Source: Frankia sp. AiPs1
Lineage (GTDB): Bacteria; Actinomycetota; Actinomycetes; Frankiales; Frankiaceae
Length of the DNA stretch: 44,699 nt
Reading direction: 5' to 3'
NCBI RefSeq assembly: GCF_023716945.1
Contig: NZ_JAMQQF010000009.1
Coordinates: 1-44,699 of the forward strand
The stretch's first letter is position 1; every line of letters begins with the position of its first letter. The notes below the pieces were generated by a model. That model searched no databases. It saw only the letters and a list, made by a program, of their open reading frames with translations, and was not told where the DNA came from. Shown in pieces: positions 1 to 44,699 of the stretch. The translations under genes and the position numbers were made by a program.

Positions 1-989
1 TCCCGCACGTCATACGGCGTCCGCGAATCCGTCGGCACCGCCGCGTACAGCCCCGCCGGGTCCACCGCGGGCTCCTCCACCGCCGCGACCGGCCAGGGCC
101 GCGCCGTTCGCGGGGCGAGGCTCGCGACGATCCGGCGCACGGTCTGCAGGGCGTCGGCGTCGTCGTCGGCCAGGTGGTCGACGACTCCGGAGGTCTTCGC
201 GTGCAGCAGGCCACCGCCGAGATCCTCGGCCGCGACCACCTCCCCGGTGGCGGCCTTGACCAGCGGCGGCCCACCCAGGAAGATCGTTCCCTGGTTGCGG
301 ACGATGACCGTCTCATCGCTCATCGCCGGGACGTAGGCGCCGCCCGCCGTCGACGAGCCGAGCACCGCCGCAATCTGGGCGATGCCGGCCTTCGACATCG
401 TGGCCTGGTTGTAGAAGATGCGGCCGAAGTGCTCCCGGTCCGGGAACACGTCGTCCTGCATCGGCAGGAACGCCCCACCGGAGTCGACAAGGTAGACGCA
501 GGGCAGCCGGTTGTGCAGCGCCACCTCCTGCGCCCGCAGGTGCTTCTTCACCGTCAGCGGGTAGTACGTCCCACCCTTGACGGTGGCGTCGTTCGCGACG
601 ACGACGCATTCCCGCCCGGCGATCCGGCCTATTCCCGTGACGATGCCCGCGGCCGGCGCGTCGCCGTCGTACATCCCGTCCGCGGCCAGCGGGGACAGTT
701 CCAGGAAGGGGCTGCCCGGGTCGAGCAGCACCTCGATGCGCTCGCGCGCCAGCAGCTTGCCGCGCTCGACGTGCCGGCGCCGGACGGGCTCGGGCCCGCC
801 CAGGGCCGCCACGGCGAGCCGCTCGCGCAGCTCGGCGACGAGCGCGGTATGGGTCTCGGCGTATCCGCGCGCCGCGGGTGAGGCGGTGTCGACGGCGCTG
901 CGCAGCGGCGGCCCGGTGAGATCCTCCGCCGCCGCTGCCCTGGCACGCGCGGCGGCGGGACCGTCGCCGACGTTAACAGTCGCTAACAT
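1..989 (-). CDS. accD1: Methylcrotonyl-CoA carboxylase carboxyltransferase (beta) subunit, 3' end outside window
   Basis: Carboxyltransferase subunit of a biotin-dependent acyl-CoA carboxylase. It moves CO2 from carboxybiotin to an acyl-CoA, most likely 3-methylcrotonyl-CoA in leucine breakdown. The 329 codons present read [10 protein letters not shown], then [63 protein letters not shown] and [16 protein letters not shown], the order typical of AccD1/LiuB-type proteins. The C-terminal part runs off the left edge. The ATG at 989 fits the family N-terminus, but no clear ribosome site precedes it and an operator half-site overlaps the start region. A leaderless or very short-leader transcript is therefore possible. 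It is divergent from the TetR gene at 1126. The exact substrate is inferred. Confidence 0.88.
972..987. promoter_or_regulatory. Imperfect 16-bp operator next to the accD1 start
   Basis: GTTAACAGTCGCTAAC is an imperfect dyad that touches the accD1 start codon. It lies 28 bp (start to start) from the perfect palindrome at 1000-1015. The same perfect-plus-imperfect arrangement occurs in front of scoA (8204-8244). It is probably a binding site for the adjacent TetR protein; that link is inferred from position and symmetry. Confidence 0.6.
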
Positions 990-999
990 GAGTCCAGAT

Positions 1000-1015
1000 G
1001 TTAGCGCGCGCTAAC
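1000..1015. promoter_or_regulatory. Perfect 16-bp palindromic operator, accD1/TetR intergenic region
   Basis: GTTAGCGCGCGCTAAC is a perfect inverted repeat between the divergent accD1 and TetR genes. The outer arms (GTTAGCG and CGCTAAC) are identical to those at 8204-8219 upstream of scoA, with only the two central bases differing. Size, symmetry and place fit a TetR-family operator controlling accD1 and the regulator itself. Confidence 0.75.
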
Positions 1016-1125
1016 ACTTCCGTCGACCGACCGGCCGGGCCAGGACCCCCGCCCCCGCCCATGCACTTGCGGTTGCCGACCGGTGGACCACGCTTGGTAG
1101 CCTCTGCCCGGAGGAGGACCACATC

Positions 1126-2094
1126 GTGCCGTCGCGTGCCACCCGGGTGACGCCCCCGGCAGGTCTGGCCCCCACCTTCTCCGACGCCCCCTCCGCCACC
1201 GCCGGACCGCCCCCCACCGCACCGGCGCAGGAACCCGGTCCCGCGCCGGCCGCGGTCAAGTCCGCTCCGGCCGGCGCGGCGCCCACCTCGCCCGCGACCG
1301 ACCCGCCCGCTACCGACCCGCCCGACACCGACCCGCCCGTCGCCCTGGCGCCCGTCACCGGCCGTCCCACGACATCCTCGGCCCACCCAGACCCAACCGG
1401 CCCAGAACCGAGCGGCCCAAATCCAACCGGTCCAGAACCGAGCGGTCCAGAACCGAGCGACCTGGCTCCGGGCGACGTGACCCCGAGTGCCGTGACCCCG
1501 AGCGCCGTGACCCCGAGCGCGGCTTCGCCGGTCCGGCGGGCTCGCACCGGGCGTCGGGACGACCTGCTGCAGGCGGCGGCGCGGCTGTTCGCCGAGCGGG
1601 GGTTCCGCGGGGTCGGCATCGAGCAGATCGGCGCCGCCGTCGGCATCCGCGGGCCCGGCATCTACCGGCATTTCGCCAGCAAGGACGCGATGCTCACGGA
1701 GCTGCTCGTGGGCATCAGCGAGCATCTGCTCCACGGCGCTCAGGCCGTGCTGAGCGCGGACCCGAGTGCGTCCGACGCCCTCGACCGCCTCGTCCGCCGG
1801 CATGTCGAGTTCGCCGTCGGCAACCCCGACCTGATCGTCATCCACGACCGTGACCTGCACAGCCTGCCGGCACCGGACGAACACGAGGTCCGCCGGCTAC
1901 AACGCGCCTACGTCGAACTGTGGGTCGGCGTGCTGCGTCGCCTGCGCCCCGAGCTGACCGCTCCCGCCGCCCGCGTCCGCGCCCACGCGATCTTCGGTCT
2001 GATCAACTCGACCCCGCACAGCTCCGGCGCCCTCGACCCCGCGATCAGAGCAACCACACTGCACGCCATGGCGACCGCCGCCGCCACGGCGTAG
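1126..2094 (+). CDS. TetR-family regulator with long disordered N-terminal extension
   Basis: DNA-binding repressor, probably of accD1 and scoAB. The helix-turn-helix region is at residues about 137-185 (RRDDLLQAAARLFAERGF, then IGAAVGIRGPGIYRHFASKD), followed by an all-helical ligand-binding domain. The GTG start at 1126 is supported by GGAGGAGG-like sequence at 1110-1117, so the first ~135 residues are probably translated. They are Pro/Ala-rich and contain 5-residue repeats (GPEPS, VTPSA) encoded by 15-bp tandem units. That tail is far longer than in ordinary TetR proteins of about 200 residues. It is divergent from accD1 with two palindromes between them. Ligand unknown; an acyl-CoA intermediate of leucine catabolism would fit. 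Confidence 0.87.
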   Translation: MPSRATRVTPPAGLAPTFSDAPSATAGPPPTAPAQEPGPAPAAVKSAPAGAAPTSPATDPPATDPPDTDPPVALAPVTGRPTTSSAHPDPTGPEPSGPNPTGPEPSGPEPSDLAPGDVTPSAVTPSAVTPSAASPVRRARTGRRDDLLQAAARLFAERGFRGVGIEQIGAAVGIRGPGIYRHFASKDAMLTELLVGISEHLLHGAQAVLSADPSASDALDRLVRRHVEFAVGNPDLIVIHDRDLHSLPAPDEHEVRRLQRAYVELWVGVLRRLRPELTAPAARVRAHAIFGLINSTPHSSGALDPAIRATTLHAMATAAATA

Positions 2095-2465
2095 TCCCGC
2101 CGCCGGCGGCTAGCACAAACGGCCATCGCGACGTCCGTGGGAAGGATTTCAGCCGCTCACGGTCGTCGTCGGGATGCCCGACTCGCACACAGGTAGCCGT
2201 AGCCGTAGCCGCTGGCGATGGGACAGTCCAGTACACGAGGAGGGGAATCACTCGATCAGATGTCCCCTCGCACCTGACCTGACGCAGAGCGTCGCCACTG
2301 GGCTGCGGTGCGCCCGATTCACTGAGACGCAGACCACCGGGTCCGTCTCGCAGCATGGTCCGCTGCTCGCTGCAAAGCCCATGAGGCCGACAGTGGCGCC
2401 TGGACATGCCTGGTGGCTGCCGTGAGAGCAAGGCCGGCGAGATCCACCACGCTCCAGGCGCCTCA
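2095..2465. other. Gene-free stretch between TetR and LysR genes
   Basis: The TetR and LysR genes converge on this stretch. No reading frame here looks like a known protein, and base composition is less biased than in the flanking genes. A short GCCGCCGGCGGC palindrome at about 2100-2111 might contribute to termination. It could be worn-down former coding DNA, but nothing recognisable remains. Confidence 0.4.
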
Positions 2466-3380
2466 TCAACAGGTTGTGGCCCCAACCTCCCGCGCAGCGG
2501 CAAGGTAGGCGAGAACCAGCGTCCGCTTGTCGTCCTGGCGGGCGGCCACCGCCAGTTGGGACGGGGAAATTCCCCGGACCGGCACGGCGATCACCTCGTC
2601 CCGGGCGACCAGCGGGGCGTTACCGGTGGCCAGCAGCGCCACCCCCTGGCCGCTGGCGACCGCCTCGTGGGTCTCCTCGGCGCTGGCCACCACCCCGCCG
2701 ATCCGCGGCTGGCGACCGTCCCGGGCGTCCAGGGCAAGCCAGTAGTCCCGCAGCGGGCCGGCCTCCGGAGGGAGGGCGAGGAAGGGCTCCTCCAGCAGGT
2801 CGGTGAAGTCCACCTTTCCCTCGGGGTCGGACGCGGCCCGCGCCGCCAAGGGGTGTCCGTCCGGGAGCGCGACCAGCCGAGGCTCGCGGGCCACCACCGC
2901 ATACTGGTAACGGTCATCGTCCGGCAGCGGCAGCCAGACGAAGGCGACGTCGCTGGAACCATCCGCCAACCCGGCGCTGGGATCCGCCCAGTTGACCTGG
3001 CGCAGGACGAGCTGCGCTTCCGGACGGCGGGAGACGAGGCGGGTCCGCAGGGCGGGCAGCAGCCCGCGACCCGGGCTGGTGGACATGCCGATCGCCAGAG
3101 TGCACCGCTCGGCGGTCTTCGCCTCCTCCACCGCCGCCTGCGCGGCCTGCCAGGCGGCCAGCACCGCGCGGGCGTGCGGTAACAGGGCTTCCCCCATCGC
3201 GGTCAACCGCACTGTCCGCCGGTCCCGTTCGAACAGGACCACGCCCAGTTGCTTCTCCAGCATCCGAATCTGCTTGCTCAGAGCGGGTTGGGAGACGAAC
3301 AGTCGCTCGGCGGCGCGGGTGAAGCTCAATTCCTCGGCGACCGAGGTGAAGTAGTACAGGTCGCGCCCATGGACGTTCAT
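2466..3380 (-). CDS. LysR-family transcriptional regulator
   Basis: 304 residues with the standard layout. The N-terminal winged helix-turn-helix (about 1-62: LYYFTSVAEELSFTRAAERL, then SQPALSKQIRMLEKQLGVVL) is followed by a periplasmic-binding-like effector domain. The ATG at 3380 gives the normal LysR N-terminus; a ribosome site is not obvious. It is divergent from the SDR gene at 3486, the classic LysR arrangement, so it probably controls that gene and itself from the ~100-bp gap. A T-N11-A dyad lies across its own start codon. Effector unknown. Confidence 0.92.
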   Translation of the reverse strand: MNVHGRDLYYFTSVAEELSFTRAAERLFVSQPALSKQIRMLEKQLGVVLFERDRRTVRLTAMGEALLPHARAVLAAWQAAQAAVEEAKTAERCTLAIGMSTSPGRGLLPALRTRLVSRRPEAQLVLRQVNWADPSAGLADGSSDVAFVWLPLPDDDRYQYAVVAREPRLVALPDGHPLAARAASDPEGKVDFTDLLEEPFLALPPEAGPLRDYWLALDARDGRQPRIGGVVASAEETHEAVASGQGVALLATGNAPLVARDEVIAVPVRGISPSQLAVAARQDDKRTLVLAYLAAAREVGATTC

Positions 3381-3393
3381 AACTCATGGCTAT
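3379..3393. promoter_or_regulatory. Candidate LysR box (T-N11-A)
   Basis: ATAACTCATGGCTAT is an imperfect dyad matching the loose T-N11-A LysR consensus. It overlaps the LysR start codon in the gap to the divergent SDR gene. The consensus is weak, so this rests mostly on position. Confidence 0.35.
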
Positions 3394-3485
3394 CACAACG
3401 GGACTTGGACGCAGCCCTGATGCCTGGCGAAGGATGGGACCTGCGACGGGACGGCCCCAAACAACAATGAACAAGGGAGATGAAG

Positions 3486-4331
3486 ATGAGCGAGGACGCC
3501 AAGGTCTGGCTGGTCACCGGCGCGAGCAGCGGTTTCGGGCGGGCCATCGCGGAGGCCGCGGTCGCCGCTGGTGACACGGTGATCGGCACGGCCCGGCGGA
3601 CAGCGGCGCTGGACGACCTGGTCGCCGCGTACCCGGACCGGGCGGAGGCGATCAGCTTGGACGTCACCGACAGCGGGCGGATCGATGTGGTGGCCGCCGA
3701 CGTCCTAGCCCGTTACGGCAGGGTGGACGTGCTGGTGAACAACGCCGGCCGCACTCAGGTGGGGGCGTTCGAGGAGACCACCGACCGGGAGCTGCACGAC
3801 CTGTTCGAGCTGCACGTGTTCGGCCCGGCGCGGCTGACCCGGGCGCTGCTGCCGCAGATGAGGGAGCGGGGCAGTGGATCGGTCGTGAACATCAGCAGCT
3901 TCGGCGGGCAGCTGTCCTTCGCCGGGTTCTCCGCGTACAGCGCGACCAAGGCGGCGCTGGAGCAGCTGTCGGAGGGCTTGGCCGACGAGGTGGCGCCGTT
4001 CGGCATCAAGGTGCTGATCGTGGAGCCCGGCGCGTTCCGTACCAACCTGTTCGGCAAGGGTGCGGCGTACTTCTCTGAGGAGAACTCTGCGTACGCGGAG
4101 AAGGTCGGCGCGACCCGGCAGATGGTGCAGGGCAGTGACGGCAGCCAGCCCGGCGACCCGGTGAAGGCCGCGGCGGCGATCCGGCTGGCTCTGGAGGCCG
4201 AGAAGACCCCGCTCCGCCTCGCCCTCGGCGGCGACGCGGTCGACTTCCTGACCGCACACCTGGACTCCGTACGGGCCGAGCTCACCGAGTGGGAGGAGGT
4301 CTCCCGGGGGACGGACTTCGACACGGAATGA
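3486..4331 (+). CDS. Short-chain dehydrogenase/reductase
   Basis: Classical SDR oxidoreductase, 281 residues. It has the Rossmann nucleotide site TGASSGFG near residue 12, NNAG, the catalytic Ser in NISSFGG and the YSATK active-site Tyr/Lys pair. Two ATGs are possible. The one at 3480 directly abuts the AAGGGAG ribosome site, whereas the one at 3486 sits 6-7 bases beyond it, so 3486 is chosen. It is transcribed away from the LysR gene, which probably regulates it. The protein resembles the NAD(P)-dependent 'oxidoreductase, SDR family' group that reduces small ketones or aldehydes. Substrate cannot be told from sequence. Confidence 0.9.
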   Translation: MSEDAKVWLVTGASSGFGRAIAEAAVAAGDTVIGTARRTAALDDLVAAYPDRAEAISLDVTDSGRIDVVAADVLARYGRVDVLVNNAGRTQVGAFEETTDRELHDLFELHVFGPARLTRALLPQMRERGSGSVVNISSFGGQLSFAGFSAYSATKAALEQLSEGLADEVAPFGIKVLIVEPGAFRTNLFGKGAAYFSEENSAYAEKVGATRQMVQGSDGSQPGDPVKAAAAIRLALEAEKTPLRLALGGDAVDFLTAHLDSVRAELTEWEEVSRGTDFDTE

Positions 4332-4525
4332 GAGCCGGGCAGGGCGAGAACCCGGTGCTCGGTGAACTCACTGGTGAAAGGCCTTCCGCAGGGGCGGACG
4401 TCCCCTCATCACAGGAGCCTGACCAAACCCTGCGAACCTCATCAGGCAGGACGCTGGGTAGCCCAATTTCTGACCGGTCACGGACGCAGCGATGAGTTTA
4501 CCCGGTCCGGAGAGTCTCACCAGCG
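4332..4525. other. Intergenic stretch after the SDR gene
   Basis: No supported gene. An imperfect hairpin just after the SDR stop (GAGCCGGG pairing with CCCGGTGCTC, with a bulge) may act as a weak terminator. The rest has less coding-like composition than the neighbours and runs into the decayed fragment at 4526-4816. Confidence 0.3.
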
Positions 4526-4816
4526 TTATCGGGCGGTGGGCTCGAAGTGCTGGTGGAGGTAGTCGGCAGTGGCATCCCACAGCCACGTAGCCGAGAACGC
4601 CGGACGCCGCGCGCGCCACCCCGACCAGCTGCCGACACTGCGCCGGCCGCCCGCACTCGTCGATCAGCGACTCCCACCACCGCGCTGCCGGCGCAGACCC
4701 GGAACGACCTCGGCATGGTCCAGCTCCTCATACCGAACGACGACGTCCAGGATGTCCGCGCTCCGCTGTCGGACAACCTCCGGATCCACCTTCCGGCCAC
4801 CACGATCTTCGTTTGG
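4526..4816 (-). pseudogene. Decayed small gene fragment (one in-frame stop, two frame shifts)
   Basis: On the minus strand one frame reads ADILDVVVRYEELDHAEVVP to LRRQR, then hits a stop (triplet 4664-4666). The neighbouring frame continues naturally as WWESLIDECGRPAQCRQLVG. After a second shift the first frame resumes with PAFSATWLWDATADYLHQHF and ends at 4526. Spliced by eye, this looks like one small protein of about 85-95 residues. No family was recognised. It could be a genuine pseudogene or carry sequencing errors. The plus-strand frames over the same DNA look like shadows. Confidence 0.4.
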
Positions 4817-4851
4817 TCAACTGAGAACCGCCCGCCCAGTCCTCGGTGGGG

Positions 4852-5844
4852 CTATTTGCCCGTGGCGACGGCGACTTCCGCACCGGGCGCGTAGGTCGTC
4901 ACGTTCGACGGAATCGCCTTGAGCTCGTCGATTTTGGCGCAGGCCGGGCACTGTGCATAGCCCGACTGGCGCTGGCGGTTCGCCTCAGCCTCCGCCTTCG
5001 CCTCGGCGACCCGTGCCTGCGCCTCGGTGATCCGCGCAAACGCCGCCTGGGCGCTGTTCACGGCCGCCTGGACGTTCTGCGGCAGCGTGACCCGGGCGAG
5101 GGTGAATCGCAGGTTCTCCAGGAAATGGCCACCGAGATTGTCGTTGAGGTCGGTGGCCAGTGACTTGTTGATCGCGTTCTGGACGGCCTGGATGTTGCCG
5201 TTGCTCGACGCCGCGTTGAGGGCCGTCTGGGCCCCGGCCTGCTGGTTGGCGCCCATCTGGACCAGGGCGCAGGAGGAGACGAGGTCGGCACAGGTGAAGT
5301 TGTTGACCTGCTCACGAAGGTCGTTGTCGATGACCGGCCGAATGATGGCGCCCAGGAACGCGGACCAGCCGTCGTCACCCGACCAGGCGTAGTAAAGCTT
5401 TCCGCCCTTGCTCGCCAGCGGGAACTTCCTGGTGCCGAACTTGTCGTCGAACTGGCGTAGGACGTCGTGGTCGAGGTTGAGGGTGAAGTAGAACGTGCCC
5501 TCGATCCCCATACTCACACCGTCCTTCGACGGTGTCGTCACGACATCGACCGTGCCACGGTCGCTCTCACCGGCAACGGATGTGATCGTGTAGTAGCGCT
5601 GCTGCGCCGGATAGTTGTGCATCGAGGAATACAGGCCGACGTAGGTCCTCGACGAGGCGGGGTTGACGATCTGGCGGATCCGGTGATTGTCGAACGGGCC
5701 ACCGTTGCGGACCACCGCGATCTGCCCGCCCGACGTCGACGCGAACGAACCGAGCGCGCTCGCCCCCACGACCAGGCCGAAGATCACCGCCAGCACTCCC
5801 ACGACGGCACCGGCTCCGAGCCCGATACGCCTACCTGATGACAC
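4852..5844 (-). CDS. SPFH/band-7 domain membrane protein
   Basis: 330 residues starting at a GTG (5844) behind a GGGGAG ribosome site. A single membrane segment (about residues 8-32, rich in Gly/Val/Ala) is followed by a stomatin/prohibitin-like domain at about 40-240 (GGPFDNHRIRQIVNPASS, GIEGTFYFTLNLD). An Ala/Glu/Arg helical segment at about 262-292 is probably a coiled coil (AQARVAEAKAEAEANRQRQ). Near the C-terminus there is a CPAC motif that could bind metal or form a disulfide. Such proteins oligomerise and organise membrane patches; a specific role is not evident. It is a single gene with its own promoter region, diverging from the PNPOx-like gene. Confidence 0.82.
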   Translation of the reverse strand: MSSGRRIGLGAGAVVGVLAVIFGLVVGASALGSFASTSGGQIAVVRNGGPFDNHRIRQIVNPASSRTYVGLYSSMHNYPAQQRYYTITSVAGESDRGTVDVVTTPSKDGVSMGIEGTFYFTLNLDHDVLRQFDDKFGTRKFPLASKGGKLYYAWSGDDGWSAFLGAIIRPVIDNDLREQVNNFTCADLVSSCALVQMGANQQAGAQTALNAASSNGNIQAVQNAINKSLATDLNDNLGGHFLENLRFTLARVTLPQNVQAAVNSAQAAFARITEAQARVAEAKAEAEANRQRQSGYAQCPACAKIDELKAIPSNVTTYAPGAEVAVATGK

Positions 5845-6045
5845 GCGCGCTCCCCTGACCGACGTTGCGACCCGTGGTCAGTATGTCCGGTTTCCGTGGC
5901 CGCATCGACGGAGTTCTCGGGAAGCTGTCCGTGGATCCCGTTCCACCCGTTGGGAGCAGGTAGTACGCGTCGGCATCGCCCCGGGTACACCGGCTGGACC
6001 GGAAATCCGGTGGGCGGGGCATCGCGGCGGTGCCAGGCTGCCCGC

Positions 6046-6696
6046 ATGGAGACTCCGACGGCCGGACCCGCGCATCTCGCCCCCACCCGGGCGCGGGACC
6101 GAATCCATCACGGGACCGCACGGATCCACGCCGTGCTCGACGAGGCGCGGATCTGCCACGTCGGCGTGGTCGTCGACGGCTGGCCGCACGTCCTGCCAAC
6201 GCTGCACGTCCGGCGCGGCGACACCCTCTACCTCCACGGCTCGGCGGGCGGCCGGGTGCTGGCCGCCGGGCGCGCCGGTCGCCTGCCGATCTGCGTCACC
6301 GTCTCGCTGCTCGACGGGCTCGTGCTGGCCCGCTCCGCCGTCCGCCATGCGGTGAACTACCGGTCGGTGCTGGTCCGCGGGCTCGCCTCGGCCGTGCTCG
6401 ACGAGGACGACAAGCGCGCCGTGCTCGCCGCGTTCGTCGACCGGACCGCGCCGGGCCGCTCGGGCGCCTGCCGGCCGGCGAACCGCCGGGAGCTGGCCGC
6501 GACCGCCGTGCTCGCCGTCGCACTCGACGACCCCGGAACGCAGGTGACGCTGAAGGCGCGCACGGGCGGGCCGGTGGACGACGCCGAGGACCTGACCCTG
6601 CCCCACTGGGCGGGGGTGATCCCGGTGCGTACGGTCGAGGGCGCGCCCGAGCCGGCCGAGGACCTGGCCTACCTGAGCGCGCCGATCGGCTTCTGA
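6046..6696 (+). CDS. Pyridoxamine 5'-phosphate oxidase-like flavin-binding protein
   Basis: 216 residues with the split-barrel FMN-binding pattern of the nitroimidazole-resistance/Pyridox_ox_2 group: ARICHVGVVVDGWPHVLPTL, then DTLYLHGSAGGR, and VNYRSVLVRGLASAV. Members bind FMN, haem or F420 and reduce or sequester small molecules. The ATG at 6046 is preferred to an in-frame upstream start because homology begins only after it; its ribosome site is weak. It stands alone between SPFH and scoB. No catalytic assignment can be made. Confidence 0.82.
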   Translation: METPTAGPAHLAPTRARDRIHHGTARIHAVLDEARICHVGVVVDGWPHVLPTLHVRRGDTLYLHGSAGGRVLAAGRAGRLPICVTVSLLDGLVLARSAVRHAVNYRSVLVRGLASAVLDEDDKRAVLAAFVDRTAPGRSGACRPANRRELAATAVLAVALDDPGTQVTLKARTGGPVDDAEDLTLPHWAGVIPVRTVEGAPEPAEDLAYLSAPIGF

Positions 6697-6764
6697 CGCG
6701 GGCCCGCGCTCCCCGTTGGAGCCGCGGCTGGTGCCACGCTGGTGCGGGGGTCGGCGTGGAGGGG

Positions 6765-7406
6765 TCAGTCGAGCTGGATGGTGAGGTCGGGGCCGGTGGC
6801 GGCGCGGACCTCGTCGACGGTGACGCCCGGTGCGAGTTCGCGCAGCACGAGACCGCGGCCCGGCTCGACGTCGAGGACCGCGAGATCGGTGATGACCCGG
6901 TGCACGCAGCGCCGGCCCGTCAGCGGCAGGGAACACTCCCGCACCAGCTTGTGGGTCCCGTCGCGGGCGACGTGCTCCATCATCACGATGACGCGGCGGG
7001 CGCCGTGCACGAGGTCCATCGCACCGCCCATCCCCTTGACCATCTTTCCGGGGATCATCCAGTTCGCGAGATCACCCTGCGCGGAGACCTGCATCGCGCC
7101 GAGCACCGCGACGTCGACATGGCCGCCGCGGATCATCCCGAACGACGTCGCCGAGTCGAAGTACGACGCCCCCGCCAGGACCGTCACCGTCTCCTTGCCG
7201 GCGTTGACCAGGTCCGCGTCGACCCGGTCCGCGCTCGGATAGGGGCCGACCCCGAGGATGCCGTTCTCACTGTGCAGCACCACCGTCACCTCCGCCGGCA
7301 GATGGCCCGGCACCAGCGTCGGCAACCCGATCCCAAGATTGACGTACTGGCCGTCGACCAGCTCCCGCGCCACCCGCGCGGCCAGCCCGTCCCGTGTCAG
7401 CGTCAT
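6765..7406 (-). CDS. scoB: 3-oxoacid CoA-transferase, subunit B
   Basis: Beta subunit of succinyl-CoA:3-ketoacid (acetoacetate) CoA-transferase, 213 residues. The catalytic Glu lies in the diagnostic SENGILG motif (about residue 45). [18 protein letters not shown] and [15 protein letters not shown] are also family hallmarks. Its ATG overlaps the scoA stop (ATGA, 7403-7406), so translation is coupled and the two chains should form one enzyme. It would activate acetoacetate, the end product of leucine catabolism, which fits the shared operator with accD1. Confidence 0.93.
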
Positions 7407-8149
7407 GCCGTCACCGTCCTGCGTTCGATCCGCTTCTCCGGGTCCGGCGCGTGCACCACCCGCTGGACCAGGATCCCCGGGGTGTGGATCTGATCCGGGT
7501 CGAGTTCGCCCGGCTCGACGAGCTCCTCGACCTCGGCGATGGTCACCCGGCCCGCCGCCGCGCACAGCGGGTTGAAGTTCGCCGCGCTCGCCCGGTAGAC
7601 GAGGTTGCCGTGCCGGTCTCCGCGCCAGGCGTGCACCAACCCGAAGTCACAGACGATGCCCCGCTCCAGAACGTACTCGGCGCCGTCGAACACCCGGGTC
7701 TCCTTCGCCGGGGACGCGAGCGCAACGCGCCCGGAGGCGTCGTGGCGCAGCGGGACGCCGCCCTCGGCGACCTGCGTGCCCACCCCGGCCGGGGTGTAGA
7801 ACGCCGGGATCCCCGCCCCGCCGGCCCGCAGCCGCTCCGCGAGCGTGCCCTGCGGCACCAGCTCGACCTCCAGCTCGCCGGCCAGGAACTGCCGCTCGAA
7901 CTCCTTGTTCTCCCCCACATACGACCCGGTCGTGCGCCGAATCCGCCCCGCCCGCAGCAGCAGGCCGAGCCCCCAGTCGTCGACTCCGCAGTTGTTGCTG
8001 ACGGTCTCCAGACCGCTGGTCCCCGCCGCCAGCAGCGCGTCGATCAGGACGCTCGGGATGCCACACAACCCGAACCCCCCGACCGCCAGCGACGCCCCGT
8101 CCGGGATGTCGGCCACCGCCAGGGCCGCACTCGCGACCACCTTGTCCAC
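7403..8149 (-). CDS. scoA: 3-oxoacid CoA-transferase, subunit A
   Basis: Alpha subunit of the acetoacetate CoA-transferase, about 248 residues: [73 protein letters not shown]. The GTG at 8149 is chosen. GGGAGG lies 11 bases ahead, the protein N-terminus then matches the family, and the two operators at 8204-8244 fall upstream rather than inside the gene. An in-frame ATG at 8239 would add about 30 unconserved residues and lie within the operator. First gene of the scoAB operon. Confidence 0.92.
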
Positions 8150-8203
8150 CCGGGCACCCGCCTCCCGCAGCAGCGGACGGCACCGCACCGGAGCCACCCG
8201 CAC

Positions 8204-8219
8204 GTTAGCGTTCGCTAAC
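8204..8219. promoter_or_regulatory. 16-bp palindromic operator upstream of scoA
   Basis: GTTAGCGTTCGCTAAC has GTTAGCG and CGCTAAC arms identical to the perfect palindrome at 1000-1015, with only the two central bases different. It lies 55 bp before the chosen scoA start. It is the strongest evidence that the TetR protein encoded at 1126 also controls scoAB. Confidence 0.75.
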
Positions 8220-8228
8220 CCAGACGAA

Positions 8229-8244
8229 GTTAGCCACAACTAAC
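8229..8244. promoter_or_regulatory. Second, imperfect operator copy upstream of scoA
   Basis: GTTAGCCACAACTAAC keeps the outer GTTAG/CTAAC half-sites. It lies 25 bp (start to start) from the palindrome at 8204, mirroring the doublet at accD1. Confidence 0.55.
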
Positions 8245-8424
8245 ATCGGCGTCCAGTCCCCTCGGCCCGATCGGGCTCGGGCGATGTCCGGGCCGGGCCC
8301 GCAGCCCGCCCGGCGCACCGTGACCCGCCGCCGCGGACGAGATCGGCGTGGCAGAGCCCGCCTGGCACTGCTCACCCATCCACACTTCCTCTCCCCCATC
8401 CACACCTCCTCGCCGACACGAAAG

Positions 8425-8620
8425 GGATTTCGCCAGCAGCGGGGATTTCGCCAGCAGCGCAGCCTTCGCCACCGGTGGGGATTTCGCCAGCGGCGAGGAC
8501 TTCGCCAGCAGCGCGGCCTTCACCAGCGGCGAGGATTTCGTCAGCAGCGTGGACCTCACCAGCGGTGGAGCCTTCGCCAGCGGTGGGGCCTTTCGCCAGC
8601 GGTGGGGCCTTCGCCTGCGG
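8425..8620. repeat. Degenerate 18-bp tandem repeat
   Basis: About ten or eleven degenerate copies of an 18-bp unit close to TTCGCCAGCAGCGCGGCC, ending just downstream of the LLM gene's stop codon at 8626. Open frames run through it only because the unit is a multiple of three and lacks stops. They encode low-complexity hexapeptides and are not credible genes. The rest of the 8245-8625 gap shows nothing recognisable. Confidence 0.85.
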
Positions 8621-8625
8621 CCGCG

Positions 8626-9633
8626 CTAGCCCTTCAGGCCGGCGAGGATGCGGGAGATCACCTCGGGGGTGATGGGGGCGGGTGAGTAGAAGCTCACCCG
8701 GTCGGCGATGTCGCCGACGCGGGCCCGGATCTGCTTCGGGATGTCCTCCGGGGTGCCCCGCGCCGTGAAGACCTCCAGCACCTCCTCGGTGACGAGTGAG
8801 CCGAGGTCCTGCCAGCGGCCGTCGCGGGTCAGCTCGTAGAGGTCACGCTGCAGGCTGCCCCAGCCGTGCAGTTCCAGGACCGCGCTGTAGGCGGGGGTGG
8901 AGGCGTAGAAGGCGAAGTGCTGACGCAGCTTCTTCTCCGACTCGGCCAGCTCCTGCTCGGTGTCACCGGTGGCGATGAGGGTCGGAAAGGTCAGCTCGAC
9001 GTCCGAGCGCTTGCGCCCGGCCCGCGCCAGGCCTCGCTCGAGCGCCGGCAGGGTCACCTCACGCACGAACCGCTCGGAGGAAAGGCCGTGTAGCAGGATC
9101 CCGTCGGAGACCTCGCCGGCGACCTCGGTCATCCGCGGACCGAGCGCGGCGAGCTGGATGCGCGGCGTCCCGTACGGGTTGGGCCCCGGGTTGAAAAACG
9201 GCGTCATGAGGGTGTGCTGGTAGAACTCGCCCTGGAAGTCCAGGCGCTCGCCGTCGTTCCAGCACCGCCAGATTGCCTGGATGGCCAGGACGATCTCCCG
9301 CATCCGCTTGGCCGGCTCGGACCACACGGCGCTGAAGCGCTTCTCGATATGCGGCTTGACCTGCGATCCGAGCCCGAGGACGAAGCGCCCCTTGCTGATG
9401 GTGTGCAGGTCGTTGGCGACCATCGCCAGGTGCATGGGGCTGCGCGGGAAGGCAACGGCCACACCGGTACGGATCATGACGTGCTCGGTCGCCTGTGCCG
9501 CCAGGACCACGGGCAGGAACGGGTCGTGCGCGGTCTCCGGGACGTACAGCGCGTCGTAGCCCAGGGACTCGAGTTCGCGTGATCGGCTGGCGATGTCGTC
9601 AAGATCGGCCCACAGACCAACGTCGACCTTCAC
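8626..9633 (-). CDS. LLM-class (probably F420-dependent) oxidoreductase
   Basis: 335 residues of the luciferase-like TIM-barrel family: SLGYDALYVPETAHDPFLP, TGVAVAFPRSPMHLA, KGRFVLGLGSQVKPHIEKRF, RMREIVLAIQAIWRCW, and GDIADRVSFYSPAPI near the end. It most resembles actinobacterial 'TIGR03617 F420-dependent' proteins. Two GTG codons compete. The one at 9639 abuts the AAGGAG ribosome site, while the one at 9633 sits 5 bases past it, so 9633 is preferred. It is divergent from the acyl-CoA dehydrogenase gene at 9884 across an AT-rich promoter with an AGATGATT motif. Cofactor preference and substrate are inferred from family only. Confidence 0.9.
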   Translation of the reverse strand: MKVDVGLWADLDDIASRSRELESLGYDALYVPETAHDPFLPVVLAAQATEHVMIRTGVAVAFPRSPMHLAMVANDLHTISKGRFVLGLGSQVKPHIEKRFSAVWSEPAKRMREIVLAIQAIWRCWNDGERLDFQGEFYQHTLMTPFFNPGPNPYGTPRIQLAALGPRMTEVAGEVSDGILLHGLSSERFVREVTLPALERGLARAGRKRSDVELTFPTLIATGDTEQELAESEKKLRQHFAFYASTPAYSAVLELHGWGSLQRDLYELTRDGRWQDLGSLVTEEVLEVFTARGTPEDIPKQIRARVGDIADRVSFYSPAPITPEVISRILAGLKG

Positions 9634-9639
9634 GTCCAC

Positions 9640-9883
9640 TCCTTAAGTTGGATCAGATAGATGATTTGAGTAAGCTACCTCAATAGTCGCTATCATGGCA
9701 GCGACGCGATCGGTCGGCTGCATCACTGGCCGGCCCGCGGCCCGGCAGCGGCCCGCGACCTGGCAGCGGCCCGCGACCGATCGGCCTGCCGGGCCGTCCC
9801 GTGCCGCGAGCGCCACCGGGCCGAACGGCGTTTGCTGGTTGAGGGCGTGCCTGCGGCGCCCCAGGATCGAGAGGAGACCGCCC
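9640..9883. promoter_or_regulatory. Divergent promoter region between LLM and acyl-CoA dehydrogenase genes
   Basis: The first ~55 bases are AT-rich and carry AGATGATT (9659-9666), an octamer nearly identical to motifs at 34766, 40614 and (reverse) 13942. After that come imperfect repeats of CGGCAGCGGCCCGCGACC. An in-frame upstream start at 9695 for the dehydrogenase exists but encodes unconserved sequence. Confidence 0.5.
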
Positions 9884-11002
9884 GTGCTTCCGGGTGTGAC
9901 AGCGGACCAGAGACTGTTCGCCGAGACGGCCGAGCGCTTCATCAGGTCGACCTGCCCCGTCTCGACGGTGCGCCGGGTGGCACAGCAGGAGGTGCAGCTC
10001 GACGTCGGCTACTTCACCGAGATCGGCGAGCTGGGCTGGCTGGCCCTGTTCGTGCCCGAGGAGCACGGCGGCGGCAGCCCGTCCGGTCACCCGGTCCTCG
10101 ACGCCGGCCTCATCGCCGAGCAGCGCGGCCGCTACCTGCAGCCCGGGGGCGTCGTCGGGTCGAACGTGGCGGCGCTGGCGATCACGCTCGGCGGCACCGG
10201 CGAGCAGCGCGCCCTGCTCGACGACCTCGCCGGCGGCAAGGCCCTCGCGGCCTGGGCGCTCGGCGATCCGGTGGGTGGCTGGGAGGCCTCCGCCGGCGTC
10301 GAGGTCCGCCGCGACGGCGCCGGCTTCGTCCTGTCCGGCACCAAGGGCCTCGTCCAGGACGCCCACCTGGCCGGCTGGTTCCTCATCAGCGCCGCGGTGG
10401 ACGGCCGCCCGGCGCTGTTCCTGCTGCCCGGCGACGCCCCCGGGCTGAGCGTCGAACCGCTGGCCGGGCTCGATCTGACCCACCGGTACGCCGAGGTGGT
10501 CCTGCGCGACGTCGCCGTGCCCGCCTCCGCGGTGGTCGGGCAGATCGGCGACGGCGACCTCGGCGAGCGGCTGCTGCAGGTCGCCACGGTGCTGACGGTC
10601 GCCGAGATGGTGGGCGCGATCGGCGCGCTGTTCGCGATGACACTGGAGCACGCCCGCAGCCGCGCGGCCTTCGGCCGGGTGATCGGCTCCTTCCAGGCGG
10701 TGAAACACCAGCTCGCCGACCTCAGCCTCGCGGTGGAGTGCAGCCATGCCATCGCCACGGGAGCGCTCACCGCCGTGCAGGAGCAGGCGCCGGACGCCGG
10801 GGAGCTGGCCAGTGCGGCCAAGGCGTTCGTCGGCGACGCCGCGATCGACGTCTCGCAGGGCTGCCTGCAGCTGCACGGCGGCATCGGCTACACCTGGGAG
10901 CACGACCTGCACCTCTACCTGCGCCGGCTGGCGACCGACCGGGTCGTCTTCGGCGACCCTGCCTGGCACCGCGAGCGCATCTGTCGGCTGCACGGCCTGT
11001 GA
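9884..11002 (+). CDS. Acyl-CoA dehydrogenase, FadE28-like half of a probable heteromer
   Basis: 372 residues. GTG start at 9884 with GAGGAG 7 bases ahead. N-terminal helical domain, a mid beta-domain (VEVRRDGAGFVLSGTKGLVQ) that is shorter in FAD contacts than usual, then LEHARSRAAFGRVIGSFQAV and a C-terminal HGGIGYTWEHDLHLYLRR containing the likely catalytic Glu. This Glu-bearing C-terminus without the usual GGTNE tail is typical of one half of the alpha2beta2 dehydrogenases known from mycobacterial steroid side-chain catabolism. The next gene (11113) supplies the complementary type. Substrate unknown. Confidence 0.88.
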   Translation: MLPGVTADQRLFAETAERFIRSTCPVSTVRRVAQQEVQLDVGYFTEIGELGWLALFVPEEHGGGSPSGHPVLDAGLIAEQRGRYLQPGGVVGSNVAALAITLGGTGEQRALLDDLAGGKALAAWALGDPVGGWEASAGVEVRRDGAGFVLSGTKGLVQDAHLAGWFLISAAVDGRPALFLLPGDAPGLSVEPLAGLDLTHRYAEVVLRDVAVPASAVVGQIGDGDLGERLLQVATVLTVAEMVGAIGALFAMTLEHARSRAAFGRVIGSFQAVKHQLADLSLAVECSHAIATGALTAVQEQAPDAGELASAAKAFVGDAAIDVSQGCLQLHGGIGYTWEHDLHLYLRRLATDRVVFGDPAWHRERICRLHGL

Positions 11003-11112
11003 ACGAGCCGCCGGCCGGCAGGAGAGACAGGAGAGAGCTGCCAGGCCGGTGACGCCGCCGGGCAGAGAGAGCGACGACCGATGAGCACACCCCGACGACC
11101 GGAGGGAAGGCG

Positions 11113-12543
11113 ATGAGTGGACAGGCGGCCGAGGGCCAGGCAGCGGGCGGGCAGGCGGCAGACGGGCAGGCGACGGGCAGGCAGACAGCAGACGGCCGCA
11201 CAGCCGGCGGCCAGGCGACGGGCGGCCAGACAGCAGGCGGCCAGACAGCAGGCAGGCAGGCAGCAGGCAGGCAGGCAGCAGGCGGCCAGACAGCGGGCGA
11301 GGCGACGGGGCCCGGTCTCGACGGCTACCGGCGTGAGGTGCGGGCGTGGCTCGCGGCGAACCTGGATCCCAGGGACGACGACGCCCCGGCCCGCCTGCGC
11401 GGCGGCGACGCCGCCAACCTTTCCCCCGAGCGGGTCGCCCAGCAACGGGACCTGCAGCGCCGCATCTACGAGGGCGGGTACGCGGGCATCACCTGGCCGG
11501 CCGAGTTCGGCGGGCAGGGCCTCACCCCCGCGCACGAGGAGGTCTTCGCACAGGAGAGCCGCGGCTACGTCGTGGCGGACCTGGGCATCGCCGGGCTGAC
11601 GACCACCCGGGTCTGCGGGCCGACGATCCTCGCCCACGGCACCGACGAGTTCCGCCGCACCCACATCCCCCGGATGCTCTCCGGTGAGGAGATCTGGGTG
11701 CAGCTGTTCTCCGAGCCCGGCGCGGGTTCCGACCTCGCCGGGGTGTCGACCCGGGCCACCCGCACCGACGCGGACGACTGGGTGCTCAACGGGTCGAAGG
11801 TGTGGACCAGCGGCGCCTACTACGCCGACTACGGCCTGTGCCTGGCCCGGACCGACCCGACCGTCCCGAAGCACCGCGGGTTGACCTGGTTCGGAGTGCC
11901 GCTGACCAGTGACGGCGTGACGATCCGGCCGATCCGGGAGATCAACGGCAGCTCGGAGTTCTGCGAGGAGTTCTTCGACGACGTGGTCGTCTCCGACGCC
12001 AACCGGATCGGCGCCGTCGGCGACGGCTGGACGGTCGCCCGCACGATGATGGTCTTCGAGCGCCTCGGCGGCGACCCCGACGAGGCGCCCCGCCACGCCG
12101 GCGCCCGCGAGCTCGCCCCCGACCTCGTCGCCCTGGCCCGGCGGGTGGGCCGCCAGGGCGACCCGGTGACCCGCCAACTCATCGCCCGCGCCCACGTCAT
12201 CGACGTCGTCAAGGAGCAGCTCGACGCCTACGTCGCCGCCCAGGCCGAGTCGGGGACGGCCAACCCGAACCTGGGGTCCTACTCCAAGCTCGCCGCCGGC
12301 ACGCTCAACCCGGTCCGGGCGTCGATCGGCCTGGAGATCGCCGCCGCCGCCGGCGTCGCCTGGCATCCGCAGGACACCGAGGCGTCGACGACGGCGCTGA
12401 ACTACCTCAACGGCCGGATCCTGGCCATCGCCGGCGGCACCAACGAGATGCAGCGCAACGGGATCAGCGAGCGGATCCTCGGGCTGCCCCGGGAACCCGC
12501 CCACGACCTCGACCGCCCCTTCAACGAGCTGCGCCACAACTGA
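11113..12543 (+). CDS. Acyl-CoA dehydrogenase, FadE29-like partner, with repeat-encoded N-terminal tail
   Basis: 476 residues. The ATG at 11113 follows GGAGGGAAGGCG. The first ~62 residues are a low-complexity Gly/Gln/Ala/Thr tail (GGQTAG-type repeats from 15-bp-like units) with no family counterpart. The enzyme proper starts at YRREVRAWLAANLD, with ITWPAEFGGQGL, FSEPGAGSDLAGVSTRA, NGSKVWTSGAYYADYGLCLA and the C-terminal GGTNEMQRNGISERILGLPR that contacts FAD. It probably pairs with the product of 9884. The tail would be disordered. A ribosome site directly ahead of the tail argues it is really made. Confidence 0.9.
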   Translation: MSGQAAEGQAAGGQAADGQATGRQTADGRTAGGQATGGQTAGGQTAGRQAAGRQAAGGQTAGEATGPGLDGYRREVRAWLAANLDPRDDDAPARLRGGDAANLSPERVAQQRDLQRRIYEGGYAGITWPAEFGGQGLTPAHEEVFAQESRGYVVADLGIAGLTTTRVCGPTILAHGTDEFRRTHIPRMLSGEEIWVQLFSEPGAGSDLAGVSTRATRTDADDWVLNGSKVWTSGAYYADYGLCLARTDPTVPKHRGLTWFGVPLTSDGVTIRPIREINGSSEFCEEFFDDVVVSDANRIGAVGDGWTVARTMMVFERLGGDPDEAPRHAGARELAPDLVALARRVGRQGDPVTRQLIARAHVIDVVKEQLDAYVAAQAESGTANPNLGSYSKLAAGTLNPVRASIGLEIAAAAGVAWHPQDTEASTTALNYLNGRILAIAGGTNEMQRNGISERILGLPREPAHDLDRPFNELRHN

Positions 12544-12562
12544 CCCACCGACTGGCTGACCC

Positions 12563-12580
12563 GCTGGCTGTCTAGCCAGC
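12563..12580 (+). terminator. Hairpin after the acyl-CoA dehydrogenase gene
   Basis: GCTGGCT pairs with AGCCAGC around a GTCT loop, starting 20 bases after the stop at 12543 and between convergent genes. No U-tract follows, as is common in high-G+C actinomycetes. Confidence 0.5.
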
Positions 12581-12612
12581 CGGCTGGCAGACCCATCGAC
12601 CGGCCAACCCAC

Positions 12613-12710
12613 CCGCCGGATGAACCACCGACTGTCTAGTCCACCGGCCGGATGAACCACCCGCCGGATGAACCACCCGCCGGATGAACCACCGGCTGTC
12701 TAGCCCGCCG
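12613..12710. repeat. 16-bp tandem repeat between convergent genes
   Basis: Copies of CCGCCGGATGAACCAC, two of them directly adjacent at 12661-12692, are interspersed with near-copies of GACTGTCTAG. They lie between the stop codons of the genes ending at 12543 and 12737. Non-coding. Confidence 0.8.
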
Positions 12711-12736
12711 GCCGGCTGAAACAGGTCGTCGGCCGC

Positions 12737-13882
12737 TCAGCCCAGGTGCATCGAGCGGCCGATGATCTCCTTCATGATCTCGTTGGAGCCGCCGAGGATC
12801 CGGCTGATCCGGCTGTCCCGATACATCCGAGCGATCGGGTACTCGTTCATCCAGCCGTAGCCGCCGTGCAGCTGCACCCCGGCGTCCACGGCGGCGTCCT
12901 CCAGTTCGGTGGCGCACAGCTTCGCCGCCGCCGCCTCGACCCCGGTCAGCTCGCCGGTGACCAACGCGGCCAGGCAGGCGTCGACGAAAGACCGTGCCAT
13001 CAGCGCGCGGGCCTGCAGGTCGGCGAGGACGAAACGGGTGTTCTGGAAGCTGCCGATCGGCTTGCCGAACGCCTTGCGCTCGCGGACGTAGGTGGTCGTG
13101 AGCTCGAGTGCGCGAAAGACGTTCTGCACCGAGGAGATCGCGATCGACAGCCGTTCCTTCGCCAGGTTGCGCATCAGGTAGTGCAGGCCCTCGTTCTCCT
13201 CGCCGAGCAGGTTGGCGGCCGGGACGCGGGCGTCGGTGAAGAACAGCTCGGCGGTGTCCTGCGAGCGGGCGCCGACCTTGTCCAGGCGGCGGCCACGCTC
13301 GAAACCGGGGGTGTCGCGCTCGACGACGATGAGGCTGATCCCCTGCTCGCCGTCCGCGCGAGTCGTCTTCGCGCACAGCACCACCAGGTCGGCGAGGATG
13401 CCGTTGCTGATGAACGTCTTGGACCCGTTGATGACGTAGTGGTCGCCGTCGCGCACCGCGGTGGTACGCATGCCCCGCAGGTCGCTGCCGGCGACGGGCT
13501 CGGTCATCGCGATCGCCGTGATCAGCTCGCCGCGGACGTAGCCGGGCAGCCAGCGCGCCTTCTGCTCGTCGGTCGTCAGCTCCAGCAGGTACGGGCCGAT
13601 CAGGTCGTTGTGCAGCTGGATGGCGAACCCGCCGATGCCGGCGGTGGCGAACTCCTCGGCGACGACGGCACCGTAGCGAGGGTCGTCGATGCCCGCGCCG
13701 CCGTACTGCTCGGGCACGGCCGGGCCGAGCAGGCCCACCTCACCGGCCCGCAGCCAGGCGGTCCGGTCGACGATGCCCTCGGCTTCCCACCGGTCGTTGT
13801 GCGGCAGGCACTCCTTCTCGACGAAGGTGCGGGCCAGCCGGCGGTACTCCTCGTGGTCGGGGGTGAAGACGGAACGCTGCAT
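12737..13882 (-). CDS. Acyl-CoA dehydrogenase (self-contained type)
   Basis: 381 residues with all classical parts in one chain: FTPDHEEYRRLARTFVEKE, VPEQYGGAGIDDPRYGAVV, AIAMTEPVAGSDLRGMRTTA, INGSKTFISNGILADLVVL, YVRERKAFGKPIGSFQNTRF, and the C-terminal GGYGWMNEYPIARMYRDSR to GGSNEIMKEIIGR. Probably a homotetramer of the long/branched-chain group. The ATG at 13882 has GGAGG 7 bases ahead. An upstream in-frame start at 13918 adds only unconserved residues. It is divergent from the acyl-CoA ligase gene. Confidence 0.93.
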   Translation of the reverse strand: MQRSVFTPDHEEYRRLARTFVEKECLPHNDRWEAEGIVDRTAWLRAGEVGLLGPAVPEQYGGAGIDDPRYGAVVAEEFATAGIGGFAIQLHNDLIGPYLLELTTDEQKARWLPGYVRGELITAIAMTEPVAGSDLRGMRTTAVRDGDHYVINGSKTFISNGILADLVVLCAKTTRADGEQGISLIVVERDTPGFERGRRLDKVGARSQDTAELFFTDARVPAANLLGEENEGLHYLMRNLAKERLSIAISSVQNVFRALELTTTYVRERKAFGKPIGSFQNTRFVLADLQARALMARSFVDACLAALVTGELTGVEAAAAKLCATELEDAAVDAGVQLHGGYGWMNEYPIARMYRDSRISRILGGSNEIMKEIIGRSMHLG

Positions 13883-13992
13883 CTCGTGACCTCCGCGGGG
13901 ATCGTCTGGCAGCATCACAGGGCAGACGGTAAGGAGAATCTAATCATCTGAAGGATATAGCTTGTACAGGTGATGGCAGTTACAGTGCAGCC
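13883..13992. promoter_or_regulatory. Divergent promoter between acyl-CoA dehydrogenase and ligase genes
   Basis: A short AT-rich island containing AATCATCT (13942-13949, the reverse complement of AGATGATT) and a TATAGCTT sequence that could be part of a -10 element. The same octamer core recurs at 9659, 34766 and 40614. Confidence 0.45.
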
Positions 13993-15726
13993 ATGACCGG
14001 TCCCCTGCGCCGCGCTCCCGCGAACGCCCACTGGTACGCCGCCGGGCTGCACACCTCCCAGACCCTGGTCGACGCGTTACAGGACGGCGCCGCACGGCAC
14101 CCCCAGTCGTTGATGATCTTCGATTCGGAGACGCATCCGGCGTCGGCCAGGCTGATCGACATCCACCGCCGCGGCGCCCGCCTCGCCGGCGCGTTCGCCC
14201 GGCTCGGGCTGCGGCGCGGCGACGTGATCGCCTGCCAGGTCCCCAACTGGCTGGAGGGCGCGATCGTCTATCACGCGGCGATCTCGCTGGGGCTGGTCCT
14301 GGTGCCCGTCGTGCACATCTACGGGCCGGTCGAGGTCGGCTACATCCTGCGGCAGTCGGGCGCGCGGGCGCTGGTCATGCCCGACCGCTGGCGCTCCATC
14401 GACTACCTCGACCGCTTTGCCGCGGTCGGCGACTGCCCCGCCCTGGAACATGTGATCACCATCGGTGAGCGGACGGCGCCGGGCGGGGTCACCCTGGCGG
14501 CGCTGGAGGCGCTCGACGCCGACCCGCCGGCGCCGCAGGACCCGCACGCCGACGACGTCTGCATGGTCATCTACACCTCGGGCACCACCAGCGCCCCCAA
14601 GGGCGTGCAGCACACCCACAACACCCTGCTCGCCGAGATGCGCGCGCTGGCCCGCGCCGACGCCGGCACCCCGGACGCGGTGCACCTCTCGCCGTTCCCC
14701 GCCGGGCACATGGGCGGCGTCCTGCTGCTCGGCCGGGCGTTCCTGTCGGGCCGCACGAGCATCCTCGTCGACTCGTGGAACACCGCACGCGTCGCGCAGG
14801 TCATCCGCGAACGCGAGGTGAGCTGGCTCGGGGCGACCCCGTTCTTCCTGAGCAGCCTGCTCGCCGACGTCCGCGACACCGGCACGCCGATGCCGTCGCT
14901 CGACGAGATCCACCTTGGCGGCGCCGGCGTCCCGCCGGAGCTCGTCCTGGCCGCCGAGGCCGCCGGCTGGCGGGCGTTCCGCTCCTACGGCTCCACCGAG
15001 CACCCGACGGTGACGGTGTCCACGGTGGCGGACCCCGTCGAGGTGCGCGCCTACACCGACGGCGTCGCCTTCGGTGCCAACCTCATCCGGATCGTCGACG
15101 ACGACGGCCGGGACCTGCCCCCCGGCACCCCCGGCGAGATCGTGACCCTCGGCCCGGAACTGTTCGTCGGCTACACCGACCCCGCGCTCAACGCCGAGGC
15201 GTTCCTCGACGGCGGCTGGTTTCGCACCGGCGACATCGGCACCCTCGACGAGGCCGGCCACCTCACCATCGTCGACCGGAAGAAGGACATCATCATCCGC
15301 GGCGGGGAGAACATCTCCTCCACCGAGGTCGAGGGCGTCCTGCTGCGCCACCCGGCGATCGTCGAGGCCGCGGTGACCGCGATGCCCGACCCGCTCTACG
15401 GCGAGCGGGTCTGCGCGTTCGTCCTGCTCGAACCCGGCCGCGAGCTCACCCTCGGCGACCTCATCGAGCACTTCGTCGCCATCGGGGTGGCCAAGCACAA
15501 GACCCCCGAACGTCTCGAGATCGTCACCGAACTGCCCCGCACCGCGGCCGGCAAGGTCCGCAAGGCCGACCTGCGCGCCCGCCTGCGCGCCCCCGCCCCT
15601 GCCCCTGCCCCTGCCCCCGGCGTGCCTGGCTCCCCCGGCGTGCCCGACGGTTCCGGCGCGCCCGGGGCGCCTGATGTGGTCGACGCGCACCGAGACGGCC
15701 AGGGCTCCCAGCGCGCGGGCATCTGA
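13993..15726 (+). CDS. Acyl-CoA ligase (AMP-forming)
   Basis: Adenylates a carboxylic acid and transfers it to CoA. 577 residues with all ANL motifs: YTSGTTSAPKG (about 194), YGSTEHPT (about 334), WFRTGDIG (about 411), DRKKDIIIRGGENISSTEVE (about 430), and the C-terminal catalytic Lys in PRTAAGKVRKADL. The closest type is the FadD-like group that activates fatty, cyclic or aromatic acids. The last ~45 residues are a repeat-encoded Pro/Ala/Gly tail (APAPAPAPAPGVPGSPG) after the normal end of the domain. The ATG lacks a strong ribosome site. It is likely the entry enzyme for the neighbouring dehydrogenases. Confidence 0.92.
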   Translation: MTGPLRRAPANAHWYAAGLHTSQTLVDALQDGAARHPQSLMIFDSETHPASARLIDIHRRGARLAGAFARLGLRRGDVIACQVPNWLEGAIVYHAAISLGLVLVPVVHIYGPVEVGYILRQSGARALVMPDRWRSIDYLDRFAAVGDCPALEHVITIGERTAPGGVTLAALEALDADPPAPQDPHADDVCMVIYTSGTTSAPKGVQHTHNTLLAEMRALARADAGTPDAVHLSPFPAGHMGGVLLLGRAFLSGRTSILVDSWNTARVAQVIREREVSWLGATPFFLSSLLADVRDTGTPMPSLDEIHLGGAGVPPELVLAAEAAGWRAFRSYGSTEHPTVTVSTVADPVEVRAYTDGVAFGANLIRIVDDDGRDLPPGTPGEIVTLGPELFVGYTDPALNAEAFLDGGWFRTGDIGTLDEAGHLTIVDRKKDIIIRGGENISSTEVEGVLLRHPAIVEAAVTAMPDPLYGERVCAFVLLEPGRELTLGDLIEHFVAIGVAKHKTPERLEIVTELPRTAAGKVRKADLRARLRAPAPAPAPAPGVPGSPGVPDGSGAPGAPDVVDAHRDGQGSQRAGI

Positions 15727-15747
15727 GGAGTTGGGCGGACCGACGCG

Positions 15748-16437
15748 ATGGTCCACGGACTCGACCGCGGCGAGCGCGCCGCGCTGATCGTCAGCGAGTG
15801 CCTGCGTGGCACCCTCGACCCCGAGCTCGCGATCTTCGCCGGGCTGGCCGAGCAGGCCGCCGAACGCGGCATCCTCGCGCGCATCGCCGCGCTCGCCGCG
15901 GACTTCCGCGCGCTCGGGCTGCCGGTCGTGCACATCCACGTGGCGCACCGGCCGGACTTCGGCGCGTTCAGCGACACCAACCCGGTGTCGGCGAAGGTGC
16001 GCCGCGAACGGCGGGTGCTCGCCGCCACCCCGCAGGCCTCGCCGATGCCCCAGGTCGCGCCCCAGCCCGGCGACTACGTCAGCACCCGCCGCTCGGGCCT
16101 GGCGATGTGGTACGGCACCGACCTCGACTCCACCCTGCGTAACCTGCGGATCGAGACAGTCGTCCTGACCGGCGTGTCGACGAATGTGGCGCTGCTCGCC
16201 GGCGCCCTCGGCGCGACCGACCGCGGCTACCGCAGCGTGCTCGTCGAGGACGCCGCGGCCGGCGCGAGCGTCGAGTCGCACACCTGGATCGTCGCCAACC
16301 TGCTGCGCCTGCTGTCGACGATCGCGCGTGCCGGCGAGGTCCACGCCGACCTCGCCCGCCGCGGGGCCGCCGCGACGACCACGCCCCCGCGCCCTTGGCT
16401 CAACACCCACCCTGAGGATGACTCCCGACCGAGGTGA
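15748..16437 (+). CDS. Isochorismatase-fold protein lacking the usual catalytic Cys
   Basis: 229 residues of the isochorismatase/cysteine-hydrolase fold: RAALIVSECLRGTLDP at the start, PVVHIHVAHRPDFG, SGLAMWYGTDLDSTLRN, and VVLTGVSTNVALLAGALGAT. In the family, a strand-end Asp and a Cys in TG-x-x-T-x-x-C act together. Here the Asp position reads S/E and the Cys position reads Ala, so ordinary amidase or isochorismatase chemistry is unlikely. It may be a binding or regulatory homologue, or use other chemistry. It starts 21 bases after the ligase and is probably in the same operon. Its last 38 bases overlap the convergent HNH gene. Confidence 0.78.
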   Translation: MVHGLDRGERAALIVSECLRGTLDPELAIFAGLAEQAAERGILARIAALAADFRALGLPVVHIHVAHRPDFGAFSDTNPVSAKVRRERRVLAATPQASPMPQVAPQPGDYVSTRRSGLAMWYGTDLDSTLRNLRIETVVLTGVSTNVALLAGALGATDRGYRSVLVEDAAAGASVESHTWIVANLLRLLSTIARAGEVHADLARRGAAATTTPPRPWLNTHPEDDSRPR

Positions 16438-18109
16438 CGAACGGGGTGGGGTTGAGAAGGATGTCGAGAGGTTGGCTGTAGGGGTTTCGGCGGGGGGTCC
16501 GGGTGTGGTCGACCCAGGGGGGTGGGATGAGTTCGGGTCGGCGGTCGGCGCCGAGTCGGACAGTCCAGCGGTGGTGGTGAACGTGGCGGTGGTGCCAGCC
16601 GCAGAGCAGGACGAGGTTGTCGAGGCAGGTAAGACCCTCGTCGATCCACGAGATGATGTGGTGGGCCTGGCACCAGCTAGGTGGCCTGCTGCAACCGGGG
16701 AAGACGCAGCCCCGGTCCCGGGCGACCAGCGCACGGCGGAGGTCGCCCGGGACGGTGCGCTGTGTGCGGCCGACGTCGAGGGGGACGCTGGCGGAGTCGA
16801 GGATGATGCGACTGACGGCGGCGTCGCAGGCGAGGCGCCGCACGGTGGCGCGTGACAGGGGCTGACCCCAACTGGTGGACGCGGCCGGCCCGCCGCGGCC
16901 GACCAGGGTGGGCCAGGGGATCGTGACGGTGAGGTGCGGGCGCACTCCGCCGGAGATGGGAACGGCGGAGGCATCGAGCGCGCGGTGCACGAAGTCGACG
17001 AGGGCGTCGGCGCGGCGGCGGGCGGGACTACGCGGGTCGGGAGTGCCGTCGACGGCGGGCATGGGGGCAGCCAGGCTGTCGAGCGCGGTGCGAAGCAGAG
17101 CGGCCGCTTCCGCGTCGAGTTCGCCGCTGATCCGGGTCATGCCGTCGGACAGATCGGTGATCCACAGACTACGGCGATCCGCTGGATCGCCGTAATCACC
17201 TCCGGCGTCGGTGGTGCCGCTCTTACCAGCACCCTTACCACCGTCCGGAGGGCTGTCGCTGTCGGCGTCTGCGTTGCCAGCGCCGTCGTTGTCGCCAGCG
17301 CCGTTGCCCCCGGGGTCGGGGTTGTCGCCGCCGGGGCTGGTATCGACATCGGTGAGGCGTTCACGGATGTGACGGCCGAGCCGGGCGAGTTCCGCGGGGT
17401 CGAACGTGGCGGCGGAGGTGAGCAGGAACTGTTCGGCGGAACGTCGGGTGGCGACGTCAACGCCGCGGGGCAGGGAACGAAGCGCGAGGTGGATCGTCTG
17501 AGCCTGTTCGACGCTGATCGTGCCGGCGATCAGGGCGGCGCCGGTCGCAGCCAGGTTGTCGTCCACGGCCAGGGCCAGGTCCACCAGCCGCTGAGCGTCG
17601 ACGGGGCGGATGCGCAGCCGAGCACGGATCAGGGCGGCGGTACTGGTCGCGCCTTCCCGCAGCGCGCTGCCTCGGCCATGTATCTCCCGCATCAGACCGA
17701 GACGGACCGCGGCGAGACGGGCCAGCAACGCCGAGCAGTCCAGAACCGCGCCGTCGAGCTCGGGATCGGACAGCCCCCAACTGGGCAGGTGCACCGCCTG
17801 CCCGACCATCGCGTCGAGCTCCGACAGGGCGGCCAGCAGCTGCGGACAACCTGCCATGCCAACACCGTCGGAATCGCCGCCGGTGCGAGTGGCTGAGCGC
17901 GGACCCGAATCAGCAGTGACGCCGAGGGCGAAGCCAGCGGCAGATCGTGAGCCCTGGTCGGGGCCGGGGTCGAAGTCAGAACGAGGGTTCGGGTCGGGGC
18001 CAGCGTCAGGGCCGGGACCGGAACCAGGGCGCGGGTCAAGATCGGAGTCAGGACCAGGTGGAGGGCAGGGGTCAGGGCCGGGGCTGGGGCCGAAAGTGAA
18101 GGGAGTCAC
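16400..18109 (-). CDS. DUF222 / HNH endonuclease-domain protein (13E12-repeat type)
   Basis: 569 residues. DUF222 at about 95-400 (SELDAMVGQAVHLPSWGLSD, ISVEQAQTIHLALRSLP) is followed by a C-terminal HNH nuclease motif at about 464-512: RDRGCVFPGC, CQAHHIISWIDEG, NLVLLCGWHHRHVHHH. The Cys/His pattern suggests Zn plus the nuclease metal. These genes are multicopy in actinobacteria and spread as apparent mobile units; their function is not established. The N-terminal ~80 residues (PGPDPG-like repeats) and a mid-protein Gly/Asp/Asn-rich linker are low complexity. The GTG at 18109 has no clear ribosome site, and the ATG at 17857 (MAGCPQLLAALSE) is an alternative. Confidence 0.88.
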   Translation of the reverse strand: MTPFTFGPSPGPDPCPPPGPDSDLDPRPGSGPGPDAGPDPNPRSDFDPGPDQGSRSAAGFALGVTADSGPRSATRTGGDSDGVGMAGCPQLLAALSELDAMVGQAVHLPSWGLSDPELDGAVLDCSALLARLAAVRLGLMREIHGRGSALREGATSTAALIRARLRIRPVDAQRLVDLALAVDDNLAATGAALIAGTISVEQAQTIHLALRSLPRGVDVATRRSAEQFLLTSAATFDPAELARLGRHIRERLTDVDTSPGGDNPDPGGNGAGDNDGAGNADADSDSPPDGGKGAGKSGTTDAGGDYGDPADRRSLWITDLSDGMTRISGELDAEAAALLRTALDSLAAPMPAVDGTPDPRSPARRRADALVDFVHRALDASAVPISGGVRPHLTVTIPWPTLVGRGGPAASTSWGQPLSRATVRRLACDAAVSRIILDSASVPLDVGRTQRTVPGDLRRALVARDRGCVFPGCSRPPSWCQAHHIISWIDEGLTCLDNLVLLCGWHHRHVHHHRWTVRLGADRRPELIPPPWVDHTRTPRRNPYSQPLDILLNPTPFVTSVGSHPQGGC

Positions 18110-18762
18110 GGATCAACACTAGGTCAACCAGCCCCCAATGTCGAACATATGTTCGGATGAGTGACCGATGTGGGGAAAGGGTCCACCGACGCGTGCACAG
18201 CGTCGAGGCTGTGCCTGCCAGCAGAGGTGGCGCCCGGGCGGCGAGAGACCGAGCGCACGCCGCGAGCCAGGCTGGCGGCCGAGCCGTAGCTCGGAGGCCG
18301 CGGGACCGGCCTCATCCGGGAGCCGGCCTCATCCCGGGAGCGCACCGGCCCTCCTTCCACCCGCCAGCCGGATCCCGACGGTGGCGACGAGGCGGCCGAC
18401 GCCTGGGCTGATCCGGAGACGCTGGGCATGCTGGAGACCCCCGGCATCCCAAATACGCCGGGCAGGTGACGCCGGGCAGGTGAGACTCGGGCACGCCGGG
18501 ATGCGCGCACGGCGGGACACCGGGCACGCTGGGACACCGGGCACGCTGGGATACCGGGCACGGCGGGATACCGGCACGGCGGGATACCGGCACGGCGGGA
18601 TACCGGCACGGCGGGATACCGGCACGGCGGGATACCGGGACACCGGGCAGGTCGGAGCGGCAGCCCGCGGCATGCGGCATGCGGCCGGGGTCTTTGGCGC
18701 TTCACGTTCGCCATGCCATGAGTAGCAGTGGCTGCGCTGTCGGCCTGGCCCCCTTGCCGTAG
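18110..18762. other. Repeat-bearing intergenic region
   Basis: Between the 5' end of the HNH gene and the 3' end of the monooxygenase gene. It holds a 16-17-bp tandem array (18506-18650). Long open frames across the array on either strand translate into Cys/Pro/Arg low-complexity peptides and are rejected. No gene is supported. Confidence 0.6.
18506..18650. repeat. 16-17-bp tandem repeat
   Basis: About eight or nine copies of CCGGCACGGCGGGATA, the first ones being 17-bp variants (CCGGGCACGCTGGGACA). The middle copies are identical, pointing to recent expansion. Units are direct repeats with no spacers, so it is not a CRISPR array. Confidence 0.88.
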
Positions 18763-20471
18763 CTATCGTCTGAGCAGGTGGGCCAGGGCCCGGTGGAGGT
18801 CGTGTTCTGGCCGCCGGGGCAGGTGGGCGGCGCGCCAGGCGACGAAGCCGTCTGGTCGGATGAGGCTCGCGCCCGCTCTCGTGACGCCGTACGCGTCCAA
18901 CAACCGGTCGTCCGGGTCGTGCAGCCCGACGCCGACGTGGTGGATGTCCAGGTCGACCTCGAGGGACGCCGCCGCCGTCCTGGCTGCCGCGATCCAGTCC
19001 TCCCCATCAGGGCCGACCAACACGGTGAAGGCACCGGTGAACAGGTCGAGGGTGGACAGCCGGGCGCCGGCCCGGTCCAGCCAGACGTGTGGCGCGCGCA
19101 GACCCGGTCGCCCGCTGGGCCGGCGTGGGTCTTCGACCGGCCCGACCGGCCCAGCCGGCGTGGAGGGCCCGACCGGCGTGGACAGCCCGACCGGCGTGGA
19201 CAGCCCGACCGGCGTGGACGGCGTGGACGGCGTGGACGGCGTGGACGGCTCGGTGAGAATGGCGGCGGAGTCGTACCGATACCCGAGGATCATCGCCAGG
19301 TCGTCGATGGTCGCGGCATCGCCACCGTGGCCCTCGTGGCGGTCGCTCAGGAGCCGCATCGCGGTGTCGAGTGTTGTCCGCGCGACCGGGCGGCGCTCGT
19401 CGTCGTAGGTGTCCAGCAGCGTGTCGACTGCCGGCCCCTGATGACGGCGGCGAGCTTCCAGGCCAGATTGTGCGCGTCTGCGATGCCGGTGTTCGCGCCG
19501 TAGGACCCCGTGGGGGGCACGACGTGCGCCGCGTCGCCGACGAAGAACACCCGCCCGGCCCGGTAGCGGCGCGCGACCCACCCACCGATCCTGGTGCTGG
19601 CGGCCTTCTGGTCCCGGCCGGGCATCGGGGGTACGAGGGTGAGTTCGAGGTCGGGAATGCCGACCGCCTCGCGGGCCAGTTCGGCGCAGCGTTGGTCGGT
19701 GAAGTCGTCGGGGCTTTCGCCCCGCTCGGAATGGTAGGGCACCCCGAGCGCCCAACGGCCGAACTGCCGCAACGGAACCAGGGCCGTGCCCGTGGTCGGC
19801 CTGTCGAGGTAGGCGAGCAGGAATCGGCGTCCCCGCAGCGCGGTACTCAGGTCGGCGTCGAAGATGAAGTTCATGACCGGGAAAAGAACACCGGGCCCGT
19901 CCGCGCCGATGCCGAGCTGGTGACGTAGGCCCGCCCGGTGACCATCCGCGGCGATCAGATAATCGGCGTCGATGCGGTACTCGGCACCGCTGCCCACATC
20001 GCGCAGCAGGGTTGTCACGCCGCCTGCGCCTGCGTCGAAGGAGACCAGTTCGGTGCCGAACCGCACGTCGGCGCCACTGCGTTCGGCGTGGGCGCGCACG
20101 ACGTGTTCCAACTCGTCCTGGTCGATCATCGCCCAGTCGGTGGGGCTGACGGACGCCAGCGGCCGGACCCGGGCGAGCACGTCAAAACGGAAACGTTCTT
20201 CGCCGGTCAGGGTCTCCGCGCCGATCATCTCCGGCAGGTCGGCCAGAATCGACGCGCGGGCGCGGATCTCCCTTTCCAGACCGAGGGCCTGGTAGATCTC
20301 CATCGAGCGCGGGTTGAACGCCCGTGCCTGTGGCAGCAGTGCCGTGGACGGGTGCCGCTCGACCAGCACCGGCTGGATTCCCTGCCGCGCGAGGAGGAGC
20401 GCCGCGGACAGGCCGACGATGCCGCCTCCCACGATGAGGACGGCGGTCTTGTGGTCGCGCGTCTCGCTCAT
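18763..20471 (-). pseudogene. FAD-dependent aromatic monooxygenase, interrupted by a frameshift
   Basis: PheA/TfdB/MhpA-type flavin hydroxylase. The first frame (ATG 20471) holds the FAD site VLIVGGGIVGLSAALLLARQ, the DG motif (LIAADGHRAGLRHQLGI) and the second FAD motif (VFFVGDAAHVVPPTGSYGAN) up to AHNLAWKLAAVIRG. The rest (AVDTLLDTYDDERRPVART and a thioredoxin-like C-terminal domain) continues in another frame. Loss of one base in the GGGG run at about 19435-19438 explains the break. It may be real inactivation or a homopolymer sequencing error, since both halves look well conserved. An STPVG repeat array lies in the C-terminal part. It is divergent from the TetR gene at 20731, with a palindrome between. 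Confidence 0.82.
19155..19249. repeat. 18-bp/9-bp tandem repeat inside the monooxygenase gene
   Basis: Two to three units of GTGGACAGCCCGACCGGC followed by four of GTGGACGGC. They keep the frame and encode STPVGL and STP repeats in the loop before the C-terminal domain. Confidence 0.85.
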
Positions 20472-20654
20472 GCTCGCAACGCTCCTGTCGCCATTCCACT
20501 CCTCGCGCCGAGGTGAAACTCGACGGCATCCTGCACAGGCCGCACCCAGCGGGTCGTGACCGTCGCCACGGCGCTCCCGCCACGTCGGCGAAAGTTTCTC
20601 CACGACGTGTTGCCTCGCCGGCAACTGGATGCACCATGCCATGGTCAACCACAA

Positions 20655-20671
20655 GGATGACCGTGTCATCC
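20655..20671. promoter_or_regulatory. Palindromic operator between monooxygenase and TetR genes
   Basis: GGATGAC and GTCATCC form a perfect 7-3-7 inverted repeat (centre CGT). It lies 184 bp upstream of the monooxygenase start and 60 bp upstream of the GTG chosen for the TetR gene. It is probably the site through which this TetR represses the monooxygenase and itself. Confidence 0.6.
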
Positions 20672-20730
20672 GTACGATTGAAACAGTGGAGGAGGCAGTT
20701 GGGATCGTCAGGCGCAGGTACTGTCGGGAC

Positions 20731-21366
20731 GTGTCGTCGTCGAAGCCGCGCCGGTCACCCAAGCCCCAGGAGCGACGGCGCGATCCGGATCGCACTCGCA
20801 GACTCCTCCTGGACGCGGCGGCGGCCGAGTTCGCCGCACACAAGTACGCCGGGGCCCGAATCAGTGCGATCGCGGCCCGGGCTGGCGTCAACCAGCAGTT
20901 GATCTCCTACTATTTCGACGGCAAGGAAGGCCTCTATCGGGCCCTGGCGGACGTCTGGCGGCAGCGTCAGAGCGAGTTGGCGACGCCGGGTACTCCTCTG
21001 TCCGAGCAGATCCGCCGATACGCCCTGGAAGCCCTGAGCAACCCCGACGGTGTCCGATTGTTCGCGTGGAGCGGCCTGGAGTACACCGGCCCGCAGGCCG
21101 ACCCCGATCACGCGGCCCGCTCGGAGCGACTGCGGGGCAGCGTCGAGGAGGTCAGCGCCCTGCAGTCGGCCGGTCGACTGCCGGCCGAGGTGGACCCGGC
21201 CTGCCTGACCATCATGTTGATGGCCGCCGCGATGGCGACCACCACGCTTCCCCACGTCATCGAGGGCGTGTGCGGGGTCGATCCCCGCTCACCCGAGTTC
21301 CTCCGCCACTATGCCGATCAGATCGCCACCGTCACCCGCCTCCTCGGTCTCGACACACCGGGCTGA
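20731..21366 (+). CDS. TetR-family regulator of the monooxygenase
   Basis: About 211 residues. The DNA-binding domain is at about 20-68 (RTRRLLLDAAAAEFAAHKYA, ISAIAARAGVNQQLISYYF, DGKEGLYRALADVW), followed by a helical effector domain. In-frame ATGs at 20629 and 20641 would add about 30 residues without homology and would put the 20655-20671 palindrome inside the gene. The GTG at 20731 is therefore preferred, although its ribosome site is weak. Divergent from the monooxygenase, its likely target. The ligand could be the hydroxylase's aromatic substrate (inference). Confidence 0.87.
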   Translation: MSSSKPRRSPKPQERRRDPDRTRRLLLDAAAAEFAAHKYAGARISAIAARAGVNQQLISYYFDGKEGLYRALADVWRQRQSELATPGTPLSEQIRRYALEALSNPDGVRLFAWSGLEYTGPQADPDHAARSERLRGSVEEVSALQSAGRLPAEVDPACLTIMLMAAAMATTTLPHVIEGVCGVDPRSPEFLRHYADQIATVTRLLGLDTPG

Positions 21367-21725
21367 CCAGGCCACGGGCGGCTGCCGGCCGCAGGCGACA
21401 GTGTCCGGCTCATTCAGGGTCGTGGACGAGCAGGGCGATCTGCGCTTGGCTGGACACACGGCCAGAATCGCCGCCAGAACAGCGCCCGATCGCCGTGCCC
21501 GGTGAGCGGGCGGCGGGCAGGCAGGCGGCGAGCGAGCGGGCGGCGAGCGGGTATTGGTGTCAGAACCGCCCGCAACGGGTCCTCGGTCGGAGTCTGTCCC
21601 CGCCTAGAACCGGACACTCCCACCGGAGACGGGGCCGGGCGAAGCCACCATGATTGAATAATCGCCCGGGATAATCGAGTATCGGCAGAATCGAGAGCAT
21701 TCCATTCGACAGAAGGCCGGATACG
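21367..21725. other. Intergenic region upstream of the I36-like gene
   Basis: No gene supported. It contains short GAGCGGGCGGC repeats at about 21505-21550. Nearer the next start is an AT-richer promoter region with a repeated ATAATCG element (21656-21680), which could be regulatory. Confidence 0.45.
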
Positions 21726-22457
21726 ATGAGCGAACAGCGCGCCCAGTTGATTTACGGGAAAGGGCGGGAGGCATGCCCCGAAGGCAGCTTCTGCCTTTAC
21801 CGTGCCGTCGAGTTCAACGCCGGTCAGCAACCGGGCGTCGGCGACAAGATCCTGGTCATTCCGTCGGGCGTGTATGTCGACGACTTCGCCGAGTACGGAT
21901 TCGACCACAGCGGTGACGGGGTCAGCGCCGTCGTCAACAACACGGACGAGGACAACACCCTGTTCTCCGCGGCCAGCCAGCAGGGGCATGCCCTGCCGGT
22001 GGACCGGAACTCCTCGATCGCTAACCTGATCCGCGTCGCCATGGCCGAAAGCCCGAACGGTACCTGGAACGACCAGGCCCAGTCCGCGCAGGCCGCTCCC
22101 TTCGTGGGGAACCTGGTCGTCAGGCAGGAGTTCCGGGGAAAGTGGCAGGACGCGGGAAAGGTGGTCTACTCCTACCGGATCACCGTGAGCGCCTCGACGA
22201 CGCGGGTCGTGAAATGGGCCCTCGGCTTCGGTGATCTCCCGGAGGGAACCGCGCTGTTCAAGGGCTTCAGCGACGTCTTCTGGGGCCAGATCCTCCGCGA
22301 CGGCAGCGAGGGCAGCGTCCTGCTCGCCTCTCCCCCGGGCGGCGATCACACCGTCGAGCCCGAGGCGGATCTCCTCATCGACATCCAGGTCCTTTACCCG
22401 ACCGAGGACCCCGCCCAGGAACACCTCACGAGCCTCAACGCCCAGCAACTGGCCTGA
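21726..22457 (+). CDS. Protein with peptidase-inhibitor I36-like (crystallin-fold) N-terminal domain
   Basis: 243 residues. Residues about 15-80 read EACPEGSFCLYRAVEFN, DKILVIPSGVYVDDFAEYG and DGVSAVVNNTD, a pattern seen in the I36 metalloprotease-inhibitor/beta-gamma-crystallin fold. Residues about 105-235 are a second, probably beta-rich domain that was not recognised (VVYSYRITVSASTTRVVKWA). No signal peptide or membrane segment is visible, unusual for I36 proteins, which are mostly secreted. It has its own terminator-like hairpin and is followed by the RhiA-like gene in the same direction. The inhibitor role is not established. Confidence 0.7.
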   Translation: MSEQRAQLIYGKGREACPEGSFCLYRAVEFNAGQQPGVGDKILVIPSGVYVDDFAEYGFDHSGDGVSAVVNNTDEDNTLFSAASQQGHALPVDRNSSIANLIRVAMAESPNGTWNDQAQSAQAAPFVGNLVVRQEFRGKWQDAGKVVYSYRITVSASTTRVVKWALGFGDLPEGTALFKGFSDVFWGQILRDGSEGSVLLASPPGGDHTVEPEADLLIDIQVLYPTEDPAQEHLTSLNAQQLA

Positions 22458-22462
22458 TCTGC

Positions 22463-22487
22463 CCGATCCGCCGGAATGGCGGATCGG
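22463..22487 (+). terminator. Hairpin after the I36-like gene
   Basis: A 10-bp perfect stem (CCGATCCGCC with GGCGGATCGG) and a 5-base loop GGAAT, 5 bases after the stop at 22457. No U-run follows, but position and strength fit a terminator. Confidence 0.65.
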
Positions 22488-22718
22488 CGGAATGCCGGGC
22501 CGTTGACCGGGACCGCTGCCACCGGGCAGGGGTCCCGGACCGGTGGTGACCTCGCACTCGGTCGCCGTCCGGGCGCAGCTCTGCGGGTGTCGTCCGCACC
22601 GGCGGTCACGCGCCCCGGCTGCGCAGCGCCTGCCAGCCGCCGAGGACCGCCGCCGCCGTCCACAGCGACGAGCCCATTTCTGGGCGTATCCAGGTGCACA
22701 CCCGGAGAGGCACACGAG

Positions 22719-23345
22719 ATGGAAAGGCAATTCCGCGAAATCACCGTTTGCAACGATTCGCTGCTCGATGGGATCAGGGCGATAGTCTTCCAGAAAGACG
22801 CTGACCTGCCACCTGACATGCTGTCGCTGGCCTGGTTTTCGAGGACCTGCGGCCCACAGAGTCAGGTTCGGTTCCCCTGGACTACGGAGTACAACTTCGT
22901 GTGGGGACAGGCTGGAAATCTGGCGCCCGGAGTCAATTACCTGGCCGCACAGGTGGTGGGCGCCGACCTGTACGACAACGCCGCGACCCTTACCTACCGG
23001 AACGGGAGTTTCGAGTTCATCGCGACGTCGCGGAATTCCGCGGGTGGCGACTCCCTGACCATCGACGAAGACGCATCGGTGCCCGGCGCCGAAAGCCCCG
23101 ATCGCGGCGCCGTCGGAGTAGGTATGGGCGGGTTCGCCACCTTCGTCCGACCCACCCGGCGGAACGTCGGCCTGCAGTACACGCCCAGCCCGTCGTACTA
23201 TGTCGCGCTGGGACCATTCCGCCCCGGAGACGTGGTTTCGGAGTCTGAGCTGTACTCGCCGACGGAAGTCACGTTCGACGGATCTAGCACTGCGACGTGC
23301 GTGTACAGGGATTCCGGAGTCTTCGACATCACTCACGGTAGCTGA
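22719..23345 (+). CDS. RhiA-like protein
   Basis: 208 residues. The ATG at 22719 has GGAGAGG 8 bases ahead; the longer upstream frame is unconserved. The succession MLSLAWFSRT, QVRFPWTTEYNFVWGQAGN, LAPGVNYLAAQVVGADLYDN, LTYRNGSFEF, VGVGMGGFATFV and LQYTPSPSYYVALG matches, from memory, the rhizobial rhizosphere-expressed RhiA family. The molecular function of that family is unknown. No signal peptide is seen. It follows the I36-like gene with a terminator between, so it may have its own promoter. Family call is by pattern recall, not by search. Confidence 0.65.
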   Translation: MERQFREITVCNDSLLDGIRAIVFQKDADLPPDMLSLAWFSRTCGPQSQVRFPWTTEYNFVWGQAGNLAPGVNYLAAQVVGADLYDNAATLTYRNGSFEFIATSRNSAGGDSLTIDEDASVPGAESPDRGAVGVGMGGFATFVRPTRRNVGLQYTPSPSYYVALGPFRPGDVVSESELYSPTEVTFDGSSTATCVYRDSGVFDITHGS

Positions 23346-23593
23346 GCACCGGGGGTATCAGAGCAGAGACGAGAACGGCGCTGGGGTGGTGTGATCGCGG
23401 CGGCCGGAGGGGGATGTGCAACATCGGTCCGACGCCAGCCCGCTGATCCCGCCGGCGAGCAGCCGACCTGCACGCCCTCGCCGCACTCGATGGACCGCAC
23501 ACAGGTGTCCGTGCAGTGCTGGAAGGCCAGGCCCGCCCCGGCCGGCCGATCCGGGGCAGAGAATCGGATCCTGGCCGGCAGGTCCGAATCGGG
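23346..23593. other. Intergenic region between convergent RhiA-like and SDR genes
   Basis: No reading frame of conserved appearance and no clear repeat or strong hairpin. Confidence 0.4.
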
Positions 23594-24514
23594 CTAGAAG
23601 TCGGAGCCGCCGTCGACGTTGAGCAGGGCACCGGTGATGTAGCCGGCCCGCGCGCTGCACAGAAAGACGATGGCGGCGGCGATCTCCTCGGGGCGGCCGG
23701 GGCGGCCGAGGTCGGGGACCAGGCCGCGGCCGGCGCCGCCCATGTCCCGGGAAATGGCGAGGAAGACCTCCTCGGTACTCGGCGCCACCGTTGTGCTCGA
23801 TGCGCCCGTCGTCCTCGACGCCGCCGTTGTGCTCGACGCCGCCGTTGTGCTCGACGTGCTCGCCGAGGCGGCCAGAGCGTCGGGCGCGACCCACCGGCCC
23901 GGCCCGAACTGCTCGATCTTCTCGCGGACGCCCTCGGTCAGGATCGCCCCGGGGCAGATCGTGTTCACCCGGATGCCGTCCGGGCCGTGGGCGCGGGCGA
24001 GGTTCTTCGACACGCTGGCCAGCGCCGCCTTCGCCGCCGTGTAGGCGACCATCGTCGGGTACTGCTTGCGGATCGACATGGCGGCCAGGTTGACGATCGC
24101 GCCGCCCCCGCGGGCCCGCATCAGCCCGATCGCCGCCCGGCAGGTCCGCACCCCGGCCATCAGGCCGATGTCCAGATGGGCCTGGAACAGCTCGTCGGAG
24201 GTCTCCGTCAGTGGCAGGTAGTCGTACTCGTCGCTGCCCAGGGTGTTGACCAGGATGTCGCAGCCGCCGAAGTCGCCGCGCACCCGGTCGAACAGCTCCT
24301 CGGTGCCGGCCGCGGTCGCGAGGTCGGCGGGCACCGCCAGCGCGCGCACACCGAGCGCCTCGATCTGCCCGGCGACGCTGGCGAGCGCCTCGGCGCCGCG
24401 GGCGACGACGACCACGTCCGCGCCCTCACGGGCGAACTCCAGCGCCGTCCACCGGCCCATCCCCTTCGACGCGCCGGTGACGACGGCCACCTTCCCGCGT
24501 AAACCGAGATCCAT
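23594..24514 (-). CDS. Short-chain dehydrogenase/reductase with repeat-encoded insert
   Basis: 306 residues: NAD(P) site TGASKGMG, then GGCDILVNTLGSDEYDYL, catalytic Ser in NLAAMSIRKQYP, Tyr/Lys in YTAAK, RVNTICPGAI and the C-terminal GYITGALLNVDGGSDF. Family members are about 260-275 residues. The excess is a Thr/Ser/Ala insert at about 217-243 (TTAASSTTAAS) encoded by an 18-bp tandem repeat, placed in the variable substrate loop. Downstream of the enoyl-CoA hydratase gene in the same direction (49-bp gap), so it probably oxidises its 3-hydroxyacyl-CoA or related product. Confidence 0.9.
   Translation of the reverse strand: MDLGLRGKVAVVTGASKGMGRWTALEFAREGADVVVVARGAEALASVAGQIEALGVRALAVPADLATAAGTEELFDRVRGDFGGCDILVNTLGSDEYDYLPLTETSDELFQAHLDIGLMAGVRTCRAAIGLMRARGGGAIVNLAAMSIRKQYPTMVAYTAAKAALASVSKNLARAHGPDGIRVNTICPGAILTEGVREKIEQFGPGRWVAPDALAASASTSSTTAASSTTAASRTTGASSTTVAPSTEEVFLAISRDMGGAGRGLVPDLGRPGRPEEIAAAIVFLCSARAGYITGALLNVDGGSDF
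23784..23861. repeat. 18-bp tandem repeat inside the SDR gene
   Basis: About four copies or near-copies of GCCGCCGTTGTGCTCGAC. They encode the TTAASS insert in frame. Confidence 0.85.
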
Positions 24515-24563
24515 CTCGACGTTCCCCTCGAACAGGCGCGCGAGGACCGCTCGCGCGTGGCGG

Positions 24564-25364
24564 TCACTCGCGCGGGGCGGCGGCCCGCTGCTGGAAGGCG
24601 CGCACCTTGGCCAGGTGCTCCTGAGAGGTCAGCAGCAGGGTGTTGGCGACCCGGTCGAAGTCGCGGGCGGTGGTGCGGTCGACGCTGGCGGCCGCGTCGA
24701 TGGCGAGCTTGGCCAGGCCGAGAGCCTGCGGGGACAGCGCGACCAGCGAGCGGGCGAACTCCCGCACGCTGGCCGCGAACACCTCGTCGGCGAACACGTC
24801 GTGGACGAGGCCGATCGTCAGCGCGCGCTCGGCGTCGACCGGGCGGGCCGCCATCGCCAGCCACCGTGCCCAGTGCGGACCGACGAGCCGGGTCAGCCGG
24901 CTGATGCCGCCGGAGCCGGGCAGCACCCCCAGGTTGGGCACCTCCGGCAGGGCGAAGGTGGTCCGCGGCGCGGCGAAGCGGAAGTCGCACGACACGGCGA
25001 GTTCGACCCCGAAGCCGCGGCAGGGTCCCTGCGCGGCGAGGATCACCGGCTTCTCGATCGCCTCGATCTCGTCCATGAGCAGGTGCAGCGCCCGGTAGAT
25101 GCGCCGCACCGAACGGCCGTTGACGCTGCCGTCGGGCTCGAAGCCCATCCCGGTGTCGATCGTGGTGATGTCCATGCCGGCGGTGAAGTGCCGGCCCTCG
25201 GCGGTGATCACCAGGACCCGGACGGCGTCGTCGTCGCCGAGGTCGGCGACGGCGCCGCGCAGCGCCGCCAGCATCGGGGCGCTGACGGCGTTGAGCTTGT
25301 CGTCGCGGGTGAAGGTGATCGTCAGGACACCGTCGTCGAGCTCGCGGCGGAAGTGTTCGCTCAT
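24564..25364 (-). CDS. Enoyl-CoA hydratase/isomerase (crotonase family)
   Basis: 266 residues from the ATG at 25364. FTRDDKLNAVSAPMLAALRG, then the oxyanion-hole region FTAGMDITTID, GPCRGFGVELAVSCDFRF (first active-site Glu in VEL) and FALPEVPNLGVLPGSGGISR (second Glu in PEV). Both Glu positions of true hydratases are kept. An in-frame start at 25382 adds six unconserved residues. It lies between the binding-protein-like gene and the SDR gene, all on the minus strand. It probably hydrates the enoyl-CoA made by the upstream dehydrogenase pair. Confidence 0.92.
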   Translation of the reverse strand: MSEHFRRELDDGVLTITFTRDDKLNAVSAPMLAALRGAVADLGDDDAVRVLVITAEGRHFTAGMDITTIDTGMGFEPDGSVNGRSVRRIYRALHLLMDEIEAIEKPVILAAQGPCRGFGVELAVSCDFRFAAPRTTFALPEVPNLGVLPGSGGISRLTRLVGPHWARWLAMAARPVDAERALTIGLVHDVFADEVFAASVREFARSLVALSPQALGLAKLAIDAAASVDRTTARDFDRVANTLLLTSQEHLAKVRAFQQRAAAPRE

Positions 25365-25392
25365 CGGGCCGAGGCCCCGCATCGCCGCCGGG

Positions 25393-25460
25393 TCACTGGA
25401 TGCGCTCCTTCACTGGATGCGCCTCTTCACTGGGTGCGCTTCTTCACTGGGTGCGCCCGG
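25393..25460. repeat. 17-bp tandem repeat spanning a gene end
   Basis: Four direct copies of TCACTGGATGCGCTCCT-like units. The last copy contains the stop codon (TCA at 25444-25446 on this strand) and the final codons of the binding-protein-like gene, so the array consists of duplicated gene-end sequence. Confidence 0.9.
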
Positions 25461-26589
25461 CTGTGCCAAGCCGCTCGCTGCGGGAGCGGGCGGTGTAGCG
25501 GTGACGCAGGATGCTGCCCGGTCCGGACGTGAGGTCGGCGACCTCGGCGGCCGGGTCCGGTTCGCGCAGGACGATGAAGTGCGGCGTCAGCCAGGCGCGC
25601 CGGGCGTGTGGGCCGAAGCTGAACACGCCGCCGGGGCCGCCGGTGGCCGCCGGGACCATCTTCACCTTCTCCAGGCCCTCCTTCACGCCATCCGGCGACA
25701 GCGGCGTGGCCTTCGACAGGCCACGGGCGATGACGACGCCGAAGTCGTAGCACAGAACGGAGAAGAAGTTCGCCGGCCGGTAGCCGAACCGCGCCTCGAA
25801 CCGGTCGAGGAAGTCCTGACCGACGACGTTGTCCTCGTCGTACTGGTCGACGCCGACCCAGCCGGCGATGCTCTTCAGGCCGCCGGGCAGGAACGGCGCC
25901 GCCATGAACCCCGAGCTCATCACCTTCACCGGGTCCCAGCCGGTGCCGTCCAGGGCGGTGTTGAGGTGGGTCGCGGTCAGCCCCCAGCCGAGGTAGGCGA
26001 TCGCGTCGGCACCCGATGCCTGCAGCCGGGCCAGCGCCGGGCTCAGGTCGGTGTCGAGCATGTTGATCGGTTCCTCGATGGCGATCTTCACCCCGTCGAA
26101 GGCGCAGGCGTCGCGGAAGAACCGGGTGTATTCCTCCCCCGGCACGCACTTGTCGTAGACGACGGCGACGGACTCGACGCCGCGCACCCCGAGGTAGTTC
26201 GACAGCAGGTACGGCTCCTCCGGTAACGAGCCGTTGTTGATGCAGAAGCACCATTCGCCGTACCAGCGATCGGTGCCGCTCATCGACAGGGTGGGAATGT
26301 GGCCGACGTCCTCGACGTAGTTGCGGATCGCCAGCACGTTGTCCGACGCCCACGGGCCGAAGATCACCAGGACGCCCTCGGCCTCGAGTTCCTTCCAGGC
26401 GTTGAGCACGTCGAAGCTCGTCCCGCGGGGCAGCCCGTCGACGGCCCGCAGCACCAGTTCGACGGGACGGTCGATCTCGCCGTCGGCGTAGGACTCGTCG
26501 AACGCCAGCCGCAGCGCGTCGAGCATGACCTGCTGCGACGCGGGCGGCATCAGGAAGTCCTGCAGGACTCCCACCTTCATCGACGACAC
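25444..26589 (-). CDS. Periplasmic-binding-fold protein without signal peptide
   Basis: 381 residues of the branched-chain-amino-acid-receptor fold (Peripla_BP_6): KVGVLQDFLMPPASQQVML, FGPWASDNVLAIRNYVED, PTLSMSGTDRWYGEWCFC, LQASGADAIAYLGWGLTATH, FEARFGYRPANFFSVLCYDF. The GTG at 26589 has GAGGGG 6 bases ahead, and the mature fold begins at residue 4, so there is no room for a signal peptide or lipobox. The protein is therefore likely cytoplasmic, perhaps an intracellular sensor like AmiC. It sits between the enoyl-CoA hydratase and the acyl-CoA dehydrogenase pair, same strand. Confidence 0.85.
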   Translation of the reverse strand: MSSMKVGVLQDFLMPPASQQVMLDALRLAFDESYADGEIDRPVELVLRAVDGLPRGTSFDVLNAWKELEAEGVLVIFGPWASDNVLAIRNYVEDVGHIPTLSMSGTDRWYGEWCFCINNGSLPEEPYLLSNYLGVRGVESVAVVYDKCVPGEEYTRFFRDACAFDGVKIAIEEPINMLDTDLSPALARLQASGADAIAYLGWGLTATHLNTALDGTGWDPVKVMSSGFMAAPFLPGGLKSIAGWVGVDQYDEDNVVGQDFLDRFEARFGYRPANFFSVLCYDFGVVIARGLSKATPLSPDGVKEGLEKVKMVPAATGGPGGVFSFGPHARRAWLTPHFIVLREPDPAAEVADLTSGPGSILRHRYTARSRSERLGTAGRTQ

Positions 26590-26647
26590 TTCTGACCCCT
26601 CTCGATGGTTCTCCCGATCAGACCCCCGGCCGGTGGCGGCCGAGGGC

Positions 26648-26707
26648 GATCACAGATGCGGCGATCACAGGCGCAGTGATCACAGGCGCAATGATCAAAG
26701 GCGCAGG
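26648..26707. repeat. 15-bp tandem repeat spanning a gene end
   Basis: Four copies of GATCACAGGCGCAGT. The stop codon of the acyl-CoA dehydrogenase (26695-26697) lies in the last copy. Confidence 0.9.
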
Positions 26708-28002
26708 GCGCGGGCGACGCGTTCCCGGTGCCACGTCGATCCGCCGTAACTCAGCTCGAAGGTCTTGCCTCGCCGGGAGTGCAGTTGCAGATCGTGTTCC
26801 ATGGAGAAGCCGATGGCGCCGTGCACCTGGTGGGCGTGGGTGAACACCCGGCGGATCGCGTCGTTGGCGAACGACTTCGCCGCCGCGACCTCGAAGTCCG
26901 CCGCGCCCGGCGCGTCGAGCCGCCCGGCGGTATCCACCTTCCCGGCGGCGTCGAGTTTTCCGGCGGCGTCGAGTTTCCAGGCGGCGTCGAGTTTCCAGGC
27001 GGCCTGGTAGCACAGGTAGCGGCAGGCCTCCACGTCGGTGAGCATGTCGACGCAGCGGTGCGCCACCGACTGGAAGGCGCCGATCGGCTGGCCGAACTGG
27101 CGGCGGCTGCGGGCGTGTTCGACGCTGAGATCCAGGGCCCGCTGCGCCCCGCCGATCGCGTAGGCCGTGCTCGCCACGGTCATCCGGTCCAGCGCCACGG
27201 CCAGGGCGGGGCCGGCCACCGCCGGCGTGCCGAGCAGATCCTCGGCGTTCACCTCGACATCGCGCAGGACGACCTCGAACACCGGCTCGCCGCCGCCGTC
27301 GTGCTGGCGGCGCAGGGTCACCCCGGGCGCACCAGGATCGACGAGCACGAGGCCGCGCCCGCCGCCCGAACCGGCGCCGGCAGCGACACCCGCACCCGGA
27401 GTGGACGCGTCGGCGCCCGGAGTGGACGCGTCGGCGGCCGGGACCGAGCCGGCGCCCGGGGCGGAGCCGGCGACCGCCACGCCGGCGACCTTCACTGTGA
27501 CGACGAGGACGTCCGCGACGTGCGCGTAGGGAACGAGGATCTTCGTGCCGGTGAGCCGGTGGCCGGCGCCGTGCGGGGTCAGGGCGGCGTCCGGTGCGCC
27601 CCACTCGTCGCGGGCGCCCGGCTCCAGCACGGCCATGGTGGCGATGGCCGTGCCGGCGCCGATCGCCGGCCGCCACCGGGCTCGCTGGGCCGCGCTGCCG
27701 GCGAGGTCGATGACGGTGGCGGCGAACACCGCCGAGGCCAACAGCGGGGTGGGCATCGCGCCCCGCCCGAGTTCCTCGGCGGCCACCACCAGGTCCAGCA
27801 CGCCCTGTCCGGCGCCGCCGAACTCCTCGCCCAGCAGCAGGCCGGTCAGGCCGAGGCCGGCCAGCGTCTTCCAGTGGCCGTCGCCGTAGCCCCGCTCGGA
27901 CTTCTCGATCTCGCGGACGAGATCCGGCGGGCACTCGCGCTCGACCAGGTCGCGCACCGTGTCCGCGAGCAGGCGCTGCTCGCCGCTCAGCGTCAGATCC
28001 AT
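26695..28002 (-). CDS. Acyl-CoA dehydrogenase, FadE28-like half of a second pair, with two repeat inserts
   Basis: 435 residues; ATG at 28002 with GGAGG 7 bases ahead. EQRLLADTVRDLVERECPP, LLLGEEFGGAGQGVLDLVV, LEPGARDEWGAPDAALTP, LSVEHARSRRQFGQPIGAFQ and C-terminal HGAIGFSMEHDLQLHSRR with the likely catalytic Glu. Two low-complexity insertions have no family match. One is ASTPGAD (21-bp units) in the middle beta-domain. The other is KLDAAW/KLDAAG (18-bp units) between the helices after CRYLCYQAAW. Its product probably pairs with that of the gene upstream in the operon (28053-29222). Confidence 0.9.
   Translation of the reverse strand: MDLTLSGEQRLLADTVRDLVERECPPDLVREIEKSERGYGDGHWKTLAGLGLTGLLLGEEFGGAGQGVLDLVVAAEELGRGAMPTPLLASAVFAATVIDLAGSAAQRARWRPAIGAGTAIATMAVLEPGARDEWGAPDAALTPHGAGHRLTGTKILVPYAHVADVLVVTVKVAGVAVAGSAPGAGSVPAADASTPGADASTPGAGVAAGAGSGGGRGLVLVDPGAPGVTLRRQHDGGGEPVFEVVLRDVEVNAEDLLGTPAVAGPALAVALDRMTVASTAYAIGGAQRALDLSVEHARSRRQFGQPIGAFQSVAHRCVDMLTDVEACRYLCYQAAWKLDAAWKLDAAGKLDAAGKVDTAGRLDAPGAADFEVAAAKSFANDAIRRVFTHAHQVHGAIGFSMEHDLQLHSRRGKTFELSYGGSTWHRERVARALRL
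26937..27010. repeat. 18-bp tandem repeat inside an acyl-CoA dehydrogenase gene
   Basis: Four near-identical copies of GTCGAGTTTCCAGGCGGC (two read GTCGAGTTTTCCGGCGGC). They encode KLDAAW/KLDAAG in frame. Confidence 0.9.
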
Positions 28003-28021
28003 ACCCGCACCTCCTTCTGCC

Positions 28022-28059
28022 GTTGTCGTGGGCCTAGCGCGTTGTCGTGGGCCTAGCGC
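28022..28059. repeat. 19-bp direct duplication at a gene end
   Basis: GTTGTCGTGGGCCTAGCGC occurs twice in a row. The second copy contains the stop codon of the dehydrogenase ending at 28053. Confidence 0.85.
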
Positions 28060-29222
28060 GACCGCGGCAGACCGAGGGCGGTCTGGGCGACGATGTTCTT
28101 CTGGATCTCCAGGGTCCCGGCGCCGATCGTCGCCGGGATGTTGTGCACCCACTGTTGCTTGACCAGCCCGTGCAGCGGGGCGTGGTCCTCGGCGGGGGAA
28201 CCGAGCCGCCCGCTCGCGCCGAGGATCTCCAGGCCCACCTGCCCGACGGCCTGCTCGAGCAGGGTGGCGTGGATGCGGGCGGTCGAGGCCTCGGCGGCCG
28301 GGTTGGCCCCGGTGGCGACCAGCGAGATCGCCCGGTAGGCGAGCAGCTTCGCCGCCTCGCAGCGCACCCGCAGGTCCGCGAGCTTCTGGCGGACGTCGGG
28401 TTCGCCGGCGCGGCCGGTCTCGCGGACGTGGTCGCACAGCCGCTCGACGACGCGCTGGGCGCGGGCGTAGCGGGGGATGCCGATGCGTTCGAGCGTCAGC
28501 CCCGAACCGATCACCCCCCAGCCCTCGTCGAGCGGGCCGAGCAGGCAGTCGCGCGGCACCCGGACCTCGTCGTAGAAGACCTCGTTGATCTCGTGCCAGC
28601 CGCCCATGCTCTCGATCGGGCGCACGGTGATGCCCGGCGAGGTCATGTCGACGAGCAGCACCGACATGCCCCGGCGCCGGCCGGCGTCGGGATTCGTGCG
28701 GACGAGCAGCAGGTTCCAGTCCGCCGGCGAGTCGGCGTAGCTCGACCAGATCTTCTGCCCGGTGACGACGAAGTGGTCGCCGTGGTCGACGGCGCGGGTG
28801 CGCAGCGCGGCGAGGTCGGAGCCGGCATCCGGCTCGGAGAACCCCTGGGTCCAGATGACCTCCCCGCGGGCCATCGGCGGCAGGAAACGGGCCTTCTGCG
28901 CCGCGGTGCCGAACTTCATGATCAGCGGACCGATGTAGTTGAGATTCATGTACTGCGGTCCGCGCGGCTCGCCGCTGGCCGTCATCAGCTCGCGCAACAG
29001 CGTCTGCTTCCAGAGCCCGGCCTCCTGGCCGCCGTACTCCCGCGGCCAGCTCACCGTCAGCAGGCCGTCGCGGCCAAGGTCGCGGCAGAACTCGCGGGTG
29101 AAGGCCAGGGCCTCGCGGTCCTCGGCGAAGAAGCCCTGCCAGTCCGCGGGCAGCTTCTCGTCGAGCAGGTCGGCGAACCGGCGGCCGAACGCGCGATCGT
29201 CCTCGGTGAACTCGAAATCCAT
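28053..29222 (-). CDS. Acyl-CoA dehydrogenase, FadE29-like partner of the second pair
   Basis: 389 residues, ATG at 29222 behind a GGGAGGG sequence. FTEDDRAFGRRFADLLDE, LTVSWPREYGGQEAGLWK, FSEPDAGSDLAALRTRAV, VTGQKIWSSYADSPADWNL, and C-terminal AGTLEIQKNIVAQTALGLPR in the FAD-binding tail. The type is complementary to the product of 26695-28002, the next gene on the same strand after a 50-bp gap that includes the duplicated stop-codon segment. Both would make one heteromeric enzyme. No repeat insert is present in this chain. Confidence 0.92.
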   Translation of the reverse strand: MDFEFTEDDRAFGRRFADLLDEKLPADWQGFFAEDREALAFTREFCRDLGRDGLLTVSWPREYGGQEAGLWKQTLLRELMTASGEPRGPQYMNLNYIGPLIMKFGTAAQKARFLPPMARGEVIWTQGFSEPDAGSDLAALRTRAVDHGDHFVVTGQKIWSSYADSPADWNLLLVRTNPDAGRRRGMSVLLVDMTSPGITVRPIESMGGWHEINEVFYDEVRVPRDCLLGPLDEGWGVIGSGLTLERIGIPRYARAQRVVERLCDHVRETGRAGEPDVRQKLADLRVRCEAAKLLAYRAISLVATGANPAAEASTARIHATLLEQAVGQVGLEILGASGRLGSPAEDHAPLHGLVKQQWVHNIPATIGAGTLEIQKNIVAQTALGLPRSR

Positions 29223-29341
29223 GTCCCTCGATCCCTCCCAGTCCCTCGCTCGCCCGGCGGCCGGCCGGGGCTCATCGTCACACCCCGACCGGCCTTGGCG
29301 TCCTCGCTCGGCGTCCTCGCTCGGCGCAGGTCGCCGGTCGG

Positions 29342-30616
29342 CTACGGCAGGACGCTGGAGACGTCGAGCGGCTGCTCCGACGTCGGCTTGCCCTTGCTGT
29401 CGAGGGTCTGCACGAGCCCGCCGGTGGAGCAGACCGACGGGGTGATGGAGACCTGCTTGCCGTCGCACTGGAAGGTCGCGGTGCCGCCGAGGGGCAGTTT
29501 GGTCTTCGGCATCGTCGCGAGCGCCTTCTCGACCCCGGCGGAGGTGATCGGCGCGGTCAGTCCGGCCATCGCCCGGCTGAAGCCGAGCGTGACCACCCAG
29601 CCGCCCGCGGTGAGGCTCTTGGCGGTCGGGTCGGTGTCGGACTGGTACTTCTTCATCGCCGCCAGGTACAGCTTGTACTCCGGGTCGGCGACGTTCGTCG
29701 TCTGACCGCTGACGACCTTCATCCCGTCGTAACCGCCGGGGATGCCGGCGGCCGCCCCCGGGCTGACGCACTGCGACTGCAGGACGATGCTGCCCGTGTA
29801 GCCCAGCGTCTTGAGCGACTTGAGCACGCCGGTGCAGAACGTCGGGTCGCCGACGAGGTTCACCTGCTCCGGCTTGCCACCGAGGACGGTCTGCACCTGC
29901 GGCGTCGTGTCCGCGGTGCCCGGCGGGATCGGCTGGATCGTCAGGCCGACGTTCGCCTTGGCGTAGAAGATCTTGTCCAGCGAGTTCACCGGGCCGGTCG
30001 CGCCCGGCACGTCGAGGACGAAGATCGCGGCCTTCTTCGCCCCGGCGTCCTTGGCGACCTGGGCCGGCCCGGCCAGCGCCGCGGTCAGCGGGCTGACCAG
30101 GATGTAGGCGCCGGACTTGGCACCGAGGGTGGACTCGTCACCGTTGATGTCGAGCACCAGCGGAACCTTGGCCGCGCTGAGCACCTTGAACACCGGGGTG
30201 ACGTTGCCGGAGTTGTTCATCAGCACGACCGGGACCTTGGCGGCGGTGAGCTGGTTGGCGCAGTCGGTGGCGCCCGCGGGCGTCTGCTTGGTGTCGCAGA
30301 CCGTCAGTGCCAGCCGGTGGCCGGCGACCCCGCCCTGGTAGTCGTTGAGATAGGAGGTCGCGGCCTGCGCCGCGGCCACCTCGGTCGAGTTGTCCAGCGT
30401 CGTGCCCGAACCGTCGGTGATGAAGCCGATCTTTAATTCATCGCCGGTGGCGGGCTTCGCCGGCCCCAGGGACTGCGCGGCGGCCGAGTCGGTCGAGCCC
30501 GTCGAGCCCGAGCTGGACCCGCCGCTCGAACCGCAGGCCGCTGCGCTGACCATCAGTGCCGCCGACATCCCGAGCGCAAGAACGCCCCGCTGTCGCCATC
30601 GAGTGCGCGATCGCAT
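29342..30616 (-). CDS. ABC-transporter solute-binding lipoprotein (branched-chain amino acid type)
   Basis: 424 residues. Start ATG 30616 (GGAGG 8 bases ahead; a longer in-frame start at 30676 is less likely). Arg-rich N-region, hydrophobic core (GVLALGMSAALMV) and lipobox SAAAC, so the mature receptor is lipid-anchored outside the membrane. A Gly/Ser linker follows, then the Peripla_BP_6 fold (ELKIGFITDGSGTTLDNSTE, VPVVLMNNSGNVTPVFKVLS, GYTGSIVLQSQCVSPGAAA). It is the only receptor here with a signal. It probably feeds the fused LivHMG plus LivF importer encoded at 35046-38686. Ligand unknown. Confidence 0.92.
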   Translation of the reverse strand: MRSRTRWRQRGVLALGMSAALMVSAAACGSSGGSSSGSTGSTDSAAAQSLGPAKPATGDELKIGFITDGSGTTLDNSTEVAAAQAATSYLNDYQGGVAGHRLALTVCDTKQTPAGATDCANQLTAAKVPVVLMNNSGNVTPVFKVLSAAKVPLVLDINGDESTLGAKSGAYILVSPLTAALAGPAQVAKDAGAKKAAIFVLDVPGATGPVNSLDKIFYAKANVGLTIQPIPPGTADTTPQVQTVLGGKPEQVNLVGDPTFCTGVLKSLKTLGYTGSIVLQSQCVSPGAAAGIPGGYDGMKVVSGQTTNVADPEYKLYLAAMKKYQSDTDPTAKSLTAGGWVVTLGFSRAMAGLTAPITSAGVEKALATMPKTKLPLGGTATFQCDGKQVSITPSVCSTGGLVQTLDSKGKPTSEQPLDVSSVLP

Positions 30617-30999
30617 CCGAACGTCCTCCCCACATGTGCGTGCTGCGCGGATGGCCACGCGCACCGGGCAGCACACAGGTCCGGCGCGCCAGCGGAATAT
30701 AGCTTAAGGATACGACTGAGGTAAATCAGCAAAATGGAGACGGGCGCGCCGACCCCGCCCGTCGCCGGACTCGCCCCCCGCCGGCGCACGCCGCGACGAT
30801 CCGGCTACAGGCCGGTACTTGATCGCAGGGCGACGACCCGGCCACGGGGCGACGACCCGGTCACGGGGCACGGCGCAGGAGCACGGCGGCCGCGGGGCGT
30901 CCGCGCCAAACCCGCAGGTCAGCGGCCCGGAGCCGGAAATCTGACACCGAGTCCACGGACTGATGTAACGTCGGTTACAGCCGTATAGGAGGAGAAGCC
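30617..30999. other. Divergent intergenic region, lipoprotein/amidohydrolase
   Basis: Contains an AT-rich island (30697-30735) near the lipoprotein gene with TATAGCTTAAGG, then unremarkable G+C-rich DNA, then the TGTAAC-N4-GTTACA palindrome (30964-30979) before the amidohydrolase ribosome site. No gene supported. Confidence 0.5.
30964..30979. promoter_or_regulatory. TGTAAC-N4-GTTACA operator upstream of the amidohydrolase
   Basis: Perfect 6-4-6 inverted repeat (TGTAACGTCGGTTACA), 20 bases before the amidohydrolase start and just ahead of its AGGAGGAG ribosome site. A repressor bound here would block transcription. The cognate regulator is not identified. Confidence 0.6.
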
Positions 31000-32172
31000 A
31001 TGCCGCTGCGGGACAGTCACCAGATCGTGTCCGTCGACGACCACCTCGTGGAACACCCCAGGGTCTGGCTGGACAGACTCCCCTCGAAGTTCGACGGTCG
31101 CACACCGCGGATCGAGGAGCAGGGTGGCAAGCACGTCTGGGTCTACGACGGCGTCGTGTTCCCCACGATCGGCCTCAACGCCGTCGCCGGGCGCGAGCCG
31201 CGGGACTGGGGCGTGGACCCGATGCGCTTCGAGGAGATGATCCCCGGCTGCTACGACCCGGTGGCGCGGCTGAAGGACATGGACGTCGACGGCGTCCACG
31301 CCGCCCTGTGCTTCCCGTCGTTCCCCGGCTTCGCCGGCGGGGTGTTCCACCGGGCGCAGGACAAGGAGCTGGCGCTCGCCTGCATCCAGGCCTGGAACGA
31401 CTTCATGGTCGACGAGTGGTGCGCCGCCGCCCCCGACCGCTACATCCCGCTGGCCCTGCTGCCGGTGTGGGACGTCGCGGCCTGCGTCGCCGAGGTCGAG
31501 CGGACGGCGGCCAAGGGCGCGCGCACGGTGTCCTTCCCGGACAGCCCCGTCCCGCTGGGCCTGCCCTCGTTCCACAGCAACCACTGGGAACCGCTGTGGG
31601 ACGTCTGCGAGGCGACCGACGTGTCGGTCTCGCTGCACTTCGGCTCCGGGTCCTTCGTGCCCGGGTTCTCCTTCGCGGCGGCCAAGCCCGTCCCCGGCGG
31701 GTTGACCGCGCCAGACGCGCCGTTCGCGGTGGCGATCGCCTCGTTCGCCACCAACCTGATGTGGACCACCATCGACCTGCTGTTCTCCGGCGTCCTGCAG
31801 CGCCACCCCAAGCTGCAGTTCGCGCTGTCCGAGGGCGGCATCGGCTGGCTGCCCTACATCCTGGAGCGCACCGACCAGACCTGGGAGAAGCACCGCTGGT
31901 ACCAGAAGGACATCGACTTCGACACCCGGCCGTCCGACCTGTTCCGCAAGCACTTCTGGGGCTGCTTCATCGAGGACAAGAGCGGCCTGCGCAACCGGCA
32001 CGAGATCGGCATCGACCGGATCATGCTCGAGATCGACTACCCGCACTCCGACTCGACCTGGCCCAACAGCCGTAAGATCGCTGCCGACCTCATGAAGGAC
32101 ATCCCCGACGACGAGGTCGCCAAGATCGTCGAGGACAACGCGCGCACCCTGTACCGCTTCCCGCGTTCCTGA
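31000..32172 (+). CDS. Amidohydrolase-family (ACMSD-like) metal-dependent hydrolase/decarboxylase
   Basis: 390 residues; ATG with AGGAGGAG 5 bases ahead. Amidohydrolase_2 fold: metal-ligand Asp-x-His at 13-15 (SVDDHLVEHP), PVARLKDMDVDGVHAALCFP, a mid-barrel His in SVSLHFGSGS, EGGIGWLPYILERTDQTWE, and the late Asp in MLEIDYPHSDSTWPNS. Family members decarboxylate or hydrolyse ring-cleavage and related intermediates. Actinomycete versions often sit beside FadE and CoA-ligase genes. It stands alone, with an operator-like palindrome ahead and a very strong hairpin behind. Exact reaction unknown. Confidence 0.88.
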   Translation: MPLRDSHQIVSVDDHLVEHPRVWLDRLPSKFDGRTPRIEEQGGKHVWVYDGVVFPTIGLNAVAGREPRDWGVDPMRFEEMIPGCYDPVARLKDMDVDGVHAALCFPSFPGFAGGVFHRAQDKELALACIQAWNDFMVDEWCAAAPDRYIPLALLPVWDVAACVAEVERTAAKGARTVSFPDSPVPLGLPSFHSNHWEPLWDVCEATDVSVSLHFGSGSFVPGFSFAAAKPVPGGLTAPDAPFAVAIASFATNLMWTTIDLLFSGVLQRHPKLQFALSEGGIGWLPYILERTDQTWEKHRWYQKDIDFDTRPSDLFRKHFWGCFIEDKSGLRNRHEIGIDRIMLEIDYPHSDSTWPNSRKIAADLMKDIPDDEVAKIVEDNARTLYRFPRS

Positions 32173-32190
32173 CGGTACGCACGCCGACGC

Positions 32191-32234
32191 GCCCCCGTCT
32201 CCACCCCTGGAATTCCAGGGGTGGAGACGGGGGC
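32191..32234. terminator. 44-bp perfect palindrome, bidirectional terminator
   Basis: A perfectly self-complementary 44-base sequence centred on AATT (32211-32214), with 22-base arms starting GCCCCCGTCTCC. It sits between the convergent amidohydrolase (stop 32172) and acetoacetate-decarboxylase-family (stop 32265) genes, so it can terminate transcripts from both sides. Confidence 0.85.
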
Positions 32235-32264
32235 CGCGGTGCGTCAGGGGTGGCCGTCGGCCGG

Positions 32265-33038
32265 TCAGGCCAGCCGCTCGGTCCGGTTGCGAAACAGCTT
32301 CGCGGTGCCGACGCCGACGAACGCCGGGCGCGGTTCCACCTGCGGGACCGCGGCCAGCGCCCGCAGCACCACCGCGGAGTAGGGGGCCTGGTCGTCGGTC
32401 GGCGTGGCGAACTCGACCCGCCCCACCCCGCTCCAGCCCTGCTCGAACGAGGTCGAGCCGTGGATGAGGGTCGGGTAGTCGGCGTCCGGGGCGTCACGGC
32501 CGGGGATCGACTTCCAGCCGAAGATCTCCGAGTCCACCGACGCCCGGTTCACCCGGGCGAGCCGGTCGGCCGGCAGCGGGCGCAGCTCACCGACCTCGCC
32601 GCGCAGCAGCAGCGTGCCGTACTCACGGCAGTCCCACGCGGCCGTGTCCGCGTCGCGGGTGAGGCCGGAGACGTCGCCGTAGATCTTCGGATTGCCGTGC
32701 AGCTCCCGCCCCGCGATGATCGGCATCGTGTTGTTCTCCCAGATGACCACCGGGCAGGACCGGGTCAGCGGCTCGCCGGCGGTGGTCAGCACCGCCGTCA
32801 CCGCCACGTTGACAAGGTTGTAACCCCGCCCCCGCATGTAGTCGACGTTCTCCAACTGCTGGTACGTGACGCTGAGAACCGGGCGTGGCGCGGGCTCGAA
32901 GCAGGGTGGCAGGAGGTGGGCCGCCGCCGCCGGCGTGGTGACGAAGGAGACCACCACCGTCGACTGCCGCTCGACCTCGGTCACGGGGGGCAGGGTCGTC
33001 GGCCCGAACCGGAGCCGGTCACCGATCTGCGTGGGCAC
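32265..33038 (-). CDS. Acetoacetate decarboxylase-family protein
   Basis: 257 residues; GTG at 33038 with AGGAGA 7 bases ahead. ADC fold: VTYQQLENVDYMRGRGYNLV, then GRELHGNPKIYGDV, whose Lys matches the Schiff-base Lys region of the family, and a C-terminal VEFATPTDDQAPYSAVVLRA. The longer frame upstream to 33608 is antisense shadow. Many actinobacterial homologues do not decarboxylate acetoacetate but act as aldolase-dehydratases or lyases in secondary pathways, so the reaction is left open. It follows the class III CoA-transferase gene (113-bp gap) on the same strand. Confidence 0.85.
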   Translation of the reverse strand: MPTQIGDRLRFGPTTLPPVTEVERQSTVVVSFVTTPAAAAHLLPPCFEPAPRPVLSVTYQQLENVDYMRGRGYNLVNVAVTAVLTTAGEPLTRSCPVVIWENNTMPIIAGRELHGNPKIYGDVSGLTRDADTAAWDCREYGTLLLRGEVGELRPLPADRLARVNRASVDSEIFGWKSIPGRDAPDADYPTLIHGSTSFEQGWSGVGRVEFATPTDDQAPYSAVVLRALAAVPQVEPRPAFVGVGTAKLFRNRTERLA

Positions 33039-33045
33039 GCTGTTT

Positions 33046-33150
33046 CTCCTAACTGCAGGTCTGCGGGCTGCCGGAGTCTGCGGGCTCCCGGGGGGCGCCG
33101 GGCTGCCGGAGGTCGCCGGACTTGCCCGGAGTCGCCGGGCTGCCGGCGCG
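33046..33150. repeat. Degenerate GCCGGGCTGCCGGAG repeats
   Basis: Imperfect direct repeats of GCCGGGCTGCCGGAG/GTCGCCGG fill the gap between the two minus-strand genes and abut the stop codon of the CoA-transferase at 33152. Non-coding. Confidence 0.65.
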
Positions 33151-33151
33151 G

Positions 33152-34363
33152 TCAGAGGATGGCCGACTTCTCCTTCAGGGCGATGATCTGCTCCCAGTCG
33201 AGGCCGAGCTCGAGCAGGATCTCCTCGGTGTGCTCGCCGTGTTCCGGCGCGGGGCTCAGCGCCGGCACCCGGTCGTCGTACTGCACCGGAGTCGAGGCCA
33301 GGGCGTAGCTGATCCCGGCGGCGTTGGTCACCTCGGTGACGTAGCCGTTGGCCTGCACCTGCGGGTCGTCGTGCAGCTCCAGCGGGGACTTCACCACCGA
33401 CCAGACGCCCTCGATCTTGCTGAACCGCTCCTCCCAGTGGGCCAACGGGTGGGCCGCGAACGCCTCCCGGATCGCCGCGATGCACTCCCGGCGGTTGTCG
33501 AAACGGGCCTTCGCGTCGACGTAGCGGGGGTCGGCGAGCAGGTCCGGGCGCTCGAGCGCCGCGCAGAACTCCGGCCAGTGCCGGTCGGCCTGCAACAGGG
33601 AGAACCACAGGAAGCGGTCGTCACCGGTCCGGTAGACGTTCGTCAGCGGGTTCGGCATCTCGGTGATGTCGAAACGCTGCATCGTCGGCTGACCGAGGAT
33701 CTTGGAGCCGACGACGTCGAGGGACATCCCCCACATGGCCGAGGCGAGCAGGGAGACGTCGACGGTGCTGGCCGTGCCGGTGCGCTCACGGTGGAACAGC
33801 GCCCCGACCACCCCGGCGGCCAGGTTGAAGCCGGAGGTGTAGTCGCCGAACGCGGGGCGCATGAACGGCGGGTAGGAATCCGGCGACGCCAGGGCGTAGG
33901 CGATCCCGCCGCGGGCCCAGTAGGAGGCGACGTCGTAGCCGCCCAGGTTGGCATCCGGGCCGTGCGCGCCCTGCCCGTGGCCGCGGGCGTAGATGATGTC
34001 CGGGTTGGCTTCCCTGATCTTCTCGACTCCGACGCCGAGACGCTCGCAGGAGTCCGGCAGCAGGTTGGTGAGGAAGACGTCGGCGCCCTCCACCAGCTTG
34101 TAGAGCAGAGCGAGCCCGTCCGGGGTCGCGACGTTGAGCCCGATGCTGCGCTTGCCGCGGTTGCACTGCTCGATGAGATGGTTGACCCCGTCGAGGCCGG
34201 CGAGCATCCCGGAGGCGATCAGGCCGCGCTGCGGGTCGCCCGTCTCGGGATGCTCGATCTTGATCACATCGGCACCCCAGTCCGCGAGCACGGCGCCGGC
34301 GGCGGGTACGAAGGTCCACGCCGCCAGCTCGACGACCTGGATGCCTTCCATGATGCCTGTCAT
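33152..34363 (-). CDS. Class III CoA-transferase (CaiB/BaiF family)
   Basis: 403 residues. Transfers CoA between carboxylic acids; catalytic Asp in the DYTSGFNLAAG region (FGDYTSGFN). Other signatures are VVELAAWTFVPAAGAVLADW, GADVIKIEHPETGDPQRG, NRGKRSIGLNVATPDG and RTGTASTVDVSLLASAMWGM. The ATG at 34363 has GAGGAG 3-4 bases ahead; ATG 34351 is an alternative. It is divergent from the fused Liv importer across a 680-bp control region, so uptake and CoA activation may be co-regulated. Confidence 0.92.
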   Translation of the reverse strand: MTGIMEGIQVVELAAWTFVPAAGAVLADWGADVIKIEHPETGDPQRGLIASGMLAGLDGVNHLIEQCNRGKRSIGLNVATPDGLALLYKLVEGADVFLTNLLPDSCERLGVGVEKIREANPDIIYARGHGQGAHGPDANLGGYDVASYWARGGIAYALASPDSYPPFMRPAFGDYTSGFNLAAGVVGALFHRERTGTASTVDVSLLASAMWGMSLDVVGSKILGQPTMQRFDITEMPNPLTNVYRTGDDRFLWFSLLQADRHWPEFCAALERPDLLADPRYVDAKARFDNRRECIAAIREAFAAHPLAHWEERFSKIEGVWSVVKSPLELHDDPQVQANGYVTEVTNAAGISYALASTPVQYDDRVPALSPAPEHGEHTEEILLELGLDWEQIIALKEKSAIL

Positions 34364-34516
34364 GATCTCCTCTTCCCCGGCTCGCGACGCGCCTCGGCGT
34401 CCGTCGCCGTGGCCAGGCCGCTTCACCGCGGCTCGTCGCCCGCGCCGGGCCGGGAGCCGGTGGCCGCGCCGCTGCGCGGGCCGCGCCACGGCCCCACAAC
34501 CCCGGTTTCCGTTGGA

Positions 34517-34531
34517 TAATTAGACTAATTA
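34517..34531. promoter_or_regulatory. Palindrome TAATTAGACTAATTA
   Basis: Perfect 7-1-7 inverted repeat about 155 bp upstream of the CoA-transferase start and fully AT-rich. Probably an operator, possibly overlapping that promoter; the regulator is unknown. Confidence 0.55.
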
Positions 34532-34700
34532 GTTCGCCAGCCGAAGACAAGCGCGCGCCCACCCGACCCCGCGAGCCGGACGCTCACTCGGCGCACCGAC
34601 CCCCGTCCGTCGGGAGCCCCGTGAGCACGGACAGTCGCCACCCCCGAGGGCGGGCCCACCTCCGCGCCGGGAAACATCATCTCAGCGCGACCGAAGTTCC

Positions 34701-34748
34701 GATCACGAGATGTCCTGATCATGAGATGTTCTGATCATGAGATGCTCC
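34701..34748. repeat. Three 16-bp direct repeats (GATCATGAGATGTTCT)
   Basis: Three consecutive units, GATCACGAGATGTCCT, GATCATGAGATGTTCT and GATCATGAGATGCTCC, lie just before the 18-bp palindrome. Regular spacing of 16 bp and low divergence suggest an array of protein-binding sites rather than neutral repeat. Confidence 0.7.
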
Positions 34749-34765
34749 GATCCTACGCTTCAGTC

Positions 34766-34783
34766 AGATGAATTGATTCATCT
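34766..34783. promoter_or_regulatory. 18-bp palindrome AGATGAATTGATTCATCT
   Basis: Perfect inverted repeat (arms AGATGAAT and ATTCATCT, 2-bp centre). The half-site recurs singly at 40614-40621 (AGATGAAT), and as AGATGATT at 9659-9666 and, reversed, at 13942-13949, all in gene-start regions. Candidate operator for a regulator of the whole cluster, perhaps the GntR protein encoded at 38811. Confidence 0.65.
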
Positions 34784-35045
34784 TGCCGAGCACGGACGGT
34801 CGCGGCAGCGTACTCGCTGGTCAGACGCGCCGACCTCCGTCGACCCCGCAGAGGATCTCCGTGACTCATCCCACAAGATGCGGTAAATTCCTCTAACTCA
34901 GTCATAGCTATCCGCGGGCGGCGTCGACCAGTCCCGGCTCCTGCGGTCTCCCCATCACCCCCGCCTGCCCGCGCCGACTCCCGCAGCCCGCTGCCCGGCG
35001 CCGGCGTGCCCCGGCCGACCCGGGGTGCGCGTCGAAAGGACGGAC

Positions 35046-37864
<2,819 letters not shown>

Positions 37865-37868
<4 letters not shown>

Positions 37869-38686
37869 CGACGACCCTCGACTCCCTCGACTCCGGTGGC
37901 CCCGATCCGGCCGGGAGCGACCCGGGCGCGGCCGCCGGGACCGCGGTGCTGCGCACCCGCGGCCTGATCTGCGGCCACGGGCGGGTGCCGGTGGTCCGCG
38001 GCCTCGACCTCGATCTTCACCGGGGCTCGGTGCTTGCGGTCCTCGGTCCGAACGGGGCCGGCAAGACGACGCTGATGACGACCCTCGCCGGCCTGCTGCC
38101 GCGACTGGGCGGGGAGGTGTTCGTCGACGGGCAGCCACTGGCGAACGCCCGACCGGCCGCGACCAGCCGGGCCGGGATGGTGCTGGTCTCGGACGACCGG
38201 GCGTTGTTCGCCGGGCTGTCGGTCCGGGAGAACCTCACGATCGCCCGCCGCCGCGGAGGGCCGAGCGTCGGTGACGCGCTGGACCTGTTCCCGGCCCTGA
38301 AGCGACGCCTGTCGGTCAACGCCGGCGCCCTGTCCGGCGGGGAGCAGCAGATGCTCGCCGTGGCCCGCGCCCTGGTGCAGAACCCGCGGATCCTGCTCGT
38401 CGACGAGATGAGCATGGGCCTGGCCCCGGTGATCGTCGAGGAGCTGCTGCCGGTCGTGCGGCGCATCGCCGACGACACCGGCGCCGTCGTCGTCCTCGTC
38501 GAGCAGCACGTGCACCTGGCGCTGGAGGTCGCCGACCGGGCGATCGTGCTGGTCCACGGCGACGTCACGCTTCGCGGCGACGCGGCCGCGCTCGCCCGGG
38601 ACCCGCAGCAGCTCGAGGCCGCCTACCTCGGCTCCGTCGAACCCGCTCCCGGCTCCCCGGACTCCCCCGCCACCGGTTCCGCCTGA
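37865..38686 (+). CDS. livF: Branched-chain-amino-acid-type ABC transporter ATPase (LivF)
   Basis: 273 residues. GTG start at 37865 overlaps the preceding stop (GTGTGA), so translation is coupled. Walker A GPNGAGKTTLM, signature LSGGEQQMLAVARAL, Walker B ILLVDEMSMGLAP, H-loop VEQHVHLAL. The first ~28 residues are an acidic/Gly-rich extension before the usual start of the domain. It would pair with the ATPase domain of the fused protein. A frame covering 35006-38686 is open throughout, but only its last part is this gene. Confidence 0.93.
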
Positions 38687-38697
38687 CCCTCGATCGT

Positions 38698-38728
38698 GGG
38701 CCCGGTCCGCCGGCCGCGGACGGGGCCC
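38698..38728 (+). terminator. Hairpin after livF
   Basis: GGGCCCGGTCCGC pairs with GCGGACGGGGCCC (one mismatch) around a CGGCC loop, beginning 12 bases after the livF stop. Strong stem without a U-run. Confidence 0.7.
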
Positions 38729-38773
38729 ACCGCCGAGACAGGCGCGGCCGGGCCCAGCAGCCCCGCGGGCCCA

Positions 38774-38813
38774 GCAGCTCAGCAGCTCAGCAGCTCAGCA
38801 GCTCAGCAGCTCA
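38774..38813. repeat. 8-bp tandem repeat at the end of the GntR gene
   Basis: Five perfect copies of GCAGCTCA. The last includes the stop codon of the GntR gene (TCA at 38811-38813). Confidence 0.9.
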
Positions 38814-39566
38814 GCTCATCATCTCCACGACGGTGGTGGCCAGCGGGCCTTCCAGGTAGTGGCGGGTGGCCTCGTCGAGGTGCCGCAGCCACAACCGGTG
38901 GACGAGGTCGGGGCGGCCCCGCTTGATCAGGTCGACCAGGCGCACGTGGCTGCGGTGCACCTCCACGGTCTCCTTGCGGGTCTGCCCCTGGTCGACGTTC
39001 ATCGCATAGCGCCGGCGGGCGGTGCCAACGATGTGGTACATCATGTCGAGCATGACGGCGAGGGTCTGGTTGTCGGCGAGCTCCGCCATCAGCCGGTGGA
39101 ACTCCTCGTCGTGCACGATGAAGGCCGAGGGCTCGTCCAGGTGCGTCTCGGCCTTGGCCAGGCACTCCTCGAGCCGGGCGATGTTCTCCGGCGTCGCCGA
39201 GGCCGCGACCAGCCGTGCCAGTGGGGCCTCCACCTCCGCCCGGGCCCGGTAGACGTCCGCCATCGTGGTCCCGCGGTATTCCAGCACGTAGCCGACGTAG
39301 CGGGCGGCGACGTCACCGTTGGGGATCTGCACCCGGGCCCCGCCGTGCACGCCACGCCGCACGGTGATCAGCGACTCCGACTCCAGGATGCGGAACGCCT
39401 CGCGCAGCGTCGGGCGGCTGACGTGGAACTGCTCCATGAGCGCCGACTCGGACGGCAGGAGGTGGTTCTCGAGGAGCTCGCCGGTGATGATCTGCCGGCG
39501 GATCGTCGCAGCCACGAGCTCAGCCGCCTTGGGTACCCGAATACCGGCGGTCGTCACAGCCGTCAT
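38811..39566 (-). CDS. GntR-family regulator, FadR/FCD subfamily
   Basis: 251 residues from the ATG at 39566. Winged helix (about 10-75: AATIRRQIITGELLENHLLP, FHVSRPTLREAFRILESESL) followed by an all-helical FCD ligand domain. Its metal-site residues lie in DVYRARAEVEAPLARLV, HDEEFHRLMAELADN and HRSHVRLVDLIKRG. FCD regulators respond to carboxylic acids. It converges on the Liv importer. It is probably the local regulator of the importer, CoA-transferase and 40.7-kb operon, given shared AT-rich palindromes (inference). A longer upstream frame to 39788 is unconserved. Confidence 0.9.
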   Translation of the reverse strand: MTAVTTAGIRVPKAAELVAATIRRQIITGELLENHLLPSESALMEQFHVSRPTLREAFRILESESLITVRRGVHGGARVQIPNGDVAARYVGYVLEYRGTTMADVYRARAEVEAPLARLVAASATPENIARLEECLAKAETHLDEPSAFIVHDEEFHRLMAELADNQTLAVMLDMMYHIVGTARRRYAMNVDQGQTRKETVEVHRSHVRLVDLIKRGRPDLVHRLWLRHLDEATRHYLEGPLATTVVEMMS

Positions 39567-40254
39567 CCCTCGTCTCTGCGGCTCCACCGGCGCCTGCCCG
39601 CGAACGGGGCTCAGCCGCGGCGTCCGGAGCCGACCTGGGCGAAAATTATTTAGCGGAATTATGGATTCTACATGATTAGCGTCGGTAACGACCGCAGTGG
39701 AGCCACCCGGGCCGCGCCGTGCCGCCTGCCGAACCGCGCCGGTGACGCGCGATCCCCCGGACCATCTTAGAGCCTGCCGCCTCGCCACCCGGCGAGACCG
39801 GCGCGATCAAACGGTTAGAAGAATCACAGAATTGCACGCTCGAGTCGACTCTCCGTCATCGACGCCCGGGCGTCCGCGACGCCGATCCGGGGAAGCGGCC
39901 CAAGCCGGGCTGGGCCGGGCCGGGCCGAATCGGGTCTAACCGAGCCGAGCCGAGCCGGGCCAGGCCGGGTGGGCCGGGCTGGCTGGGCACACACCTACTT
40001 TGATCAAGGGGTGGCGTGCGGGGCACCGCGTTGGCCGGTGCCTGTCTTGGTTGCGCCGGCAACTGCAGGAGGCTGACGACGCTGGGGACCGGGCGCACGG
40101 TCATCAACCTCCTGCATCTGCGGGCCACCGCCCGGCCGGGACTCCCGCCGGGCGATCTGCACACCGTGCGTCATCGGTGAAGCGGAGATGCCTCAGTCCG
40201 AGTCATCACCTTGATGATCATGAGGTTCCGCGGAACCGCGCCGCGCCGTCGGAC

Positions 40255-40400
40255 GCGAGCCCGACGCCCCCGACCACGACGCCCCCGACCACGACGTCCC
40301 CGACCACGACGTCCCCGATCACGATCACGACCACGACCACGACCACCATGGTTACGACGGCCATGGTCACGACGACCACGACCAGACGGCCATGGTCACA
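40255..40400 (+). repeat. GACCAC-type repeat with possible His/Asp-rich coding remnant
   Basis: Imperfect copies of GACCACGACGTCCCC, then GACCAC runs. In one frame it reads PDHDVPDHDVPDHDHDHDHD followed by HGYDGHGHDDHD. After one frame shift it continues DGHGHNIHDGDIHDHD. No start codon or conserved domain accompanies it. It may be a remnant of a metal-binding tail or pure repeat. Confidence 0.5.
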
Positions 40401-40613
40401 ACATCCACGACGGCGACATCCATGATCACGATACGCCCCCCGGGTCGACGCCTTGCCGGGGTCCGGATCGCGTATCGCCGACAGGTCGTCCGATCAGAAC
40501 CGCGTCCGCGGCCCAGGCGTGGCCCCTGCGCGGGCACCCGCCGACAGGCGCCGGGCCTCCCCGGTCCGGCGGCGTCCCCGGGCATCGGTGGACAGCATCC
40601 GGGCAATAAAGTT

Positions 40614-40621
40614 AGATGAAT
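40614..40621. promoter_or_regulatory. AGATGAAT half-site upstream of the 40.7-kb operon
   Basis: Same octamer as the arm of the 34766-34783 palindrome, inside the AT-rich patch 64 bp before the first gene of the operon. Single half-site, so tentative. Confidence 0.4.
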
Positions 40622-40684
40622 GAGCTCCGTAAGCTGATGTAGGGATATTGAACGAGCCGGCAGAGGCCGGGACAGAGGGGCGAT

Positions 40685-41509
40685 GTGAAGATCACGGGTC
40701 TCGCACTCGCGCTGCTGGACATCCCGGCGCGATACACCCAGGAGTACAACCGCTGGTACGACCTGGATCACCTGCCCGAGCACGTGGCCAAGGCCGACGT
40801 GGTCGCCGGCCGACGTTACGTGGCGACCCCGGTCACCCGGGCCACGCCCGGAACGTTGGCGGGCGAGCTCACCCACGGCCAGCCGCCCTACGCGACCATG
40901 TACCTGTTCGGTGGCCCGCTCGACTTCATGTCCGAGCAGGCGTTCGCCGGCTGGCGCGACACCGATCGCGCGATCACCCGGGCCGGGCGCTTCTGGATCC
41001 AGGGGCGGCCGGTCTTCACGAGCTGGTGGCGACTGACGGCGGCGCACACCCGCCCGTCGATCGACGTCTCGGCCGACGCGGTCCCGCACCTGGCCCACCA
41101 GGGGGTCGTCGTCAGCATCGGGCGGGCCGGTCCGGGCGGGCGCCCGGCGGCGCTGGACTGGTGGGAGCGCACCCAGCGCGACGACCTGTACGAGCTGCCC
41201 GGGCTGCTCGGGACCCTGCAGCTCGAACCGGTGGAGACCGGCGAGCAGGACCTGGTGCTGCACGTCCTGCTGTGCGCGCAGCCGGCGGCCGAGGTCCTCG
41301 CCGGGCTCACCGCGGTCCGCGACCGCCAGCGCCTCACCGGCCGCTTCCCCGCCCACGGCGGCGCCCACGAGACGCTCGCGCTGCTGGCCTACGAGCGGAT
41401 CATCCCATTGCAGTACGACTTCGACATGGGCGAGGCCACCGACCCCACCGACCCCACCGAGCCGGTCGAGCCGGTCGACCCGGCGCCCAGGCCCGAGGGC
41501 CGGCCGTGA
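40685..41509 (+). CDS. EthD-like / dimeric alpha-beta-barrel protein
   Basis: 274 residues; GTG at 40685 with GAGGGG upstream. The N-terminal EYNRWYDLDHLPEHVAKADV is the hallmark of small dimeric ferredoxin-like barrels. A second half (GVVVSIGR to LDWWERTQRDDLYELPGLLG) looks like a second copy of the fold, giving a pseudo-dimer. Such proteins include monooxygenase helpers, dehalogenases and proteins of unknown role. The C-terminus is an acidic Pro/Thr tail (DPTDPTEPVEPVDPAP). It is translationally linked to the next gene (TGATG). Function unknown; a role in the oxidation pathway of this operon is likely. Confidence 0.78.
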   Translation: MKITGLALALLDIPARYTQEYNRWYDLDHLPEHVAKADVVAGRRYVATPVTRATPGTLAGELTHGQPPYATMYLFGGPLDFMSEQAFAGWRDTDRAITRAGRFWIQGRPVFTSWWRLTAAHTRPSIDVSADAVPHLAHQGVVVSIGRAGPGGRPAALDWWERTQRDDLYELPGLLGTLQLEPVETGEQDLVLHVLLCAQPAAEVLAGLTAVRDRQRLTGRFPAHGGAHETLALLAYERIIPLQYDFDMGEATDPTDPTEPVEPVDPAPRPEGRP

Positions 41510-42453
41510 TGCGCTTCATGGCCGAGTACAACGTCCGCAGCGACCCGGCCGAGGGCTGGCTGGACCCGGACAACGTGGCGACCTTCGCGCGGACGCTGGA
41601 GGAGCTCGGCTTCGGCGCGCTGGCGTTCACCGACCATCCGGCGCCCAGTGCGAAGTGGCTGGCGGCGGGCGGGCACGAGACGTTCGACCCGTTCGCGGCG
41701 CTGAGCTTCTGCGCGGCCGCCACCCGGCGAATCCGACTGATGACGCACCTGGCGGTTGTCCCGTACCGCAATCCCCTGCTGCAGGCCCGGTCGATGACCA
41801 CCGTCGACGTGCTCTCCGGCGGGCGGGCGATCTTCGCGCTGGGCACGGGGTACCTGCGCTCCGAGTTCGCCGCCCTCGGCGTGGCCGCCGAGGAACGCAA
41901 CGAGCTGTTCGACGAGGCGGTGGAGGTCATCCGCAAGGCCTGGACGCAGGACGTCGTCGAGCACACCGGCCGGCACTTCCACGCCGCCGGGCAGGCGATG
42001 CTCCCCCGGCCGGTGCAGCGCCCGCACCCGCCGTTGTGGCTCGGCGGCAACAGCGGCCTCGCCCTCGACCGGGTGGCCCGCTTCGGCCAGGGCTGGGCCG
42101 CGCTCGTCGGCTCCCCGCAGCTCGCCCGCAGCGCGCGCACGGCGTCGATCACCTCCACCGAGGAGCTCGCCGCCCGCATCCGCGAGCTCGAGCGCCGCCT
42201 GCACGCCCGCGGACGCACCCTGGCCGAGATCGACGTCCTCGCCCCCACCTCGGCCGGCGTGCTCGCGAACGACCAGTCGCCGGCGCAACGCCTCGACGAG
42301 CTGGCCCGGCTACGCGACGTCGGGGTGACCTGGGCCGGCGTCGTGCTGCCCGGCGGCGGATTCGCCGCGGCCATGGACAGCGTTCGGCGTTTCGGCGCCG
42401 AGGTCGTGGCCGCCCTGACGCCACCACCCGACCCGGGGGGCCGGCTCTCGTGA
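41509..42453 (+). CDS. LLM-class (F420- or flavin-dependent) oxidoreductase
   Basis: 314 residues; the ATG shares one base with the previous stop (TGATG). TIM-barrel luciferase-like family: TLEELGFGALAFTDHPAPSA, RRIRLMTHLAVVPYRNPLLQ, VDVLSGGRAIFALGTGYLRS, LFDEAVEVIRKAWTQDVVE, RPHPPLWLGGNSGLALDRVA. Typical of F420-dependent TIGR03619-like proteins; cofactor not provable here. Second gene of the four-gene operon; it could oxidise or reduce the same substrate handled by the ADH/ALDH pair. Confidence 0.9.
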   Translation: MRFMAEYNVRSDPAEGWLDPDNVATFARTLEELGFGALAFTDHPAPSAKWLAAGGHETFDPFAALSFCAAATRRIRLMTHLAVVPYRNPLLQARSMTTVDVLSGGRAIFALGTGYLRSEFAALGVAAEERNELFDEAVEVIRKAWTQDVVEHTGRHFHAAGQAMLPRPVQRPHPPLWLGGNSGLALDRVARFGQGWAALVGSPQLARSARTASITSTEELAARIRELERRLHARGRTLAEIDVLAPTSAGVLANDQSPAQRLDELARLRDVGVTWAGVVLPGGGFAAAMDSVRRFGAEVVAALTPPPDPGGRLS

Positions 42454-42514
42454 GCCCCGGCCCCCGTGCCGTCCCGGCCCGGTGCCGGCCACCTGGAGAC
42501 CATCGGAGGACAAC

Positions 42515-43753
42515 GTGCTGCTAGATCTCACCGGTACCGGCGCGCCGGCCTTCCTCGCCCCCCGGCAGGTGCTGACCGGAGCGGGATCCGCCGCCACGGC
42601 GGGGGCGGCCCTGCGCTCCTGGGGGGTGGCCCCGGGGCAGGTGCTGGTCGTCGCCGACCGGGTTGTGTCCGAGGCGGGGCTGCTCGCCACCGTGGTCGGC
42701 GGCCTGGCGGATGCCGGATTCGAGGTGACGGTGTTCGACGACGTCGCCGGCGAACCCACCGACACCGTCGTCGCCCGGGCCGCCGACGCCGCCCGCGCCC
42801 ACGCGGTGACGGCCGTCGTCGGCGTCGGCGGCGGCAGTGCCCTCGACCTCGCGAAGGCCGTCGCCCTGCTCGCGACGAACCCGGGCTCGATCGCCGACTG
42901 GGTCGGGGTCGTCGAGCCGCCGGTTGCGGTGGCGCCGCTGCTGCTCGTGCCGACGACCACCGGCACCGGCTCGGAGGCGACCCGGATCTCGATGATCACG
43001 ATCGGCGGGGTGAAGCGCATCGTGAGCTGCGCCCAGTTCGTCCCGCTCGTCGCCGTCCTCGACGCCGACCTGGTGGCCGACCTGCCCGCGGCGGTGGTGG
43101 CCTCGACCGGCATGGACGCGATCGCCCACGGCGTGGAGTCGATGCTGTCGACCACCCGCACGGCGCTGACCCTGGCGGTGGCCACCGAGGCGGTGCGGAT
43201 CCTCACCGTCAGCCTCGAGCCCGCAGCACTCGACGGCGACCGGGCCGCCCGGGGGCGGGTGTTGTACGCCTCGCACCTGGCCGGGCTGGCGCTCAACGCG
43301 GGCGTCGTGCTCGGGCACAGCCTGGCCTACGTCATCGCCCGGCATGCCCCGATGCCGCACGGGACGAGCTGCGCGCTGGCGCTGCCCTACTGCCTGGCCT
43401 ACGACCGCGACGTGCCCGAGGCCCTGGCCGCGCACATCGCCCGGGCCGTCACCGCCGACGAGCACACGGGGCTGCGGGCGGCGGCCGAGCGGGTCGACGA
43501 CCTCGCCCGGCGCCTCGGGCTGCCCCGCTCGCTCGACGCGGTCGGCATCCGGGCCGACCTGCTGGCGCAGATGGCCGCCGAGACCATCCGCGACTTCCCG
43601 CGCCCCACGAACCCGGTCCCGATGGCGACGGCCCCGGTGCACCGCCTGCTCACCACGATGCACCGCGGCAGCGTCGCCGACGCATGGGAGCTGGACCTCA
43701 CCCCCGACCCGAACCCGGATCACGACCTGAACTCGGATGGAGTGGCCGCGTGA
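42515..43753 (+). CDS. Iron-containing alcohol dehydrogenase
   Basis: 412 residues; GTG at 42515 with GGAGGA 4 bases ahead (the 42482 start lacks one). Fe-ADH fold: NAD site VVGVGGGSALDLAKAVAL, LLVPTTTGTGSEATRISMI, metal ligands in GMDAIAHGVES, VVLGHSLAYVIARHAPMPHG. Probably oxidises an alcohol to the aldehyde that the next enzyme uses (or the reverse). The C-terminus has a short DPNPDHDLNS tail. Its stop overlaps the aldehyde dehydrogenase start (GTGA), so the two are coupled. Confidence 0.92.
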   Translation: MLLDLTGTGAPAFLAPRQVLTGAGSAATAGAALRSWGVAPGQVLVVADRVVSEAGLLATVVGGLADAGFEVTVFDDVAGEPTDTVVARAADAARAHAVTAVVGVGGGSALDLAKAVALLATNPGSIADWVGVVEPPVAVAPLLLVPTTTGTGSEATRISMITIGGVKRIVSCAQFVPLVAVLDADLVADLPAAVVASTGMDAIAHGVESMLSTTRTALTLAVATEAVRILTVSLEPAALDGDRAARGRVLYASHLAGLALNAGVVLGHSLAYVIARHAPMPHGTSCALALPYCLAYDRDVPEALAAHIARAVTADEHTGLRAAAERVDDLARRLGLPRSLDAVGIRADLLAQMAAETIRDFPRPTNPVPMATAPVHRLLTTMHRGSVADAWELDLTPDPNPDHDLNSDGVAA

Positions 43754-44699
43754 CCACGACAAACGATCGTCCCGTCCTCGTCGCCGGCGCCTGGGACGCC
43801 GGCGCGAACGACACCTGGATCCCCGTGCTCGACCCGGCGGACCTGCGCCACGTCGTCGCCCGGGTGCCCGCCCTGGACGGCGCCGACATCGCGCGGACGT
43901 ACGACGCGGCCGAGGCCGGTGCCCGCGCCTGGCGCGCCGCCGGGCCCCTCGACCGCGGCACGGTGCTGCTGCGCACCGCCGGGCTGCTGCGCGAACGGGC
44001 CGCCGACATCGCCCGCGACCTCGTCCTGGAGATGGGCAAGACCCTCGCCGAGGCCGCCGGCGAGGTGGCCAAGGCCGCCGACTTCTTCGAGTACTACGGC
44101 AGCATGGCCCGTTCGCCCCACGGCTACGAGCTGCCCGACGGCCGGCCGAACACCAGCACCGCCGTACGCTACGAACCCGTCGGGATCGTGCTGGCCATCA
44201 CGCCGTGGAACGACCCACTGCTGACCCCGGCCCGCAAGCTGGCCCCGGCGCTCGGCGCCGGCAACGCGGTGGTGCTCAAGCCCGCCACCGACACGCCGCT
44301 GGTGAGCCTGCACCTCGCCCACGCGCTGCTCGACGCGGGCCTGCCCGCGAACGCGCTGTCCGTGGTGACCGGCCGCGGCCGCGACATCTCCGCACCCCTG
44401 CTCGCCGACCGCCGCCTCGCCGCCGTCACCTTCACCGGCAGCAACGAGGTCGGCCTGAACATCATGCGCACCGTCGCCGGGCGCAACCTGCGGGTCCAGA
44501 CCGAGATGGGCGGGAAGAACGCCACCGCGGTGCTGGCCGACGCCGACCTCGACCTCGCCGCCGACACGCTGGTCGCGGCCGCCTTCGCCCAGGCCGGGCA
44601 GCGCTGCACCGCGACGAGCCGGCTCGTCGTCGACGCCGCGATCCGCGACGACCTGCTCGCCGCGCTGGGCCGCCGCGTCGCCGCGCTGCGGCTGGGCCC
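43750..44699 (+). CDS. Aldehyde dehydrogenase, 3' end outside window
   Basis: 316 codons present. NAD(P)-dependent oxidation of an aldehyde to the acid. GTG start overlaps the previous stop. ITPWNDPLLTPARKLAPALG, FTGSNEVG (cofactor site), catalytic Glu in TEMGGKN and catalytic Cys in QAGQRCTATS are all present; the C-terminal oligomerisation part is cut off. Last visible gene of the operon that starts at 40685. Substrate is presumably the product of the Fe-alcohol dehydrogenase. Confidence 0.93.
   Translation, partial: MTTTNDRPVLVAGAWDAGANDTWIPVLDPADLRHVVARVPALDGADIARTYDAAEAGARAWRAAGPLDRGTVLLRTAGLLRERAADIARDLVLEMGKTLAEAAGEVAKAADFFEYYGSMARSPHGYELPDGRPNTSTAVRYEPVGIVLAITPWNDPLLTPARKLAPALGAGNAVVLKPATDTPLVSLHLAHALLDAGLPANALSVVTGRGRDISAPLLADRRLAAVTFTGSNEVGLNIMRTVAGRNLRVQTEMGGKNATAVLADADLDLAADTLVAAAFAQAGQRCTATSRLVVDAAIRDDLLAALGRRVAALRLG

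Follow-up and report, generated by a model that had tools for sequence, protein, structure and literature searches.

A Frankia locus with a predicted BkaR-type regulon in which paired operators at accD1 and scoA are fused to promoter-like elements

The closest described system is that of the mycobacterial TetR regulator BkaR (Rv2506 or MSMEG_4718, alias Fad35R; Balhana et al. 2013, PMC3920632). In the parts of that report considered here, BkaR binds GTTAN8TAAC palindromes at accD1/fadD35 and at scoA and represses its own gene and the accD1 operon; for the scoA site binding is shown whereas repression is predicted. A site at Rv0575c/Rv0576, one base off the Frankia pattern, is not bound by M. 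tuberculosis BkaR (PMC3920632). A second relative, SACE_7040 of Saccharopolyspora erythraea (profile NF050111), is known as a repressor of morphological differentiation, in an account whose passages on it do not mention leucine catabolism (PMC3825060). Among titles and abstract openings, mostly from outside subscription journals, we found neither a BkaR-type regulon in Frankia or Streptomyces nor a statement equating SACE_7040 with BkaR.

Frankia is a genus of nitrogen-fixing plant symbionts. The window, a stretch of 44,699 nucleotides from Frankia sp. AiPs1, very probably carries the Frankia BkaR regulon: its TetR protein would repress accD1-accA1-fadE and scoAB through two operator doublets, each composed of O1 and O2 (Table 1), and an intermediate of leucine breakdown would probably release it. 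This regulon is not new in kind. It is, as far as the published passages go, the BkaR regulon of mycobacteria (PMC3920632). What appears new from the sequence comparison is the promoter-fused geometry of the operators. A guess made from raw sequence thereby becomes a defined predicted regulon.

Table 1. Features of the Frankia sp. AiPs1 window bearing on the predicted regulon
Feature	Position	Strand	Basis or remark
accD1, 5' part, methylcrotonyl-CoA carboxylase carboxyltransferase subunit	1..989	-	Pfam Carboxyl_trans; ATG at 989; continues past window/contig edge
Predicted accD1 operator O2, GTTAGCGACTGTTAAC on - strand	972..987	.	starts at G of ATG, spans codons 1-6
Predicted accD1 -10, TAACAT	998..1003	-	O1 right arm; inferred from conserved geometry
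Predicted accD1 operator O1, GTTAGCGCGCGCTAAC	1000..1015	.	palindrome scan
Predicted accD1 -35, TCGACG	1021..1026	-	17 bp to -10; inferred from conserved geometry
tetR / bkaR-type repressor gene	1126..2094	+	profile, homology and tree
Variable Pro/Ala-rich N-terminal extension of TetR	1126-1530	+	
HTH-bearing core of TetR	1531-2091	+	
LysR gene	2466-3380	-	outside regulon
SDR gene	3480-4331	+	outside regulon
Band7/SPFH gene	4852-5844	-	outside regulon
Pyridoxamine-oxidase-like gene	6046-6696	+	outside regulon
scoB, 3-oxoacid CoA-transferase subunit B	6765..7406	-	TIGR02428 331 bits, cut-off 243.55
scoA, 3-oxoacid CoA-transferase subunit A	7403..8149	-	TIGR02429 239.8 bits, cut-off 128.5
Predicted scoA operator O2, GTTAGCGAACGCTAAC on - strand	8204..8219	.	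palindrome scan
Predicted scoA -10, TAACTT	8227..8232	-	O1 right arm; inferred
Predicted scoA operator O1, GTTAGTTGTGGCTAAC on - strand	8229..8244	.	palindrome scan and relatives
Predicted scoA -35, TGGACG	8250..8255	-	17 bp to -10; inferred

A scan of the window allowing up to three mismatches found GTTAGCGNNCGCTAAC perfectly at 1000-1015 and 8204-8219, as a preliminary description of this DNA had reported. The imperfect partners noted there lie at 972-987 (two mismatches) and 8229-8244 (three mismatches), giving start-to-start distances of 28 bp at accD1 and 25 bp at scoA. The sole further match, at 36347, carries three mismatches. These five matches compare with a shuffle mean of 1.31, and none of 100 shuffles reached five. 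The genome itself (7.35 Mb in 1203 contigs, 92% complete) holds two perfect copies and no more, each of them inside the window, so that the absence of further perfect copies, claimed for the window, extends to the rest of this genome; both copies lie at leucine or ketone-body genes, accD1 and scoA, where the genome scan proposed in that description expected them. The list of matches then continues at two mismatches, with none at one. At up to three mismatches the pattern gives 137 matches and its reversed control 130, and the weight therefore rests only on the perfect matches and the doublet arrangement. While the latter counts would suit chance palindromes in two promoters, this explanation is hardly credible: perfect copies occur in the window only, the sites are conserved across families, and the genome contains two doublets whereas the reversed control gives none, either in the 40 genomes searched (this one among them) or in 295. 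On the strength of the shuffles, the scan of the genome and these zero controls we reject it.

The core of the window TetR scores 251.6 bits against NF050111, passing the cut-off of 250 by a narrow margin; the whole open reading frame, with the extension, falls just under it (249.1). Of eight proteins compared with this model five pass, the window core included, two stay below (L066 with 243.9; L228, a partial piece, with 241.4) and one (L076) is out of frame and uninformative. Among solved structures 6yl2/4g12 matches best (186 bits), well ahead of Mce3R, a TetR-family regulator of a lipid regulon (99 bits), 2ibd, an unnamed regulator (60), and KstR2 (47). Structure 4G12 is that of Fad35R, which is BkaR (PMC3920632). 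By sequence, the TetR whose gene adjoins the first site, as first described, thus belongs to the BkaR / SACE_7040 family.

A different regulator might nevertheless own the sites, for instance a TetR paralog on another contig (G000:C315:95037-95537), leaving the adjacent TetR to control something else. This paralog shares 48% identity with the window TetR, it occurs in the same six doublet-bearing Frankia genomes, and a related palindrome, GTTAGGGGGCGTTAGC, begins 137 bp before its match. However, the site upstream of these paralogs differs in one arm, and in other families the sites adjoin a BkaR-type tetR. In a tree of 38 rows, composed of the TetRs of accD1 loci and these paralogs with no other TetR families, the window TetR groups with the TetRs of accD1 loci, while a branch of 1.94 with 100/100 support divides the six paralogs from the remaining 32 rows (midpoint root, for drawing only). 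The tree makes control by the C315 paralog unlikely, and we regard ownership by any other regulator as very unlikely. Among the loci compared, recognition helix and operator bases show too few independent changes for their co-variation to be read.

The assignment of the target genes to methylcrotonyl-CoA carboxylase and a CoA-transferase, proposed from the outset, is supported by sequence matches. A full-length accD1 ortholog from the near relative G006 scores 900 bits against AccD1 4q0g and 769 bits against methylcrotonyl-CoA carboxylase beta 3u9r; its scores with propionyl-CoA carboxylase beta chains are mostly about 270 bits or less, with the exception of 9tps (784). Both scoA and scoB exceed their TIGR cut-offs (Table 1), and scoA matches succinyl-CoA:3-ketoacid CoA-transferase 3dlx with 303 bits. 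Its likely start is the GTG at 8149, although starts further upstream are possible; in several relatives the scoA-aligned stretch is interrupted by a stop codon, which we read as falling in an N-terminal extension, its position not having been located. A second accD1 (contig C411) and a second scoA (C403) in the same genome both lack an operator site of the kind described.

As far as the published passages describe it (PMC3920632), the mycobacterial system shares with the window a TetR gene divergent from the accD1 operon (in M. smegmatis accD1-accA1-fadE19), a pair of GTTAN8TAAC palindromes at the intergenic accD1 promoter and, in M. tuberculosis, an operator at scoA. It differs in several respects. 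Two sites precede scoA in Frankia where one is listed for BkaR, and scoAB is set apart by inserted genes. The Frankia repressor carries a variable N-terminal extension. The M. smegmatis operon includes citE, a hydratase gene and bkdABC. Because the window ends inside accD1, the Frankia operon order accD1-accA1-acyl-CoA dehydrogenase was read in G006, where, in the single locus concerned (L188), none of these genes follows the acyl-CoA dehydrogenase gene and DUF347 and AbrB-type genes come next; we treat this as a difference of gene content that does not define the family. The operator core is of C6/G11 type at 1000-1015, 8204-8219 and 972-987, with one half of each kind at 8229-8244, in contrast to T6/A11 (GTTANTN4ANTAAC) in mycobacteria. 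Across 53 accD1 O1 stretches, however, position 6 is mixed (C 27, T 25, G 1), and the T6/A11 core is therefore not counted as family-defining. Finally, the tetR promoter apparently lies outside the operators, unlike that of bkaR: the apparent promoter (TAGCCT at 1098-1103, GGAGGAGG and the GTG at 1126) is some 80 bp away from the nearer operator, and promoter and Shine-Dalgarno sequence taken together stand at about 80-110 bp from it. Autoregulation of the mycobacterial type is therefore not evident in Frankia.

All six same-genus genomes with a TetR at 96-100% identity (this one included) keep both doublets with unchanged spacings. In G017 and G021 the genes tetR, accD1 and scoA lie apart from one another, yet a site is kept at every one of them. 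Sites that follow the three genes even when these are apart lend computational support to the initial proposal that shared sites join accD1 and scoAB in one TetR regulon. The roughly 5 kb between the sites were described as unrelated genes, and rightly so: the presence of the intervening genes (2466..6696) differs among close relatives, locus L062 lacking all four of those searched for, and they are therefore variable insertions.

Across 295 genomes the TetR occurs in 163 and the strict doublet in 76, all 76 being among the 163 (the Fisher test on this association ignores phylogenetic kinship); 87 of the 163 lack a strict doublet. A set of 121 loci contains 179 GTTAN8TAAC sites, of which 170 are located at a 5' end of accD1, tetR or scoA, against two sites for the reversed control; one of the nine distant sites (L243) precedes the matched portion of accD1 by 42 bp. 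These loci comprise the window and sets of 19, 42 and 59; three (L097-L099) repeat L059, L057 and L062 and were left out of the promoter-geometry counts. The 59 were hand-picked as class loci from the 163 TetR genomes with the doublet distribution already known, and the rates from the 121 loci and from the promoter geometry are therefore not unbiased. Some fetched loci have single or altered sites. In genus g2 three TetR genes (L063-L065) have no site upstream while their accD1 has one, and scoA has only a site with one mismatch, further upstream.

The accD1 doublets resemble promoters. In 53 of them the consensus is TNGAC(A/G), 17 bp, TAACNT, whose TAAC doubles as the right arm of O1, the upstream operator, and the second operator covers the predicted transcription start. 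TAACNT is found at O1 in 49 of 49 accD1 doublets, whereas O2 has the final T in only 9 of 49 cases and the tetR direction in 9 of 47. Of the 53 doublets, 51 have a best -35 score of 4 or more out of 6, a value that shuffled sequences reach in 2 of 53. No promoter emerged from a strict sigma-70 scan, and the promoter prediction rests on conservation. The scoA doublet has the same geometry (TGGACG, 17 bp, TAACTT); seven genuine scoA doublets entered the comparison, an eighth row (L059) being an accD1 doublet.

This bears on whether the TetR represses accD1 only, the scoA sites having little effect and scoAB being effectively outside the regulon. GTTAN8TAAC is present at 11 of 15 scoA 5' ends, repeats and incomplete copies excluded, and missing at four (L075, L113, L240, L244), which is compatible with such a restriction, as is the fact that repression at the mycobacterial scoA is a prediction. 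We consider it very unlikely, since the scoA doublet has the promoter-like geometry and is kept in all six same-genus genomes, an unlinked scoA retains its site in G021 and G017, and the second scoA of the same genome has none.

With both operons in the regulon, the TetR would bind each palindrome, probably as a dimer by analogy with the mycobacterial experiments, which also underlie the proposed repression. O1 would occupy the spacer between -35 and -10, its right arm forming the -10 hexamer (TAACAT or TAACTT), and O2 would coincide with the predicted start of transcription and, in the case of accD1, extend over the start codon. The accD1 message would then be nearly leaderless. With O1 inside the core promoter and O2 at the start, bound repressor would keep RNA polymerase off. 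A branched-chain acyl-CoA or a related intermediate of leucine breakdown would probably release the TetR and switch on methylcrotonyl-CoA carboxylase and the acyl-CoA dehydrogenase, together with scoAB for the end product acetoacetate.

As the -10 element coincides with the right arm of O1 in 49 of 49 accD1 doublets, with a 17 bp spacer, repressor and polymerase would read the same bases. We lean towards the wider view that the BkaR doublet is an actinomycete-wide fused operator-promoter for leucine breakdown, that SACE_7040 is its host's repressor of leucine catabolism and that the regulon in family f33 also includes etfBA. If so, the developmental phenotype of SACE_7040 would be a metabolic effect, and the electron-transfer flavoprotein genes would join the regulon in f33. 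The predicted Frankia regulon widens the BkaR picture past mycobacteria, with a precise and testable promoter/operator architecture, and it offers a metabolic reading of the SACE_7040 phenotype.

Among the doublet places listed (at least 75, in 53 of the 76 doublet genomes, where the type was checked place by place), 43 have tetR at a distance of no more than 2 kb; the other 32 do not. Thirteen of the 32, all in f4 genomes, have a different doublet of GTTACC/GTTATC type, which in G196 is the only doublet. The Frankia sp. AiPs1 genome contains eight GTTAN8TAAC sites against four for the reversed control. Four of the eight make up the two window doublets. The sites on contigs C542, C566, C682 and C969 were rejected as regulon sites, none being of GTTAGYG type; that on C682 precedes an open reading frame which we read as FTR1-like, and it looks like an iron box.

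The preliminary description had linked accD1 and scoAB into one putative TetR regulon by two perfect palindromes, each with an imperfect copy nearby. Both pairs are confirmed (see table) and a scan of the genome assembly (7.35 Mb, 92% complete) confines the perfect copies of GTTAGCGNNCGCTAAC to these two sites; no copy with exactly one mismatch was found in this genome. At up to three mismatches the motif is not commoner than its reversed control (137 matches versus 130). The core pattern GTTAN8TAAC has 8 sites versus 4 for the control, half of the 8 being the two window doublets. The doublet pattern occurs twice in this genome and is present in 10 of the 40 genomes searched (own included), where its reversed control gave zero occurrences.

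The nearest PDB entries to the window TetR are 6yl2 and 4g12. 4G12 is Fad35R (PMC4418694), which Balhana et al. (2013, PMC3920632) equate with mycobacterial BkaR. The latter paper describes a pair of palindromes in the bkaR-accD1/fadD35 region and a scoA site that is bound, with binding as a dimer, self-repression and derepression of the accD1 operon upon deletion. It also gives a reason for caution: M. tuberculosis BkaR did not bind the Rv0575c/Rv0576 site, one base off the Frankia pattern (PMC3920632). PMC4347857 cites BkaR and assigns accD1 and accA1, the genes of methylcrotonyl-CoA carboxylase, to amino-acid degradation. By every sequence test run, the proposed regulon is real; the preliminary description inferred it correctly, and it is of an already known kind, the BkaR regulon. 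As far as the literature was searched, two things are new: the presence and dispersed arrangement of the regulon in Frankia and relatives, and a predicted fused operator-promoter geometry across actinomycetes.

The TetR core scores 251.6 against NCBIfam NF050111 (SACE_7040 family), above the cut-off of 250. Proteins from loci L190 (family f4, 271), L191, L207 and L100 also pass, while L066 (244) and a truncated piece from L228 (241) narrowly miss. This family, which owes its name to SACE_7040, a developmental regulator of S. erythraea, takes in BkaR-type regulators adjoining accD1. TetR proteins on the nearest named contigs (Frankia tisae, gtarii and torreyi) are 96-98% identical to that of the window, which places the organism in Frankia. 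The window TetR carries a Pro/Ala-rich N-terminal extension. Six Frankia orthologs share the beginning of this extension, some 20 residues long (PSRATR.TPPAGL..TFSDA), but differ in its total size, from 51 to 146 aa, some members having tandem repeats. GGAGGAGG or AAGGAGG precedes the tetR GTG start in the three orthologs read with upstream sequence. Upstream of a TetR paralog in the same genome lies a separate palindrome, GTTAGGGG[AG]CGTTAGC; of the six Frankia paralogs, 4 retain it and 2 have an altered form.

Positions of operators, doublets and associated features
Feature	Location	Position	Remark
Perfect GTTAGCGNNCGCTAAC copy	window, accD1 side	1000-1015	0 mismatches
Imperfect partner	window, accD1 side	972-987	
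Perfect GTTAGCGNNCGCTAAC copy	window, scoA side	8204-8219	0 mismatches
Imperfect partner	window, scoA side	8229-8244	
TetR N-terminal extension	window	1126-1530	
TetR paralog	own genome (loci L050, L076)	G000:C315:94900-95537	near pantoate-beta-alanine ligase gene
GTTAGGTTGCCCTAAC	own genome	G000:C682:1669-1684	ahead of ORF read as FTR1-like
Second-class doublet	family f4	G026:C1:624350	others in f4
Second-class doublet	family f4	G180:C1:2945424	
Second-class doublet	family f4	G204:C2:1224385	
Extra doublets	family f33	L241:5706-5747; L241:2181-2222; L238:12341-12382	before etfB-etfA and biotin carboxylase genes

The GTTAGGTTGCCCTAAC sequence resembles a DtxR/IdeR iron box.

The left end of the window holds only the 5' part of accD1. 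A full-length ortholog in genome G006 scores 900 bits with AccD1 (4q0g) and 769 with methylcrotonyl-CoA carboxylase beta (3u9r); chains named propionyl-CoA carboxylase beta mostly score ~270 bits or below, with the exception of 9tps (784 bits). In G006 accD1 is followed by biotin carboxylase, acyl-CoA dehydrogenase, then DUF347 and AbrB-type genes. ScoA and ScoB exceed the TIGR02429 and TIGR02428 cut-offs respectively, the nearest relative of ScoA being succinyl-CoA:3-ketoacid CoA-transferase. No GTTAN8TAAC site was found at the second accD1 (C411, 76%) or second scoA (C403, 72%) of the genome.

Both doublets, with unchanged spacings, are found in all six same-genus genomes (own included) whose TetR is 96-100% identical, the cluster being divided between two contigs in G010. 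A TetR of this type is absent from the sample's seven other Frankia-genus genomes, whose accD1 is of the 71-79% type; one of them, G011, carries a BkaR-type TetR (54%) with a site, and its accD1 also has an upstream site. Genome G016 has scoB-scoA, tetR and accD1 side by side with sites in between; in G021 and G017 tetR, accD1 and scoA are unlinked, yet a site lies at each. In three genomes of genus g2 (TetR 71-73% identical) no site was found upstream of tetR, accD1 has one site overlapping the ATG, and the sole site ahead of scoA has one mismatch and lies about 200 bp away. The four genes looked for between tetR and scoAB vary among relatives (none in locus L062, PNPOx-like alone in L061, Band7 alone in L058 and L059, both in L057), so insertion accounts for the gap.

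Across the class, the TetR occurs in 163 of 295 genomes (E up to 1e-35) and the strict doublet in 76 (reversed control 0), all within the 163 (Fisher p ~1e-24, uncorrected for phylogeny), leaving 87 TetR genomes without it. The 121 loci fetched cover 1.84 Mb; of their 179 sites, 170 sit at the 5' end of accD1, tetR or scoA (reversed control 2). Six of the remaining nine make three doublets, two ahead of biotin carboxylase genes and one ahead of etfB-etfA; the others are singles, of which one lies 42 bp ahead of where the match to accD1 begins. Electron-transfer flavoprotein is the electron acceptor of acyl-CoA dehydrogenases, and these f33 doublets likely mark further regulon members. Some doublets in f4 genomes are of a different, GTTACC type, the only one in G196 among the matches listed. 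This second class (GTTACC/GTTACT-N4-type arms, 25 bp spacing) lies far from bkaR and apparently belongs to another regulator sharing the same architecture. Among 35 mostly Geodermatophilaceae loci (L100-L112, L114-L132, L134, L136, L138), 34 carry a pair of sites ahead of tetR once one mismatch is allowed, commonly with one arm altered (GTTAACN4GTT[CG]AC). Operators in this set have mostly drifted; the TetR recognition helix reads GVTGPAIYRHF. Locus L113, on a contig labelled Sporosarcina beigongshangi, has a BkaR-type tetR, accD1, scoAB and a GTTAATGACTACTAAC site. Sporosarcina is a firmicute genus, and the assembly is possibly mislabelled or mixed.

In 49/49 distinct accD1 doublets, the upstream operator (O1) ends in a right arm that forms TAACNT with the next two bases; a T stands at the equivalent place after the downstream operator (O2) in 9/49 and in the tetR direction in 9/47. 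A block TNGAC(A/G), separated from TAACNT by 17 bp, precedes O1 by 11-6 bases; among 53 distinct stretches the counts are T 52, G 51, A 47, C 51 and, in last place, A 35 or G 14. Scored against TTGACA, 51/53 stretches reach 4 or more, versus 2/53 after shuffling. O1 would therefore fill the spacer and -10, and O2 would cover the predicted transcription start. Balhana et al. name a possible -35 site; no statement that the operator supplies the -10 was found in the sections consulted (PMC3920632). The predicted window promoters are TCGACG-17-TAACAT for accD1, with the ATG about 2 bases past the predicted start, and TGGACG-17-TAACTT for scoA. The accD1 O2 starts at the G of the ATG. Such overlap is not general: of 108 accD1 loci it is present in 15, of which 11 (repeats making up three) belong to the Frankia family and 4 (L137, L197, L233, L234) lie outside it.
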